Under the pieces are notes generated by a model, which searched no databases, was not told the DNA's origin, and saw only the letters and a list, made by a program, of their open reading frames with translations. A DNA stretch of 64,000 bases from Paracoccus spongiarum. GTDB taxonomy: Bacteria; Pseudomonadota; Alphaproteobacteria; Rhodobacterales; Rhodobacteraceae. The stretch lies in the NCBI RefSeq assembly GCF_030732095.1, contig NZ_JAVAMQ010000008.1:1-64000 (forward strand), in the 5' to 3' direction. The translations under genes and the position numbers were made by a program. Within the stretch, counting starts at the first letter, position 1. The number at the start of each line of letters is the position of its first letter. Shown here one piece after another: positions 1 to 64,000 of this stretch.

Positions 1-283
1 CGGACGGAGAGGATGCGGCAGCAAGGACAGCGGCAGTGGTCATGAAATGGCCTTCCTTCGATCAGGTTGCGCGGCTGCCCCCTTCGGCCATTCCGGCCGG
101 GACCCGGCGGATGAAGCACGTTCTGCCCCCCATGCGGGCGGCACGAAACGGTCCCTCCTCACCCGCAATCACCGGCTGGATGCGCAGCCTCCCCCTGCGC
201 CCCCTGAGATGCTTGCGCCAATGCGCTGCATCCGATGCTACAGGCTGTTTGCCGCGATGTGCAATCATGAAGAAATCCCGGCC
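1..283. other. Left edge, no gene recognised
   Basis: Only short overlapping open frames occur here on both strands and none resembles a known family. The stretch lies downstream of thiD, the last gene of the leftward thi operon. No hairpin followed by a T-run is visible, so the end of the thi transcript is not defined. Confidence 0.4.
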
Positions 284-1018
284 TCACCCGGCCTCGAAGC
301 GGGCGCGCAGATGGTCGCGGGCCAGCGCCACCGCCTCGGCCATGCCGGCGCCGCGGCCCACATGCACCGCGATCGCGCTGGCCAGGTGGCAGCCGGTCCC
401 CCGCAACGTGCGGGCAAGCCGGGGTGCCCGCATCGCCACGGGGTCATGGCCGCCGCGATAAAGACGATCCTCGCAGATGGCGGGCGTGTCGCGGTGGCCG
501 CCCTTCACAAGGACGGCGCCGCATCCCGCGTCCAGCAGCCCCTGCACCACAAGATCCTCGGCCGCGCCGGACGGCAGACCCAGCGCGCCGCCGATCGCCG
601 CCAGTTCCGGGATGTTGGGTGTCAGCAGCGCGGCGCGCGGCACCAGCAGCGCCAGCAGCGCGGCCAGCCCGTCCGGTTTCAGCAACACCCCGCCCGAACT
701 GGCACGCAGCACGGGGTCGAGGACCATCGGAACACCGGGCGGCAAGGCGGATGCGACGGCGGCCACGGTCGCGGCGGTGGCCAGCATGCCGATCTTGACG
801 GTGGCCAGCCCCTCTTGCGCGGCGAGGCCGATCTGCGCCGCGACGGTGCCCGGCGGCACCGGATGGACGGCCGCGACCCCGCCGGTGCCCTGCGCCGTCA
901 CAGCCGTCGCCGCGACACGGGCGGGCTGGTCCAGCACCGCCGCCGTCGCGGCATCCCGCAGAAGGCCCGCCCCGCCGCTGGAATCAAGCCCGCCAACGAA
1001 AAGGACCGGCCGGATCAC
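284..1018 (-). CDS. thiD: Hydroxymethylpyrimidine/phosphomethylpyrimidine kinase ThiD
   Basis: ThiD phosphorylates HMP and HMP-phosphate to the pyrophosphate that ThiE joins to the thiazole in the cytoplasm. The 244-aa product shows the ribokinase-fold marks in order: a glycine-rich N-terminal loop (GLDSSGGAG), DPVLRASSGG, TPNIPE, VKGGH and the C-terminal anion hole RGTGC. A longer open frame exists upstream, but the GTG at 1018 overlaps the thiF stop as GTGA and begins where family similarity begins, so it is chosen. It is the last gene of the thi operon. At 244 aa it is slightly shorter than the usual roughly 265 aa. Confidence 0.9.
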   Translation of the reverse strand: MIRPVLFVGGLDSSGGAGLLRDAATAAVLDQPARVAATAVTAQGTGGVAAVHPVPPGTVAAQIGLAAQEGLATVKIGMLATAATVAAVASALPPGVPMVLDPVLRASSGGVLLKPDGLAALLALLVPRAALLTPNIPELAAIGGALGLPSGAAEDLVVQGLLDAGCGAVLVKGGHRDTPAICEDRLYRGGHDPVAMRAPRLARTLRGTGCHLASAIAVHVGRGAGMAEAVALARDHLRARFEAG

Positions 1019-1971
1019 GGGCACAGCACCGCTACCGGCACCTCGCTGCGGGCCGCCAGCGCACGGGCGGCCCGCCATGCCCGCAAGCCGGTCGCGCAGC
1101 AGAACACCACCCGGCCCGACTGCCCGACCGACATCGTGGGCAGATCCCCGGGCGCGACCCTGATCGCCCCCGGCACCGGGGGGACCGGGCATTCCGCGGC
1201 GCTGCGCAATTCGACCACCAGATCGCCGGACGCCAGGTCGGCGCGGGAAAGGACCTGCGGGCCGGGCTGTTCAGGGGCGGCGGCGCCGTCGAAGCGAAAG
1301 CCCGAGCATCGCCAGCTGGCAAGGTCCAGCGTCATGAACTGGCCCAGCGGCGAGGGGCTGTGACCCAGCAGCACCGACAGCACCATCTGCGCCTGCATCG
1401 CCGCCAGCGCAGCGACCGCCGGTCCCATCACCCCCGCGGTTGCGCAGCTTTGCAGACGGGCGGGCAGGTCCGGAAACAGCGTGCGATAGCAGGGCGCACC
1501 GCCACAGAAACCGCCGACATGTCCGGCCCGGCCCTGCACCGAGGCGCTGATCATCGGCCTGCCAAGGGCGGCGCACAGGTCCGACAGGGCATAGGTCACG
1601 ACGAAAGCGTCGGCGGCGTCGACCACCAGATCGGCCCGCGGCACCTCGGCCCGCGCCAGCGCCGGATCCATCCGGGCGACCAGCGCGCTGGCCCGGCAGC
1701 CGGGGTTCAGCGCCGTCAGCGCGGCCGCGGCGACGCGCGCCTTGGGCCGGCCGATATCGGCGGTGCGATAGAGGATCTGGCGGTGCAGGTTGCTTTCCTC
1801 GACCCGGTCGGGATCGATGATGCGCAGGTGCCCCACCCCCGCCCCCGCAAGCAGCGGCAGCAGGACCGAGCCAAGCCCCCCCGCCCCGACGACAAGCACA
1901 TGCGCGGCGGCAAACCGCGCCTGGCCCTGGGGGCCGATCTCTGGCAGGATCGTCTGGCGATCATATCTCAT
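1015..1971 (-). CDS. thiF: ThiS adenylyltransferase ThiF (MoeB/E1-like) with rhodanese-like tail
   Basis: E1-like enzyme that adenylates the C-terminal glycine of ThiS for sulfur loading. Over 318 aa it has the nucleotide loop GAGGLG (residues 29-34), the DPDRVEESNLHRQ stretch and the AADAF acidic loop. The usual zinc-binding CxxC pairs are missing: the first reads CYRT (161-164) and no CPVC-type pair follows. The C-terminus instead carries a degenerate rhodanese-like segment ending in a CCATGLRAWRAARAL loop. The ATG at 1971 overlaps the thiE stop (ATGA). The family could be called MoeB/HesA; operon position argues for ThiF. Confidence 0.85.
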   Translation of the reverse strand: MRYDRQTILPEIGPQGQARFAAAHVLVVGAGGLGSVLLPLLAGAGVGHLRIIDPDRVEESNLHRQILYRTADIGRPKARVAAAALTALNPGCRASALVARMDPALARAEVPRADLVVDAADAFVVTYALSDLCAALGRPMISASVQGRAGHVGGFCGGAPCYRTLFPDLPARLQSCATAGVMGPAVAALAAMQAQMVLSVLLGHSPSPLGQFMTLDLASWRCSGFRFDGAAAPEQPGPQVLSRADLASGDLVVELRSAAECPVPPVPGAIRVAPGDLPTMSVGQSGRVVFCCATGLRAWRAARALAARSEVPVAVLCP

Positions 1972-2579
1972 GGCGCAAGGCTCCGGGTGGCGGCGATCCA
2001 GTCCCGGCAGCGCGCCTCGGGCTGCGGGGCCATCGCGATGTCGGTGACGACGGCGGCGCTGTCTGCACCGGCGGCGAACAGGGCGGGCAGCCTCTCGGGC
2101 GTGACGCCGCCGATGCCGACCAGCGGCACCGGCCCGGCAAGACGCTTCCACGCGCGGACCCGCGCAAGCCCCTGCGGCGCCCAGGCCATCCTCTTCAGCC
2201 GCGTGGGCCAGACCGGCCCAAGCGCCACATAGGCGGGCCGATGCGACAGCGCGCGGTCCAGTTCGGCCCCGTCATGGGTCGAGAGGCCGAAGGCGATGCC
2301 GGCGCGGCGCAGGGCCGCGAAATCCGCGCCGTCCATGTCTTCCTGCCCCAGATGGACCGCCTCGCAGCCCAGATCCAGGGCGATGCGCCAGTGATCGTTC
2401 ACCACAAGCAGCGTGCCATGAGCGCGGCACAGGTCGCGCGCCCGAGCGATCTGGCGGCGCAACTCGGGCTCGGGCAGGTCCTTGGCGCGCAGCTGGATCA
2501 GCCGCAGGCCAAGCGGCAGCAGCCGCGCCAGAAGGTCCACGCCGCCGACGATCGGATAGAACGGGTCCAGCCTCATCAC
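1968..2579 (-). CDS. thiE: Thiamine-phosphate synthase ThiE
   Basis: Joins HMP pyrophosphate to thiazole phosphate to make thiamine phosphate. The 203-aa TIM-barrel shows IQLRAKDL, the [12 protein letters not shown] loop, the AVHLGQEDM pyrophosphate/Mg loop and the phosphate-binding GIGGVTPE. The start is GTG at 2579, overlapping the thiG stop as GTGA; an ATG three bases further in would serve equally. It lies between thiG and thiF with overlaps at both ends, so translational coupling is likely. Confidence 0.9.
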
Positions 2580-3334
2580 CCCAGCCGCGCCATGCCGAGG
2601 ACCGGGGTCGAGGGCACCGCCATGTCGCGCGGCGGCATCAGGCCCGCCTCATGTGCAAGGCGCCCCGCCTCGACCGCCTGTCCGAAGGCCCGCGCCATGC
2701 CGACCGGGTCCAGCGCGCGGGCGACCGCCGTGTTCAGCAGCACCGCGTCGAAGCCCATCTCCATCGCTCGCATCGCCTGGCTGGGGGCGCCGATGCCCGC
2801 ATCGATCACCAGCGGCACATCGGGGAAATGCGCCCGCATCGCCCGCAATGCCTCGGCATGGCGCAGCCCCTGCCCCGATCCGATCGGCGCGCCCCAGGGC
2901 ATCAGCACGCGGCAGCCGGCCTCGACCAGCCTTTCGCCAAGGATCAGGTCCTCGGTCATGTAGGGGAAGACCTCGAACCCCTCGGCGCACAGGACCCGCG
3001 CCGCCTCGAGCAGCGCGAAGGGATCGGGCTGGAGGCTGTCGGCATGGCCGATCACCTCCAGCTTGATCCACCCGGTGCCCAGCAATTCGCGTGCCATGCG
3101 GGCGGTGGTGATCGCCTCGGCGGCGCTGTGACAGCCGGCCGTGTTGGGCAGCAGCCGGCAGCCCGAGGCCCGCAGGAGGTCGCGGAACCCCGCACCCTCG
3201 CCGCCCTCGCGGCGCAGCGACAGGGTGATGATGCCCGCGCCCGAGGCCGCGATGGCGTCGCGCAGCAGCGCGGGCGAGGGGTAGCCCGCCGTGCCCAGCA
3301 TCAGGCGCGAGGCCGGTGTGAAGCCGTAGAACAT
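2576..3334 (-). CDS. thiG: Thiazole synthase ThiG
   Basis: Forms the thiazole phosphate from deoxyxylulose phosphate, glycine-derived imine and ThiS-thiocarboxylate. The 252-aa (beta/alpha)8 protein has the catalytic lysine in the WIKLEVIGH motif, LLPNTAGC near the N-terminus, the [12 protein letters not shown] loop and the [10 protein letters not shown] phosphate loop, all typical of ThiG at the usual length. It follows thiS directly, with its ATG abutting the thiS stop codon. Confidence 0.95.
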
Positions 3335-3521
3335 TCAGCCCCCCTGCATCGGCGACAGCACCTCGACCCGCGCGCCGGGATGCAGCGGCGTCACGGCCCG
3401 CAGCGGGCGCGGAACGAAGACGCCATCCAGCGCGGTCGCCACGCTGTCGGCGTCGAAGCACCGTTCGCAGAGCAGTTCGGCCAGCGTGCCGGCCCCGGTG
3501 GCGATACCTTCGCCGTTCAGA

Positions 3522-3532
<11 letters not shown>
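3335..3532 (-). CDS. thiS: Sulfur carrier protein ThiS
   Basis: A 65-aa ubiquitin-like sulfur carrier ending in the obligatory Gly-Gly (…SPMQGG), which ThiF adenylates and which delivers sulfur to ThiG. An upstream in-frame start would add 14 residues, but the ATG at 3532 begins with MQIDLNGE, the typical ThiS N-terminus. The start overlaps the 3' end of thiO by 11 bases. Standard operon order thiO-thiS-thiG is kept. Confidence 0.93.
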
Positions 3533-6486
<2,954 letters not shown>

Positions 6487-6582
6487 GGGGCAGGTTGTCG
6501 ATTTGCGCGCCGGCCGTCAACCGCAAAAGAACAGTCATGCGGCATTGCCGGCCCGCGAGGTCGCGCGCCGGCATGCGCGGCC

Positions 6583-7347
6583 TCAATAGTGGTAGCCCAG
6601 CCGTGCCTCGAACCCCAGATCCAGCTGGCTCCTGATGAAGGCAAGGTCGTCATCCGAGATCCGCTTGGGGGCCTCGCGCTTCATCCCTTCGGGCCAGCCG
6701 CCGAGGCGCTTGGTGGGAAGGCTCAGCTCCGCCTGCCGGCGCGACAGGCCAAAGCTGCGGCACAGCGCATCGAGGCAGGCCCCGGTGTCCTTCAGCACGT
6801 CCTCCTGACGGGTATAGACGACGTTGCAGCGGCGGTTGCGCAGCCCCTCCAGCGCCTGCATCTTGGCGGTGCGCATCCGCAGCACATTCTCGAAGGCGCG
6901 GCCGGTGATCGGGTGGCGATCCGCCTGCAGGGGCCTGCCGATCATCGGCGTGCCCTGGTATCTGCGGCGCATGAAGCGGTTGTCGATCACCGTCTCCCAG
7001 GGGCAGCGGATGAATTCGGAAAATCCAAGCGCCTGCATCTGCGGGCTGGCATGCCAGGGGCTGGTATACAGGCTGAGAAGCCAGGACAGCGCGTTCCGGT
7101 AGCTGACGACGATCAGCAGATGCTCGGGGATCATGTCGAAGGTCGGAAAGCCGTGCTTCCAGTATTCAAGCGCAATGGGGCGAACCTGCATGTTCTCGCG
7201 GATGACCCATTGCAGGTAGTTCGTCCCCGAGGCGCGTTCGCCCATCACGAAATAGCTGCGCGGCGTCGCCCGGTCGGCCCGGATGGCGTCGAAGGCGGCG
7301 GCCGGGGCGGGAGAGGACGGCAGGTCGGTCGTGGTCACGGCGATCAT
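6583..7347 (-). CDS. Sulfotransferase-like protein (first of a pair)
   Basis: A 254-aa protein with a PAPS-type P-loop near residues 33-45 (FVMGERASGTNYL), consistent with a sulfotransferase that moves sulfate from PAPS to a sugar, lipid or protein. The middle contains SYRNALSWLLSLY, like the 3'-phosphate-binding arginine/serine region. No signal peptide or membrane segment is visible, so it is probably cytoplasmic or peripheral. It lies 36 bases downstream of a second sulfotransferase gene in the same direction. The acceptor cannot be told. Confidence 0.65.
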   Translation of the reverse strand: MIAVTTTDLPSSPAPAAAFDAIRADRATPRSYFVMGERASGTNYLQWVIRENMQVRPIALEYWKHGFPTFDMIPEHLLIVVSYRNALSWLLSLYTSPWHASPQMQALGFSEFIRCPWETVIDNRFMRRRYQGTPMIGRPLQADRHPITGRAFENVLRMRTAKMQALEGLRNRRCNVVYTRQEDVLKDTGACLDALCRSFGLSRRQAELSLPTKRLGGWPEGMKREAPKRISDDDLAFIRSQLDLGFEARLGYHY

Positions 7348-7383
7348 TTCTTCTGATGTCGGTCCGGGGTTGCCGCGGCAGGC

Positions 7384-7995
7384 TCAGGCCGCCGGTTCTT
7401 CCAGCGCCGCGTTGGCATTGAACTTGCCCCAATGGGCGGGGTCCAGCTTGAGGTCCGGCAGGAAGTCGCAGATCTTCTCGATGGGGTCCTCGGCAATGTC
7501 GAATTCGACCAGCTTGCCCGGCTTGTCCGCGAAATATGCGCGCACATTCGCCAGATGCGTGTCCCATTGCCGCGCCCACAGCGCGCGCACCTCGTCCTCG
7601 CTGGCAAGGCCGCTGCTGGCCAGGAACTTGCGCATGTAGGTGCCGTTGTTGTGGTGCGTGCGCGAGCGCAGCCACTTCGCCCGGTCGCGCAGGTTCAGGA
7701 TGAAGCGGCTGCGCGGATACTGGGCGTCAAGCTCGGGGAACAGGGTGAAGGCCGCGAGATACCAGTGCTGGGTGTTGGATTCCATGTCGCTGTACATGAC
7801 CCTGCCGTCGATGCCGCGCAGCAGGGGGTTGCCGGCGCTGCGGTTCAGGAACATCTGCTCGGCCAGGTTGGCCTTCTGGCCCTTGGCCACCTGATAGCGG
7901 CAATGGATCGCCGCGTGGCCTGACTTGCGAAACAGCTGCGTCAGGCTGGTCGTGCCGCATTTGTTGAAGCCAATCACGAACACCTTGCTCGCCAT
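7384..7995 (-). CDS. Sulfotransferase family protein (second of a pair)
   Basis: A 203-aa protein opening with KVFVIGFNKCGTTSL, the canonical 5'-PAPS P-loop of bacterial sulfotransferases with KxGT. A later RFILNLRDRAKWLRSR segment matches the 3'-phosphate-binding motif (arginine and nearby residues). It ends near FNANAALEEPAA and is about the minimal length for the fold. It is transcribed ahead of the 6583-7347 gene, probably as one unit. The ATG at 7995 has a GGAG site upstream on its strand. Confidence 0.75.
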   Translation of the reverse strand: MASKVFVIGFNKCGTTSLTQLFRKSGHAAIHCRYQVAKGQKANLAEQMFLNRSAGNPLLRGIDGRVMYSDMESNTQHWYLAAFTLFPELDAQYPRSRFILNLRDRAKWLRSRTHHNNGTYMRKFLASSGLASEDEVRALWARQWDTHLANVRAYFADKPGKLVEFDIAEDPIEKICDFLPDLKLDPAHWGKFNANAALEEPAA

Positions 7996-8139
7996 GCGAA
8001 ACTCCTTCGGCCGCGCACCCCTGCGTCGCAGTTAACCGAGCCGCCCCGTGCTTGCAACAGCCCGGGCCCGCCTCGGGCCGCCGATGTCGGGGCCGCGCAC
8101 GGGTTTGCGATATTCATGGGCGATTTTCCGTTCTATGGT

Positions 8140-8149
8140 ATGGCGCCAT
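8140..8149. promoter_or_regulatory. Short palindrome before the GntR gene (possible operator)
   Basis: ATGGCGCCAT is a perfect 10-bp inverted repeat 19 bases ahead of the GntR start codon. FadR-type regulators often bind short palindromes in their own promoters, so autoregulation is possible. Such a short GC-centred repeat may be chance. Confidence 0.25.
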
Positions 8150-8168
8150 GAAATCGCCGGGGTGACCC

Positions 8169-8855
8169 ATGATGATCCGTGACGATGGCCCGCCGGGCGG
8201 AACCGCCACCATCGGCCAGACGCTGCTTCAGTCGATCCGCGGCGACATCCTGCGCGGCCGTTTGAAACCGGGCCAGCGCCTGCGGCTGGAACGGATGCGC
8301 GAGGCCTATGGCGCCAGCGTCACGACCCTGCGCGAGATGCTGAACAGGCTGGTGGCCGAAAGCCTCGTCATCGCCGAGGGCCAGCGCGGCTTCGAGGTCG
8401 CGCCGGTCCGTGTCCGCGAGCTGCGCGAACTGGCCGAGATGCGGATCATGCTGGAATGTCACGCCATGCGCCAGTCATTCGCGCAGGGCCGCCTGCCGTG
8501 GGAGGCCGAGGTCGTGTCGGCCCATCACATGCTGCGGTCGGTCGAACACGGCCTGATGGGCGGCGAGGCGGACGCGGTGGCGCAATGGGTGCATTACGAC
8601 TGGAACTTCCATCGCGCGCTGGTGTCGGCTTGCGACATGCCGACGCTGATGGCGACGCATGGCAACATCTTCGACCGGTATATCCGCTATCACCTGCTGG
8701 CGCTGGATTTCCGCGGCGCCGCCGTGGCCGAGGATCACGCCCAGCTGCGCGACCTGGCCCTTGCGCGGCGCACCGAGGATGCCGGCGCCCTGCTGGTCCG
8801 GCATATTCGCGCCGGAATGGAGCATGTGATCGCCTCGGGCAGAATCCCCGGCTAG
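8169..8855 (+). CDS. GntR-family transcriptional regulator, FadR/FCD type
   Basis: A 228-aa regulator. The winged helix-turn-helix covers about residues 15-75 (GQTLLQSIRGDILRGRLKPG, then the recognition part SVTTLREMLNRLVAE). The all-helical FCD ligand domain follows from about residue 85, with the metal-ligand pattern DWNFH and a late RHIRAGMEHV. It converges on the aroQ-like gene and overlaps its stop by four bases. Together with the TRAP transporter this suggests control of uptake and use of an organic acid. The ligand is unknown. Confidence 0.85.
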   Translation: MMIRDDGPPGGTATIGQTLLQSIRGDILRGRLKPGQRLRLERMREAYGASVTTLREMLNRLVAESLVIAEGQRGFEVAPVRVRELRELAEMRIMLECHAMRQSFAQGRLPWEAEVVSAHHMLRSVEHGLMGGEADAVAQWVHYDWNFHRALVSACDMPTLMATHGNIFDRYIRYHLLALDFRGAAVAEDHAQLRDLALARRTEDAGALLVRHIRAGMEHVIASGRIPG

Positions 8856-9298
8856 GCGGCCGCGCGGTCGGCCACCAGATCGCGCAGCAGCCGCAGCGCA
8901 TGGCCATAGCCGCGCGCCCCGCCGCCAGCCATCACCACCGTCGCGACCGGCGAGACCAGCGACCGGTGATAGATCGACTCGCGGCGGTGGACATTGCTGA
9001 TGTGATATTCGACCAGAGGATGCGGATACATCTTCAGCGCGTCCATCACCGCCATCGAGTAGAAGGTCCAGGCGGCAGGGTTGATCAGCAGCGCCGACGA
9101 GGCGTCGATGGCCTCGTGGATCCAGTCGATCATCTGGTATTCGGCATTGGTCTGCCTGAACACCAGCCCGGCCTCGCCCGCCGCCTCGCGGCAGATCCGC
9201 TCGACCTCGGCGAGGGTGGTCGGCCCGTAGATTTCCGGCTCGCGCAGGCCCAGACGGTTGAGGTTTGGCCCGTTCAGGACGTGGATGGGCTTGGTCAT
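8852..9298 (-). CDS. Type II 3-dehydroquinate dehydratase-like protein (divergent paralogue)
   Basis: A 148-aa flavodoxin-fold protein related to AroQ. Conserved: NGPNLNRLG, Arg19 and Tyr24 in GLREPEIYG, Asn73, and the VEYHISNVHRRE block with His99. Changed: the usual NHEG is NAEY and the usual THTS is TFYS (Phe79 where the substrate-contacting His normally sits). It is the last gene of a TRAP transporter operon, starting four bases after dctM ends. I infer a catabolic or altered-substrate enzyme, for example acting on quinate or dehydroquinate taken up by the TRAP system, not the housekeeping AroQ. Confidence 0.75.
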   Translation of the reverse strand: MTKPIHVLNGPNLNRLGLREPEIYGPTTLAEVERICREAAGEAGLVFRQTNAEYQMIDWIHEAIDASSALLINPAAWTFYSMAVMDALKMYPHPLVEYHISNVHRRESIYHRSLVSPVATVVMAGGGARGYGHALRLLRDLVADRAAA

Positions 9299-9302
9299 CG
9301 GC

Positions 9303-10604
9303 TCACCCCTGGTATCCCAGTTGCCGCGGCAGCCACAGCGACAGATCCGGCACCAGCGTGATGACCGCCAGCGCGACAAGCAGCGCAAGAAGGAAGGGCA
9401 TGATCTCGCGCACGATCCGTCCTAGCGGGCAGCCCGAGATGTTGCACATCACGAACAGCAGAAGCCCATAGGGGGGCGTGATCAGCCCCAGCATGATGTT
9501 GACCACGCAGACCACGCCGAAATGCACCAGGTCGATGCCGAGGGCGCTGGCGGTCGGGATCAGCACCGGTACGACGATCAGAAGGATCGTGGTGCCCTCC
9601 AGCAGGCAGCCCAGCACCAGCAGGACCGCGTTCACCACCAGCAGGAACTGCAGCGGCGACATCTCGAACCCGGCCAGCCACTGGCTGAGGGCTGCGGGAA
9701 TGTTCTCGACCGTGACGACATAGTTGAAGACCAGCGCCCCGGCGATCAGCATCCCGATCGAGGTCGTCGTCCGGGCGCTGGCCAGCACCGACTGATAGGC
9801 GCTGCTCCAGCTGATCGAACGGTAGAAGAAGGCCGAGATCAGCAGGGCATAGAGGGCGGCGATGGCCGCGGCCTCGGTCGGCGTGGTGGCGCCGCCATAG
9901 ATCCCGCCCAGCAGCACGATCGGCATCATCAGGGCCGGGAAGGCCTGGAAGGTGACCTTCGGCAGGTCGCGCAGCGGCACCGGGTCCTCGACCGGAAAAT
10001 TGCGGCGCCGCGCCGAGGCGATGACGATCACCGCCTGCACCAGCCCCATCAGCAGGCCCGGCAGCACCCCGGCCAGGAACAGGTAGCCGATCGAGGCATC
10101 CGAGACCAGCGAGTAGACGATCATCGGGATCGAGGGCGGAATGATCGGCCCGATCACCGCCGTCGAGGCGGTCAGCGCGGCGGCGAAGGCGGCGGGATAC
10201 TTGCCGCCCTGGGTCATCATCTTCTGCATCAGCTTGCCCGAACCCGCCGCATCGGCGATCGCCGATCCCGACATGCCCGCAAAGATGATCGACTGCACCA
10301 CGTTGACCAGCGCGAGCCCGCCGGGAAAGCGCCCGACGAAGGCGTTGCAGAAGGCCAGCAGGCGCAGCGTCATCGAGCCCGCATTCATCAGTTCGGCCGC
10401 GACGATGAACAGCGGCACTGCCAGCAGGATGTAGCTGGAATACATGCCGTTCAGCAGCTGCTCGGCCGCGGTGCCCATGTCGAGGCCCGCCAGCATCAGA
10501 TACAGGATCGACGAGGCGATCATCGCGTGTCCGATCGGCAGCCCCAGCAGGCACAGCAGCACGATCGAGATGATCGACAGGGTGAACGGATCGGTCAGGC
10601 TCAT
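9303..10604 (-). CDS. TRAP transporter large permease (DctM)
   Basis: A 433-aa polytopic inner-membrane protein with about a dozen hydrophobic segments and DctM family marks such as the FAGMSGSAIADAAGSG stretch, GPIIPPSIPMIVY, GGATTPTEAAAIAALYAL and GLITPPYGL. It forms the Na+-coupled transport channel with the DctQ-like subunit. An upstream in-frame start exists, but the ATG at 10604 overlaps the dctQ stop (ATGA) and begins MSLTDPF. The substrate is a carboxylate that cannot be read from the permease. Confidence 0.93.
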   Translation of the reverse strand: MSLTDPFTLSIISIVLLCLLGLPIGHAMIASSILYLMLAGLDMGTAAEQLLNGMYSSYILLAVPLFIVAAELMNAGSMTLRLLAFCNAFVGRFPGGLALVNVVQSIIFAGMSGSAIADAAGSGKLMQKMMTQGGKYPAAFAAALTASTAVIGPIIPPSIPMIVYSLVSDASIGYLFLAGVLPGLLMGLVQAVIVIASARRRNFPVEDPVPLRDLPKVTFQAFPALMMPIVLLGGIYGGATTPTEAAAIAALYALLISAFFYRSISWSSAYQSVLASARTTTSIGMLIAGALVFNYVVTVENIPAALSQWLAGFEMSPLQFLLVVNAVLLVLGCLLEGTTILLIVVPVLIPTASALGIDLVHFGVVCVVNIMLGLITPPYGLLLFVMCNISGCPLGRIVREIMPFLLALLVALAVITLVPDLSLWLPRQLGYQG

Positions 10605-11110
10605 GTCTGGCCGTCTCCGCGCTGGATCTCGCCGGTGCGCCGGCCGGCCAGGGCGCCAACGAAGAGCCAAGCATAGCGGATCAGCACCGCAACGGCGAAG
10701 ATGACGTAGATCGAGAACAGCCAGTCATAGCGGATGTCCAGATACGAGGTCTTCTGGATCTTCATGAAGGTCACATAGTCCCACACGGCCGGCAGCGAAT
10801 AGCCATACAGCGCCACCAGCGCCGCCGAGGCGATGAGCGTCATCACCCGCCGCGCGCCCGGGCCGACGCTGCCATAGACGATGTCGAAGCGGATCTCGTC
10901 GCGCTCGCGCAGCACGAAGGCCGCACCCCACAGCACGACCCACAGCCACATGGTGATGGTCAGCTCGTTCGCCCCGCCGACCGGCAGGTTGAACACATAG
11001 CGCGAGGCGATCTGCACGATGAAGGCGGCGAACATCACCGCCAGCATCAGCGCGGCGACGTTCTCGGCGCGCCGGTGCAACCACCCCGCGATTCGCGTCA
11101 TGCGGTCCAT
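10601..11110 (-). CDS. TRAP transporter small permease (DctQ)
   Basis: A 169-aa membrane protein with four hydrophobic segments and the conserved WLWVVLWGAAFVLRERDEIR region of DctQ subunits. It pairs with the large permease encoded immediately downstream. The ATG at 11110 has an AGGAGG-like site upstream (GGGAGGAATTC on its strand). Confidence 0.9.
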   Translation of the reverse strand: MDRMTRIAGWLHRRAENVAALMLAVMFAAFIVQIASRYVFNLPVGGANELTITMWLWVVLWGAAFVLRERDEIRFDIVYGSVGPGARRVMTLIASAALVALYGYSLPAVWDYVTFMKIQKTSYLDIRYDWLFSIYVIFAVAVLIRYAWLFVGALAGRRTGEIQRGDGQT

Positions 11111-11206
11111 GAATTCCTCCCGGGCCTGCGGCAGCGGCGCGGCGGGCCTGCGCCACGCCACGCCCTGCCCGTCACGTCAGATCGCGTCGCCTCGCATCGG
11201 GTCCCG

Positions 11207-12190
11207 TCACATCGCGTTGATGCGCTCCAGCATCCCCTCGGGCCAGTCCTTCGAGATGTCCGAGTCCAGATACATCTGCTGCGCATGGGCCCGGAAGGCG
11301 TCGATGTCTGGGGTATAGATCTTCAGCCCGCTATCAGCAAAGCTCTTGGCCAGTTCCTCCTCGCGCGCGAGATGCTGGGCCTGGCTCCAGTCGATGGCGG
11401 CGTCGGCGGCCTGCTGGAAGGCTGCCTGCTGCTCTGCACCCATCTCGTCCCAGACCTTCTGCGAGATCACCAGAAGGTCATAGCCAACCAGATGCGAGGT
11501 CATCGCGATCTGCTTCATCACCTCGTAGAACTTCATGTTCTCGACATTCGGCAGCGGGTTGTCCTGCCCGTCGATGGCGCCTGTCTGAAGCCCGGTATAG
11601 ACCTCTGCATAGGCCATCGGCGTCGGGTTGGCGCCCAGCGCCTGGCCCAGGAACTGCCAGGCATCGCCGCCCGGCATCCGCAGCTTGACCCCGGACATGT
11701 CGGCGGGCGTCGTGATCTGCTTGTCGATGTTCAGCCCGACCTGGCGGGTGCCGAAATAGGTCGGCCCGAGGATGTGGATGCCCAGCTGATCCTCGGCCAT
11801 GGCCTTCATCTCGGCGCCGGCCTCGCTGTTGAAGAAGTCGCGCATATGCGCCGCATCGCGGAACAGATAGGCAGAGGTCAGGATCGAGAAGGCCGGGATC
11901 TGCGTGGCGATGTCCTGCGGCGCGACATTGCCCATTTCGAGGTTGCCGCGCTGGATCGCGATGATCTCGGTGGTCTGCTTGAACAGGGTGCCGCCGTAAT
12001 ACAGCTCCATCTCGGCACTGTCGCCGACCGCCTCGGCCAGCTGCTTCATCATGTCGGCGCGGATGTCCTGTTCCGAGAACACGGCGGAAAAGCGCAGCTT
12101 CGGCTTGTCCTGCGCCGATGCGGGCATCGCCAGCGCCATTGCCAGCGCGCTGGCCGCAAACAGCCCAAGCGTCTTGCGTCGATCGAACAT
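11207..12190 (-). CDS. TRAP transporter solute-binding protein (DctP)
   Basis: A 327-aa periplasmic binding protein with a cleavable signal peptide (MFDRRKTLG… ending at ASAQ). The binding-site region contains GVKLRMPGGDAW, which carries the carboxylate-clamping arginine of DctP proteins, and EVYTGLQTGAIDGQDNPLPN, the family signature. The ATG at 12190 follows AGGAGG. First gene of the dctP-dctQ-dctM-aroQ-like operon, preceded by an AT-rich promoter region. Confidence 0.93.
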   Translation of the reverse strand: MFDRRKTLGLFAASALAMALAMPASAQDKPKLRFSAVFSEQDIRADMMKQLAEAVGDSAEMELYYGGTLFKQTTEIIAIQRGNLEMGNVAPQDIATQIPAFSILTSAYLFRDAAHMRDFFNSEAGAEMKAMAEDQLGIHILGPTYFGTRQVGLNIDKQITTPADMSGVKLRMPGGDAWQFLGQALGANPTPMAYAEVYTGLQTGAIDGQDNPLPNVENMKFYEVMKQIAMTSHLVGYDLLVISQKVWDEMGAEQQAAFQQAADAAIDWSQAQHLAREEELAKSFADSGLKIYTPDIDAFRAHAQQMYLDSDISKDWPEGMLERINAM

Positions 12191-12287
12191 TCGGTTTCCT
12201 CCCTCGAATGATCCCGGTGTCGACCGGAAGCCTAGCACGGGCAGACCCGCGCTTGCCACAGATTATCCATTTTGTAGGTTATTTTTG

Positions 12288-12302
12288 TTTTTGTATGCAA
12301 TT
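12288..12302. promoter_or_regulatory. AT-rich promoter region with TTGTATGCAA half-palindrome (possible GntR site)
   Basis: The 12261-12306 stretch is markedly AT-rich compared with its surroundings and contains TTGTATGCAA at 12291-12300, an imperfect palindrome of the TTG..CAA type common to FadR-subfamily GntR operators, and a nearby TTGTAGGTTA. It lies about 100 bases upstream of dctP, where its control site is expected. The link to the GntR gene at 8169 is inferred from clustering. Confidence 0.35.
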
Positions 12303-12312
12303 TATGGCGGCA

Positions 12313-12603
12313 TCAGTCGTCGTCATCATTGCCATCATCGCCGTCGTCATCATGGTCCCATCGGCCGCGCCCCCGGCGGTCGCCACCATCGTCATCGTCG
12401 TCGCGGCCGTGCCGGTAGCCATCGTCATCCTCGCCCTGCCAGCCGCGCAGGCGGTATCCGCCGTCCCGGACCGAATGGCCGGTCAGGATATGGCCGTTGA
12501 TGATCCGCAGCAGCCGGTCGACATCCGCCTGCGCGGGCGCCGGCGCGGTGGTGATCGCGGCCAGCACGAGGCCCGCCGCCGTGAGGGTTTTCAGACACTG
12601 CAT
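12313..12603 (-). CDS. Small exported Asp/Gly/His-rich protein, unknown
   Basis: A 96-aa protein with a signal peptide (residues 1-26, cleaved after PAQA) and an N-terminal mature part of about 30 residues (DVDRLLRIINGHILTG). The rest is low-complexity: runs of Asp with Gly, Arg and His (EDDDGYRHGRDDDDDGG). Such a tail could bind metal ions in the periplasm, but that is inference. A similar layout (a short conserved stub plus an acidic tail) occurs in several RcnB-like or PepSY-like exported proteins, but no domain is clear. It stands alone, ahead of the DCC gene. Confidence 0.6.
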   Translation of the reverse strand: MQCLKTLTAAGLVLAAITTAPAPAQADVDRLLRIINGHILTGHSVRDGGYRLRGWQGEDDDGYRHGRDDDDDGGDRRGRGRWDHDDDGDDGNDDDD

Positions 12604-12667
12604 CAGTCGCTCCTGTGGGTTGCCGCTTCGCGAGGAAGCACGCGGCGACTACGCAGGGGGCCGGATC

Positions 12668-13072
12668 CTATTCCCGGTCCGGCGCGGTTCCGGCCGGCCC
12701 AGAGATGGGCGGCCTGCCGGAAAGGCGCAGAAACAGCCGCCTGCCCCGCGCCAGCAGCGGATAGACCCGCGCGGCACGGCGGGGCGACAAAAACAGCCGT
12801 CGCTGCAACCCGTTCAACAGCCCCGCGGGTCCCGACAACACCGCCAGCAGATGCACCGCCTCGGGGCCGTGGAACTGCCGGCCCTGCCAGATCGCGACCA
12901 TCCCCGCATCAAGGTCCAGCCCCGAACGCAGCGCCGCGGCGACACGCGGATCGCCGCCGCGCGCATCCAGCAATGCGACCGGGCCGACCGTCTCGCGCAG
13001 CCGCATCATCGCAACATAGGAGGCGCAGAAAGGGCATTGCCCGTCATAGATGATCGTGATGCCCTTGGTCAT
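12668..13072 (-). CDS. DCC-family thiol-disulfide oxidoreductase-like protein
   Basis: A 134-aa protein (COG3011/DUF393) with the defining DxxCxxC motif near the N-terminus (IYDGQCPFCASYV), a short thioredoxin-like core and an arginine-rich C-terminus. The CxxC suggests dithiol chemistry. An upstream start would add 64 residues of no family similarity, so the ATG at 13072 is chosen. It is divergent from the HTTM/VKGC-like gene at 13165, 92 bases away. DCC and HTTM domains are known to occur together, which supports a functional pair. Confidence 0.8.
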   Translation of the reverse strand: MTKGITIIYDGQCPFCASYVAMMRLRETVGPVALLDARGGDPRVAAALRSGLDLDAGMVAIWQGRQFHGPEAVHLLAVLSGPAGLLNGLQRRLFLSPRRAARVYPLLARGRRLFLRLSGRPPISGPAGTAPDRE

Positions 13073-13164
13073 GACCCCCAGATGTTCGATTGCGCCGGTC
13101 GCAGGAATAACGTGCCACGCCACGCGCAATTCCACGGGCAGGCAGGAAAGGAGGATCGTCGGAA

Positions 13165-14589
13165 ATGAGGTTCGGGGCAATCGCCGCATCGCTGGCCGGG
13201 CGGGCGTCGGCGACGCTGTCGCAGCCGGTGTCGGGGGTGTCGCTGGCGATGGTGCGCATCGCACTTGGCGCGCTGCTGGCCTGGGACTGCTGGCGCTTCA
13301 TCCGTCACGACCGGGTCTTCCGCTACTGGGTCGAGCCAGATTTCCACTTTGCCTATGGGGGCTTCGGCTGGGTGACGCCCTTGCCGCCGCCCTGGATCCA
13401 TGCGGCGTGGCTGGCGATGGGCCTTGCCGCCATCCTGGTGATGCTGGGGCTGTTCTATCGCGTCGCGATCGTCGTGCTGACACTGCTGTTCGGCTACTTC
13501 TTCCTGCTCGACAAGGCCGAGTATCTGAACCACTTCTACCTCGTCATCCTGTTGCTGATGCTGATGTGCGTCCTGCCGGCCCATCGCACCCTGTCCCTGG
13601 ACGCGCGCTTTCGTCCGGCGCTGCGCGGCGCGCAGGTGCCCTATGCCGCGGTGTTCATCCTGCGCGCCCAGATGGAGATCATGCTGGTCTTTGCCGGTCT
13701 CGCGAAGCTGACGCCCGACTGGCTGGCGGGCGAGCCTCTGGGCCTGTGGCTGCGGGATCGGGCGGGCGGGTTTCCCCTGGGCTTCCTGTTTCAGCATGAC
13801 GCGGCGATCATCGCGGCCGCCTGGGGAACCACCGCGCTGCATCTGATCGGCGCCACCCTGCTGCTGTGGCGGCGCAGCCGGCTTGCGATCTTCGCGGTCT
13901 ACTACGTCTTTCACGCCGCGAACGCGATCCTGTTCAACATCGGCATCTTTCCCTGGCTGACCATCGCCGCGACCACCATCTTCTTTTCCCCCGACTGGCC
14001 GCGCCGTGCAGCCCGCCGGCTGATGGCCTGGTTCAGGCCGGTCCCCCCGCATCAGCCGCCGCCCCCAGCCGCGCCGCGAAGGCTGCCGGCGGTCGCCCTG
14101 CTGGCCATGGCTGCCTGGATCGCGGTCCAGCTGGCGCTGCCGCTGCGGGCGGCAATCTTTGCAAGCGACCTGCGGTGGAGCGGCGAGGGACACCGTTTCT
14201 CGTGGCGGATGCGCCTCCATGACCGTCAGGCCGACGGGGTGTTCGTCGTCACCTCGGACGAACAGGAATGGACCGTCCGGCCCACCGACTACCTGACCGC
14301 GCGACAGGCCGGCAAGATGCTGGTGCGTCCGGACATGATCCACCAGTTCGCCGGGCATCTGGAAGCGGTGTGGCGGGATGCGGGGCATGGCGACGTCGCA
14401 GTGCGCGCGGCGATCCGCAAATCGCTGAACGGGCGGCCCGCGCAGGCCTTCGTGGACCCGACCGTCGACCTGACCGCGATTGCCCGGTCGCCGCTGGCGG
14501 GCGATCCCTGGATCCTGCCTCTCAGGCATCCGGTCTGGGGCGTGGTCGACAACCGCGCCTTGCGATCGCCCGTCGGCATCCGGCCCTGA
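13165..14589 (+). CDS. HTTM / vitamin K-dependent gamma-carboxylase-like membrane protein
   Basis: A 474-aa protein with several membrane segments in its first 300 residues and a soluble C-terminal domain. FHFAYGGFGWVTPLPPP (61-77) and FFLLDKAEYLNHFYL (112-126) closely follow the corresponding blocks of animal gamma-glutamyl carboxylase, and Lys117 falls where the catalytic lysine of that enzyme sits. GHRFSWRMRL in the C-terminal part matches a further VKGC block. It may therefore use a reduced quinone to carboxylate or epoxidise something, but bacterial members have no settled function. Start ATG follows AAAGGAGG. Confidence 0.8.
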   Translation: MRFGAIAASLAGRASATLSQPVSGVSLAMVRIALGALLAWDCWRFIRHDRVFRYWVEPDFHFAYGGFGWVTPLPPPWIHAAWLAMGLAAILVMLGLFYRVAIVVLTLLFGYFFLLDKAEYLNHFYLVILLLMLMCVLPAHRTLSLDARFRPALRGAQVPYAAVFILRAQMEIMLVFAGLAKLTPDWLAGEPLGLWLRDRAGGFPLGFLFQHDAAIIAAAWGTTALHLIGATLLLWRRSRLAIFAVYYVFHAANAILFNIGIFPWLTIAATTIFFSPDWPRRAARRLMAWFRPVPPHQPPPPAAPRRLPAVALLAMAAWIAVQLALPLRAAIFASDLRWSGEGHRFSWRMRLHDRQADGVFVVTSDEQEWTVRPTDYLTARQAGKMLVRPDMIHQFAGHLEAVWRDAGHGDVAVRAAIRKSLNGRPAQAFVDPTVDLTAIARSPLAGDPWILPLRHPVWGVVDNRALRSPVGIRP

Positions 14590-14602
14590 CCCGCGAGGCA
14601 TT

Positions 14603-15430
14603 TCAGGCGGCAGCCCATGCCTGCCGCGCGATCCCCGCCAGCGTCAGCGAATCCTGCCAGCGGTCGGACAGGTCGGTGCCGTCAGGCCCGGTGATCGCAT
14701 AGGGGGCGGGCCCCAGCTCGCAGGTGAATACCAGTTCGGCCGCAGGGCCCGCGCGGCGGCGCCAGTCGCGGAAGCCCAGCGTCCACCAGTCGCGGAACAG
14801 ATCGACCCAGGGGCGATGCTGCGGAAAGCCGATCTCGATCTGGATCTGCTCGCGCGAGGCGACGCGGCCGTGAAAGGCCCAGGCATTGCGCAGGATGCGA
14901 TGGATCAGGGCGTGGTTCTCGTCGCCGACGGGGTAAGGAAATTCGCGGCCGACCAGGAAATGCGACAGATCGGCCAGCAGCGGCAGGTCGGGGCGGTGGT
15001 CCAGCAGGTCCAGCGTGAAGTGCAGATCGCAGGTCATGCGGTCGCGATGCGTCTCGATCAGCACCGGTATCCCCGCGCGGTCGGCAAGCCCGATCCAGCC
15101 GTCCAGCAGCGGCAGGCACTCCTCGACACGGCGCGGGCGCAGGTCGGGTTGCAGGTTGACATGGCTCACCGGAAACGCGGCCGCCAGATCCAGCGTCGGG
15201 CGCAACTCGTCGACGCTGCGGGGAAAGCACACGGCCTCGATTCCGAGGCCGGTCCCGGCGATGGCGGCGTTCAGCGTCTCGACATCGCGGCGGTTGGTGT
15301 AATGCGCGCTGATCCCGTCAAACCCCGCCTCGGCGATCATCGCGATGCTTTCGTCCAGGCTGCGTTCCCGGCCATCGGGCTGCCGCCGCTCCATCGCCCA
15401 GAGCGACTGGAAGATCGCAAGCCGCTGCAT
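14603..15430 (-). CDS. mocC: Sugar phosphate isomerase/epimerase-like TIM-barrel protein (MocC-like)
   Basis: A 275-aa AP-endonuclease-2-fold protein. The ATG at 15430 shares one base with the stop of the ferredoxin reductase gene (TGATG), so this is the last gene of the cluster. Family marks: MIAEAGFDGISAHYT near the N-terminus, IPVLIETHRDR and PLLADLSHF in the barrel (metal-ligand Glu/His/Asp), and an IQIEIG strand. IolE- and MocC-type proteins of this fold act on inositol or inosamine derivatives. The symbol rests on context more than on a diagnostic motif. Confidence 0.55.
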   Translation of the reverse strand: MQRLAIFQSLWAMERRQPDGRERSLDESIAMIAEAGFDGISAHYTNRRDVETLNAAIAGTGLGIEAVCFPRSVDELRPTLDLAAAFPVSHVNLQPDLRPRRVEECLPLLDGWIGLADRAGIPVLIETHRDRMTCDLHFTLDLLDHRPDLPLLADLSHFLVGREFPYPVGDENHALIHRILRNAWAFHGRVASREQIQIEIGFPQHRPWVDLFRDWWTLGFRDWRRRAGPAAELVFTCELGPAPYAITGPDGTDLSDRWQDSLTLAGIARQAWAAA

Positions 15431-16638
15431 CACGCAGCCTTGGCCGTGCGCAGCAGCGCCTTGAGGGTGATGGCGGGATCGGCCAGCGCGCTGGGGTCGG
15501 GCCGCGCATCCGCCTCGATCAGCATCTCGGCCAGCCGGATATCCCTTGCCACGCAGTTGCCCGGCCCCAGCCCGGCCGCGGCGACCAGCCGGCCGCCGTC
15601 CAGATGAAAGCTCAGCTCTGCATCCTGCGCGATGATCCGGCGCACCATCGCCTGATCGGTCGAGGGCCGGCCGGCGATCTGAAGGCCAAGGTCGAACTGG
15701 TCCGACCAGAACCACGGCCGCGCGACATGGGCCTGGGACGCACCCAGCATGTTGCGGGCCGCGGTCTCGGCCTGAAGGCGGGCGTCGCGCCAGCTTTCAG
15801 ACCGCCGCGCCACGCCGGCCTCGTCCCTGACGCTGGCGCAGTCGCCGGCGGCCAGGATGCCCGCATGGCTGGTGCACAGGAACCGATCGGTCAGGATGCC
15901 GTTCGCGCAATCCAGCCCCGCAGCCTCGGCCAGCGCGGTGTCGGGACTGACCCCGATCGCCGCGACGATGTGATCGGCCGGGATTCGCCGTCCGTCGGCC
16001 AGAATGACACCGCCCTCCTCAAGCGCGGCGACGCCGGCGCCCAGATGGAAGGTGACGCCCTCGGCGAGGTGGCGGGCGTGGAGCCGGGCCGCCAGGTGCG
16101 GTGGCACGGCGCGACCAAGCGGCGCGGCTGCGGACTCGACGACCGCGACCTCGGCGCCGCGGACGCGCAGCGCGGCCGCCAGTTCCATGCCGATCAGGCC
16201 CGCGCCGATGATCGCCACGCGCGCACCTGCGGTGCCGCCGGCGAAGATCCGCGCGGCGTCAGCGTCGCTGCGGAAGCCGCGGGCAAGCCCTGCGCCGGGG
16301 CAGGCCAGCCGCCGCGGTCGCGCGCCGGTCGCCATCAGCAGCCGGTGCCAGGGCAGTCGGCGCCCATCCGACAGACGGACGGACCTGCCGGGCGCATCGA
16401 CCGCCGTGGCCGAGACACCCGGCAGATAGTCGATCCGCGCCGCGCGCAGAGCCGCGTCGTCGCAGATCGGCTTCCGGTGAACGGCGCCAGCCAGGGGCTT
16501 GGACAGGGGCGGACGCTCGTAGGGCAGCCCCGCTTCGGCACCGATCAGGGTGATCGCCCCGTCCCAGCCCTGCTCGCGCAGCGCGAACGCCGCCCGGGTG
16601 CCGCATTCGCCCGCCCCGATGATCACCATTGCGTCCAT
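15430..16638 (-). CDS. mocF: FAD-dependent ferredoxin reductase (MocF-like)
   Basis: A 402-aa NAD(P)H-dependent reductase of the rubredoxin/ferredoxin reductase type. It has an FAD loop at residues 4-12 (VIIGAGECG), GLPYERPPLSKP, an NAD(P) loop in the middle (VAIIGAGLIGMELAA), the ILAAGDCA second FAD motif and a C-terminal WFWSDQFDLGLQIAG reductase domain. It would pass electrons to the Rieske ferredoxin at 17711. It overlaps the downstream mocC-like gene by one base. Confidence 0.75.
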   Translation of the reverse strand: MDAMVIIGAGECGTRAAFALREQGWDGAITLIGAEAGLPYERPPLSKPLAGAVHRKPICDDAALRAARIDYLPGVSATAVDAPGRSVRLSDGRRLPWHRLLMATGARPRRLACPGAGLARGFRSDADAARIFAGGTAGARVAIIGAGLIGMELAAALRVRGAEVAVVESAAAPLGRAVPPHLAARLHARHLAEGVTFHLGAGVAALEEGGVILADGRRIPADHIVAAIGVSPDTALAEAAGLDCANGILTDRFLCTSHAGILAAGDCASVRDEAGVARRSESWRDARLQAETAARNMLGASQAHVARPWFWSDQFDLGLQIAGRPSTDQAMVRRIIAQDAELSFHLDGGRLVAAAGLGPGNCVARDIRLAEMLIEADARPDPSALADPAITLKALLRTAKAA

Positions 16639-16689
16639 GTCAGCCTCCGTCTGGCAGGGGCGGCGCCGTCGCCGGCGCCGGCCGTCCGG

Positions 16690-17634
16690 TCAGTTCATCG
16701 CGGCGAAATCGGCCATGTTCTCGGGTGTGACCAGTTCGAACGGGACCATCACCTCTTTTTCGACCGCCTCGCCCCGCGCGAGCGCGACGGCCGCATCCAG
16801 CGCGCTGGCGGCCTGGCCGCCGGCGTTCTGGAAGACGGTGACATCCAGATCGCCGGCCTTCATCGCGGCCAGCCCGTCCTGCGTCGCGTCGATGCCGACC
16901 ACGACCACCTCGTCCATGTCGGTGCCTGCCGATTTCAACGCATGGATCGCGCCGATGGCCATTTCGTCATTGTTGGCGAAGATTGCATCGATGGGATTGC
17001 CGGCAGTCAGCCAGTTGGTCGTCAGGTCCAGCGCCATGTTGCGGGTCCAGCCGGCCGATTGCTCGTCGGCGACGGTCGTTCCGGCACAGTCACCCGTTGC
17101 CAGCGCCTCCTTGACCGCGGCGGTACGGGCGCGCGCCGCGTCATGGACCAGATCGCCCATCAGGATATAGACCTGACCGTCGCCCGCCTTGCCCGCCGCC
17201 GACAGCAGCGCGCAGCCGGCCTCGCCGCCCAGACGCCCCGAATCCGTCTCGCGCGAGCCGACATAGACCTGGGTGTTGGGCAAGGACGCGAGGTTCGCAG
17301 GTTCGAGGTTCAGGTAGACCAAGGGGATACCGGCGCCCTCGGCAGCCGCCGTCAGTGCCGGTGCGGACGAGGTGTCGGCCAACGTCACGATGATCGCATC
17401 GACGCCCGCCGCGATGAAGTTGTTGACCTGGTTCAACTGCTTGGCGACATCGGCCTGGGCATCCTCGACCTGCAGGGTCACGCCCTCGGTCTCGCCTGCC
17501 CGCTTTTCCAGCCCAAGGCGCAGGAGGGTCTGGAAGTTGTTGTCGAAGCTTTGCATCGACACGCCGATATTCTCGGCCTGTGCGGCAGCGGCGGTCAGGG
17601 CGGCGACGGTGGCCGCGACGAAACTGGCTTTCAT
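16690..17634 (-). CDS. mocB: Periplasmic sugar-binding protein (MocB/ribose-binding type)
   Basis: A 314-aa type-I periplasmic binding protein with a signal peptide (cleaved near AAQAE). It has the two-domain ribose-binding pattern: IGVSMQSFDNNFQ, the AAGVDAIIVTLAD strand-helix, NNDEMAIGAIHALKSAG and VVGIDATQDGLAAM. No ABC ATPase or permease gene lies beside it, so transport partners must be elsewhere. It sits inside the putative moc cluster, where a rhizopine-binding MocB is expected; a ribose, inositol or other sugar ligand is equally possible by fold. Confidence 0.6.
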   Translation of the reverse strand: MKASFVAATVAALTAAAAQAENIGVSMQSFDNNFQTLLRLGLEKRAGETEGVTLQVEDAQADVAKQLNQVNNFIAAGVDAIIVTLADTSSAPALTAAAEGAGIPLVYLNLEPANLASLPNTQVYVGSRETDSGRLGGEAGCALLSAAGKAGDGQVYILMGDLVHDAARARTAAVKEALATGDCAGTTVADEQSAGWTRNMALDLTTNWLTAGNPIDAIFANNDEMAIGAIHALKSAGTDMDEVVVVGIDATQDGLAAMKAGDLDVTVFQNAGGQAASALDAAVALARGEAVEKEVMVPFELVTPENMADFAAMN

Positions 17635-17710
17635 TGGTTTCCTCCCAAGGGGTGCCGGCTCACCCGATCATTCGGCCGGAGGCCATGACGGCCCGGTTGC
17701 GGCGCGGGCC

Positions 17711-18034
17711 TCAGCCCAGCGCCACGCGAACCTCGCCGTCGACGATCTTGGCGGGATAGGTCTTCAGATTTTCGCAGGCGGGCAGGCGCAGCGCCTCGCC
17801 CGTGCGGTAATCGAAGGCGCCGGAGTGTTTCGGGCATTCGATCTCGAAATCCATCACCAGCCCGTCGGCCAGATGCACCGCCTCGTGGGTGCAGAGGCCT
17901 GCGGTGCACCAGACGCTGTCGTCGGGCGCGCGGTACAGGGCATAGCTGCGGCCCTGATGGTCGAAGCGCAGCGCGCCTTCCTGTTCGATGTCGTCCAGGC
18001 GGCAGGCGGTGATCCAGGTGGTCGTGTCGGTCAT
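17711..18034 (-). CDS. mocE: Rieske [2Fe-2S] ferredoxin (MocE-like)
   Basis: A 107-aa single-domain Rieske protein with CTH (in GLCTHEAVH) and CPKHSG ligand pairs about 20 residues apart. As a soluble ferredoxin it would carry electrons from the reductase at 15430 to the oxygenase at 18031. The ATG at 18034 overlaps the oxygenase stop (ATGA), so the two are coupled. An upstream in-frame start would overlap the oxygenase gene by far more and is rejected. Confidence 0.85.
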   Translation of the reverse strand: MTDTTTWITACRLDDIEQEGALRFDHQGRSYALYRAPDDSVWCTAGLCTHEAVHLADGLVMDFEIECPKHSGAFDYRTGEALRLPACENLKTYPAKIVDGEVRVALG

Positions 18035-19065
18035 TGGGTGGCTCCTTTCGCTTCGAGGCGGGCCTTGCGGGCGGCCAGTCTTTCCTTGCGCTTGCGATAG
18101 CGTTCCTGCATCCGCGCCTCGCCCTCGGGGGTGCCGTCGTGGAAGGTGCCGAACCATTTGTCCAAGGGGATCAGCGCATCGCCGTAGTTCACCTCGAAAT
18201 ACTTGTGATGCAGGTAATGGGTATAGGCGTGGCTATCGATCGCCTTGTCATCCGTCACCTCGACCTTGTCGAAGCCGACATGGCCGGGAATTGCGCCGAA
18301 ACCCGCAAAATGCAGCTGATACAGCATGATGACCGGGTTCGACGGCAGGATCAGGTGATAGAAGGCGGTGCCGAAATACAGCAGATGTTCGACCGGATGC
18401 ATCGACAGCGACGACCAGGGCGAGGGGTTGACCGAATTGTGGTGAACCGAATGCACCCATTTGTAGAGAAAGGGCGTGTGGATGAGCCGATGCACGCAGA
18501 AGAAGTGGAACTCGTGAATGATCGGCACCACCAGCGCGACCAGCGCCAGCGTCCAGGGGTTCTCGGCAAGGCTCAGCCACGGGGCGTAGCCATTGGCATA
18601 GGCCCACAGCATCACCACCTCGATGCCGGTCCAGATTGTCACCCCCGACAGGAAGGTGCGCAGCATGTTGTCGATGTTCTGGCTTTCGAACCAGAAGGCC
18701 TTGCTGCGCTGCTCTGACGGGAACTTGCCGTTGTACTTGAAGCGGTTCTGCTGGCGGCGCAGCACATAGAGATGCAACTCGAACGCGCCGTAGAACAGGA
18801 ACACGCAGGCCGCGTTCACGGCGTAGAGCCAGGCAGCCCAGCCGATCGAGATGCTCTGCATCGTCTCGACCGAGGGCACGACCCAGGCCCAGTAGGCCAC
18901 GGCCGAGGCGGCGAAGATCGCGTTCCACGGAAAGAAGTAATGCGGCAGCCAATGCAGGACGGCCTTCAGCCGCGGCGGAAAGTCGAACAGCGGCGCGGTC
19001 TCGATCGGCGCGTCGGGCGCCCAGTCGCCGCGCTTGTTGCGCTTGCCGAATTTCAGATCGTCCAT
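18031..19065 (-). CDS. mocD: Fatty acid hydroxylase/sterol desaturase-family di-iron oxygenase (MocD-like)
   Basis: A 344-aa membrane protein with the three histidine clusters of the superfamily: HEFHFFCVH (184-192), HSVHH (205-209) and HYLHH (283-287), plus hydrophobic segments around 47-95 and 140-185. In Rhizobium leguminosarum mocDEF (oxygenase, ferredoxin, reductase) are needed to remove the methyl group of the rhizopine 3-O-methyl-scyllo-inosamine. The same three components stand together here. The ATG at 19065 has an AGGAGGGG site; an upstream start adds 22 unrelated residues. Confidence 0.7.
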   Translation of the reverse strand: MDDLKFGKRNKRGDWAPDAPIETAPLFDFPPRLKAVLHWLPHYFFPWNAIFAASAVAYWAWVVPSVETMQSISIGWAAWLYAVNAACVFLFYGAFELHLYVLRRQQNRFKYNGKFPSEQRSKAFWFESQNIDNMLRTFLSGVTIWTGIEVVMLWAYANGYAPWLSLAENPWTLALVALVVPIIHEFHFFCVHRLIHTPFLYKWVHSVHHNSVNPSPWSSLSMHPVEHLLYFGTAFYHLILPSNPVIMLYQLHFAGFGAIPGHVGFDKVEVTDDKAIDSHAYTHYLHHKYFEVNYGDALIPLDKWFGTFHDGTPEGEARMQERYRKRKERLAARKARLEAKGATQ

Positions 19066-19168
19066 GCACCCCTCCTGTCGATGGCAGATCCCCCGGGGCG
19101 GGCCCGTCGGGCGGCACCCCTTCTGCAGCAAGAGGTATCAGGCCAGGCGCGGCAGGGCCAAAGCCGCG

Positions 19169-19186
19169 TTGATCTGATCAGATCAA
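19169..19186. promoter_or_regulatory. Perfect 18-bp palindrome, probable LacI-type operator
   Basis: TTGATCTGATCAGATCAA is identical to its own reverse complement. It overlaps the lacI-type stop codon and lies 104 bases upstream of the mocD-like start, in the short gap between the two. Size and symmetry fit a LacI-family operator controlling the downstream moc-like genes. The regulator encoded just upstream is the obvious candidate. Confidence 0.65.
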
Positions 19187-20187
19187 ACGCTGTCGGCCGT
19201 GAAGGTGACAAAGCGGATCGGGCTTTTGTCGGGCGCGATGTCGGTCAGTCCGATCCGATGCAGAACGACATCCAGCGCGCGCCGGGCCTGTGCCTCGGGC
19301 GCCTGGTCCAGCACGATGTCCATCAGCCCCTCGGTCAGGCCCCGGCCGGTCGCGTCGGTCAGTTCGTGGCCGACGAAGAACAGGTCCTGCCCGCGCGGAT
19401 CGTGGCGCAGCACCTCCAGCAGGGCCGCGTTGCCGCCGCCCGAATTGTAGATGCCGGCCAGGTCGGGGTGCCGCCGAAGGGCGTGGAACAGCAGGTCGGC
19501 GCTGCGTGCGTCGTCGTCGAGGCCAAAGCCCAGCCAGGCGAAATGCACCGCGCTGTCGGGATGGGCGGCGATCCCGTCCGAGAAGCCGCGGATGCGTTCG
19601 CGGTGAAGCCGGTAGATCGGATGACACAGCGCGATGGCGGGGCCGGGCCTGCGGGCCATCCGCGCCATGAAGCGCGCGGCGCTGCGCCCGGCCGCATAGT
19701 TGTCGATGCCGACAAACGCCCCGATCCGGTCGGCGGCGGGGTTCACGAGGTTCACGACCGGCACGCCCGACGAGGCGACCCCTGCGACGGCCGCGCGGAT
19801 CAGCGGATGGTCGGGCACCGTCACGATCAGCGCGGCCCGGCGCGTCCCGGTGGCGGCGATGCGGCGGGCGATCTCGGCCGGGTTCATCTCGTCGGTGAAG
19901 CTGCGTTGCAGCACCACCAGCGGGTTCAGAGTCGCGGCGATGCGCTCGAAGGCGTGCGACAGTCGCCGGAAAAAGGTCGTTTCGGGCCGCACCATCAGCA
20001 CCTCGACGCGCAGCAGCCCGCGATGCCGGTCGGGCAGCAGCCGCGGATAGCCCAGCGCGCGCGCTGCCAGCACCACCTTTTCGGTGGTGTCCGGCCGCAC
20101 GCCGCCCCGCCCGTTCAGCACCCGCTCGACCGTGGCGGTGCCGACGCCCGCGCGCGCCGCGATGTCCCTGAAGGTGGGCCCGCCCAT
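19183..20187 (-). CDS. LacI-family transcriptional regulator
   Basis: A 334-aa regulator with an N-terminal lambda-like HTH (TFRDIAARAGVGTATVERVLN, hinge following at about 45-60) and a periplasmic-binding-protein-like effector domain from about residue 65 (for example GAFVGIDNYAAGRSAA, IYNSGGGNAALLEVL). This class usually senses a sugar or cyclitol. The recognition helix reads TVERVLN instead of the common TVSRVLN. The frame stays open far upstream, but the ATG at 20187 gives the family N-terminus. First gene before the moc-like cluster. Confidence 0.85.
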   Translation of the reverse strand: MGGPTFRDIAARAGVGTATVERVLNGRGGVRPDTTEKVVLAARALGYPRLLPDRHRGLLRVEVLMVRPETTFFRRLSHAFERIAATLNPLVVLQRSFTDEMNPAEIARRIAATGTRRAALIVTVPDHPLIRAAVAGVASSGVPVVNLVNPAADRIGAFVGIDNYAAGRSAARFMARMARRPGPAIALCHPIYRLHRERIRGFSDGIAAHPDSAVHFAWLGFGLDDDARSADLLFHALRRHPDLAGIYNSGGGNAALLEVLRHDPRGQDLFFVGHELTDATGRGLTEGLMDIVLDQAPEAQARRALDVVLHRIGLTDIAPDKSPIRFVTFTADSV

Positions 20188-20289
20188 GCCGCCTCCCTGC
20201 CCGTCGCGGCCAAGGCTAATGCGCCGCGCCCCGGTCGTCGAGAAGGGAGGCCCCGAAAATCGCATCCTCGCTGGCAACGCCGAGGCGGA

Positions 20290-20685
20290 CGCCGCGCGTG
20301 ACCCGGAATTGCTCGGCCAGATCCCCTTGCAGAACCTGGACCCGGACAGGTTCGCGGCGACGATGGTGGCCCCGACCATCCGGGCCGTTGGGCGCGCGGG
20401 ATGCCTCGGTGCTGATGGCGGTCAGTCGGCGCCAGCGGCATCAGGCCGCTGCAATTCGGCCTGCCGCGGACTGACATCGCGCAGACCGGCGCCGTCGAGG
20501 TTGACGCCCGGACAGCACGCGCCCGGCCTCAGTTCGCATCCACCGTCCACCAGCGGGCCTTTGGCAGGGGCATCGCTGTCGATGATGATCGGACAGCCGC
20601 GGCCGCCGATGATGACAGAGGCCTGGTCGGCGAGCGTCGGCATGGTGGCCAGCCAGAACAAGGGCGGCAGGATCAGGTGTGACAT
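20290..20685 (-). pseudogene. Decayed exported pentapeptide-repeat protein
   Basis: From an ATG at 20685 with an AGGA site the frame encodes a signal-peptide-like start (MSHLILPPLFWLATMPTLA), four cysteines, then five-residue repeats (NLDG AGLRD VSPRQ AELQR). A TGA at 20424-20422 ends it after 87 aa. Beyond the stop, in the same frame and in the same five-residue register, further repeats follow (ARMVG ATIVA ANLSG SRFCK). This is best read as one gene broken by a nonsense codon. Alternatively the 87-aa product is the true protein. The right-hand limit of the repeats is approximate. Confidence 0.45.
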
Positions 20686-21008
20686 CGGGATCCTGATCTG
20701 GATTGCGTCGGGCAGAAAGGCGGCGAGATCGGCGGGGGTCTGCCCCTCGCCCTGCACCGCCTCATTCGGCCAAGGCCGGCAGTTCGTTCGGGGTCTCGTC
20801 TCCCAGGAACGGGCCGCCCTGGCTGAAGTGGTTCACGGGAAGCTGTGCGCAGGTCGGAAAAGGCGGCAGCTGTCCTTGGGTGGCAGGCCGGACCCGGCAG
20901 CGTCCCGAGGTCGAATCGCCAGGAAATCGCGGGGATGCCAGGCTGGTGGGCATCGCGCGCGCGGATCAAAAGGCGGGTGCCGCGCACCGGGCCGCCGCGC
21001 CTGCGGCC
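20686..21008. other. Gap without a recognised gene
   Basis: Between the decayed repeat gene and the CoA-transferase gene only short frames occur, on the minus strand, none with family likeness. It may hold more of the decayed gene; no hairpin with T-run or clear promoter is seen. Confidence 0.4.
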
Positions 21009-22157
21009 TCAGTCCCGCGAGAACCGCCAGGCGCCGCAGCCCAGCGCGGGGGCGGCGCGGTCGGCGGCCAGTTCGCTGCGCGAGAAGCGGATCGGGGTGC
21101 GCAACCCGTCGATGCCTTCGGGCGCCACGCGCAGGCCGCGGGCCGCAACCTGCGGCTCGGACAGGGCCTCGCCGACGCTGTTGACCGGCCCCGCGGGGAC
21201 CGCTGCGCCTTCCAGCGCCGCAATCAGGTCGGCGCGGCTGCGGCGCGATGTCGCCTCGGCCAGGATCGCGGTCAGCCGGTCGCGATGCACCACGCGCAGC
21301 GCATTGGTGGCGAAATCGGCGTCGCCCGCCAGATCGGGCAGGCCGAGCGCCCGGCACAGTGCCGCAAATTGCCGGTCATTGCCGCAGGCGATGATCAGGT
21401 GCCCGTCGGCGGCGGGGAACAGTTGATACGGCACGATGTTGGGATGGGCATTGCCAAGGCGATGTGGCTCGTGCCCGCCCAGAAGAAAGTTGGTCGCCTG
21501 ATTGGCCAGCACCGCCACGCCGCAATCCAGCAGCGACAGGTCCAGATGCTGCCCCTGCCCCGACCGCGTGCGCTCGGCCAGCGCCGCCTGGACCGCGATG
21601 GCACCGTAAAGTCCGGTGAAGATGTCGATCCAGGCAACCCCGACCTTCTGCGGTTCGCCATCGGGCGCGCCGGTCAGGTCCATGATGCCCGACATCCCCT
21701 GGATCAGGAAATCATAACCCGGCTGCGCGGCCCGTGGGCCGTCCTGCCCGAAGCCGGTGATCGAGGCATAGACGAGGCCCGGATTGCGCGCCGCAAGGCT
21801 GGCATGATCCAGCCCGAATCGCGCCAGCCCGCCGACCTTGAAATTCTCGATGAGCACATCCGCGCTGTCGATCAGGGCCTTCAGCCGGTCCAGATCCGCC
21901 GCATCGTTGAAATCGCAGATCACCGACGTCTTGCCGCGGTTGGCGGCGTGAAAATAGGCGGCGACCGTCTCGGTCGTGCCGTCGGGGCGCGGGCGCTGGA
22001 TGAAGGGCGGACCCCAGCGGCGGGTGTCGTCGCCCTCGGGCGCCTCGACCTTGATGACCTCGGCACCCAGGTCGGCCAGCGTCTGGCCCAGCCAGGGACC
22101 GGCCAGGATCCGCGCCAGTTCGACGACGCGCAGCCCCTTCAGCGGCGGCTCAGCCAA
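21009..22157 (-). CDS. CaiB/BaiF family CoA-transferase (probable glutarate CoA-transferase)
   Basis: A family III CoA-transferase of about 382 aa. It has the [14 protein letters not shown]-terminus, GAEVIKVE, an [11 protein letters not shown] stretch, ADVLIENFK and the [17 protein letters not shown] block with the catalytic Asp expected of the family. It follows gcdH with an eight-base overlap if the TTG at 22157 is used; a GTG at 22181 would add eight residues. Beside glutaryl-CoA dehydrogenase this is the expected enzyme for making glutaryl-CoA from glutarate (GcdG role), an inference from context. Confidence 0.8.
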
Positions 22158-23349
22158 AGGCCTGCAACCCGGTCTGCGCACGACCCAGGATCAGCGCATG
22201 GACGTCATGCGTGCCCTCATAGGTGTTCACCGTCTCGAGGTTCTGGGCGTGGCGCATGACGTGATAGCCGATCTGGATGCCATTGCCGCCATGCATGTCG
22301 CGGGCCTGCCGCGCGATGTCCAGCGCCTTGCCGCAATTGTTGCGCTTGACGATGGAAATCATTTCCGGCGCGAAGCGGCCCTCGTCGAGCAGCCGCCCGA
22401 CCCGCAGGCTGGCCTGCAGGCCAAGCGCGATTTCGGTCTGCATGTCGGCCAGCTTCTTCTGGAACAGCTGCGTCGCGGCCAGCGGTCGCGCGAACTGGTG
22501 CCGGTCCAGCCCGTATTGGCGGGCGCGGAACCAGCAATCCTCGGCCGCGCCCATCACGCCCCAGCTGATCCCATAGCGCGCCCGGTTCAGGCAGCCGAAC
22601 GGTCCGGCCATGCCCTCGGCATGGGGCAGCAATGCCTCCTCGCCGACCTCGACATTCTCCATCACGATCTCGCCGGTGATCGAGGCGCGCAGGCTCAGCT
22701 TGCCGGCGATCTTCGGGGCGGACAGCCCCTTCATGCCCTTGTCCAGCACGAAGCCCCGCACCTTGCCGCCATGCGCATCGGACTTGGCCCAGACGACAAA
22801 GACATCCGCGATCGGGCTGTTCGAGATCCACATCTTCGAGCCGTTCAGAACATAGCCGGCATCGGTCTTGCGGGCCCGCGTCTTCATGCCTCCCGGGTCC
22901 GAGCCGGCATCGGGTTCGGTCAGCCCGAAGCAGCCGATCCATTCACCCGATGCAAGACGCGGAAGATAGCGGCGCTTCTGATCCTCGCTGCCATAAGCCT
23001 CGATCGGGAACATCACCAGCGAGGACTGGACAGAGGCCATGCTGCGATAGCCGCTGTCGATCCGCTCGATCTCACGGGCGACAAGGCCGTAGGCCACGTA
23101 AGAGGCGCCGACGCCGCCATATTCCTCGGCCACGGTGACGCCCAGCATCCCCGCCGCGCCCATCTCGCGGAAGATCGCGGGATCGGTGCGTTCGTGAAGA
23201 TAGGCGTCCTCGACGCGGGGGGCCAGGCTTTCGGCCGCGAAGGCCGCCGCGCTGTCGCGGATCATCCGCTCTTCCGCGGTCATCTGGTCGTCCAGAAGGA
23301 ACGGGTCCGACCAGGAAAAGGGCTGACCTCGGTGCGACGTGGCGGACAT
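22150..23349 (-). CDS. gcdH: Glutaryl-CoA dehydrogenase
   Basis: A 399-aa acyl-CoA dehydrogenase that oxidises and decarboxylates glutaryl-CoA to crotonyl-CoA in lysine and tryptophan or glutarate breakdown. The GcdH-type features are [15 protein letters not shown], the [11 protein letters not shown] block, the [15 protein letters not shown] stretch with the substrate-binding arginine, and the C-terminal [20 protein letters not shown] with the catalytic glutamate. Family length is normal. It is divergent from a LysR regulator, as in known gcd loci. Confidence 0.92.
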
Positions 23350-23424
23350 GAGAACCTCCTTGCTGCGCGGAATGAGCCGTCATTCTGGCCGCAAGCCATA
23401 GGGCTTTGCAACCGGCGCGGAAAA

Positions 23425-23435
23425 CGGATAATCCG
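23425..23435. promoter_or_regulatory. Palindrome between gcdH and the LysR gene
   Basis: CGGATAATCCG is a perfect 5-1-5 inverted repeat in the divergent promoter region, 76 bases from the gcdH start and 23 from the LysR start. LysR proteins bind such dyads and activate the neighbouring gene. It is short, so chance is not excluded. Confidence 0.35.
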
Positions 23436-23457
23436 CATCCGATCATGCATGGAATGA

Positions 23458-24387
23458 ATGATGTTGCGCCAGCGCCGCTTTCTGCCCAATCTCAGCCTGC
23501 TGATGGCCTTCGACGCGGTGATGCGCTGCGGCTCGGTGACGGCGGCGGCGCAGGACCTGTCGCTGACGCAAAGCACCGTCAGCCGGCTGATCCAGACCCT
23601 CGAGGCGCAGCTGGGCCGGCCGCTGTTCCGCCGCGATCGCCGCCGGCTGATCCCCACCGAGGCCGCGCAGCGCTATTTCCGCGATGTCTCGGCCGCGCTG
23701 GACATGGTGCAGCGCGCCAGCATGGCGCTGATCGCCAATCCCGATGGCGGCACGCTGAACCTGGCGGTGCTGCCGACCTTCGGCACGCGCTGGCTGGCGC
23801 CCCGGCTGCCGCATTTCCTGTCGGCCAATCCGGGAGTGCTGGTCAACCTCGCCACGAGGTTTGCCCGCTTCAGCTTTGACGCCGAGCCCTTCGACGCGAT
23901 GATCTGCTTTGGCCAGGACGACTGGCCCGCGGCGCGGCACCTCAGGCTGTTCGACGAGACGCTGACCGCCTGCGCCGCGCCCGGTCTGCTGGCCGATCGG
24001 CCGGTCCGTGGCCCGCGCGATCTGGACGGGCAGGTTCTGCTGCAACTGGAAACGCGCCCGACCGCCTGGGCGGCCTGGTTCGCCGCGCAAGGCGCCGAGC
24101 CGCCGCCCGCCGCACAGGCGATGCTGATGGACCAGTTCTCGATGATGATCCAGGCCGCGATCTCGGGCATCGGCATCGCGCTGCTGCCCGACTATCTGGC
24201 CCGGACCGAGATCGCCGAGGGTCGGCTGCGGCCGATCCTGCGCGAGGCGGTGCCGGGTCCGGGCGCCTACTGGCTGGTCTGGCCGCCCGAGAAGGACGAC
24301 CTCGCCCCGCTGCGGGCATTCCGGGCATGGCTTGCCACGCAGGCGGCGGCCGGGGCGCCACTTCCAAGTCCCGGCGCCTGCGGCTAG
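23458..24387 (+). CDS. LysR-family regulator, probable GcdR
   Basis: A 309-aa LysR protein: HTH at about residues 12-70 (GSVTAAAQDLSLTQSTVSRLI) and a substrate-binding domain from about 95 to 300. It lies divergent from gcdH, which is the arrangement of GcdR, an activator responding to glutarate in pseudomonads. The alternative ATG three bases downstream would serve as well. The assignment as GcdR is by context. Confidence 0.8.
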   Translation: MMLRQRRFLPNLSLLMAFDAVMRCGSVTAAAQDLSLTQSTVSRLIQTLEAQLGRPLFRRDRRRLIPTEAAQRYFRDVSAALDMVQRASMALIANPDGGTLNLAVLPTFGTRWLAPRLPHFLSANPGVLVNLATRFARFSFDAEPFDAMICFGQDDWPAARHLRLFDETLTACAAPGLLADRPVRGPRDLDGQVLLQLETRPTAWAAWFAAQGAEPPPAAQAMLMDQFSMMIQAAISGIGIALLPDYLARTEIAEGRLRPILREAVPGPGAYWLVWPPEKDDLAPLRAFRAWLATQAAAGAPLPSPGACG

Positions 24388-24454
24388 GGTCGCGCCGAGG
24401 ATCAGGCCGGGAACACGGGGCGCGCGACGGATGGCTGGCACGAAAGAGGGCGCG

Positions 24455-25453
24455 ATGTCGGGCGGCGCATCCACGGTCAACCTGCTGGTCGTGGCGCAGG
24501 CCGGGCGGCTGGAATTCCAGTCCCTGATCCTTGCCGCCAGCCTGCGCCGGTTTTCGCCCGACTGGCAAGGACGGCTGTTCGTGGCCGAGCCGCAGCCCGA
24601 GGGCGCCTGGGCCGGGCACGAGACCCGTATCGCGCCCGAGACCCGCGCCCTCCTGGAAAGCCTTGGCGCCGAAATCCTGCCCTTCACGGCGCGGCATTTC
24701 GGGGCATCCTACCCTTATGGCAACAAGATCGAGGCGCTGTTCGCCCTGCCCGCCTGCGAGCCTTTCCTGTTTCTCGACACCGACACGCTGATCACCGGGC
24801 CGCTGGACAGCCTGGCCCTTGATCCTGCCCGGCCCTCGGCCTCGATGCGGCGCGAGGCGACATGGCCCATCCCGCCGCTTTACGGCCCGGGCTATGGCGG
24901 CATCTGGAAATCGCTTTATGACCGCTTCGGGCTGGATTTCGACAGTTCGCTGGACCGGGACCAGCCGGACGAGCACTGGGAACGCTATCTCTACTTCAAC
25001 GCGGGATGGTTCTTCGGGCCCGACCCGGCAGAGTTCGGGCGCAGGTTCCAGAACTGGGCGCTGGCCCTGCGCGACGAGCCGGGCGACGAACTGGCCTGCC
25101 AGAGCCTCGATCCCTGGCTGGACCAGGCGGTTCTGCCGCTGGTGATCCATTCCTTCGGCGGCGGTCGGCCCGGCCCCGGCCTGAACGGCCTGGACGGTGC
25201 GGTCACCTGCCATTACCGCAACCTTCCGCTGCTATACACCCGCGAATCCGACGCGGTGCTGGCCGCCCTGGAAGAGGCCGTCGCGGGGAACCGGATCAAG
25301 AAGCGCCTGCGCGACTGGGACCCGGCGCGCAAGCTGATCTATCAGGGCAAGGGCCGCGACAAGGTTCGCCCGATGTTCGATCGCAACGCCCTGCCCGGCA
25401 AGGAACAGCCGATCCGCAACCAGCTGAAGCAGAAGGGCTGGTGGCTGGTCTGA
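24455..25453 (+). CDS. Glycosyltransferase-like protein (GT-A/GT8-like fold), unknown acceptor
   Basis: A protein of about 332 aa with a nucleotide-sugar transferase look: VNLLVVAQAGRLEFQSLI at the start, an FLFLDTDTLITGPL segment that carries a DxD motif, and a later LYFNAGWFFG. No signal peptide or membrane segment is seen, so it is likely cytoplasmic. An ATG at 24431 would add eight residues; the ATG at 24455 has the better AGAGGG ribosome site. It converges on ileS. I do not recognise a characterised homologue. Confidence 0.55.
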   Translation: MSGGASTVNLLVVAQAGRLEFQSLILAASLRRFSPDWQGRLFVAEPQPEGAWAGHETRIAPETRALLESLGAEILPFTARHFGASYPYGNKIEALFALPACEPFLFLDTDTLITGPLDSLALDPARPSASMRREATWPIPPLYGPGYGGIWKSLYDRFGLDFDSSLDRDQPDEHWERYLYFNAGWFFGPDPAEFGRRFQNWALALRDEPGDELACQSLDPWLDQAVLPLVIHSFGGGRPGPGLNGLDGAVTCHYRNLPLLYTRESDAVLAALEEAVAGNRIKKRLRDWDPARKLIYQGKGRDKVRPMFDRNALPGKEQPIRNQLKQKGWWLV

Positions 25454-25463
25454 CGGCCGGGGA

Positions 25464-28409
25464 TCACGCCTGATCCAGAACCGCGTCGCAGCGGGCGCAG
25501 ACCCCCGGATGATCGTGGCTGCCGACATCAGGCAGGATCTTCCAGCACCGCTGGCACTTCTCGCCCTCGGCCAGTTCGAAGACAACGCCCAGCCCCGGCG
25601 CCTCGGCCATGCGGAAAGCCTCGTTCGGGACCGGATCGCCGGTCAGCGACAGGTCCGAGACGATGCACATGTCGGTGAAGTTCACCGATTTCAGCGCCGC
25701 CAGCATCTCGGCATCCTCGACATGGACGACCGGCGCGGCCTCGAGACTGGCACCGATCGTCTTGTCGGCGCGCTTGACCTCCAACGCGGCGGTGACGACG
25801 CGGCGGGCGCGGCGGACGTGGTCCCATTTCGCGGCCAGCGGCTCGTTCAGCCAGTCGGCGGGGGTGGTCGCGAAATCATGCAGATGCACGCTGTCGTCCT
25901 CGGACGGGAAACGCGACAGCCATACATCCTCCATGGTGAAGGGCAGGATCGGCGCCAGCCATGTCACCAGCCGGTGATAGAGGATGTCCATGACCGTCCG
26001 CACCGCCCGGCGCCGCGTGCTGCCGGGCGCGTCGCAATACAGCGCGTCCTTGCGGATGTCGAAATAGAAGGCCGACAGATCGACCGTGCAGAACTGGAAC
26101 AGCGTCTGGAACACGCCCTGGAAATCGAAGGCGGCATAGCCCTGCCGCACCTGATGATCCAGCTGCGCCAGCCGGTGCAGCACCCATTGTTCCAGTTCGG
26201 GCATCTGCGCGGGTGCGATCGTCTCGGCCTTGTCGAAGCCCGACAGCGCACCCAGCAGAAAGCGCAGCGTGTTGCGCAGCCGGCGATAGCTGTCGGCGGT
26301 CCCCTTCAGGATCTCGGGTCCGATGCGCTGATCGGCGGTATAGTCGGCCTGCGCCACCCACAGCCGCAGGATGTCGGCGCCGTATTGTTCGATCACCTTG
26401 GCCGGCACGATGGTGTTGCCAAGCGATTTGGACATCTTCATGCCCTTCTCGTCCAGCGTGAAGCCATGCGTGACGACGTTGCGATAGGGCGCGCGGCCCC
26501 TGGTCGCGCAGGCCTGCAGCAGCGAGGACTGGAACCAGCCGCGATGCTGGTCGGTGCCCTCCAGATACAGATCGGCAATGCCGTCGGCCGCGCCATCCTC
26601 GCGGTCGCGCAGCACGAAGGCGTGGGTCGAGCCGCTGTCGAACCACACGTCCAGCACGTCCATCACCTGATCGTAGGCGTCGGGATCGGCGATTCCGTCC
26701 AGCATCTGTGCCTTGAAGCCGGCGCGATACCAGACATCGGCGCCCTCGGCCTCGAAGGCGGCGATGATGCGGTCGTTCACCCGCGCATCGCGCAGCAGGA
26801 AGTCGTCGTCGGTGGGCCGTGCGCCCTTCTTCACGAAGGCGGTCAGCGGCACGCCCCAGGCGCGCTGGCGCGACAGCACCCAGTCGGGGCGGTTCTCGAC
26901 CATGCTGTGGATGCGGTTGCGGCCGGTCTGCGGCCACCATTTCACCAGCTTGTCGATGCTGGTCAGCGCACGCGCCCGGATCGTGGCCCCGTAATCGCCC
27001 ATGCCGTCGGCCAGCGGCGTGTCGATGGCGGCGAACCATTGCGGGGTGTTGCGATAGATCAGCGGCGCCTTGGACCGCCAGCTATGCGGATAGCTGTGCT
27101 TGATCTTGCCCTTGGCCAGCAGCGCACCGGCCCAGGCCAGTTGCTTGATGACACTGACATTGGCCGGACCGTCCTTGCCGTCGGGCGCCACGATCGCCTC
27201 GCCGCCGAACAGCGGCAGGTCCTTGCGATAGCTGCCATCGGGTTCGACGTTGTAGGTCATGGGCAGCCTGTATTTCAGGCCAAGCTGATAGTCGTCATCG
27301 CCGTGGCTGGGCGCGGTGTGGACAAAGCCGGTCCCCGCCTCATCGGTGACATGATCGCCGGGCAGCATGGGCACGTCGTAATCCCATTCGCCTTCGCCGC
27401 CCTCGACCCCGCGCAAGGGATGGGCGAGGGTCAGCCCTTCCAGTTCCGAAGCCGGAACATCCCGAATCCGCTTCCAGTCCTCGATTTTGGCCGAGGCCCT
27501 GACGCTCTCGGCCAGTGCATCGGCCAGAACCAGCCTTTCGCCAGTCTGCGCCGTGGCATTTTCGCCCGTCCCGCCGACCTCGTAGAGGCCATAGGCGATC
27601 GCCGGATTATAGGCCACCGCGCGGTTCTGCGGGATAGTCCAAGGCGTCGTGGTCCAGATCACCACGCTGGCCGCGCGCAGATCATCGCGACCGCGCAGCT
27701 CCGGGTCGTCGCCTCGGGCAACCATCCGAGGCTTGAACCGAACCCAGATCGTGTGGCTGGTGTGGTCGTGATATTCGACCTCGGCCTCGGCCAGCGCGGT
27801 CTTTTCGACCGGCGACCACATCACCGGCTTGGACCCCTGATAGAGGCTGCCATTCATCAGCAGCTTCATGAAATCCGCCGCGATCACCGCCTCGGCGTGG
27901 TAGTCCATGGTCAGGTAGGGGCGGTCCCAGGCGCCGGTGATGCCGAGGCGCTTGAACTCGTCGCGCTGGATGCCGACCCATTCCTCGGCAAAGCGGCGGC
28001 ATTCCTGCCGGAACTCGATCACGTCGACGGCGTCCTTGTCGCGGCCCTCACTGCGGTATTTCTCTTCGATCTTCCATTCGATCGGCAGGCCGTGGCAGTC
28101 CCAGCCCGGCACATAGCGCGCATCGCGGCCCATCATCTGGTGGCTGCGCACGATGATGTCCTTGATCGTCTTGTTCAGCGCGTGGCCGATATGCAGATGC
28201 CCGTTCGCATAGGGCGGGCCGTCATGCAGGATGAACGGCACCCGCCCTGCTGCCCGTTCGCGCAGCCGGTCATAAACGCCGATCCGCGCCCAGCGGGACA
28301 GCCAGTCGGGCTCGCGCGCGGGCAGGCCGGCGCGCATCGGAAAGTCGGTCTGCGGCAGAAAGACGGTATCGCGGTAGTCGGGGGCTTCGGCGCGGGGATC
28401 GGCGCTCAT
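25464..28409 (-). CDS. ileS: Isoleucyl-tRNA synthetase
   Basis: A 981-aa class I synthetase charging tRNA-Ile. It has the HIGH box (GHLHIGHALNKT), the WDCHGLPIEWKIEEK block, the connective editing domain, the KMSKS loop (EKGMKMSKSLGNT), an anticodon-binding domain, and a C-terminal zinc finger (CQRCW…CARCD). Length and order are typical of bacterial IleS. A very long antisense open frame opposite it is a GC-composition artefact. Confidence 0.98.
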   Translation of the reverse strand: MSADPRAEAPDYRDTVFLPQTDFPMRAGLPAREPDWLSRWARIGVYDRLRERAAGRVPFILHDGPPYANGHLHIGHALNKTIKDIIVRSHQMMGRDARYVPGWDCHGLPIEWKIEEKYRSEGRDKDAVDVIEFRQECRRFAEEWVGIQRDEFKRLGITGAWDRPYLTMDYHAEAVIAADFMKLLMNGSLYQGSKPVMWSPVEKTALAEAEVEYHDHTSHTIWVRFKPRMVARGDDPELRGRDDLRAASVVIWTTTPWTIPQNRAVAYNPAIAYGLYEVGGTGENATAQTGERLVLADALAESVRASAKIEDWKRIRDVPASELEGLTLAHPLRGVEGGEGEWDYDVPMLPGDHVTDEAGTGFVHTAPSHGDDDYQLGLKYRLPMTYNVEPDGSYRKDLPLFGGEAIVAPDGKDGPANVSVIKQLAWAGALLAKGKIKHSYPHSWRSKAPLIYRNTPQWFAAIDTPLADGMGDYGATIRARALTSIDKLVKWWPQTGRNRIHSMVENRPDWVLSRQRAWGVPLTAFVKKGARPTDDDFLLRDARVNDRIIAAFEAEGADVWYRAGFKAQMLDGIADPDAYDQVMDVLDVWFDSGSTHAFVLRDREDGAADGIADLYLEGTDQHRGWFQSSLLQACATRGRAPYRNVVTHGFTLDEKGMKMSKSLGNTIVPAKVIEQYGADILRLWVAQADYTADQRIGPEILKGTADSYRRLRNTLRFLLGALSGFDKAETIAPAQMPELEQWVLHRLAQLDHQVRQGYAAFDFQGVFQTLFQFCTVDLSAFYFDIRKDALYCDAPGSTRRRAVRTVMDILYHRLVTWLAPILPFTMEDVWLSRFPSEDDSVHLHDFATTPADWLNEPLAAKWDHVRRARRVVTAALEVKRADKTIGASLEAAPVVHVEDAEMLAALKSVNFTDMCIVSDLSLTGDPVPNEAFRMAEAPGLGVVFELAEGEKCQRCWKILPDVGSHDHPGVCARCDAVLDQA

Positions 28410-28635
28410 CGGGGCGTTCCTTCGTCAATCGTTCGGACATGGCTGACCCGGCGGCGCAAGACCTTACGCCGCCGGGCCGCTAATTCGATGTCCGAACGCC
28501 GGAAATTCCATGCCGCCCTCTATAGGAAGGCAGCCTTGGGGCTGCAAGCGCCCGACCACACCCCCGCACGCAATTCGGCCAGCGTCAGAAGGTCGCCTTG
28601 CGGGCGGCGGCGGGCGGGCGGAAGGTGCCCTCGCC

Positions 28636-29034
28636 ATGCAGCCCCGATTCGACATCACCGAGGACCAGATCGACCGCGTGATCGCGGTGTTCTATGGCGC
28701 CGTACGCCGCCACGAGGTTCTGGGCCCGGTCTTCAACCGCCATATCGGCGACTGGCCCGCGCATGAGGCCAAGATCGCGCGGTTCTGGAAGAAGGCGATC
28801 CTGTATCAGCCGGGCTATGACGGCAATCCGATGCAGGTGCACATGGCGGCGGGCGATGTGCGCGCCCAGCATTTCCCGATCTGGCTGGCGCTGTTCGACG
28901 AGACGCTGCGCCGCTGCGTGCCCTCCCAGACGGCAGCCGGCTGGTCGGCGCTGGCCCACCGCATCGGGCGCGGGCTGCGCATGGGGGTCGAGGATCTGCG
29001 CCAGCCGGCCGAGGGCCCGCCCGTGCTGCGTTAA
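28636..29034 (+). CDS. Group III truncated hemoglobin
   Basis: A 132-aa globin of the trHb3 group: FYGAVRRHEVLGPVF at helix B, WKKAILYQPGYDGNP in the E region, and the proximal-His helix region around AGDVRAQHFPIWLALF. It would bind haem with oxygen or NO. The upstream frame stays open, but the ATG at 28636 begins just before the globin domain. It converges on the TRIC-like gene with a four-base overlap. Confidence 0.85.
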   Translation: MQPRFDITEDQIDRVIAVFYGAVRRHEVLGPVFNRHIGDWPAHEAKIARFWKKAILYQPGYDGNPMQVHMAAGDVRAQHFPIWLALFDETLRRCVPSQTAAGWSALAHRIGRGLRMGVEDLRQPAEGPPVLR

Positions 29035-29666
29035 CCGCGCGTGCGCGGCGGGCGCGGCCGATAGACCGGCAGCCGCCAGCCCCATGTCAGGCTGCCCGCG
29101 CGCAGCACCCAGACCGCCACGGCGCAGGCGATCAATGCCTCGCCGCGCTGCAAGCCCAGCCAGATCAGCGCGACCGCCACCGCCGCGCCGCCAAAGGCCG
29201 CGGTCAGATACAACTGCCCCTGTTTCAGAACCAGCGGCACCTCGTTGCCGACGACGTCGCGCATGAGGCCGCCGAAGGTGCCGGTCGCCACGCCCATGAT
29301 GATGACGATGACCGGCCCGAAGCCGCCCTCGATGGCCACGCCCGCACCCGCCGCGACCGCCACGGCCAGCGCCACGCTGTCCAGCCAGATCAGCAGCCGA
29401 TAGCGGCTTTCAAAGAGATGCGCGGTCCAGAACACCAGCAGCGCCGCCCCGGCCGCCAGCGTCACATAGGCCGGCTGGATCACCCAGAACACCTCGCGGT
29501 CCAGCAGCAGGTCGCGCAGCGTGCCGCCGCCCACCGCCGTCAGCGCGGCCATGAAGACAAAGCCCACCGGATCCAGCTGCGCCCGGCTGGCGACCAGTGC
29601 CCCGGTCAGTGCGAAGATCAGCACCGAGCCGTAGTCCAGCGCCGCCAGCAGGGTCTGGAAGGTCAT
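29031..29666 (-). CDS. Trimeric intracellular cation (TRIC/UPF0126) family membrane protein
   Basis: A 211-aa protein with about seven hydrophobic segments and two copies of a short glycine-rich motif ([15 protein letters not shown] and [14 protein letters not shown]) that mark UPF0126/TRIC proteins, probable cation or glycine channels. The ATG at 29666 overlaps the rnhA stop (ATGA). No regulatory clue is visible. Confidence 0.85.
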
Positions 29667-30112
29667 TTGAACGGCGCCATGCCGGCGCGGGCCAGTTCGT
29701 CGGCGCGTTCGTTCTCGGCGTGACCGGCATGGCCCTTGATCCAGCGCCACTCGACCTCATGGCGGCGCTGGGCCTCGTCCAGCCGCTGCCACAGCTCGAC
29801 ATTCTTGACGGGCTTGCGGTCGGCGGTGCGCCAGCCGTTCTTCTTCCAGCCGTGAATCCACTGGCTGACGCCGTTCTTCACATAGGCGCTGTCGGTCACG
29901 ACGACGATCCGGCTGGGCCGTGACAGCGCCTCCAGCGCCGAGATGGCGGCCATCAGCTCCATCCGGTTGTTGGTGGTCGCCGGTTCCCCGCCCTGCAATT
30001 CGCGTTCCTTGACGATCGATTCACCGTCCAGCGCCCGCATCAGCACGCCCCAGCCGCCGGGGCCGGGATTGCCGCTGCAGGCGCCATCAGTCCAGGCGAA
30101 GAGCCGAGTCAC
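29663..30112 (-). CDS. rnhA: Ribonuclease HI
   Basis: A 149-aa RNase H that cuts RNA in RNA-DNA hybrids. The catalytic carboxylates sit in [15 protein letters not shown] (Asp), NNRMELMA (Glu), VTDSAYV (Asp) and ERADELAR (Asp), and GHAGHAEN carries the His. It starts at a GTG overlapping the stop of the GST gene (GTGA); an upstream ATG adds 16 unrelated residues. Confidence 0.95.
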
Positions 30113-30714
30113 GCCGACAGCCCCGCATATTCGGGCAGCGCCTCGATGCGGGCCAGCCATGCCGCGATGCCGGGAAAGCGGTCCATCCAGTAGCCGCCGC
30201 GCGTGCCGGCCGTATGGGTATAGGCATAGAGGCAGAGGTCGGCGAGGCTTGTGGCATCGCCCACCAGCCAGTCATGGCCCGACAGCCGATCCTCCATCAC
30301 CTGCAACAGCGCGTGGCCGCGATCCAGGAGGTTCGCCAGACGCTGCGGCGTCGCCTCGGCGGCGCGATGCGGATAGCTGACCAGAGCCTGCCGCACGGCG
30401 ATGACCGGCTCGTGATTATATTGCTCCCAGAACATCCAGCCCAGCATCTGCGCGCGGGTCACCGGATCGGCCGGAACGAAGCCCGTGCTCTCGCCCAGAT
30501 ACCACAGGATGGCGTTCGATTCCGCCAGCATCTGCCCGTCATCCAGCACCAGCACCGGCACCTTGCCATAGGGCAGCGCGCCACCGGCCTTGGCACCCGC
30601 CAGCGCGTCCGAGCCGTATTCGCAATCGACGACCTGCACCGCACGGCCGGTCAGCGCCATGAGCAGCCTGACCTTGTAGCTGTTGCCCGAGGAGGGCATG
30701 GAATAAAGCCGCAT
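30109..30714 (-). CDS. Glutathione S-transferase family protein
   Basis: A 201-aa GST with the N-terminal thioredoxin-like domain ([15 protein letters not shown], then cis-Pro [11 protein letters not shown] and [13 protein letters not shown]) and a C-terminal all-helical domain ([18 protein letters not shown]). The catalytic residue is probably the Ser after the first strand (PSSGNSYK). Function beyond the family is not predictable. It lies between ispH and rnhA in the same direction. Confidence 0.85.
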
Positions 30715-30735
30715 CTGGTGTCCCTGGGTCGCGGG

Positions 30736-31692
30736 TCAGGCCGGTTCGCGCAGCACGCGCGGCACCTTGAATTCGACGTTTTCCTGCGCGGTCTCGACGA
30801 TTTCCAAGGCCACGTCATAGCGCGCGCGGAAGGCGTCGATGACCTCGTTGACCAGCACTTCGGGGGCGCTGGCGCCGGCCGTCACTCCGACGGCGCGGGC
30901 GCCCTCGATGGCCCGCCAGTCGATCTGGTCGGCGCGCAGGACAAGCTGCGAATAGGCGCAGCCGGCGGCCCGGCCAACCTCGACCAGGCGTTTGGAATTG
31001 CTGGAATTTTCAGCCCCGATGACCAGCAGCGCGTCGATCCGCGGGGCGACCGCCTTGACCGCCGCCTGGCGGTTGGTGGTGGCATAGCAGATGTCTTCCC
31101 TGGCCGGGCCGATGATCGCCGGAAAGCGGGCCTGAAGCGCCGCGACGATGGCGGCGGTGTCATCGACGGACAGGGTGGTCTGGGTGATATAGGCCAGCCG
31201 GGCCGGATCGCGCGGGGCGATGGCCGCGACATCCTCGGCCGTTTCCACCAGGATCACCTCGCCCGGCGGCAATTGTCCCATGGTTCCAAGGACTTCCGGG
31301 TGGCCTTCATGGCCGATCATGACCATCTGAAGGCCCGCCGCGTGGTGGCGTTCGGCCTCGATATGGACCTTGCTGACCAAGGGGCAGGTGGCATCGACAT
31401 AGACCATCCGGCGCCGCTGCGCCTCGGCCGGGACGGCCTTGGGGACGCCATGGGCCGAGAAGATCACCGGCCGGTCATCGGGGCATTCATCCAGCTCCTC
31501 GACAAAGACCGCGCCCTTTTCACGAAGCGAATCAACCACATACTTGTTGTGGACGATCTCGTGGCGGACATAGACCGGGGCGCCCCATTTCTGCAGGGCC
31601 ATTTCGACGATCTTGATGGCGCGGTCCACGCCCGCGCAGAAACCGCGCGGCGCGGCCAGATACAGGGTCAGGGGCGGCTTGGTCTGGGTCAT
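30736..31692 (-). CDS. ispH: 4-hydroxy-3-methylbut-2-enyl diphosphate reductase IspH
   Basis: The last enzyme of the MEP pathway, making IPP and DMAPP using a [4Fe-4S] cluster. The three cluster cysteines are in [20 protein letters not shown] and [11 protein letters not shown], with the catalytic Glu/His region [11 protein letters not shown]. The product is 318 aa from the ATG at 31692. The longer open frame upstream is not similar to the family. Confidence 0.96.
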
Positions 31693-31792
31693 GCCCCTCA
31701 GGTAGCGCGAAGCCCCGCTTTCGTCCAGCACCGAGGGGTCACAAGCCGTGCACAGGGCGTGCACAGCCTGTACACCGACAACGCACGCTGCG

Positions 31793-33229
31793 TTAACCCT
31801 GTCGCGCAACGGCCAAGAGGCCTGCCACGTCCAGATGCGCCTCGAGATGGTCGGCCAGGGCGTCCAGCGCGGCCTCGACCCCGGCCTCGAAGCCGGGTTG
31901 CGAGGCGGCGCCGAGGCGGGCCAGCCAGGCGGCGCGGAAGCCGTCATCCGAAAACAGCCCGTGCAGATAGCTGCCGGCGATTCGGCCATCGGCGCTGATC
32001 GCGCCGTCGGGATGGGGCAGATGCGCGAAGGGCCGGGCGCAGTCGGGACCGGCGGTGCGGCCCATGTGGATCTCGTAGCCCGAGACCGGCTGGCCAAGCG
32101 CGATGCCCGCGATGCGGTCCAGCCGCTTGTCGGCGGCCATCACGGTCTCGACGTCCAGAAGGCCCAGACCCGGCGTCTCGCCGGCCGGGCCGTCGCTGCC
32201 CAGCGGATCGCGGATGATCCGGCCCAGCATCTGGTAGCCGCCGCAGATGCCCAGCACATGCCCGCCGCGGCGGACATGGGCGGCAAGGTCGATGTCCCAG
32301 CCCTGCGCGCGCAGGAAGGCCAGATCGCCGCGGGTCGATTTGGTGCCGGGGATCACCACCAGATCGGCGTCGCCGGGGATCGCCCGGCCCGGCCCCAGCA
32401 TGGTCAGCCGCACGCCCGGCTCGGCCGCGAGCGGGTCGAGATCGTCGAAATTGGCGATCCGCGACAGCGTCAGGCAGACCACATGCAGCCCCGCCCCACG
32501 GCTGGCGCGCAGGTCCACCGCGTCCTCGGCGGGCAGGCGATGGGCCTCGGCGAACCAGGGCAGCACGCCGAAGCCTGGCCAGCCGGTGCGCTGCGCGATC
32601 AGCCGGTAGCCCTCGTCGAACAGCCGCGGATCGCCGCGGAACTTGTTGACGAGGAAGCCCCGGATCATCGCGGCATCGGCCGGGTCGATCACCGCCCGGG
32701 TGCCGACGATCTGGGCGATCACCCCGCCCCGGTCGATGTCGCCGGCAAGCACCACCGGCACCCCCGCCGTCCGCGCAAAGCCCATGTTGGCGATGTCGCG
32801 GGCGCGCAGGTTCACCTCGGCCGGGCTGCCCGCGCCCTCGACGATGACCAGATCGTGGCCGGCGCGCAGCCGGGCAAAGCTGTCCAGCACCCCGGCCAGC
32901 AGGCGCGGGCGCAGCGCGGCATAGTCGCGGGCCTCGGCGCGGGCGATGGCGCGGCCCTGCAGCACGACCTGCGCGCCGGTGTCGGTCTCGGGCTTGAGCA
33001 GCACCGGGTTCATGTCGGTCACCGGGTCAAGCCCGCAGGCGCGCGCCTGCAGGGCCTGGGCGCGGCCGATCTCGCCGCCGTCGGCGGTCACGGCGGCGTT
33101 GTTGGACATGTTCTGCGGCTTGAAGGGCGCGACCGACAGCCCGCGCCGCCGCGCGGCGCGGCACAGCCCCGCCACCAGCATCGACTTGCCGACATTCGAG
33201 CCGGTGCCCTGGATCATCATCGCCGGCAT
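31793..33229 (-). CDS. cobQ: Cobyric acid synthase CobQ
   Basis: A 478-aa enzyme amidating adenosylcobyrinic diamide at four side chains. The ATP-binding loop ([13 protein letters not shown]), the [10 protein letters not shown] block and the C-terminal glutaminase domain ([10 protein letters not shown] with the nucleophilic Cys, and SYLHGLF with the His) are in place. It is divergent from secG with only 71 bases between, so there is no room for a cobalamin riboswitch upstream. Confidence 0.95.
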
Positions 33230-33300
33230 GGGACACTTCGCTTGCCATCACCTGCGCCGGTGACTAGATAGGCGCGTCCGCAAATGAAAGGCCGAATTCC

Positions 33301-33861
33301 GTGCAGAACGTCGTGCTGACCATCCATCTGATCCTGGCGGTCCTGCTGACCGGGGTCGTGCTGCTGCAACGTTCGGAAGGCGGCGGCCTTGGCATGGGCG
33401 GCGGCGGCGGCGGCGGCGTGATGAGCGGGCGTCAGGCCGCCAACGCGCTGACCCGGCTGACCTGGATCTTCGGCATCGCGATCTTCTGCACCTCGATCGG
33501 GCTGACGGTGATTGCCGCGCGCGACGCCAGCAACAGCTCGATCATGGATCAGCTTGGCGTGCCGGCGCAGCAGCAGGGGTCGGGATCGACCCTGCCGACG
33601 CTGCCGGCCTACACGCCCCCGCCCAGCACCGGCGGCGACCCGCTGACCCCGCCCGCCCCCGAGGCCCCGGCGGCCGCGCAGCCCGAGGCCGCGGCGCCCG
33701 CGGCGACCGCGCCCGCAGCGACCGCACCGGCCGCGGATGTGCAGGCCCCCGCAGCCGACGGCGTGGCCCCGCCCGCCGCAGAGGCGCCGGCGGAGGCACC
33801 CGCAGAGGCGCCCGCAGAGGCCCCGGCCGACGCACCGGCAGAGCCTGCACCGGCGAACTGA
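33301..33861 (+). CDS. secG: Preprotein translocase subunit SecG with Ala/Pro-rich tail
   Basis: A 186-aa SecG: two membrane segments (VVLTIHLILAVLLTGVVLLQ and LTWIFGIAIFCTSIGLTVIA) around a glycine-rich loop with GGGLGMGGGGGGG, then a long Ala/Pro/Glu tail with an exact APAE-type repeat near the end. The core is of normal SecG length; the tail is about 110 residues long. The GTG start at 33301 is the first codon of the family core. Confidence 0.9.
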   Translation: MQNVVLTIHLILAVLLTGVVLLQRSEGGGLGMGGGGGGGVMSGRQAANALTRLTWIFGIAIFCTSIGLTVIAARDASNSSIMDQLGVPAQQQGSGSTLPTLPAYTPPPSTGGDPLTPPAPEAPAAAQPEAAAPAATAPAATAPAADVQAPAADGVAPPAAEAPAEAPAEAPAEAPADAPAEPAPAN

Positions 33862-33877
33862 GGCGACACTACAATTA

Positions 33878-33898
33878 GGGGAGGAATTATTCTTCCCC
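33878..33898. repeat. Short inverted repeat between secG and pyrG
   Basis: GGGGAGGAAT and ATTCTTCCCC pair over ten positions (one G-U) with a single base between, just after the secG stop. No T-run follows, so a terminator role is uncertain. Confidence 0.35.
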
Positions 33899-33916
33899 AC
33901 ATCAACTTGCGGTCCA

Positions 33917-33945
33917 TTGCGGCCACGGGGCGAATCATCTATATC
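33917..33945 (+). promoter_or_regulatory. Candidate promoter for pyrG
   Basis: TTGCGG, a 17-base spacer and TATATC lie about 70 bases upstream of the pyrG start codon. Spacing is ideal for the main sigma factor. This is a match by eye only. Confidence 0.45.
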
Positions 33946-34013
33946 TCGGGTCCCGTGGTCAGGGCCGTTCCGGCGGCCCGCAGATCAGGCGATTCGCACA
34001 TCACGGGGGCCAC

Positions 34014-35657
34014 ATGGCGCGTTACATCTTCATCACCGGCGGCGTGGTCTCTTCCCTCGGCAAGGGGCTGGCCTCGGCGGCGTTGGGGGCGCTGTTGCAG
34101 GCGCGCGGCTTCACGGTGCGGTTGCGCAAGCTGGACCCCTATCTGAACGTCGATCCCGGCACGATGTCGCCCTTCGAGCATGGCGAGGTCTTCGTCACCG
34201 ATGACGGCGCCGAGACCGACCTGGACCTCGGCCATTACGAACGCTTTACCGGGGTCAGCGCCCGGCGCACCGACAGCGTGTCATCGGGGCGGATCTATTC
34301 CAACGTGCTGGAAAAGGAACGCCGCGGCGAATACCTGGGCAAGACCATTCAGGTCATTCCGCATGTGACCAACGAAATCAAGGACTTCCTCGCCATCGGC
34401 GAGGACGAGGTCGATTTCATGCTGTGCGAGATCGGCGGCACGGTCGGCGATATCGAGGGGCTGCCCTTCTTCGAGGCGATCCGCCAGTTCACCCATCAGC
34501 GCCCGCGCGGGCAGTGCATCCTGATGCATCTGACGCTGCTGCCCTATCTGGCGGCCTCGGGCGAGCTGAAGACCAAGCCGACCCAGCACAGCGTCAAGGA
34601 ATTGCAGTCGATCGGCCTTGCGCCCGACGTGCTGGTCTGCCGGTCGGAACACCCGATCCCCGAAAAGGAACGCGCCAAGATCGCGCTGTTCTGCAATGTC
34701 CGCCCCGATGCGGTGATCCCGGCCTATGACCTGAAGTCGATCTACGAGGCGCCCCTTGCCTATCACCGCGCCGGGCTGGACCGCGCCGTGCTGGACGCCT
34801 TCGCGATCAGCCCCGCCCCGCGTCCCGACCTGTCGAAATGGGAGGACGTGATGGACCGGCTGGACAATGCCGAGGGCCAGGTGAACATCGCGGTCGTGGG
34901 CAAGTACACCCAGCTTGAGGATGCCTACAAATCCATCGCCGAGGCGCTGACCCATGGCGGCATGGCCAACCGGGTCCGCGTCAAGGCCGACTGGGTGGAC
35001 AGCGAGAAGCTGGAGGGCGAGGGCGCGCATCTGCTGGACGGCTATCACGGCATCATCGTGCCCGGCGGCTTCGGCGAGCGCGGCACCGAGGGGATGATCG
35101 CCGCCGCCCGATACGCCCGCGAGAAGAACGTGCCCTATCTGGGCATCTGCCTGGGGATGCAGATGGCGGTGATCGAGGCCGCGCGCAATCTGGGCGGGAT
35201 GCCGGATGCGGGCTCCGAGGAATTCGACCACGAGGCCGGCAAGACCCGCTTCACCCCGGTCGTCTATCACCTGAAGGAGTGGGTGCAGGGCAACTACACC
35301 GTCAACCGCAAGCTCGGCGACGACAAGGGCGGCACGATGCGGCTGGGGGCCTATACGGCGATGCTGGCCGAGGGCTCGAAGATCAGCGAGATCTATGGCG
35401 GCGCGCTGCAGATGGAGGACCGGCACCGGCACCGCTATGAGGTCGACGCCACCTATCGCGAGGCGCTGGAGGCGGCCGGGCTGTCATTCTCGGGGATGTC
35501 GCCAGACGGCAAGCTGCCCGAGGTGATCGAATATCCGCACCACCCCTGGTTCATCGGCGTGCAGTCGCATCCCGAGCTGAAATCCAAGCCCTTCGCCCCC
35601 GCGCCGCTGTTCGCAGGCTTCGTGCGGGCGGCGATGGACGAGGGCCGGCTGGTCTGA
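34014..35657 (+). CDS. pyrG: CTP synthase
   Basis: A 547-aa enzyme amidating UTP to CTP. The N-terminal synthase domain has [10 protein letters not shown] and the [15 protein letters not shown] stretch. The C-terminal class I glutamine amidotransferase domain (from about 290) has the nucleophile in YLGICLGMQ and the ESVDNPR-like region with the His/Glu at the end ([19 protein letters not shown]). Family length is normal. Confidence 0.98.
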
Positions 35658-35661
35658 CGGA

Positions 35662-36423
35662 TCAGTCGGCCAAGTTGCCAAGGCGTTCGCGGTTTTCCCA
35701 GATCGCCAGTGCCAGCGAAAGCGCGAAGGCGCCCCAACCAAGGTAGGGGACGGCCCGCCTGGCGAGCGCGCGAAGAATCTGCCGGTAGGCGTCCTCGCCC
35801 AGTCGCTCGGACAGCGCCGACAGCCCGGCCCTGGACACAATTTTCGCGACAATTCTGCGTGTGATCCGCAACGCGGCCCACCAATCGCCTTTGCGCACCG
35901 CCTCGGCAAGCCGAGGAAGGTCCTGCGCCGTGTCGAGCGCGATGAGTGCGTCGCGAAGCTGTGGGCCTAGTTGCGGATCGATGCCGAAAGCCTGCGCAAG
36001 AATGTCGGTGAACGCCCTCTGCCAAGTGTCGGCATCTGCCTGGGCCTCGGCATTGCGGAGGTCTTCCACGGCTTCGGGATCGGGAGCGAGATCGACCTCG
36101 TTCGCCAGGATATCCGCCACGAGATCGGCCTGTTCGGTACGCGCGACCAAGGCCGCCTCCGCCCCGACGCCGACCTCGGCCAGCGTCGCCAGTGCGGCAC
36201 GAAGCTGTTCAGAAGCCGCCTCGGCGTTAACCTCGCCACCATTGTCAACGCCCATGAAACTGTCTGTCGCAGCATCCAGCGCCAAGGCCGCCCCCTCGAA
36301 GGCGGGTTCAAATTCAAGCCTTTGCGCAAGAATATCGGCCTCTTGTGCCGCGACATGTCGGCCGCCCACTGCCGCAAATGCTACGGATGTTCCGAAAAGT
36401 GCCTTGCGCCGGGAAATGGTCAT
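35662..36423 (-). CDS. Tat-signal exported protein of unknown function
   Basis: A 253-aa protein beginning with a twin-arginine-type signal (MTISRRKALFG, then a hydrophobic stretch ending at AAQ). The mature part is acidic and alanine/leucine-rich helix (for example AEAASEQLRAALATLAEVG), and a hydrophobic segment (WGAFALSLALAIWEN) lies near the C-terminus. The base composition is a little less GC-rich than its neighbours. It converges on pyrG, with five bases between. No domain is recognised. Confidence 0.6.
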   Translation of the reverse strand: MTISRRKALFGTSVAFAAVGGRHVAAQEADILAQRLEFEPAFEGAALALDAATDSFMGVDNGGEVNAEAASEQLRAALATLAEVGVGAEAALVARTEQADLVADILANEVDLAPDPEAVEDLRNAEAQADADTWQRAFTDILAQAFGIDPQLGPQLRDALIALDTAQDLPRLAEAVRKGDWWAALRITRRIVAKIVSRAGLSALSERLGEDAYRQILRALARRAVPYLGWGAFALSLALAIWENRERLGNLAD

Positions 36424-36891
36424 CTCTGCGCCTCCTGATTATCCGCCACAGCAAGAGCGATCATAGCACAAATGGCACGTCGGTGAATTCGTTCGGGGAA
36501 TCTGTGCGGGCACGCCCTAATGCTCGCTGAGCACCCGGCTCTCCAATGCCGTCGCATCCCGACGCCCAGGCAGGTAGCTGCCAATGATGTCGCTCAGCGC
36601 GGCGAGTCAGCTGAAGTTGGCGGCTGGGCGGAACAAGTCGTCGAAAACAATCTGAGGGGAGTGCGGGTCTTCGAAGCAACGCAGACGCGCTGCGTCATCC
36701 GGCAGGGTCACGACCGGCGGCCGGCGATCCGCGCCGTGTCAATCACGAGATCCTTTTCACCGGCCTGCGGCGAAACGCGTGGATCGGCGCGCCGGTGCGC
36801 CTTCGCCACAAGCAACGTGCGCCCGGCCTCGACTTCGTTAACCTTCCTTGCGCAATCCTTGCCGTCCCGAGTCCAGGCGCAGGGATGCATC
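36424..36891. other. Gap before the beta-helix gene, nothing recognised
   Basis: This stretch is locally less GC-rich and holds only fragmented open frames on both strands. No IS end, tRNA fragment, terminator or convincing promoter was found. It might be debris of a former insertion, which the sequence alone does not prove. Confidence 0.4.
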
Positions 36892-38598
36892 ATGCCAGAG
36901 ATCGAGACCGACACCGACACCGACACCGACACTGACACTGACACCGGCCAGACCGCCGATGCCGTCCACGACCGCTTCCTTGCGGTCGAGGCGATGGCCG
37001 CCGAGGCGATGCGCCTGGCCGCCGCCTCGCCAAGCCTGAGCCTGCCCGCGGCGGGACTGGCGACGCCCTTTCTGCACAGCGCCTCGGTGCGCGTCGGGGG
37101 ACAGGACGCGCTGTTGCCCACGGGCCATGCCGCCGCCACCGACATCCGCCATTTCGGCGTCCTCGTGCAGGGGTTCGACGCCGTGGTCAGCGACGCGGTG
37201 GCCCGGCAGAACCTGCGACTGATGCAGGACGCGATCGACTGGTCGGCGGCGACGGGCGGGCTCATCCAGCTGCCCGCCGGGGCGATCGACGTGGCCGGCA
37301 CGCTGGTCTGGCGCCTCGGCGCCTCGATGCGCGGCGCGGGCAAGCATTCCTCGCGGCTGCGCCAGCGCCTGCAGCCCCGGCTGGACAGCGAGCCCTTCGT
37401 CGACCTGCTGGCCTGCCCCCCGGTCAGCGGCCGCGAGGGTGGCAACGGCTATACGCTGCTGGCCGACCTGATCCTTGATGGGGGCTGGACCCTGCGCAAC
37501 CATGCCGCCGACCGGGAGGGCGGCAACTGGTCCTATGATCCGCACCGCATGACGCAATGCGCGGTGGCCTTTGACACCCCGGCGGCGGGGCCGGCGGGGC
37601 CCTCGGCCGCGCGCGAGGCGGGCAGCGACGCGCATAACCGGCTGGACAACGTCACCATCACCAATGTCGCGGGCTGCGGCATCCGCATGTCGGGGCGCGG
37701 CGAGAACTTCATCCGCGGGGTCGAGCTGCGCAAATGCGCGGTCACCGGCCTGTATCTGGACAGCCCCGACTGCTTCGTGTCGGACCTGACCAGCTATCTG
37801 CATGGCGACAGCGGCTGCATCATCACCGCCCGCGCGGGCAACCTGCGCCTGACCAATTCGAAGATGTGGTTCACCGGCATGCAGCGCGACGCCGAGGTGA
37901 TCGGCGCGGGCATCCACCTGCCCGACAAGGGCACGGCCGCGCTGACGATGTCGAATGTCTCGACCCAGGACAGCTGGGGTCCCGGCCTGCACCTGTCGGG
38001 CGATACCGGGATCACCTTCCACGGCGACCTGGACGAGGCCGGCGGCGGCCGGCTGGAACACCAGGGCTTCGGCTATGGCGGGCCGCGCAGCCTGCCGCGC
38101 TGTTTCCTGCGCGCCGATGGCACGCTGCGCCGGGCGCGGATCGACGCGCAGATCAAGGGCGGCGCCCGCACCGCCGAACGTCCGCATCTGGTGCATCTGA
38201 CCGGATCGGGCGTGACGGGCTGCGATTTCCGGCTGGGCGGCGACCTGACGGGCGTCCATCCGCAGCGGGTGGTCGAAAGCAACGGCACCCGCAATGCGCG
38301 CCGCCACAACGAGGTCTGGTTCGGCGGCCGGATGCTGCACGGGCAGGTCACCGCCGCGCAGCTGGCCGACCCCGCGCATGGCGTCAACGATCCCGATTAC
38401 GGCCCCAGCCAGGCGATCACCGCCGAGGGCCGGGCCCTGTGCCGGTCGGCCGACGGCAGCTGGCAGGACGCGGCGCTGGCCGCGCCGGGGCTGCGGGTGC
38501 TGGGCTTCGAGCCCTGGGACGAGGACGGATACCGCGCCGCGCTGGCGGCCCATGCCGGCGATCCGATGGTCTGGGTGGTCCGCTATGCCGCCGCTTGA
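36892..38598 (+). CDS. Right-handed beta-helix (pectate-lyase-like) protein with N-terminal (DT)n tract
   Basis: A 568-aa protein without a signal peptide. Residues 6-18 form a run of Asp-Thr pairs. About residues 75-170 read like the start of a pectate-lyase superfamily fold (FGVLVQGFDAVVSDAVARQN, LPAGAIDVAGTLVWRL). The remainder has beta-helix coils with repeated short strands (for example LDNVTITNVAGCGIRMSG, LRLTNSKMWFTG). Such folds occur in tail spikes and polysaccharide-degrading enzymes. A 46-aa ORF overlaps its end. The exact substrate or host structure is not known. Confidence 0.7.
   Translation: MPEIETDTDTDTDTDTDTGQTADAVHDRFLAVEAMAAEAMRLAAASPSLSLPAAGLATPFLHSASVRVGGQDALLPTGHAAATDIRHFGVLVQGFDAVVSDAVARQNLRLMQDAIDWSAATGGLIQLPAGAIDVAGTLVWRLGASMRGAGKHSSRLRQRLQPRLDSEPFVDLLACPPVSGREGGNGYTLLADLILDGGWTLRNHAADREGGNWSYDPHRMTQCAVAFDTPAAGPAGPSAAREAGSDAHNRLDNVTITNVAGCGIRMSGRGENFIRGVELRKCAVTGLYLDSPDCFVSDLTSYLHGDSGCIITARAGNLRLTNSKMWFTGMQRDAEVIGAGIHLPDKGTAALTMSNVSTQDSWGPGLHLSGDTGITFHGDLDEAGGGRLEHQGFGYGGPRSLPRCFLRADGTLRRARIDAQIKGGARTAERPHLVHLTGSGVTGCDFRLGGDLTGVHPQRVVESNGTRNARRHNEVWFGGRMLHGQVTAAQLADPAHGVNDPDYGPSQAITAEGRALCRSADGSWQDAALAAPGLRVLGFEPWDEDGYRAALAAHAGDPMVWVVRYAAA
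36910..36945 (+). repeat. Six tandem copies of GACACY in the beta-helix gene
   Basis: Six adjacent hexamers GACACC/GACACT encode the Asp-Thr run just after the start codon of the 36892 gene. A gain or loss of one unit would keep the reading frame and change only the tract length. Confidence 0.85.
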
Positions 38599-38725
38599 TC
38601 TGACGCGCTGCGAGACGGTCACGATCGCCGGCCGGGCCATCGCCGACATCGGCCATCTGGGCCGCAGCGTCTGGCAGGAAGCCCCGGGGCTGCCGCTGCC
38701 CGAGGATCCGCCGCAGCCCTATTAG
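38585..38725 (+). CDS. Small protein overlapping the beta-helix gene end (46 aa), unknown
   Basis: From an ATG at 38585 the frame encodes 46 residues including TIAGRAIADIGHLGRSVW and a Pro-rich end, overlapping the preceding stop by 14 bases. The overlap and direction suggest coupling with the beta-helix gene. The sequence resembles small proteins linked to phage or surface structures only in general feel, so function is open. It may also be a chance ORF. Confidence 0.45.
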   Translation: MPPLDLTRCETVTIAGRAIADIGHLGRSVWQEAPGLPLPEDPPQPY

Positions 38726-38761
38726 CGCCGGGATCGCACCGCGCGACCGGACCCGCCAAGG

Positions 38762-38809
38762 GCGCAAGAAAGGCAAAGGGGCTGGTCCTGGCGGACCGGC
38801 CCCTTGCGC
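38762..38809. terminator. Strong hairpin between the 46-aa ORF and tRNA-Thr
   Basis: An 11-13 bp GC-rich stem (AGGGGCTGGTCC with GGACCGGCCCCT, one G-U) with a TGGC loop is flanked by outer arms GCGCAAG and CTTGCGC. On the minus strand it is followed by TTTGCCTTTCTT, so it best serves as a terminator of the tRNA transcript, possibly bidirectional. Confidence 0.7.
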
Positions 38810-38819
38810 GTTTCGATCC

Positions 38820-38895
38820 TGGTGCCGGTGAAGGGACTCGAACCCCCGACCCCATCATTACGAATGACGTGCTCTACCAGCTGAGCTACACCGGC
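38820..38895 (-). tRNA. tRNA-Thr (anticodon CGT)
   Basis: The 76-base minus-strand sequence folds as a full cloverleaf: acceptor arm GCCGGTG/CACCGGC, D arm GCTC…GAGC, anticodon stem CGTCA/TGATG with loop TTCGTAA (anticodon CGT, reading ACG), a T arm with GGTTCGAGTCC, and an encoded CCA. It stands between the beta-helix block and hemY. Confidence 0.97.
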
Positions 38896-39012
38896 AACAG
38901 ATCGTGCGGCGGCGGATAGCAGGTTCCGCGGCCAAGGAAAAGAGCCCGCCGCGGATTTTTGGCCCGCGGCACCGGGGGGCGACGCGGCGCGCGCCCGCGA
39001 CCCGGCCCGGCC

Positions 39013-40836
39013 TCAGCCGCGCGCCCGGTCGCCCTGCCAGGCGCCCTCGGAAGGCGGCTCGACATCGGGGCGGACAGGCACCGGCTCGGCATCGGCGGTG
39101 CCGGCCGTCGCGGTCCGGTCGGGCACGGGCTTGCGGGACACGGCCCTGTCGGGCACGGGAGTGCCGGCCAGCGGGGCGGCGCTGTCGGGCGGGGCCGTGC
39201 GGGCGCGGCTGCCATCCACCGGGCGCTCGGGCGAGGTGTCGGTGGTGGCCGGCTCGATCTCGACGAAATCCTGTTCGCGCGGCACCATGCCGGGGGCCAC
39301 GTCGGCGATCTCGATGCGGGTGCTGCGCGGGCTGTCGGCCGGGGGCGCCGTCCGTGCGGCGGGGGCCGCCGGGGCGGGCGCGGCCGCGGCATCGGTGGCC
39401 GCGCCATCGGCGGGCGGGGCATCGGCGGCCGCGGCATCCGGCGTGGTGGCCGGGCTGCCGACCAGCAGCGGCAGCATCTCGGGCCCCGCGGTGCCCGCGG
39501 TGGCGGCGCTGCGGCGCATCTCGGGCTCGCGCCAGCTGAGCGTGTCGAAGCCGCCGCAGCTGTCGCAGACCGGACCCCAGTCGGCCATCACGTTGTGGCA
39601 GGTGTCGCAGACCCATTGCGGCCCGCGCGAGGCGGTCAGCGCCTTGGCCAGCCAGCCGCGCACCACGCTGTCATCTGCGCCCTCGCCGCGTTCGACGGCC
39701 GCCATGATCGACAGGGTGCGGACGGTGGGGTGGGATTGCGCCAGATCGCCCAGCGCACGCCGGGCTCCGGGGAAATCCTCGGCCGCCAGCAGCAGTTCGG
39801 CCTTCAGCAGGCGCGATTCCTCGTCCGAGGGGTTCTTGCCGATCAGCCGCTCGAACCGCGTGAGGCGGGCGTTCGGCGTCTCGTCGGGGACAATCGCGGC
39901 ATAGGCGGCGGCGATGTCGGGATGCGGGCGCACCGACCAGGTCTTTTCCAGGATCCGCGAGGCGTTGCGGTAGTCCTTGGCCTCGGTATAGCTTTGCGCG
40001 GCCAGCACCGCCGCCGGGATCAGGTCGGGCGAGGCCTTGGCGGCCGAGATCGCCGCCTCGCGGGCGCTGATCGAATTGCCCGAGGCCAGAACCTCGCTGG
40101 CCTCCTGCAGCGCCAGCACCGCGTCGCGGCGCAGATGCACGTCCTTGGGCAGTTCGCCCTGGCGGGATTTTTCCTTCAGCAGCTTGCGCGCGCCCTTCCA
40201 GTCATGCTCGCGCATCTCAAGCTCGAGCAGCGTGTCCTGGATCTCCTTGTGGCGCGGCTTCAGCGCATAGGCCTTTTGCGCCAGCAGCAGCGCGGTCGCC
40301 GTGTCGCCGGCGTCGAGTTTCTGGCGCATCAGCCCGCGCACGCCGACAAAGCGGGTGCGGTCATCCTCGAGCAGGGTGCGATAGGCGGCCTCGGCCTGGC
40401 TGCGGTCGCCGGCGACCTCGGCGGCCTGCGCGGCCAGCACGTTGGTCACATGCGGCATGTCCAGATACTTGCGCGCCTTCGCCGCCTTGTCCTGGGCCAG
40501 CTTGCCCTCGCCCGAGGCCACGGCCAGCATCCCCTCGCCCAGGGCCTCGTATCCCTTGCGCTCGCGCGAGCGGGCGAAATAGCGGTTGATCGCCGTCTCG
40601 TCCCCCGCGAGAAAGCGCAGGAAGGCCAGCGCGAGGCCCAGAAGCCGCAGCACCAGCCAGGCGGCGACCATCAGCACCAGAAGCGCGACCAGGGCCTTGA
40701 CCGGGGTCAGCACATATTCCGTGCCGCCATATTCGAGGCGCAGGGTCTGGCCGGTTTCGGACAGCTGGACGGCGCCGAGGGCGATGGCCAGGACGACCGC
40801 GAAGAAGAACAGGATTTTCAGAAGCGACAGGATCAT
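39013..40836 (-). CDS. hemY: HemY-family protein with TPR region and CxxC zinc-ribbon-like tail
   Basis: A 607-aa membrane-anchored protein: two N-terminal membrane segments (to about residue 75), a long helical TPR-like part (about 90-390), then a WVCDTCHNV…PVCDSCGGFDTLSW segment with two CxxC pairs, and a low-complexity Ala/Pro-rich C-terminus. HemY is tied to haem biosynthesis by its usual linkage to hemD. Here it follows the mitofilin-like gene (10 bases apart), in the same direction as hemD. The ATG at 40836 gives the family N-terminus. Confidence 0.85.
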   Translation of the reverse strand: MILSLLKILFFFAVVLAIALGAVQLSETGQTLRLEYGGTEYVLTPVKALVALLVLMVAAWLVLRLLGLALAFLRFLAGDETAINRYFARSRERKGYEALGEGMLAVASGEGKLAQDKAAKARKYLDMPHVTNVLAAQAAEVAGDRSQAEAAYRTLLEDDRTRFVGVRGLMRQKLDAGDTATALLLAQKAYALKPRHKEIQDTLLELEMREHDWKGARKLLKEKSRQGELPKDVHLRRDAVLALQEASEVLASGNSISAREAAISAAKASPDLIPAAVLAAQSYTEAKDYRNASRILEKTWSVRPHPDIAAAYAAIVPDETPNARLTRFERLIGKNPSDEESRLLKAELLLAAEDFPGARRALGDLAQSHPTVRTLSIMAAVERGEGADDSVVRGWLAKALTASRGPQWVCDTCHNVMADWGPVCDSCGGFDTLSWREPEMRRSAATAGTAGPEMLPLLVGSPATTPDAAAADAPPADGAATDAAAAPAPAAPAARTAPPADSPRSTRIEIADVAPGMVPREQDFVEIEPATTDTSPERPVDGSRARTAPPDSAAPLAGTPVPDRAVSRKPVPDRTATAGTADAEPVPVRPDVEPPSEGAWQGDRARG

Positions 40837-40846
40837 GACCGGGCCC

Positions 40847-42580
40847 TCAGTTCGAATTGGCCGACAGGTCGGACAGGGCCGCCTGCGCATCGCGATAGGC
40901 CGTGGCATCGGCGATCCAGGCGGCCATCGCGGGCGCCTCGCGGGCGGGGTCGGGCAGCGCCGCGACCTCGGTCAGCGCCGCGTCGATGCGCCCCGCCTCG
41001 ACCGCGGCATCGGCGCGCGACAGGATCGCGTCGGGATCGTCGCCCTCGCGCGGGGTGACCGAGCGGGCGCCGGTTTGGGCGCGCAGGAAATTGGTCAGCA
41101 GGTTGCCGCCGCCCTCGGCGCTGTCGTTGCGCAGCGCGGCGCGCAGGCCGGCCCGCGCGGCCTCGCCGAAGCCCGCCTGCAGGCTTTCGAGGCTGGGCAC
41201 CTCGCGGGTCAGCGCCTCGGGCGCGTCCAGCCCGGCGCCTTCCAGCGTCTGGCGCGCCTCGTCCGGGGTCACGCCACGGTCCAGCGCCGCCTGCAGCGCG
41301 GTGATGGCGGCGACCGCCTCGGCGCGGCGGGTGCTTTCCTCGGCGGCCTCCTGCAGCTTCTGCGCCTCGGCCTGCGCGGCGGTGATCTCGGACTGGGCGT
41401 TCTCGGCTGCGGACTGGATCTGCTGTTCCAGCGCGCCGGCCTGATCGGCCAGCGACTGCACCCGCTCGGCGACCGCAGGATCGATGCTGGGCCGGGCGGC
41501 CAGTTCCTCGATCCGGGCCGCCTGTTCGTCGAGGCGGGCCTGAAGCGCCGCGAGATCCTCGGCCGAGACCAGCGCGACCTGTTCGGCAGGGGGGGCTTCC
41601 GGCGCGGTTTCCGCAGCGGTGCCGGTTGCGGGTTCCGCCGGGGCCTCGGCGGTGGCGGTGCCGGACTCGGCGGGGGCAGGGTCGCTGCCGGGCTCGGCGG
41701 GGGTGAAGGGCTGGCCCGCGATCTCTGTCAGCAGCGCGTCGATTTCCTCGCGCGCGGCCAGGCGGGCCGCGTCGCGGGCCGCCGTCTCGGCGGCGCTGAC
41801 GGCCTCGGCGCGGATCGCCTCGGCATCGATGGCGGGTGCGGCCTCGGCGGCGGGATCGGCGGGCAGCCAGCCCGCGGGCAGATGCGGCAGCGCCCAGAGG
41901 GCCGCCGCGGCGCCAAGGCCCGCAGCCACCGCGCCGCCAAGGGCTGTGGGCCAGAAGCCGGCCTTGCGGACGGTGACGTTCTGGGTCGGGGCGGGGCTTG
42001 CCGCGGGCGTGTCCCGCAGGATCGCCTCGGGCGGGGTGTCCTTCAGCGGGCCCCTGGGTCCGGCGTCGGCGGGAAGGGACGGCGGCTGCGCGGCCGCGTC
42101 GGCGGCCGGTTTCGCGGCCCCGGTGCCCGGCTTCGTGGCCTCGGCGGCGGGCTTGCCGGTCGGGGTCGGGGATGCCGGGTCCTTCGCCCCGGCCCCGGCT
42201 CCGGCCCCGGCGGCGGCGGCGGCGGCGGCCGTCGCAGAGGCGGCGGGGGCGGAACCGGCCGGGGCGGCCTTCGCGGCCGGCTTGCCCGCATCGGTCCCCG
42301 CATCGGTCGCGGCGGACTTCGGCGCGGCTGCGGGCCGCCCGTCCTTGCCGGTGCCCAGCAGCGATGATTCGATGGGTTCGGCGCTGCCCGCGCCGGCCCG
42401 CGCCGAGGCGCCGTCGCCCGGCCCGGTCGCCGACGAGGCCAGCGTGCCGGGCGCGGCGGCGGCTTTGCGACCCGTCGCATCCCCGGTTTTTGCCACCGTT
42501 TCGGCCGTCGCCGCCGCGGGCTTTTCGGATCCTTCGGACTTGCTGTCGCTCGAGGGTTTCTTCTCGTCTGGCTTTTTCAC
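40847..42580 (-). CDS. Mitofilin-family inner membrane protein (alpha-Mic60)
   Basis: A 577-aa protein with a long, low-complexity Ala/Pro/Lys-rich N-terminal region (to about 200), a single membrane segment (about 210-230, ALGGAVAAGLGAAAALWAL), an extended coiled coil and a C-terminal domain with the mitofilin-like RAALRNDSAEGGGNLL and a set of short helices. Mic60 homologues in alphaproteobacteria shape inner membranes and lie between hemD and hemY. GTG start at 42580 is chosen because no upstream ATG gives family similarity and the longer ORF overlaps hemD. Confidence 0.75.
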   Translation of the reverse strand: MKKPDEKKPSSDSKSEGSEKPAAATAETVAKTGDATGRKAAAAPGTLASSATGPGDGASARAGAGSAEPIESSLLGTGKDGRPAAAPKSAATDAGTDAGKPAAKAAPAGSAPAASATAAAAAAAGAGAGAGAKDPASPTPTGKPAAEATKPGTGAAKPAADAAAQPPSLPADAGPRGPLKDTPPEAILRDTPAASPAPTQNVTVRKAGFWPTALGGAVAAGLGAAAALWALPHLPAGWLPADPAAEAAPAIDAEAIRAEAVSAAETAARDAARLAAREEIDALLTEIAGQPFTPAEPGSDPAPAESGTATAEAPAEPATGTAAETAPEAPPAEQVALVSAEDLAALQARLDEQAARIEELAARPSIDPAVAERVQSLADQAGALEQQIQSAAENAQSEITAAQAEAQKLQEAAEESTRRAEAVAAITALQAALDRGVTPDEARQTLEGAGLDAPEALTREVPSLESLQAGFGEAARAGLRAALRNDSAEGGGNLLTNFLRAQTGARSVTPREGDDPDAILSRADAAVEAGRIDAALTEVAALPDPAREAPAMAAWIADATAYRDAQAALSDLSANSN

Positions 42581-42674
42581 AATGCTGTCCCCGTCCTCGC
42601 CTGTCCCGGCGTGCCCGCCGCCGCAGCGTGAACGCAGCCTAATGACGCGCGGGCTTCTGCTCAACCCGCCGTGA

Positions 42675-43340
42675 TCAGGATTGTTCCACGCCGCACATTG
42701 CGCCGATCGCGGCGGCCAGCGCCTCGATCCGCGGCGCGGCGGCGACGGTCCGGCGATCCTGCCGTCCGGTCCAGCCTTCCAGCGCCGCCGGGCTGATCGC
42801 CGCCAGCCACAGCGGCGCACGCGCCGCGCCGGCCATGCCCGCCAGCAGCGTGGCCGAGCGCGGCGACATCACCGGCAGCACCACCGGCGCGGCGCCTGCC
42901 AGCAGCCGCAGCGCCGCGGGCGACAGGTCCTGCGGGATCTGGTCATAGACCACCACCCCCTCGACCGGCAGGTCGCGGGCGAGGTGGCGGCCATGCGGAT
43001 GCAGCAGCCGCAGCGCCGAGCCCGCGACAAGATCGCGCAGCCCCTCGGCATCGCCCGGACCCTCGATCACCCGAAAGCCCGCCGCGCCGGCCAGCTGCGC
43101 GGTGCGCGGACCGACGCAGAAGGCCGGGCGCCCGCGCCCCGCCCCGGCCGCCGCGACCGCATGGCCCGAGGTGAAGACCAGCCCCTCGGCCGCGTCCAGC
43201 CGCGCCCGGTCATGCGCGACCGGGACGATCCGCAGGATCGGCGAGACCAGCGCGGCCATGCCCGGCAGCAGCGCCGCCAGCCGCCCCGAATCGGGTTCGG
43301 GCCGGGTCAGCAGAAGCGTGGGCGCGGCGCGCCTGTCCAT
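42675..43340 (-). CDS. hemD: Uroporphyrinogen-III synthase HemD
   Basis: A 221-aa protein closing and inverting the D ring of the hydroxymethylbilane to make uroporphyrinogen III. HemD proteins are weakly conserved; support comes from [16 protein letters not shown] at the start, [29 protein letters not shown] and the two-domain pattern, and from its place ahead of mitofilin and hemY and divergent from tsaD. The ATG at 43340 is preferred to an upstream TTG. Confidence 0.85.
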
Positions 43341-43405
43341 TGGCAACCCCCGTGGCCGGTGCTAGGCCATCAGGGGTAAGCCTCCCTTCCCCGCCCGGCA
43401 AGAGC

Positions 43406-44473
43406 ATGGACGACCTCATCTTTCTCGGCATCGAAAGCAGTTGCGACGACACCGCCGCCGCCATCGTGGCGGGCGACCGGCGCATCCTGTCCTCGGTCGT
43501 CAGCAGCCAGACCGCGCTGCATGCCGATTTCGGCGGCGTCGTCCCCGAGATCGCCGCCCGCGCCCATGCCGAGCGGCTTGACCTGGCCGTGGAACAGGCG
43601 CTGGCCGAGGCCGGGCTGGGCCTGCGCGACCTGTCGGGGGTCGCGGTGACGGCGGGGCCGGGGCTGATCGGCGGGGTGATGGCCGGGGTGATGTGCGCCA
43701 AGGGCATCGCCGCCGGGACCGGGCTGCCGCTGATCGGCGTTAACCATCTTGCCGGCCACGCGCTGACCCCGCGGCTGACCGATGCGACGCCGTTTCCCTA
43801 TCTGATGCTGCTGGTCTCGGGCGGGCATTGCCAGTTCCTGCGGGTCGAGGGGCCGCGCGCCTTCACCCGGCTTGGCGGCACCATCGACGACGCGCCGGGC
43901 GAGGCCTTCGACAAGCTGGCGCGGCTTCTGGCGCTGCCCCAGCCCGGCGGCCCCTCGGTCGAGGCCGAGGCCGCCGGGGGCGATGCCGACCGCTTCGATC
44001 TGCCGCGCCCGCTGCTGGACCGGCCGGGCTGCGACCTGTCCTTTTCGGGGCTCAAGACCGCGGCGCTGCGGCTGCGCGACCGGCTGGTCGAGGAACAGGG
44101 CGGGCTGCGCAGCCGCGACCGGCGCGATCTTTGCGCGGCGTTCCAGGCGGCCGTGGCCGAGGTGCTGGCCGAAAAGGCGCGCCGCGCGCTGGACCGCGCG
44201 CCGGTGCCGGTGCTGGCCGTGGCGGGCGGGGTCGCCGCGAACCGGGCGGTGCGCGGGGCGCTGGAGCAGGTCGCCAAGGCCGCCGGAGCGGCCTTCCTGG
44301 CGCCGCCGCTGCGGCTTTGCACCGACAATGGCGCGATGATCGCCTGGGCGGGGATCGAGCTGTTCCGCCTTGGCCAGCGCGACGGCATGGACCTGGCCGC
44401 GCGGCCCCGCTGGCCGCTGGACGGTCGTGCGGCACCGATGCTGGGCAGCGGCAGGAAGGGGGCCAAGGCATGA
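43406..44473 (+). CDS. tsaD: tRNA N6-adenosine threonylcarbamoyltransferase TsaD
   Basis: A 355-aa protein forming the t6A modification at position 37 of ANN-reading tRNAs. It opens with [15 protein letters not shown], has the metal-binding histidines in NHLAGHAL and the nucleotide-binding motif [19 protein letters not shown], and ends with the expected core. An upstream in-frame start would add 22 residues. It is divergent from hemD and overlaps gpsA by four bases. Confidence 0.96.
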
Positions 44474-45414
44474 GCGTGGCGATTCTGGGCGCGGGGGCCT
44501 TCGGCACGGCGCTGGCGGTGGCGCTGTCGGCGAACGGGCCGGTGACGCTGTGGGGGCGCGATGTCGGCTGGGGGCGGATCAACCCGCGCCTGCCGGGGGT
44601 CGCGCTGCCCGAGGCGGTGCGGACCGGTGCGGATCTGCGCGCCGCCGCGGCCGCGGCCGACACGATCCTGCTGGCGCTGCCCGCGCAGCTGCTGGCGGGC
44701 TTTCTGGCCGATCATGCGGCGCTGCTGGACGGAAAACGGCTGGTCAGCACCGCCAAGGGGATCGACCTCACGCGGCTGACCGGCGCCTCGGCGCTTCTGG
44801 GCGAGGCCTGTCCCTCGGCCGCGGTCGCGGTGCTGACCGGGCCGTCCTTCGCCGCCGACATCGCCCGCGGCCTGCCCACCGCCCTGACGCTGGCCTGTGC
44901 CCGGCCCGATGCGGGCCTTGCGCTGCAACATGCGCTGTCGACGCCGGTGCTGCGCCTCTACCGGACCACCGACGTGACCGGCGCCGAACTGGGCGGCGCG
45001 CTGAAGAACGTCATCGCCATCGCGGCCGGCGTGGTGATCGGCGCCGGGCTGGGCGACAGCGCCCGCGCCGCGATCATCACCCGCGGCTTCGCCGAGATGA
45101 CCCGGCTGGCCGTGCGGCTGGGGGCCCGCCCCGAGACGCTGGCCGGGCTGTCGGGCCTGGGCGACCTGACGCTGACCTGCACCTCGCCGCAATCGCGCAA
45201 CTTCCGCTTTGGCCGGGCGCTTGGCGCCGCCGAGGATTTCGATGCCGCCACCACCGTCGAGGGCGCGGCCACCGCCCGCGCCGTCGCCGCGCTGTCCGGG
45301 CGGCTGGGCGAGGACATGCCGGTGGCCGCGATGGTCGCGCGGCTTGCCGATGGCGGCGTTTCGGTCGAAAAGGCCGTCGAGAAGCTGATGAGCCGACCCC
45401 TGAAGGAGGAATGA
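44470..45414 (+). CDS. gpsA: Glycerol-3-phosphate dehydrogenase [NAD(P)+]
   Basis: A 314-aa enzyme reducing dihydroxyacetone phosphate to sn-glycerol 3-phosphate for phospholipids. It has the NAD(P)-binding loop at the start ([16 protein letters not shown]), [12 protein letters not shown], and the catalytic lysine in [14 protein letters not shown]. It overlaps the tsaD stop (ATGA at 44470) and the next gene begins at its stop codon. Confidence 0.95.
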
Positions 45415-45686
45415 TGCCCCTGTTCGCCGTGATCTGCCGGGACAAGCCCGGTGCGCTGCAGACCCGCCTCGATACCCGCGAGGCCCATCTTGGCTTCATC
45501 CGCGACAGCGGCATCGTGCGCATGGCCGGCCCGCTGCTGGACGAGGGCGCGATGTGCGGCTCGTTGCTGATCCTCGAGGCCGAGGACCTGGCAACCGCCC
45601 GCGACTGGGCCGCCAACGACCCCTACAAGGGCGCCGGGCTGTTCGACAGCGTCGAGGTGATCGAGTGGAAGAAGGTGATCGGCTGA
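45414..45686 (+). CDS. YciI-family protein
   Basis: A 90-aa ferredoxin-fold-like protein with the YciI pattern: FAVICRDKPGALQTRL, REAHLGFI (conserved His), AGPLLD and DPYKGAGLFDSVEVIEW. Function is unsettled in this family. An AAGGAGG site sits before two adjacent ATG codons (45411 and 45414); the second has the better spacing. It overlaps gpsA and the EVE gene by one base each. Confidence 0.8.
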   Translation: MPLFAVICRDKPGALQTRLDTREAHLGFIRDSGIVRMAGPLLDEGAMCGSLLILEAEDLATARDWAANDPYKGAGLFDSVEVIEWKKVIG

Positions 45687-46099
45687 TGGCCTACTGGCTG
45701 TTCAAGTCCGAACCCGACGTGTTCGGCTGGGACGACCTGGTGGCGCGCGGCGAGCGCGGCGAGGAATGGGACGGCGTGCGCAACTATCAGGCCCGCAACA
45801 ACATGCGCGCCATGAAGCGCGGTGATCTGGGGCTGTTCTATCATTCCAACATCGGCAAGGCGGCGGTCGGCATCGTCGAGGTCGCGGCCGAGAGCCATCC
45901 CGACAGCACCGCCGCCGACCCGAAATGGGAATGCGTCGACATCCGCGCGGTCAGGCCCCTGCCGCGCCCCGTCACGCTGGACGAGGCCAAGGCCGAGCCG
46001 CGGCTGAAGGACATGGTGCTGGTCAACAACAGCCGCCTGTCGGTGCAGCCGGTGAGCGAGGCCGAATGGGCCGTGATCCTGGAGATGGCGGGGCTGTGA
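45686..46099 (+). CDS. EVE-domain protein (PUA-like)
   Basis: A 137-aa single-domain protein starting WLFKSEPDVFGWDDL, with the GVRNYQARNNMR and LGLFYHSNIGKAAVGIV blocks typical of EVE domains, which bind modified bases in nucleic acids. The gene starts on the last base of the YciI stop codon (TGATG). The gpsA-YciI-EVE order is a repeated association in alphaproteobacteria. Confidence 0.88.
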   Translation: MAYWLFKSEPDVFGWDDLVARGERGEEWDGVRNYQARNNMRAMKRGDLGLFYHSNIGKAAVGIVEVAAESHPDSTAADPKWECVDIRAVRPLPRPVTLDEAKAEPRLKDMVLVNNSRLSVQPVSEAEWAVILEMAGL

Positions 46100-46305
46100 C
46101 CGCCGCCGGCGCGGCGGCAGCGGGGGTCCCGAAGGCGCGCGCCACACCATCGCATGCCCCCGGAGAACCCGTGGCTGCCGGATAGCGCGGCAGCGCCCGC
46201 AACGCAACGCCCAAGCGCGGGGCTTTTGATGCAAAGCCGCTTCATCTTGCTGCGTCGCCGCGATAGGCTGCGGGCATCCCCGACAGGCGATCCCCAGGAG
46301 GTCCC

Positions 46306-46551
46306 ATGAGCCAGCGTCTTCACCTCGTCTTCGGCGGCGAGCTGACCGATCCGCAGGGCACGCAGTTCCGCGATGTCGATGCGATCCATGTCGTCGGCAT
46401 CTTCCCCGACTATGCCAGCGCGCACCGCGCCTGGAAGGCCGAGGCGCAGCGCACCGTGGACAGCGCGCAGACCCGCTATTTCATCGCGCATCTGCACCGG
46501 CTGGTGGACGAGGAGAAAGAGGTCGGCCCGACCGTGGCCCTGAACGGCTGA
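46306..46551 (+). CDS. DUF4170-family protein
   Basis: An 81-aa protein with VFGGELTDPQGTQFRDVDAIHVVG and SAQTRYFIAHLHRL, which match DUF4170. Function is unknown. The ATG has an AGGAGG site. It precedes the Kdo transferase gene with a one-base overlap (TGATG), a linkage usual in this group, so a role around lipopolysaccharide is possible. Confidence 0.85.
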   Translation: MSQRLHLVFGGELTDPQGTQFRDVDAIHVVGIFPDYASAHRAWKAEAQRTVDSAQTRYFIAHLHRLVDEEKEVGPTVALNG

Positions 46552-47729
46552 TGGCGGGCGGCGGGCTTGGCAGGCTGGGGCTTTGGCTGCATCTGCGCAG
46601 CCGGCCGGACCCGGCCTCGGCCCGCATCGAGCTGCCGCCGGGCGATGGCCCGCTGCTGCTGATGCATGTCTCGGCCGCGGCCGAGACCGCGGCGGCGCAG
46701 GTCCTGGCCCGGCTGCGGCGCGGGATGCCGAAGCTGCGGGTGCTGGACACGCGCGGCCTGCCGCCGCTGCCGCTGGCCGACAATTCGGGTGCCGCGCAGA
46801 CGCTGCTGGACGAGGCGCGGCCCGCGGCGCTGCTGCTGCTGGGCGCCGACCTGCCCCCGGCGCTGATCGCCGCCGCCGCGCAGCGCCGCCTGCCCGTCAT
46901 GCTGGCCGAGGCGCGGCTGACCGCCCCCGAGACCGGCTGGGGGCTGCGCGCGGCGATGCGCCGCCGCCTTCTGCAAAGCGCCGGGGCGGTGCTGGTCACC
47001 GATCCCGAAAGCCACCGCATCGCGATCCGCATGGGCGCCGATCCGGCCCGGGTGGTGCTGACCGGGCCGGTCGCCGAGATCCGCGAACCGCTGCGCTGCA
47101 CCGAGGCCGAACGCAGCGGCTTTGCCCAGCTGCTGAGCGGACGGCACGCCTGGCTGGCCGCCTCGGTCCCCGAATCCGAGGAGCAGGCGGTGCTGACCGC
47201 CCATCGCGCCGCCATGCGCCAGTCGCATCGCGCGCTGCTGTTCCTGGCGCCGCGCGACCCGGCGCGGGTCGATCCGCTGGCCGCGCAACTCGAGGCCGAG
47301 GGGCTGCTGGTGGCGCGCCGCAGCCTCGACGAGGAACCGACCGAGGAAATCCACGCGCTGATCACGGACGGTCCGACCGAGATGGGCCTGTGGTACCGGC
47401 TGGCCCCGGTCACCTACATGGGCGGCACCCTCAGCGGCGAGGTCGACGAGGCGCGCCACCCCTTCGAGCCAGCCGCCCTCGGCTCGGCCATCGTGCACGG
47501 GCCGGCGACCGGGCGGCACCCGACCGAATGGCAGCAGCTTGACGGGGCGGGCGCAGCGCGGATGGTCGGCGATGCCGAGGCGCTGGCCGCGACGATCGCC
47601 GAACTGACGCAGCCCGACCTGGTCGCGGCGCTGGCCAGCGCGGCCTGGGCGGTCAGCACCGGCGGCGCCGATGTCGCGCAGCGCATCGCCGGGCCGGTGC
47701 TGGACGCGCTGCGCGGGGCGACACGATGA
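46551..47729 (+). CDS. waaA: 3-deoxy-D-manno-octulosonic acid transferase (WaaA/KdtA)
   Basis: A 392-aa GT-B enzyme adding Kdo to lipid A precursor. Conserved parts include the [19 protein letters not shown] region, [21 protein letters not shown] and the C-terminal nucleotide-binding block [18 protein letters not shown]. The N-terminal part is weaker and shorter than usual, so it is a divergent member. It lies between DUF4170 and lpxK and overlaps both. Confidence 0.85.
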
Positions 47730-48724
47730 GGCGGGCGCCCGGCTTCTGGTATCGCCGCCCGCCGACCCTTGCGGCGCGGCTGCTGGCGCCGCTGGGCGCC
47801 GCCTATGCGCGCGCCACCGCGCGGCGGCTGGCGCAGGGCGGGCACGCGCGGCTGCCGGTGCCGGTGATCTGCGTCGGCAACCTGAACGCCGGCGGGACGG
47901 GCAAGACGCCGACGGTCATCCATCTGCTGCAGCTGCTGCAGGATGCGGGCATCGCCGCGCATGTCGTCTCGCGCGGCTATGGCGGCACGGCCAAGGGCCC
48001 GCTGCGCGTGGACGAGCGTCGCGACGACGCGGCCACCACCGGCGACGAACCCTTGCTGATGGCGGCCTTCGGACCGGTCTGGGTCGCCGACGACCGGCTG
48101 GCCGGATGCCGCGCGGCAGTCGCGGCGGGCGCGCAGGCGGTGATTCTCGATGACGGCTTTCAGGATCCGGCGCTGGCGCATGATTTGTCGCTGATCGTCG
48201 TGGATGCCGCGAAGGGCTTTGGCAACGGGCTGTGCCTGCCCGCCGGCCCCCTGCGCGAACCCGTGGCGGCGGGGCTTGCGCGGGCCGACCTGCTGCTGTC
48301 CATCGGCCCGGCCGAGGCGCAGGCGGGCTTTGCCTCGCCCGCGCCGGACCTGCCGCATCTGCGCGGCCGGCTGGCCCCGCTGCAGACCGGCATCGACTGG
48401 CGCGGCCACCGCGTGCTGGCCTTCGCGGGCATCGGCCATCCCGAGAAATTCTTCGCCACCCTGCGCGATCTGGGCGCGCGGGTGATCCGCGCCGAGGCGC
48501 TGGAGGATCACCAGACCTTCACCCCCGCGCTGCTGACGCGGCTGGAAACCGAGGCGCGGCTGGCCGGCGCCCAGCTTGTGACCACGGAAAAGGATGCCGC
48601 CCGCCTGCCGCGCGGCTTCCGGCCAAAGGTGCTGGCGCTGCCGGTCAGGCTGGTCCTGGACGATCCGCGCCCGCTGCTGGACGCGCTGTCACGGCTGTTG
48701 CCGGGGCTGCGCCGGCCCGGCTGA
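47726..48724 (+). CDS. lpxK: Tetraacyldisaccharide 4'-kinase LpxK
   Basis: A 332-aa inner-membrane-associated kinase phosphorylating the 4' position of lipid A disaccharide. The P-loop is [12 protein letters not shown], preceded by VPVICV, and the N-terminus has an aromatic/basic membrane-associating stretch. [19 protein letters not shown] is a further family block. It overlaps waaA by four bases (ATGA). Confidence 0.94.
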
Positions 48725-48753
48725 ACGCACGCCGCAGCGGCCGGGCCCCGGGG

Positions 48754-48966
48754 CTAGATGCCCAGTGCCGACATGGCCAGCGACAGGACCAGCGCCACGA
48801 CCACTGCCGCGCTGACCACAACGAGGACCGCGATCCAGATGCCGTTGGGATAGTGCTCGCGATCGAGGCTCCACTGCTCGTCCTCGACCTCGCGGCCGAT
48901 AATCGCCTCTTTCAGGCGATGCAGCATCTGCCGCAGGGGGCCTTCCCCGCCGGGCCGGGTGGACAT
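48754..48966 (-). CDS. Small single-span membrane protein, unknown
   Basis: A 70-aa protein with a soluble N-terminal half (RQMLHRLKEAIIGREVEDEQW) and one C-terminal hydrophobic segment (IWIAVLVVVSAAVVVALVLS). It is divergent from a TetR gene, with AT-rich DNA and a palindrome between. A candidate promoter on its own strand reads TTGAAA, a 17-base spacer, then TATTGG. No family is recognised. Confidence 0.6.
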   Translation of the reverse strand: MSTRPGGEGPLRQMLHRLKEAIIGREVEDEQWSLDREHYPNGIWIAVLVVVSAAVVVALVLSLAMSALGI

Positions 48967-48990
48967 CTCGATTCTCCAATAAATTTTTCG

Positions 48991-49005
48991 ATTGAAATTT
49001 TCAAT
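48991..49005. promoter_or_regulatory. Palindrome ATTGAAATTTTCAAT, probable TetR operator
   Basis: A perfect 7-1-7 inverted repeat sits in the AT-rich gap between the small membrane protein and the TetR gene and overlaps the likely -35 box of the former. Its core GAAATTTTC recurs at 49062-49070. The surroundings are otherwise very GC-rich, which makes this stand out. Confidence 0.6.
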
Positions 49006-49061
49006 ATGGAGTGGATCCGCGCAAATCAAGGCCGCGGCGGGGCTGGTTGACCTTTTCGACA

Positions 49062-49070
49062 GAAATTTTC
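49062..49070. promoter_or_regulatory. Second copy of GAAATTTTC before the TetR gene
   Basis: The 9-bp core of the 48991 palindrome recurs 68 bases further on, ending 11 bases before the TetR start codon. A repressor bound here could block its own gene. Confidence 0.45.
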
Positions 49071-49081
49071 ATCATGATCCC

Positions 49082-49714
49082 ATGCCGCGCCCCTACAAAC
49101 TGACCGAAGATGGCCGTGCCGCCCGCGCCGCGCGCAGCACCGAGACGCGCGAGGCCTTGATGGCCGCGGCGCATGCGCTGTTCGGGCAGCACGGCTATGA
49201 CGGGGTGTCGGTGACCGAGATCGCGCGCAAGGCCGGCGTCTCGGCATCGCTGATCAACACCTATTTCGAGGGCAAGGCCGGCCTTGCCTATGCCCTCGTG
49301 GAAAGCCTCAATGACGCGCAGGAGGCCGCAAGCCGCGCCATCGTCGAGGGCGGCGGCCCGCCCCTGCGGCGGTTGCGCGACATGCTGCTGGTCTGGGCGC
49401 GGGGCGACCTGTCGGACCCGCGCATCCTGCAGGTGGTGCAGGGCTATTCCTGGCAATGGTCCGACGAGACCGAGACCCGCAACCGCGCCACCCGCGCGAT
49501 CTTCAAGGGCCTTGTCGCCGATCTCGTCGCCGAGGCGCAGCACAGCGGCGAGATCGCGGCGACGCTGGCCCCCGCAAGGCTGGCGGACGCGATCTTCGGA
49601 CTTTACACATGGAGGACCCGAGATGCGGTCTTTTCGCGCCGCGCGCCCGAAGAGGCGCTGGACCTGCTGTGGCCGCAGATCGAGTCGCTTCTGCAGGCGG
49701 CCCGGCCCGCGTGA
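49082..49714 (+). CDS. TetR-family transcriptional regulator
   Basis: A 210-aa regulator: HTH at about residues 25-65 (ALFGQHGYDGVSVTEIARKA then GVSASLINTYFEGKAGL) and a helical ligand domain. The upstream frame stays open, but the ATG at 49082 fits the family N-terminus. It is likely to control the divergent 70-aa gene and itself through the GAAATTTTC repeats. Ligand unknown. Confidence 0.85.
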   Translation: MPRPYKLTEDGRAARAARSTETREALMAAAHALFGQHGYDGVSVTEIARKAGVSASLINTYFEGKAGLAYALVESLNDAQEAASRAIVEGGGPPLRRLRDMLLVWARGDLSDPRILQVVQGYSWQWSDETETRNRATRAIFKGLVADLVAEAQHSGEIAATLAPARLADAIFGLYTWRTRDAVFSRRAPEEALDLLWPQIESLLQAARPA

Positions 49715-49810
49715 TGGCGCAATCCGCGCCGCGGGTCTTTGCAAAGGGGCCGACGGCCCCGATATAAGGACCATCAGAGGCCGTTCGGCCTCGTCACCGA
49801 AAGGCAGCGC

Positions 49811-49894
49811 ATGACCCGAAACGCCATGCAAAGGCTCAGTTTCTACCTGCTGGTGCTGGTGACGCTGTATGCGTCGCTGGCCGGTGCGGGCTGA
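49811..49894 (+). CDS. Very small hydrophobic peptide ORF (27 aa)
   Basis: MTRNAMQRLSFYLLVLVTLY is followed by seven residues and a stop. It is almost entirely a membrane helix, follows the sequence AAAGGCAGCGC and ends 10 bases before the XpaC-like GTG start, suggesting coupling. Too short to classify; it may be a leader peptide or a chance ORF. Confidence 0.35.
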   Translation: MTRNAMQRLSFYLLVLVTLYASLAGAG

Positions 49895-49904
49895 GGGCGC
49901 GCGG

Positions 49905-50852
49905 GTGGCTGGCAGGTTCCGCGGCCCGCATTCGCCCGGTTCCGACGGCGGCGGCCTTCCGCCGTCGTTGCGGCACCGGCTGGCGACGCGCCCCAAATGG
50001 GTCACCATCGCGGCCTCGCCCTTCCTGATCGCGGCCTTCTTCCAGCCGCCGCTGGGAATGGTCGGCAGCCTTGCCGGTTTCGGGCTGATCGCGACGGCCA
50101 TGTGGCTGACCCGCGAGGGGCTGGCCGCCGAGGCCGCCTATGACCTGCGCCGCGTGGCGCGACGGCCCGCCGTCCCGCGCAAGCTGCTGGGCGGCCTGCT
50201 GGCCGGGCTGGGACTGGGCCTGGGCGCGGCCGAACCCGGCGCGATCGCCGGCGCGGCGGTCATCGGCCTTGCCGGCTTCGCGCTGCACTGGCTGGCCTTC
50301 GGGGCCGATCCGATGCGCGACAAGGGCATCGACGGGGACGGCGGCTTCCAGCAGGACCGCGCGGCGCGGATGATCGACGAGGGCGAGGCGCATCTGGCGC
50401 GCATCCAGCAGGCGATCGGAGGCCTGGGCGACCGCCGCCTCGATGACCGCGTGGCGCGGTTTGCGGGCACGGTGCGCCGGCTGTTCGAGCGCGTCCGCGA
50501 CAATCCCGGCGACCTGTCGGCCACGCGTCGCTATCTGGGCATCTACCTTCAGGGCGCCAGCGAGGCGACCGACAAGTTCGCCAGCCTCTATGCCCGCCAC
50601 GGCGACGCCAAAAGCCGGGCGGCCTACGAGGCGTTCCTTGATGACCTGGAAAAGGATTTCAGCGCGCAGTCCGGCAAGCTCTTGGACGCCGACCGCAGCG
50701 ACCTGAAGATCGAGATCGAGGTGCTGCGCGAACGGCTGGCGCGCGAGGGCGTGCGCCCCGTGGACGGCGGGACGACGCCGCTCAGCGAGGATGCCCGCCG
50801 TCTGGACGAGGTGCTGTCGCCCCGGCAGGGCGTGACCGCCGGGCGTCGCTGA
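49905..50852 (+). CDS. 5-bromo-4-chloroindolyl phosphate hydrolysis (XpaC-like) family membrane protein
   Basis: A protein of about 315 aa with hydrophobic segments in its first 140 residues (for example WVTIAASPFLIAAFFQPPLGMVGSL) followed by a soluble helical region with LARIQQAIGGLGDRR and ATDKFASLYARHGD. The name comes from the Bacillus XpaC phenotype; the real function is unknown. GTG at 49905 is taken as start with GAGGG upstream; an ATG at 49869 would add 12 residues that overlap the 27-aa ORF. Confidence 0.7.
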   Translation: MAGRFRGPHSPGSDGGGLPPSLRHRLATRPKWVTIAASPFLIAAFFQPPLGMVGSLAGFGLIATAMWLTREGLAAEAAYDLRRVARRPAVPRKLLGGLLAGLGLGLGAAEPGAIAGAAVIGLAGFALHWLAFGADPMRDKGIDGDGGFQQDRAARMIDEGEAHLARIQQAIGGLGDRRLDDRVARFAGTVRRLFERVRDNPGDLSATRRYLGIYLQGASEATDKFASLYARHGDAKSRAAYEAFLDDLEKDFSAQSGKLLDADRSDLKIEIEVLRERLAREGVRPVDGGTTPLSEDARRLDEVLSPRQGVTAGRR

Positions 50853-50858
50853 GGCTCG

Positions 50859-51638
50859 ATGCCGCGTTTCGCGCTGAAGATCGAATATGACGGCCGGCCC
50901 TTCGCGGGCTGGCAGGCGCAGGCCGACCAGCCCTCGGTGCAGCAGGCGGTCGAGACCGCCCTGGGCCGGCTGGACCCGGCCTATGCGGCCGGGGCTCGGA
51001 TCGCCGCGGCCGGTCGCACCGATGCCGGGGTCCACGCCAGCGGGCAGGTCGCCCATGCCGATCTGGCGCGCGCCTGGGACCCGTTCCGGCTGGCCGAGGC
51101 GCTGAACTTCCACCTGAAGCCGGCACCGGTCGCGGTGCTGGCCGCGGCGCCGGTGCCGGCGGATTTCCACGCCCGCTTCTCGGCCGTCGAGCGGCGCTAT
51201 CTGTTCCGGCTGGTGGCGCGGCGCGCGCCGCTGACCCATGCGCGCGGACAGGTCTGGCAGGTGCTGAACCCGCTAGACACCGCGGCGATGCGGCAGGCGG
51301 CGGCGCATCTGGTCGGACGGCACGACTTCACCACCTTCCGGTCATCCCTCTGCCAGGCGCAGAGCCCCGTGAAGTCGCTGGACGAGATCACCATCGAGGA
51401 CCTGCCGGTCCCGCATGGCCGGGAATACCGGTTCTCGCTGCGGGCGCGATCCTTCCTGCACAATCAGGTCAGGTCGATCGTCGGCACGCTGGAACGGGTC
51501 GGCGCCGGATCCTGGCCGCCCGAGCGGGTGGCCCTGGCGCTGGCCGCGCGCGACCGCGCCGCCTGCGGGCCGGTCTGCCCGCCGCAGGGGCTGTACCTGA
51601 CGGGCGTGGGCTACCCGGCCGATCCCTTCAGCGCCTGA
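50859..51638 (+). CDS. truA: tRNA pseudouridine synthase A (TruA)
   Basis: A 259-aa enzyme making pseudouridine at positions 38-40 of tRNAs. The catalytic aspartate is in [11 protein letters not shown]; other marks are [13 protein letters not shown] at the start and [18 protein letters not shown]. It lies six bases after the XpaC-like gene and its end overlaps the convergent sugar transferase gene by 28 bases. Confidence 0.95.
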
Positions 51639-52414
51639 CGCGTTCGGCGCAGCGCCGCGACCGCCTGCGCCTTGCGGCGGCGCGGCCGCTCGTCGCGGCG
51701 CGAGACCACGATCTTGACCGTGCTCCACAGGATCCACAGGTCCAGGCTGAGGTCGCGATGGCGCTGGTAGATCAGGTCGATCTTCAGCTTGGCGGGCAGG
51801 CAGCGGCGGTAATAGGCGGCCTCGGTCGCCTCGGCGCTGGTGCAGCGGGCGAGGATACGATCCTCGTGGCGGTGATAGATCAGCGTGGCCAGCCCGGTGA
51901 CGCCGGGACGGCTTTTCAGCACCTGGCCATAGATGGCGGGGAACCGCTCGACATATTCACGCAGGGGCGGGCGCGGTCCGACAAAGCTCATGTCGCCCTT
52001 CAGGATGTTGAAAAGCTGCGGCAATTCGTCGATGCGCGAGCGGCGCAGGAAATGCCCGATGGGCGTGATGCGCCAGTGCTTGTGCGCCCCGGTGGCGCCG
52101 AAATCGCCATCCTGGCGCAGCATGGTGCGGAACTTCAGCTGGGTGAAGGCGCTGCCCGGCGCCCGCATCCGCTGCGCGGAATAGAAGATCGGGCGGCCCT
52201 GGACGACCAGCAGGATCAGCGCCACCACCGCCATCACCAGCGACAGGGGCAGCAGCAACAGCAGCGCAAGGCCGATATCGAACAGCCGCTTGGACAGTGG
52301 CATCGGCTGGATCGTGGCGGACGCGGTCCGGTTGAGAAACCAGGCCAGCTTCGGCGCGGTCAGCGCCGTCAGGCGCTGTGCCGAGGTCTTGTCCCAGTCG
52401 TGGTGGATCGTCAC
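51611..52414 (-). CDS. Bacterial sugar transferase (undecaprenyl-phosphate sugar phosphotransferase type)
   Basis: A 267-aa protein with one hydrophobic segment (about 47-70, [17 protein letters not shown]) after [11 protein letters not shown], then QLKFRTM and [18 protein letters not shown] followed by MSFVGPRPP, which are the PglC/WbaP core motifs. It would load a sugar phosphate on a lipid carrier for polysaccharide synthesis. The first 37 residues precede the core and may be an over-extended start (ATG at codon 38). It stands alone, with no other polysaccharide gene next to it. Confidence 0.85.
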
Positions 52415-52569
52415 GATGCCGTCCGATAGGTTTGTTGATGCGTCGTTTTTCGCGGTAGCACATCATTCCGGGCAAGAAAACCGCGCCTCGGCGATCGGGC
52501 GCAAACACTTGCGTGGGCATGGCAGTTCGGCCACTGTATCGGCGGAAATCGACCCAAGGCGGCGAAGAC

Positions 52570-53031
52570 ATGCGCAAATTCCTGGTGCTGCTGGACGACA
52601 GCCGCGAATGCCTGAACGCCATGCGCTTTGCCGCGATGCGGGCGGCCAGCACGGGCGGCGGCGTGGTCATCCTGTCGGTGATTCCGGCCGACGACATCCA
52701 GCACGGCTTCGGCTTCGGCGTGGCCGACGTGATGCGCGCCGAGGCGCAGGAACGCATCGAGGCGCATTTCGAGGTCTTCGCCAAATGGATGAGGACCCGC
52801 CCCAAGGTCGAGCCGGAACTGGTCATCCGCGAAGGCGACCCGGCCGAGGAGCTGATCGCCCAGATCGCCGAGGACCCCGAGATCGGCGTCGTCGTGCTGG
52901 GGCTGGACAGCGACAAGTCGGGCCAGAACCCGGTCCTGACGCGGCTGCTGCGCGAGGCGGCGACGCTGGCCTGCCCGATCACCATCGTGCCGGGCGACAT
53001 CCCGAAGGAACGGCTGGAGGCGATCACCTGA
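52570..53031 (+). CDS. Universal stress protein family
   Basis: A 153-aa UspA-fold protein: KFLVLLDDSRECLNAMRFA at the start, a nucleotide-binding-like GDPAEELIAQIAEDPEIGVVVLG stretch and CPITIVPG at the end. The ATP-binding G-2X-G-9X-G pattern is not clear, so it may be a non-ATP-binding member. The ATG at 52570 removes an unrelated 19-residue upstream extension. Confidence 0.8.
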   Translation: MRKFLVLLDDSRECLNAMRFAAMRAASTGGGVVILSVIPADDIQHGFGFGVADVMRAEAQERIEAHFEVFAKWMRTRPKVEPELVIREGDPAEELIAQIAEDPEIGVVVLGLDSDKSGQNPVLTRLLREAATLACPITIVPGDIPKERLEAIT

Positions 53032-53046
53032 CCGGCCGCCGCGCGG

Positions 53047-53082
53047 GCCGCCGCGCGGGCCGGGCCACGACCGCGCGGCGGC
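53047..53082. repeat. 12-bp inverted repeat after the universal stress gene
   Basis: GCCGCCGCGCGG and CCGCGCGGCGGC pair exactly around a 12-base loop, and the left arm lies in a tandem GC repeat. With only TT following it is at best a weak terminator. Confidence 0.4.
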
Positions 53083-53132
53083 TTGACCCGACGGCCCGCG
53101 ATGGCCATATGCAGGACAAAGGAGCGCCCGCC

Positions 53133-53693
53133 ATGTTCATCCAGACCGAGACCACGCCGAACCCCGCCACGCTGAAATTCCTGCCGGGCGAGACCGTCCT
53201 GGGCAGCGGCACGGCCGACTTCCCGACCGCCGGCGACGCCGCGGCCTCGCCGCTGGCCCGGCGCATCTTCGCCATCGAGGGGGTTGGGGGGGTGTTTCTC
53301 GGACGCGACTTCGTCACCGTTACCAAGGCGGACGACCAGCCCTGGGATCACCTGAAGCCATCGGTGCTGGGCGCGATCATGGAGCATTTCCAGTCGGGCG
53401 CCCCGGCCATCGAGGGCGATGCCCCGGCCGGCGCCGGCCATGCCGACCACAGCGGGCCGGATGCCGAGATCGTCGTGCAGATCAAGGAGCTGCTGGACAC
53501 GCGCGTGCGCCCGGCGGTCGCGCAGGACGGCGGCGACATCACCTTCCACGGCTTCGACCGCGGCGTGGTCTACCTGCACATGCAGGGCGCCTGCGCGGGC
53601 TGCCCGTCCTCGACCCTGACCCTCAAGATGGGGATCGAGAACCTGCTGCGCCACTATATCCCGGAGGTGATCGAGGTTCGCCCCGTTGCCTGA
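53133..53693 (+). CDS. NifU-family Fe-S cluster carrier (NfuA-like)
   Basis: A 186-aa protein with an N-terminal NfuN-type domain (MFIQTETTPNPATLKFLPG) and a C-terminal NifU-like domain with the cluster-binding pair in CAGCPSSTLTLKMGIENLL. It would carry a [4Fe-4S] cluster to client enzymes. A GGAG site precedes the ATG. The tsaB gene begins inside its last codons. Confidence 0.92.
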   Translation: MFIQTETTPNPATLKFLPGETVLGSGTADFPTAGDAAASPLARRIFAIEGVGGVFLGRDFVTVTKADDQPWDHLKPSVLGAIMEHFQSGAPAIEGDAPAGAGHADHSGPDAEIVVQIKELLDTRVRPAVAQDGGDITFHGFDRGVVYLHMQGACAGCPSSTLTLKMGIENLLRHYIPEVIEVRPVA

Positions 53694-54303
53694 GCCACTG
53701 GTCCTGGGCTTCGACACATCGGCCGCGCATTGCGCGGCCGCTTTGCTGTCGGGCGAGCGGCTGCTGGACAGCCGTCACGAGGCGATGGAGCGCGGCCAGG
53801 CCGAACGGCTGTTTCCCCTGCTTCACGAATTGCTGGACGCGGCCGGGCTTGGCTGGCACGCGCTGGCCGCCATCGGCGTCGGCATCGGTCCCGGCAACTT
53901 CACCGGCATCCGTGTGGCGGTGGCGGCGGCGCGCGGGCTGTCGCTGGCGCTGGGCATCCCGGCAATCGGGATCAGCGCCACCGAAGCGGCGGCCCTCGGG
54001 CTGCCCAGGCCGTGCCGGGTGGTGCTGCCCGCGCGGCGCGATCAGGTGATCTGGCAGGATTTCGGCGCCGCGCCGGATGCCGATGTCGCGCTGGGGGCCG
54101 GGGGGGGCCGTCCGCAGCAAGCTGCGGCCGGCGCGCTGCCGCCCGGCCCCGCGCCGGCTGCGCCGCCCCTTCCCGTGGCCGAGGCCATCGCCCGGCTGGC
54201 GATGGCGCGGCGGCACCTGCCCTGCCCCCGGCCGGCGCCGCTGTATCTGCGCCCGGCCGACGCCGCCCCGGCGCCCGAGCCGGCGCCGGTGCTGCTGCCG
54301 TGA
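53686..54303 (+). CDS. tsaB: tRNA threonylcarbamoyladenosine biosynthesis protein TsaB
   Basis: A 205-aa ASKHA-fold partner of TsaD. LGFDTSAAHCAAAL and GQAERLFPLLHELL, then the GIGPGNFTGIRVAVAAARGLS block, identify TsaB. It starts at a TTG overlapping the nfuA-like stop by eight bases. The later third is Ala/Pro-rich. The rimI gene overlaps its end by four bases, a common arrangement. Confidence 0.9.
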   Translation: MPEPLVLGFDTSAAHCAAALLSGERLLDSRHEAMERGQAERLFPLLHELLDAAGLGWHALAAIGVGIGPGNFTGIRVAVAAARGLSLALGIPAIGISATEAAALGLPRPCRVVLPARRDQVIWQDFGAAPDADVALGAGGGRPQQAAAGALPPGPAPAAPPLPVAEAIARLAMARRHLPCPRPAPLYLRPADAAPAPEPAPVLLP

Positions 54304-54701
54304 CGCCCGACCAGCTTGCGGGCCTGCACCGGCGCTGCTTCACCGACCGGCCCCGGCCCTGGTCGGCCGCGGAGATCGCGGCGATGCTGGCGCTGCCGGG
54401 CGTCTTCCTGCACCACCGCACCGGCGGCTTCCTGATCGGCCGGGCCATCGCCGAAGAGGCCGAGCTGCTGACCCTGGCGGTCGCCCCGGATGCCCGCCGG
54501 GCGGGGCTGGGCCGACAGCTGACCGAGGCGTTTGCCGCCACGTCACGCGCCCGCGCTGCCCGCGCCGCATTCCTGGAGGTCGCCTGCGACAATGCCCCGG
54601 CGCTGGCGCTGTATGCCGGCCTCGGCTGGCGCGAGGCGGGGCTGCGGCGGGACTATTTCGGTCCGGGGCACGACGCCAGGGTGCTGCGCCTTGCGCTTTG
54701 A
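54300..54701 (+). CDS. rimI: Ribosomal protein S18-alanine N-acetyltransferase-like (RimI) GNAT protein
   Basis: A 133-aa GNAT: acetyl-CoA binding in DARRAGLGRQLTEAF, and the late ALYAGLGWREAGLRRDYF typical of RimI. Start is GTG overlapping the tsaB stop (GTGA). Coupling of tsaB with rimI is a known association. Confidence 0.85.
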   Translation: MTPDQLAGLHRRCFTDRPRPWSAAEIAAMLALPGVFLHHRTGGFLIGRAIAEEAELLTLAVAPDARRAGLGRQLTEAFAATSRARAARAAFLEVACDNAPALALYAGLGWREAGLRRDYFGPGHDARVLRLAL

Positions 54702-54718
54702 AATCACGCAGAAGACGG

Positions 54719-54747
54719 TTGACCGCTTTCCGGCGTTGCGCCCTAAT
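54719..54747 (+). promoter_or_regulatory. Candidate promoter of the nucleoside transport operon
   Basis: TTGACC, a 17-base spacer and CCTAAT lie 55 bases upstream of the BMP-family start. The -35 box is close to consensus; the -10 is fair. Confidence 0.45.
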
Positions 54748-54801
54748 CGGGCCATCATGCGGGCGGCCTGAATCGTCCGCGCCAACAGGATGAGGCTGAC
54801 C

Positions 54802-55791
54802 ATGGGTGTGATGACGAGATTGCTGGCCGGGGGCGCGCTGGCGGCGCTGGCCTCCGGCGCGGCGCTGGCCGACCCGGCACTGATCTACGATCTGGGCGGC
54901 AAGTTCGACAAGTCCTTCAACGAGGCGGCCTATGCCGGCGCGCAGCGTTGGGTCGAGGAGACCGGCGGCGCCTACAAGGAACTGGAGATGCAGTCCGAGG
55001 CGCAGCGCGAACAGGCCCTGCGCCGGCTGGCCGAGACCGGCGCCAACCCCATCGTGATGACCGGCTTTGCCTTCGGCGACGTCCTGAACAAGGTCGCCCC
55101 CGATTACCCGGACACGAAATTCGCGATCATCGACATGGTGGTGGACCAGCCCAACGTCCAGTCGGTCGTCTTCACCGAGGAACAGGGCAGCTATCTGGCC
55201 GGGGTGATGGCCGCGATGGCCTCGCAGAGCGGCACGGTCGGCTTCATCGGCGGCATGGACATTCCGCTGATCCACAAGTTCGAATGCGGCTATGCGCAGG
55301 GCTTCAAGGCGGTCAAGCCGGACGGCAAGCTGCTGATCAATTATACCGGCACCACGCCCGCGGCATGGAACGACCCGGTGAAGGGCGGCGAGCTTGCCAA
55401 GGCGCAGAAATCGCAGGGCGCCGACGTGATCTATGCCGCCGCCGGCGGCACCGGCATCGGCGTGCTGCAGGCGGCGGCCGACGAGGGCATCCTGTCGATC
55501 GGCGTGGACAGCAACCAGAACCACCTGCATCCGGGCAAGGTGCTGACCTCGATGGTCAAGCGGGTGGACAATGCCGTCTTCGACGCCTTCACGGCCGGCA
55601 CCGACCTGGCACCGGGCGTCACCGTGATGGACCTTGCCGCCGGCGGCGTGGGCGTCGCGATCGACGACAACAACAAGGATCTGGTGACGGCCGAGATGCA
55701 GGCCGCAGTCGACGACGCGGCAGCCAAGATCGCCTCGGGCGAGATCAAGGTGCACGACTACGCGACCGACAGCACCTGCCCGGTCCAGTAG
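54802..55791 (+). CDS. BMP-family nucleoside-binding protein (ABC transporter)
   Basis: A 329-aa periplasmic binding protein with a signal peptide (to about ALA DPAL), no lipobox cysteine seen, and the BMP-family IYDLGGKFDKSFNEAAYAGA start followed by GFIGGMDIPLIHKFECGYAQG. Such proteins bind purine nucleosides. The ATG at 54802 has an AGGATGAGG site; an ATG at 54790 would add four residues. It heads the operon that ends with purine nucleoside phosphorylase. Confidence 0.88.
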   Translation: MGVMTRLLAGGALAALASGAALADPALIYDLGGKFDKSFNEAAYAGAQRWVEETGGAYKELEMQSEAQREQALRRLAETGANPIVMTGFAFGDVLNKVAPDYPDTKFAIIDMVVDQPNVQSVVFTEEQGSYLAGVMAAMASQSGTVGFIGGMDIPLIHKFECGYAQGFKAVKPDGKLLINYTGTTPAAWNDPVKGGELAKAQKSQGADVIYAAAGGTGIGVLQAAADEGILSIGVDSNQNHLHPGKVLTSMVKRVDNAVFDAFTAGTDLAPGVTVMDLAAGGVGVAIDDNNKDLVTAEMQAAVDDAAAKIASGEIKVHDYATDSTCPVQ

Positions 55792-55793
55792 GC

Positions 55794-57443
55794 ATGGCCG
55801 GCGCCAGCGAACCGGCGGGGGGGCGGCCTGACGGGGCCGCCCCCCCTGCGATCGAGTTGCGCGGGATCTCGAAGGCCTTCGGGCCGGTCCAGGCCAACCG
55901 CAACATCGACCTGGCCGTGCCGCGGGGCACGATCCACGGCATCATCGGCGAGAATGGCGCGGGCAAGTCCACGCTGATGTCGATCCTCTACGGATTCTAC
56001 AAGCCCGACAGCGGCGAGATTCTGGTGAACGGCCAGCCCATTACCATTTCCGACAGCCAGACCGCGATCCGCGCCGGCATCGGCATGGTCTTTCAGCATT
56101 TCAAGCTGGTGCAGAACTTCACCGTGCTGGAGAACGTCATCCTCGGCGCCGAGGACGGGCGGCTGCTGCGTCCCTCGCTGGCCAAGGCGCGCGGGGTGCT
56201 GAAGCAACTGGCCGCCGAATACCAGTTGAACGTCGACCCCGACGAAACCATCGAGGAATTGTCGGTCGGCCACCAGCAGCGCGTGGAAATCCTCAAGGCG
56301 CTGTACCGGCAGGCGGATATCCTGATCCTCGACGAGCCGACCGGCGTGCTGACCCCGGCCGAGGCCGATCACCTGTTCCGCATCCTCGAAGGGCTGCGCG
56401 ACGAGGGCAAGACGATCATCCTGATCACCCACAAGCTGCGCGAGATCATGGAGATCACCGACAATGTCAGCGTGATGCGGCGCGGCGAGATGGTCGCCTC
56501 GGTCCGCACCGCCGAGACCAGCCCCGAGGAGCTGGCCGAACTGATGGTGGGCCGCAAGGTGCTGCTGAATGTCGACAAGGCCCCTGCCCGGCCCGGCGCG
56601 CCCGTCCTCGAGGTGCGCGACCTGCGGCTGGTCGATGCCGACGGGGTCGAACGGCTGCGCGGCATCGGCTTTGACATCCGCGCGGGCGAGATCCTGGGCA
56701 TCGCCGGGGTCAGCGGCAATGGCCAGACGCAATTGCTGGAACTGCTGGGCGGCTACCCCGAAAAGGGCAGCAGGGTCAGCGGCAGCATCCGCGTGCACGG
56801 GCAGGAGCTTGACCTGACCGGCACACGCTCCGACGCCGCCACCCGGCGCGCGCGGGGGATCGGCCATGTCCCCGAGGATCGGCAGGTCGAGGGGCTGATC
56901 ATGGATTTCGCGGCCTGGGAGAATGTCGCCTTCGGCTATCACCACGCCCCCAAATACAATCGCGGCTGGCTGATGGACAACGACGCGATCCGCAAGGATG
57001 CCGAGGGCAAGATCGCCCGCTTCGACGTTCGGCCGCCGAATTGTCACCTTGCCGCGCGCAATTTTTCCGGCGGCAACCAGCAGAAGATTGTCGTCGCCCG
57101 CGAGATCGAGCGCAATCCCGACCTGCTGCTGATCGGCCAGCCGACCCGCGGAGTCGATATCGGCGCCATCGAGTTCATCCACAAGCGCATCGTCGAGTTG
57201 CGCGATGCCGGCAAGGCGGTGCTGCTGGTCAGCGTCGAACTGGACGAGATCCTGTCGCTGTCGGACCGCATCGCGGTGATGTTCGATGGTCGGATCATGG
57301 GTGAACGCCTTCCCGGCCAGACCACGACCGGAGAGCTTGGCCTGCTGATGGCGGGCATCACCGACACCGCGCATGTGCCTGACGACGCGGGGATTCCGCC
57401 CGGAACGCCACCCCATGCCGAGGCGGCAGGGGACACGGCATGA
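55794..57443 (+). CDS. ABC transporter ATP-binding protein, two NBD halves (nucleoside-type)
   Basis: A 549-aa double ATPase. First half: GENGAGKST Walker A, LSVGHQQRVEI signature and ILILDEPTGVLTPAEAD. Second half: degenerate Walker A GVSGNGQTQ, signature FSGGNQQKIV and a QPTRGVD Walker B. The same layout occurs in YufO-type nucleoside transporters. It starts three bases after the binding-protein gene ends and overlaps the next gene by four bases. Confidence 0.92.
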   Translation: MAGASEPAGGRPDGAAPPAIELRGISKAFGPVQANRNIDLAVPRGTIHGIIGENGAGKSTLMSILYGFYKPDSGEILVNGQPITISDSQTAIRAGIGMVFQHFKLVQNFTVLENVILGAEDGRLLRPSLAKARGVLKQLAAEYQLNVDPDETIEELSVGHQQRVEILKALYRQADILILDEPTGVLTPAEADHLFRILEGLRDEGKTIILITHKLREIMEITDNVSVMRRGEMVASVRTAETSPEELAELMVGRKVLLNVDKAPARPGAPVLEVRDLRLVDADGVERLRGIGFDIRAGEILGIAGVSGNGQTQLLELLGGYPEKGSRVSGSIRVHGQELDLTGTRSDAATRRARGIGHVPEDRQVEGLIMDFAAWENVAFGYHHAPKYNRGWLMDNDAIRKDAEGKIARFDVRPPNCHLAARNFSGGNQQKIVVAREIERNPDLLLIGQPTRGVDIGAIEFIHKRIVELRDAGKAVLLVSVELDEILSLSDRIAVMFDGRIMGERLPGQTTTGELGLLMAGITDTAHVPDDAGIPPGTPPHAEAAGDTA

Positions 57444-57760
57444 AAGCGTTCCGGCACCTCGCCATCGCGGCGGATGCGGGCCTGGACTGGCAGGGGCAGG
57501 TCGCCATCGGCTTTGCGACGCTGGCCGATCGCAGCCGCTGCTTCGGCGAGGCGCGAAACGGCACACCGCGATCCGAGGACATCCTTGTGGTGCGCGGCTA
57601 TCAGGGCGGCAACGGCGTCATCCCGCGGGCCCGCACACCGGGGCGGATCGCCGGGACGGGCGATCCGCTGGGTCTCGAGCAGATTGCCGATGCGGGCGCG
57701 TTTCTTGACCTTTGCCACCGGATGGGCGGCGCGCCCGGCGCAACAGGAAGGGCCGGCTGA
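57440..57760 (+). CDS. Unknown 106-aa protein inside the nucleoside transport operon
   Basis: The ATG at 57440 overlaps the ATPase stop (ATGA), and its own stop overlaps the permease ATG (TGATG), so it is translated within the operon. The sequence has no recognised domain: it begins KAFRHLAIAADAGLDWQGQV, has SEDILVVRGYQGGNGVI and ends with LEQIADAGAFLDLC. No signal peptide or membrane segment. It may be a regulator or small enzyme; nothing in the sequence decides. Confidence 0.6.
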   Translation: MKAFRHLAIAADAGLDWQGQVAIGFATLADRSRCFGEARNGTPRSEDILVVRGYQGGNGVIPRARTPGRIAGTGDPLGLEQIADAGAFLDLCHRMGGAPGATGRAG

Positions 57761-58857
57761 TGGACAAGATGCCGAAATGGGCGGATGTGATCCTGACCCC
57801 GCTGATCTCGCTGCTGCTGGCCATGGCGATCTCGGCGCTGGTGATCCTGGCCATCGGGGAAAGCCCGTGGCTGGCGCTGAAAACCATGGTCGATGGCGCG
57901 CTGGGGTCCAGCTATGGCTGGGGGTTCACGCTGTATTACACCACCAACTTCATCTTCACCGGACTGGCCGTCGCGGTCGCCTATCATGCCAGCCTGTTCA
58001 ATATCGGCGGCGAGGGGCAGGCGGCGATGGGCGGGCTGGGGGTGGCGCTGGTGCTGCTGTATCTGCCGCTGCCGCACTGGATTCTGGCGCTGCCGGTGGC
58101 GATGGCGGGCGCGGCGATGTTCGGGGCGGCCTGGGCGCTGATCCCGGCCTGGCTTCAGGCCAGACGCGGCAGCCATATCGTCATCACCACGATCATGTTC
58201 AACTTCATCGCCGCCGCGCTGCTGAATTATGTGCTGGTCAACCTGCTGCGCCCGGTGGGCAGCATGGACCCGGCCTCGGGGCGTTTCCCCGAGGCGACAC
58301 ATCTGCCGAAGCTGTCGGACATCGCGCTGGGGATGGGCCTCGAATGGGGCAAGAACACGCCGGTCAACGTCACCTTCATCGTCGCGATCATCGCCTGCCT
58401 GCTGGTCTGGCTGCTGATCTGGCGCACGCGCCTCGGCTACGAGATCCGCGCCTTCGGGCGGTCCGAGCCCGGCGCGCTGTATGCCGGGATCAGCCCGGTC
58501 AGGATCACCGTGCTGGCCATGCTGATCTCGGGCGGGCTGGCCGGGCTGATGGCCATCAACAACGTGATGGGCGAATCCGAGCGGCTGGTGCTGAACGCGG
58601 TCGAGGGCGCGGGCTTCATCGGCATCGCGGTGGCACTGATGGGCCGCAACCACCCGCTGGGCGTGCTGCTGGCGGCGCTGCTGTTCGGGTTTCTCTATCA
58701 GGGCGGGGGCGAACTGGCGCTGTGGACCTCGATCCCGCGCGAGCTGATCATCGTCATCCAGGCGCTGGTGATCCTGTTTACCGGCGCGCTGGACAACATG
58801 GTGCGGATGCCGCTGGAACGGCTGTTCCTGTCGCGGCGCAAGCGGGGGGCGGCGTGA
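57760..58857 (+). CDS. ABC transporter permease (nucleoside-type), first
   Basis: A 365-aa polytopic membrane protein with about ten hydrophobic segments and the family stretch FNIGGEGQAAMGGLG. It pairs with the permease at 58857. The longer open frame upstream belongs to the preceding gene region; ATG at 57760 is coupled to its stop. Confidence 0.92.
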   Translation: MDKMPKWADVILTPLISLLLAMAISALVILAIGESPWLALKTMVDGALGSSYGWGFTLYYTTNFIFTGLAVAVAYHASLFNIGGEGQAAMGGLGVALVLLYLPLPHWILALPVAMAGAAMFGAAWALIPAWLQARRGSHIVITTIMFNFIAAALLNYVLVNLLRPVGSMDPASGRFPEATHLPKLSDIALGMGLEWGKNTPVNVTFIVAIIACLLVWLLIWRTRLGYEIRAFGRSEPGALYAGISPVRITVLAMLISGGLAGLMAINNVMGESERLVLNAVEGAGFIGIAVALMGRNHPLGVLLAALLFGFLYQGGGELALWTSIPRELIIVIQALVILFTGALDNMVRMPLERLFLSRRKRGAA

Positions 58858-59822
58858 TGGATTTCGCAACCGCCATCCAGATCCTCGATTCCGCCGTGCG
58901 GCTGATGACGCCGCTGCTGCTGGCCTGCCTTGCGGGGCTGTATTCCGAACGCTCGGGCGTCTTCGACATCGGGCTTGAAGGCAAGATGCTGATGGCGGCC
59001 TTCACCGCCGCCTCGGTCGCCTATGCCACCGGCAGCGCCTCGCTGGGGCTGGTCGCGGGGATCGGCGGGTCGCTGGCGCTGTCGCTGATCCACGGCGCGG
59101 CCTCGATCACCTTCATGGGCAACCAGCTGATTTCCGGCGTGGCGATCAATTTCCTGGCCTCGGGGCTGACGGTGCTGCTGGGCCAGAAGATCTTCGGGCT
59201 GGGCGGGCGCACGCCTGCGCTGTCGGGCGATGGACGCTTTGGCGAGATCACCCTGCCCTTCGCCGACAGCCTGCGCGAGGTGCCGGTGATCGGCCCGATC
59301 TATGCCGAGCTGATCTCGGGCCACACGATCCTTGTCTATGTGGCCTTCGCGATGGTGCCGCTGACCTGGTGGGTGCTGGCGCGCACGCGCTTTGGCCTGC
59401 GCCTGCGCGCGGTGGGCGAAAACCCGGCCTCGGTCGATACGGCCGGCGTCTCGGTCACGCGGCTGCGCTTTGCCGCCATCGCCATCTGCGGCGTGCTGTG
59501 CGGCATCGCCGGCGCCTATCTGGCCACCGGCCTGTCAGCGGGCTTCGTCAAGGAAATGACCGCGGGCCGCGGCTTCATCGCCCTTGCCGCACTGATCTTC
59601 GCGAAATGGCGCCCCTGGAGCGCGCTGGGCGCGACCTTCCTGTTCGGGCTGCTGGAAGCGATCGCCAACCGCTATCCGAACCTCGACCTGGGGATCGTCA
59701 CCATCCCCTCGATGTTCATGAACGCGCTGCCCTACATCCTGACCGTCATCATCCTTGCGGGCTTCGTCGGCCGCGCCATCCCGCCCCGCGCGGGCGGAGA
59801 ACCCTATGTCAAAGAGCGCTGA
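58857..59822 (+). CDS. ABC transporter permease (nucleoside-type), second
   Basis: A 321-aa membrane protein with about nine segments, including SGVFDIGLEGKMLM, the GAASITFMGNQLISG block and the late FAKWRPWSALGATFLFG. With the first permease it forms the channel. The ATG at 58857 overlaps the first permease stop (TGATG). Its 3' end overlaps the next gene by 17 bases. Confidence 0.92.
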   Translation: MDFATAIQILDSAVRLMTPLLLACLAGLYSERSGVFDIGLEGKMLMAAFTAASVAYATGSASLGLVAGIGGSLALSLIHGAASITFMGNQLISGVAINFLASGLTVLLGQKIFGLGGRTPALSGDGRFGEITLPFADSLREVPVIGPIYAELISGHTILVYVAFAMVPLTWWVLARTRFGLRLRAVGENPASVDTAGVSVTRLRFAAIAICGVLCGIAGAYLATGLSAGFVKEMTAGRGFIALAALIFAKWRPWSALGATFLFGLLEAIANRYPNLDLGIVTIPSMFMNALPYILTVIILAGFVGRAIPPRAGGEPYVKER

Positions 59823-60615
59823 GCTTGCCGCCCTGATCCGCGACCGGGCGGGCGACCGGGCCCCGGAATTCGGGCTGATCCTCGGCTCGGGGCTGGGCCA
59901 TCTGGCCGCGCAGGTCGAGGGCGTGGCGATCGCCTATGACGACCTGCCCGGTTTCCCCCATGCCGGCGTGTCGGGCCATGTGCCGCAGCTGGTGATCGGC
60001 CAGCTTGAAGGGCGTCGGGTCGCGGTGTTCGGCGGCCGGTCGCATTACTACGAGCATGGCCGCGCCGATGCGATGCGCCTGCCGCTGGAGGTGCTGGCCG
60101 CGCTTGGCTGCGACCGGCTGATCCTGACCAATGCGGCGGGGTCGCTGCGCGCCGACATTCCGCCGGGCGGGCTGATGCTGCTGAACGACCACATCGCCTT
60201 CGCCGGCGCCAACCCGCTGATCGGAGAGCCGAGCGATGCCCGCTTCGTGCCGCTGACCGATGCCCATGACGCCGGGATGCGCGCGGCGCTGGCCGCCGCG
60301 GCGCTGGCCGAGGGCGTGGACCTGCCCGAAGGCGTCTATTGCTGGTTTTCCGGCCCCAGCTTCGAGACCCCGGCCGAGATCCGGGCGGCGCGCATCCTTG
60401 GCGCCGACGCGGTGGGCATGTCCACCGTGCCCGAGATCATCCTCGGCCGGTTCCTGAAGCTGCGCTGCGCGGCGATCTCGGTCATCACCAACATGGGCGC
60501 GGGCCTCAGCAACGAGGCGATCAGCCACGACCACACCAAGGCCATGGCCCCCCTTGGCGCCGCCAAGCTGGAGCGGGTGCTGCGCCGCTTCCTGCGCGAC
60601 GATCAGGCCAGATAG
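59806..60615 (+). CDS. Purine nucleoside phosphorylase
   Basis: A 269-aa class II-type phosphorylase (trimeric PNP family): [11 protein letters not shown] at the phosphate site, [21 protein letters not shown] and [16 protein letters not shown] at the base and ribose sites. It cleaves imported purine nucleosides to base and ribose 1-phosphate, completing the transport-and-salvage operon. The ATG at 59806 is used; an upstream start would extend it into the permease gene. Confidence 0.93.
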
Positions 60616-61490
60616 CGTCCGAACCAGTCCAGGGTCCGCTGCCAGGCCAGATCGGCGGCGGCCTTGTCATAGCGCGGCGTCGAGTCGTTGTGAAAGCCGT
60701 GATTGACGCCCGGATAGACATGCGCCTCGTAGGGCTTGTCGTGGGCCTTCAGCGCCGCCTCATAGGCGGGCCAGCCCTCGTTGATGCGCTCGTCCAGTTC
60801 TGCATAATGCAGCAGCAGCGGCACCGCGATCTTCGGCACGTCCTCGACCGCAGCCTGCCGGCCATAGAAGGGCACCGAGGCCGCCAGTTCGGGATAGGCC
60901 ACCGCCAGCGCATTGCACACCCCGCCGCCATAGCAGAAACCGACCGCCCCGACCTTGCCGGTCGAATCCTCGCGCGCCATCAGATGTTCGGCGGCGGCGA
61001 AGAAATCATTCATCAGCCTTTCGGGATCGACGGATTGCTGCAATTCGCGCCCCTCGGCATCATTGCCCGGATAGCCGCCGACCGAGGACAACCCGTCCGG
61101 CGCCAGCGCCATGTAGCCCGCCTTGGCCAGCCTGCGCGCGACATCCTCGATATAGGGGTTCAGGCCGCGATTCTCGTGGATGACCAGAACGGCGGGCAAC
61201 CTGCCCTCGGCGCCCGCAGGACGCACCAGATAGCCGCGCACATCGCCATGCCCCTGCGGCGAGGGGTAGGTGATGTATTCGGGCAGGATCTCGGGATCGT
61301 TGAAGCTGACCTGCTGGGCCAGCGCGTAGTCCGGGCTGAGCATGTCCAGCAGCGCCAGCGCCGTCACGCCGCCGACCGCGAACTTGCCGGCGCGGTCCAG
61401 GAATTGCCGCTTGGTGATCCGGCCGTGGGCGTAGAAGTCGTAAAGTTCCAGCAGTTCCTGCGGGAAATCGCGGGCGGTCATGCGGGTCAT
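60603..61490 (-). CDS. Dienelactone hydrolase family protein (YghX-like)
   Basis: A 295-aa alpha/beta hydrolase with the Cys nucleophile in GFCYGGG, an Asp/Glu region around [15 protein letters not shown] and the His in [11 protein letters not shown]. The N-terminus holds [13 protein letters not shown] and a hydrophobic stretch to about residue 60, a Tat-like (Lys-Arg) export signal. Length and pattern fit YghX-type exported hydrolases. It overlaps the end of the phosphorylase gene by 13 bases, converging. Confidence 0.85.
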
Positions 61491-61597
61491 CGGCGGTCCT
61501 CCGTGCAGATCGCCGCCTGCCTAACCCGGAATGGCCGCCCGCCCGTTCACAAAGGGGCGAACGGCCGGCCCGGGGCCGCCCTCAGTAGGGGCCGTCC

Positions 61598-62161
61598 TCA
61601 GTAGACGTAGACCGGCGTGCCCAGCGGCACCTGGTCGAACAGCGTCATCACCGCCTCGTTGCGCATCCTCAGGCAGCCGTTCGACACCGCGCGGCCGATC
61701 GAGTTCGGCTCGGTCGTGCCGTGGATGCGGATCGCGGTATCCTGACCCGCCGCGTTGTAGAGATACAGCGCCCGCGCGCCGAGGGGGTTCTGCGGCCCCC
61801 CCGGCATCCCGCCGGCCCATTTGCCGTATTGGCCCGGGTTGCGCTTGATCATCTCTTGCGTCGGGGTCCAGCTGGGCCATTCAACCTTGCGGCCAATGGT
61901 GGCCCGGCCCTTCCAGACCAGCTCGTCCTTGCCAACGGCCACGCCATAGCGGACCGCGCGGCCCGGCGCGACGACATGGTAGAGGAAGAAGTCCTTGCTG
62001 ACCACGACGATGCTGCCGACCTCGAAATCCTCGCGGATGGCGACCTCGGTCGGGGCATAGGGATCGCGGGTCTGAGCCGGGGCGGGGGTGGCCTGCGCAA
62101 GCACCAGCGATGGCGCGGCGATCAACGGCAGGGCCATCAAGATCATCTGACGACGGTTCAT
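61598..62161 (-). CDS. L,D-transpeptidase (YkuD family), exported
   Basis: A 187-aa protein with an N-terminal signal (MNRRQMILMALPLIAAPS, ending near VLAQ) and a YkuD catalytic domain with IRIHGTTEPNSIGRAVSNGCLRM, carrying the His and the nucleophilic Cys. It would make 3-3 crosslinks in peptidoglycan or attach proteins to it. The ATG at 62161 is chosen; the longer frame upstream has no family likeness. Confidence 0.9.
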   Translation of the reverse strand: MNRRQMILMALPLIAAPSLVLAQATPAPAQTRDPYAPTEVAIREDFEVGSIVVVSKDFFLYHVVAPGRAVRYGVAVGKDELVWKGRATIGRKVEWPSWTPTQEMIKRNPGQYGKWAGGMPGGPQNPLGARALYLYNAAGQDTAIRIHGTTEPNSIGRAVSNGCLRMRNEAVMTLFDQVPLGTPVYVY

Positions 62162-62588
62162 GCTTGGGTTGTCCTGTATGCGTTTTCTCTGTTCATTGCC
62201 CGGCAAAATACAGGACAACCGCGCGCGATGGCAACTCAAGAGGGCGTATGGCCGGAATTCGGCCTTGATCGCGGCGTCATTCGGCCACATCTGTTGGGCA
62301 TGGCACCCGTGAAGACATCGCCCACCGCCTGCTGTCATGCCCGCGCCTTGCGCGCCCCGGCACCACGCCCCGCGCATCTGTGCAGGGCGCGTGGCGATCG
62401 TGCCTGCCGCTGCCATCTGGCTGACCGGCCGCGCCTGGCCGCGCGGTCGTCACGGCAGCGCCGCTACCTGCACCAGATGCAGCGGCCGCTGCGCACCCAG
62501 ATCCCCCATGCCGCGCCGGACCGTCCACAGGCGCCCCCCGCCGTTCCCGCCATGCCTTCACTGCAACGCATGATCTGGGAACATGGAC
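62162..62588. other. Gap before the copper ATPase, nothing recognised
   Basis: The 427 bases between the L,D-transpeptidase and the ATPase gene hold only short GC-rich open frames. No MerR/CueR-type dyad with the expected spacing, no hairpin with T-run and no clear promoter was found. Confidence 0.4.

Positions 62589-64000
<1,412 letters not shown>

Follow-up and report, generated by a model that had tools for sequence, protein, structure and literature searches.

Genes for small secreted proteins that carry repeated runs of aspartate are concentrated beside bacterial relatives of human GGCX, at loci that commonly hold a DCC dithiol gene as well. The enzyme family and the DCC protein are already known; what appears new is that both are linked to secreted Asp-repeat proteins. 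In searches of an open-access library, no listed title or abstract connected bacterial VKGC proteins with DCC or with Asp-rich proteins, which leaves absence unproven. To our knowledge, the bacterial relatives of GGCX have no established substrate, and the Asp-repeat proteins are a concrete candidate substrate class for these HTTM/VKGC enzymes. Our preferred reading, which we hold with slightly less than even confidence, is that a GGCX-type, quinol-driven carboxylase modifies exported Asp-repeat proteins, with the DCC protein as its redox partner.

The locus lies in a stretch of 64,000 nucleotides that we call the window. Its features are as follows.

12313..12603, minus strand: small secreted Asp-repeat protein of 96 aa, ending in GNDDDD, candidate substrate (secretion by a crude signal-peptide rule)
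12668..13072, minus strand: DCC1-like dithiol protein of 134 aa with DGQCPFC, divergent from the carboxylase (Pfam PF04134, 4e-9)
13073..13164, no strand: divergent intergenic region of 92 bp between DCC and carboxylase (from both start codons)
13165..14589, plus strand: HTTM/VKGC carboxylase-like membrane protein of 474 aa (Pfam, GGCX match, model)
13513..13515, plus strand: codon of Lys117, equivalent of human K154, not catalytic (alignment, conservation)
13528..13533, plus strand: codons of Asn122 and His123, equivalents of human N159 and H160 (79/79 each)
13705..13707, plus strand: codon of Lys181, equivalent of the human catalytic base K218 (alignment; Lys in 79/79)

The product of 13165-14589 (+) is a true GGCX relative. 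The original prediction had described it as a vitamin-K-carboxylase-like protein of 474 aa with FHFAYGGFGWV and FFLLDKAEYLNHFYL blocks; the frame and both blocks are present, and the family assignment stands. Pfam places HTTM at residues 20-278 (7.1e-76) and VKGC_lumenal_dom at residues 311-454 (5.6e-36), both above the gathering score, an HTTM plus lumenal domain arrangement shared with other bacterial HTTM/VKGC proteins, including the Leptospira orthologue. Against solved structures, phmmer matched human GGCX with E 2.5e-36 (query 15-454 on native human 52-506), and GGCX entries, in 8 distinct sequences, are the only solved relatives found by sequence. A comparison with NCBIfam assigned neither the carboxylase nor the DCC protein to a family.

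The original prediction had also proposed a structural comparison with GGCX, and here the predicted fold is GGCX-like. The AlphaFold2 model, built from 67 sequences, is confident (pLDDT 95.2, pTM 0.91). Foldseek returns 16 GGCX chains at E 4.5e-12 or better, the next chain standing at 0.96, and VIA-align scores 15 GGCX entries at Z 26.9-30.7 and the sixteenth at 21.9, versus 8.1 for the first unrelated chain; with most of these entries, 437-459 residues align. The charges of the loops, as judged by eye, agree with the human topology, and by homology the active site very probably faces the periplasm.

Relatives were collected by a contig scan of genomes, the best 80 of 120 making up the 80 loci used throughout; residue conservation was read from 79 homologues, which are these loci minus L046, where the gene breaks across two frames. 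The original prediction had taken Lys117 for the counterpart of the animal catalytic lysine. However, the alignment to GGCX runs without a gap from Lys117 past Lys181 and puts Lys117 on K154 and Lys181 on K218. According to an extract of PMC12589487, K218 is the catalytic base of the human enzyme, and K154 hydrogen-bonds D442/Q446 at the domain interface. The Lys117 column holds Lys in 21, Gln in 28 and Arg in 17 of the 79 homologues, and we reject this residue as the catalytic lysine. Poor conservation of the lysine, which the prediction had named as counting against it, is thus true of Lys117 but not of Lys181, which is Lys in every homologue. With the catalytic lysine corrected, mutants can be aimed at the right residue.

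Around Lys181 the residues of the quinone-ring pocket are kept, and some of those round the glutamate pocket are changed. Residues K181, N122, H123, D185, F249, N253, F257, F262 and M349 are invariant (79/79), and W186 is present in 78 of 79. In the human enzyme the quinone ring is lined by F286/F294/F299/H160/V210/M401/W223, and N159/H160/Y395 surround the Glu side chain, K217 being a coupling residue (same extract of PMC12589487). The equivalents of F286, F294, F299 and M401 are each kept in 79/79 and that of W223 in 78/79. The Glu-pocket surroundings are altered, with Y395 replaced by His (78/79), N158 by Leu (79/79) and M402 by Arg or Lys (78/79); K217 is replaced by Val or Ala and C99 by Phe or Leu, each in 79/79. 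Thus the bacterial protein resembles human GGCX in its predicted fold and in the invariant equivalents of K218, N159, H160, F286, N290, F294, F299 and M401, but it is only about 26% identical, it has no equivalents of K217, Y395 or N158, which serve the Glu pocket and domain coupling and are wanting in nearly all 79 homologues, it does not have the C99-C450 pair, and it stops near human residue 506-524, so that the C-terminal part after about residue 524 is missing.

These differences bear on the simplest alternative, namely that the enzyme is an ordinary Glu gamma-carboxylase acting, as in animals, on Glu residues of unlinked secreted proteins. The invariant equivalents of K218, H160, N159 and the ring pocket are what such an enzyme would show, but its Y395, N158 and K217 positions and its early end are not, no secreted Glu-run ORFs lie nearby (ORFs with two EEEE runs number 0 near carboxylases and 0 in the control DNA described below), and no vitamin K route or VKOR was detected in its own genome. 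We regard this alternative as quite improbable.

The gene content of the host points towards a different quinone. Unlike the setting of GGCX, neither vitamin K genes nor VKOR were detected in this bacterial host: in its genome, which is 99.9% complete, VKOR (PF07884) and MqnA/D (PF02621) were not found, and menD (TIGR00173) reaches 66.9 bits, below the cut-off of 244.2. A UbiA of the proteobacterial, ubiquinone type is present above cut-off, and the quinone is therefore likelier to be ubiquinone than vitamin K. A wider survey covered the genomes behind 50 of the 80 loci, hand-picked and including many metagenome assemblies of unstated completeness. Above cut-off we found menD in 3 of these, MqnA/D in 9 and VKOR in 6; 38 of the 50 are without either naphthoquinone marker, and all 38 have UbiA above cut-off, as do 40 of 51 genomes when our own is included. 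A look for VKOR near the carboxylase, by coordinates and at L077 only, gave nothing VKOR-like by eye. In hosts without naphthoquinone markers, we infer that the conserved ring pocket most likely takes ubiquinol; as the cofactor of the reaction proposed below, we give ubiquinol an even chance.

The divergent neighbour with a DxxCxxC motif, likewise a claim of the original prediction, is borne out by DGQCPFC in an ORF that matches PF04134 with 38.1 bits against a cut-off of 27.8, as expected of DCC1-like/DUF393 oxidoreductases. Its start is likelier the ATG at 13072, giving 134 aa with the Pfam match opening at residue 7, than a GTG that would give a DCC protein of 198 aa. Residues D10, C13 and C16 are invariant in 47 aligned sequences. 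By sequence the protein has no solved relative (one chance-level match, E 2). Its model has a pLDDT of 82.9 and a best Foldseek match of E 0.032, none being at 0.001 or better; many of the top matches, all below significance, are thioredoxin or glutaredoxin types.

The DCC protein is a specific neighbour of the carboxylase, though DCC proteins are common without the enzyme. With a profile seeded with the window DCC, a DCC gene adjoins the carboxylase in 52 of the 80 loci (best 80 of 120 relatives), and with a broader profile in 58, of which one, L070, is without the DGxCxxC form of the motif. Eleven of the adjacent genes are co-directional and downstream (L034, L036, L049, L051, L053, L054, L055, L058, L064, L074 and L079), and the remaining ones are divergent. 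Among 149 genomes of the same family, the carboxylase marker PF22777 occurs in 5, with G000 among them, and PF04134 in 94; all 5 have a divergent PF04134 match on the same contig, 1.0-1.2 kb away, and in our own genome the window DCC is the sole PF04134 match found. A draw of 398 genomes of the phylum yielded one further carrier, G381, also with a divergent DCC. The co-occurrence of DCC and HTTM genes across genomes, which the original prediction had proposed to check, thus holds in most of the loci and, in genome draws blind to DCC, in 5 of 5 other carriers. The stretches of three homologues on Bacteroidota plasmids (L107-L109, 29-32% identity) contain no [DE]GxCxxC or DDDD ORF. The carboxylase-linked DCC proteins differ from others of their family in scoring low: they account for five of the seven lowest PF04134 scores among the matches listed for the 149 genomes (35.9-45.0 bits), which suggests that they form a subgroup.

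What the DCC protein does is less clear than where its gene lies. It may act in the cytoplasm, for example on thiol status or on expression of the cassette, and be linked to the carboxylase for that reason, a reading that is compatible with our preferred one and that we place just under even odds. None of the linked DCC proteins has a clear signal peptide by eye, their family is far more widespread than the carboxylase in the 149 genomes, and 22 of the 80 loci (best 80 of 120 relatives) have no adjacent DCC. On the other hand, the adjacency recurs across several arrangements and lineages, and VKOR occurs in 1 of 30 surveyed carriers with an adjacent DCC versus 5 of 20 without one (p 0.03, kinship ignored); for naphthoquinone markers, the figures are 4 of 30 versus 8 of 20 (p 0.04, kinship ignored). 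The original prediction had thought a quinone/thiol couple between the two proteins possible; this stays a conjecture, the DCC proteins showing no clear export signal while the carboxylase active site should by homology lie on the periplasmic side. Since the DCC protein is probably cytoplasmic, regeneration of the quinone by DCC is the weakest step of the mechanism that we favour, and its role as redox recycler is possible but doubtful.

We now turn to the third gene. In the window, the ATG of the Asp-repeat ORF lies 64 nt past the DCC stop codon on the same strand, with AGGAG before it; GGAGG, as read from the sequence, precedes the ATG of the carboxylase. The 96-aa product consists of a predicted signal peptide, a short helix-like segment and an Asp/Arg tail. 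Pfam assigns it no family, a plasmid search with it gave no match, and tblastn with its first 64 residues finds similar neighbours in other loci, mostly at weak E-values. This ORF was absent from the original prediction.

For the comparison across loci, a D-run ORF had to show two or more DDDD runs and a signal peptide by the crude rule, a criterion fixed after the window ORF and the first hits were known and applied to loci that are mostly from related alphaproteobacteria. One class of hits was set aside. Of 8 comparison plasmid stretches, 7 have the Asp-run N-terminus of S8 proteases, and they come from plasmids without a carboxylase match (a search limited to plasmids) in P. denitrificans, Tritonibacter, Rhizobium and Sinorhizobium; in the eighth stretch, L194, the scan stopped short of the S8 N-terminus. 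We therefore rejected the S8 protease as a carboxylase-specific substrate and excluded 19 S8 ORFs, among 60 D-run ORFs, from the final count.

The remaining D-run ORFs are sharply confined to the neighbourhood of the carboxylase. Within 1.8 kb of it there are 38 in 272 kb, spread over 34 of the 80 loci and the window; at 1.8-3 kb there are 0 in 162 kb, and beyond that 3 in 640 kb. The control DNA of 2,590 kb (620 kb from our own genome, 580 kb from other carriers and 1,390 kb from three carboxylase-less genomes) contains 2, of which one is phage terminase-like by eye and the other a PepSY-like protein with two D runs from the carboxylase-less G003. The carboxylase-less samples by themselves give 0 hits in 590 kb (G023), 1 in 400 kb (G003) and 0 in 400 kb (G055). 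With S8 proteins included, the ORFs within 3 kb number 48, and the window ORF is the sole one with two DDDD runs in its 64 kb. Runs of Ser (6 in 428 kb near the carboxylase versus 3 in 2,000 kb of control) and of Gly (3 versus 3 in the same amounts) show an excess far below that of Asp runs.

Several features suggest that the D-run ORFs encode genuine proteins whose amino-acid sequence is under selection. In each of the 58 examined, S8 included, the runs mix GAT and GAC, and dN/dS is 0.12-0.38 over 15 comparisons, some of which pair differing N-terminal types; these came from 11 of 13 locus pairs, the two left out being L008/L013 and L056/L021, of which the latter fell below the identity filter. 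A C-terminal DDDD is found in 29 of the 35 D-run ORFs shorter than 260 aa. The N-termini to which the runs are attached are unrelated to one another: EF-hand-like (below the Pfam cut-off), PepSY_2, collagen, or none recognised, in 10 that were scanned. In 18 loci including the window, the D-repeat gene comes directly after DCC in the same orientation, with gaps of 38-386 nt, and it is convergent with DCC in 7. At L058 (Nitrospinae), at its tree neighbour L064 and at L065 (Anaerolineae, protein ending in GNDDDDDDDD), a D-rich secreted ORF instead shares the strand of the carboxylase and ends 66, 161 and 17 nt, respectively, before its frame begins, and at the planctomycete locus L079 a D-repeat ORF is cut off at the contig end.

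The same data must be weighed against a reading in which this GGCX-type enzyme works as a quinol oxygenase/epoxidase or as a carboxylase on a target that is unlinked or is no protein at all, the D-repeat proteins being Ca2+-binders that are merely co-regulated or co-transferred with it. This is a real possibility, which we put well short of even. It would fit the 46 of 81 stretches that have no nearby non-S8 D-run ORF, although some of these are cut by contig ends; they include Granulosicoccaceae loci, six of which have a vWA/PilY1-like gene by eye, five of them adjacent. It would also fit the Asp runs of S8 and PepSY-like proteins that have no linked carboxylase, which show that such runs can exist without the enzyme. 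The catalytic lysine is not the same in the Leptospira orthologue. Rishavy et al. in 2005 reportedly found that this orthologue has altered activity without normal protein carboxylation, which again would suit an unlinked target. An extract of PMC4555120 mentions the Leptospira orthologue gene. Against this reading stand the sharpness of the enrichment within 1.8 kb and the recurrence of one type of Asp tail on varied N-terminal domains in several phyla. For the D-repeat proteins as substrates, we consider the chances slightly better than even.

The mechanism that we favour, a quinol-driven carboxylase acting on Asp-repeat proteins, would run as follows. A three-gene cassette of HTTM/VKGC enzyme, DCC and Asp-repeat protein would serve to modify exported proteins. 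Lys181 would deprotonate a reduced membrane quinone, most likely ubiquinol here; oxygen would convert the deprotonated quinol into a strong base; and this base would remove a proton from the substrate side chain, to which CO2 would then add. The substrates would be the linked secreted proteins with DDDD(D)G repeats and, frequently, a DDDD end, whose exported tails would be carboxylated repeatedly. Since the repeats are of Asp, beta-carboxyaspartate and not Gla would be formed, which would make the tails dense binders of Ca2+, and the DCC protein would supply or recycle the reducing power in place of VKOR. That Asp is the residue carboxylated we hold at nearly even confidence; McTigue et al. 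in 1984 reportedly saw weak carboxylation of Asp by mammalian carboxylase when synthetic peptides were offered. The candidates resemble animal Gla proteins in being secreted and in clustering acidic residues, but they have runs of Asp instead of Glu, often at the C-terminus, on unrelated N-terminal domains and with no shared propeptide seen. The most complete version, in which a GGCX-family enzyme that is driven by ubiquinol and not vitamin K, and serviced by DCC and not VKOR, makes beta-carboxyaspartate in dedicated poly-Asp proteins, with animal Gla as the Glu-using branch, seems to us unlikely. If true, the mechanism would add an amino-acid modification to bacterial protein chemistry, show that GGCX chemistry can do without vitamin K or VKOR, and bear on the origin of animal gamma-carboxylation; the tight genetic link makes the substrate question testable in cultured bacteria.

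On a tree of the homologues, D-run status switches 11 times and DCC status 10 times, and co-variation of the two is not significant (8 independent pairs, median p 0.5); L008 and L079 were here labelled D-run by hand, though uncounted in the final scan, and L046 was left out. The lumenal domain is more acidic in D-run-linked enzymes, with a median net charge of -3.5 versus +1, a trend opposite to that expected of simple electrostatic attraction between this domain and Asp runs, which we therefore reject.

A plasmid search with the PepSY-type N-terminus gave 3 records, two of which were inspected: one has an NDES-type tail and one is without an acidic tail. With the EF-hand-type N-terminus, only the carboxylase-bearing Paracoccus albus plasmid NZ_CP115776 matched; its annotation lists an HTTM protein, a DUF393 protein, a 'hypothetical' protein that is the EF-hand-like D-repeat protein, an S8 peptidase and a sigma factor.

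The gene for the GGCX-like membrane protein, which we call the carboxylase, is patchily distributed: it occurs in 5 of 149 genomes of the same family and in 2 of the 398 drawn from the phylum, with genome G000 counted in both sets. In the carboxylase tree, the Paracoccus copies cluster with those of Roseivivax, Salipiger and others, though some of the branches behind this clustering have weak support. Together, the patchy distribution and this grouping hint that the cassette of carboxylase, DCC1-like dithiol protein (DCC) and secreted Asp-repeat protein moves by horizontal transfer.

Carboxylase homologues of 29-32% identity are also found on large plasmids of Bernardetia and Persicobacter (Bacteroidota; stretches L107, L108 and L109), and the stretches around them contain neither a [DE]GxCxxC ORF nor a DDDD ORF. 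The gene is present, moreover, on a contig of a MAG labelled Nitrosopumilus (L070), and this MAG also carries futalosine-pathway genes; here the DCC is a weak match, divergent from the carboxylase, and a secreted protein with a DDDDDD end lies 4.3 kb from the carboxylase.

L070: 7431-9356 and 13660-14343, features of the MAG contig

In Paracoccus sp. DMF-8 (L046:7422-9388), two overlapping frames share the coding sequence of the carboxylase, reflecting either a frameshift or an assembly error, and residue counts over the homologues exclude this split gene.

In Granulosicoccaceae, a large secreted protein, judged by eye to be vWA/PilY1-like, is encoded near the carboxylase on the opposite strand, immediately adjoining it in five of the six loci; it is a possible alternative substrate.

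L061, L068, L069, L071, L078, L081: vWA/PilY1-like gene near the carboxylase

A family of secreted S8 (subtilisin-like) proteases carries an Asp run immediately after the signal peptide, on records with the carboxylase and on records without it. On annotated plasmids, an ECF-type sigma factor gene lies near the protease.

S8 Asp-run proteases, by stretch
Stretches: L004, L005, L006, L009-L014, L016, L017, L019, L021, L022, L025, L030, L039, L040, L056
Paracoccus albus plasmid: L106:1652-3034
Further stretches: L190-L193, L195-L197

Two annotations of the Paracoccus albus plasmid (NZ_CP115776, L106) are at issue, 1769-2206 and 2240-3037. The S8 peptidase is likely misannotated as too short, its open frame beginning at L106:1652 and including the Asp run, and PAF20_RS16740 (‘hypothetical protein’) is likely an antisense reading of that run.
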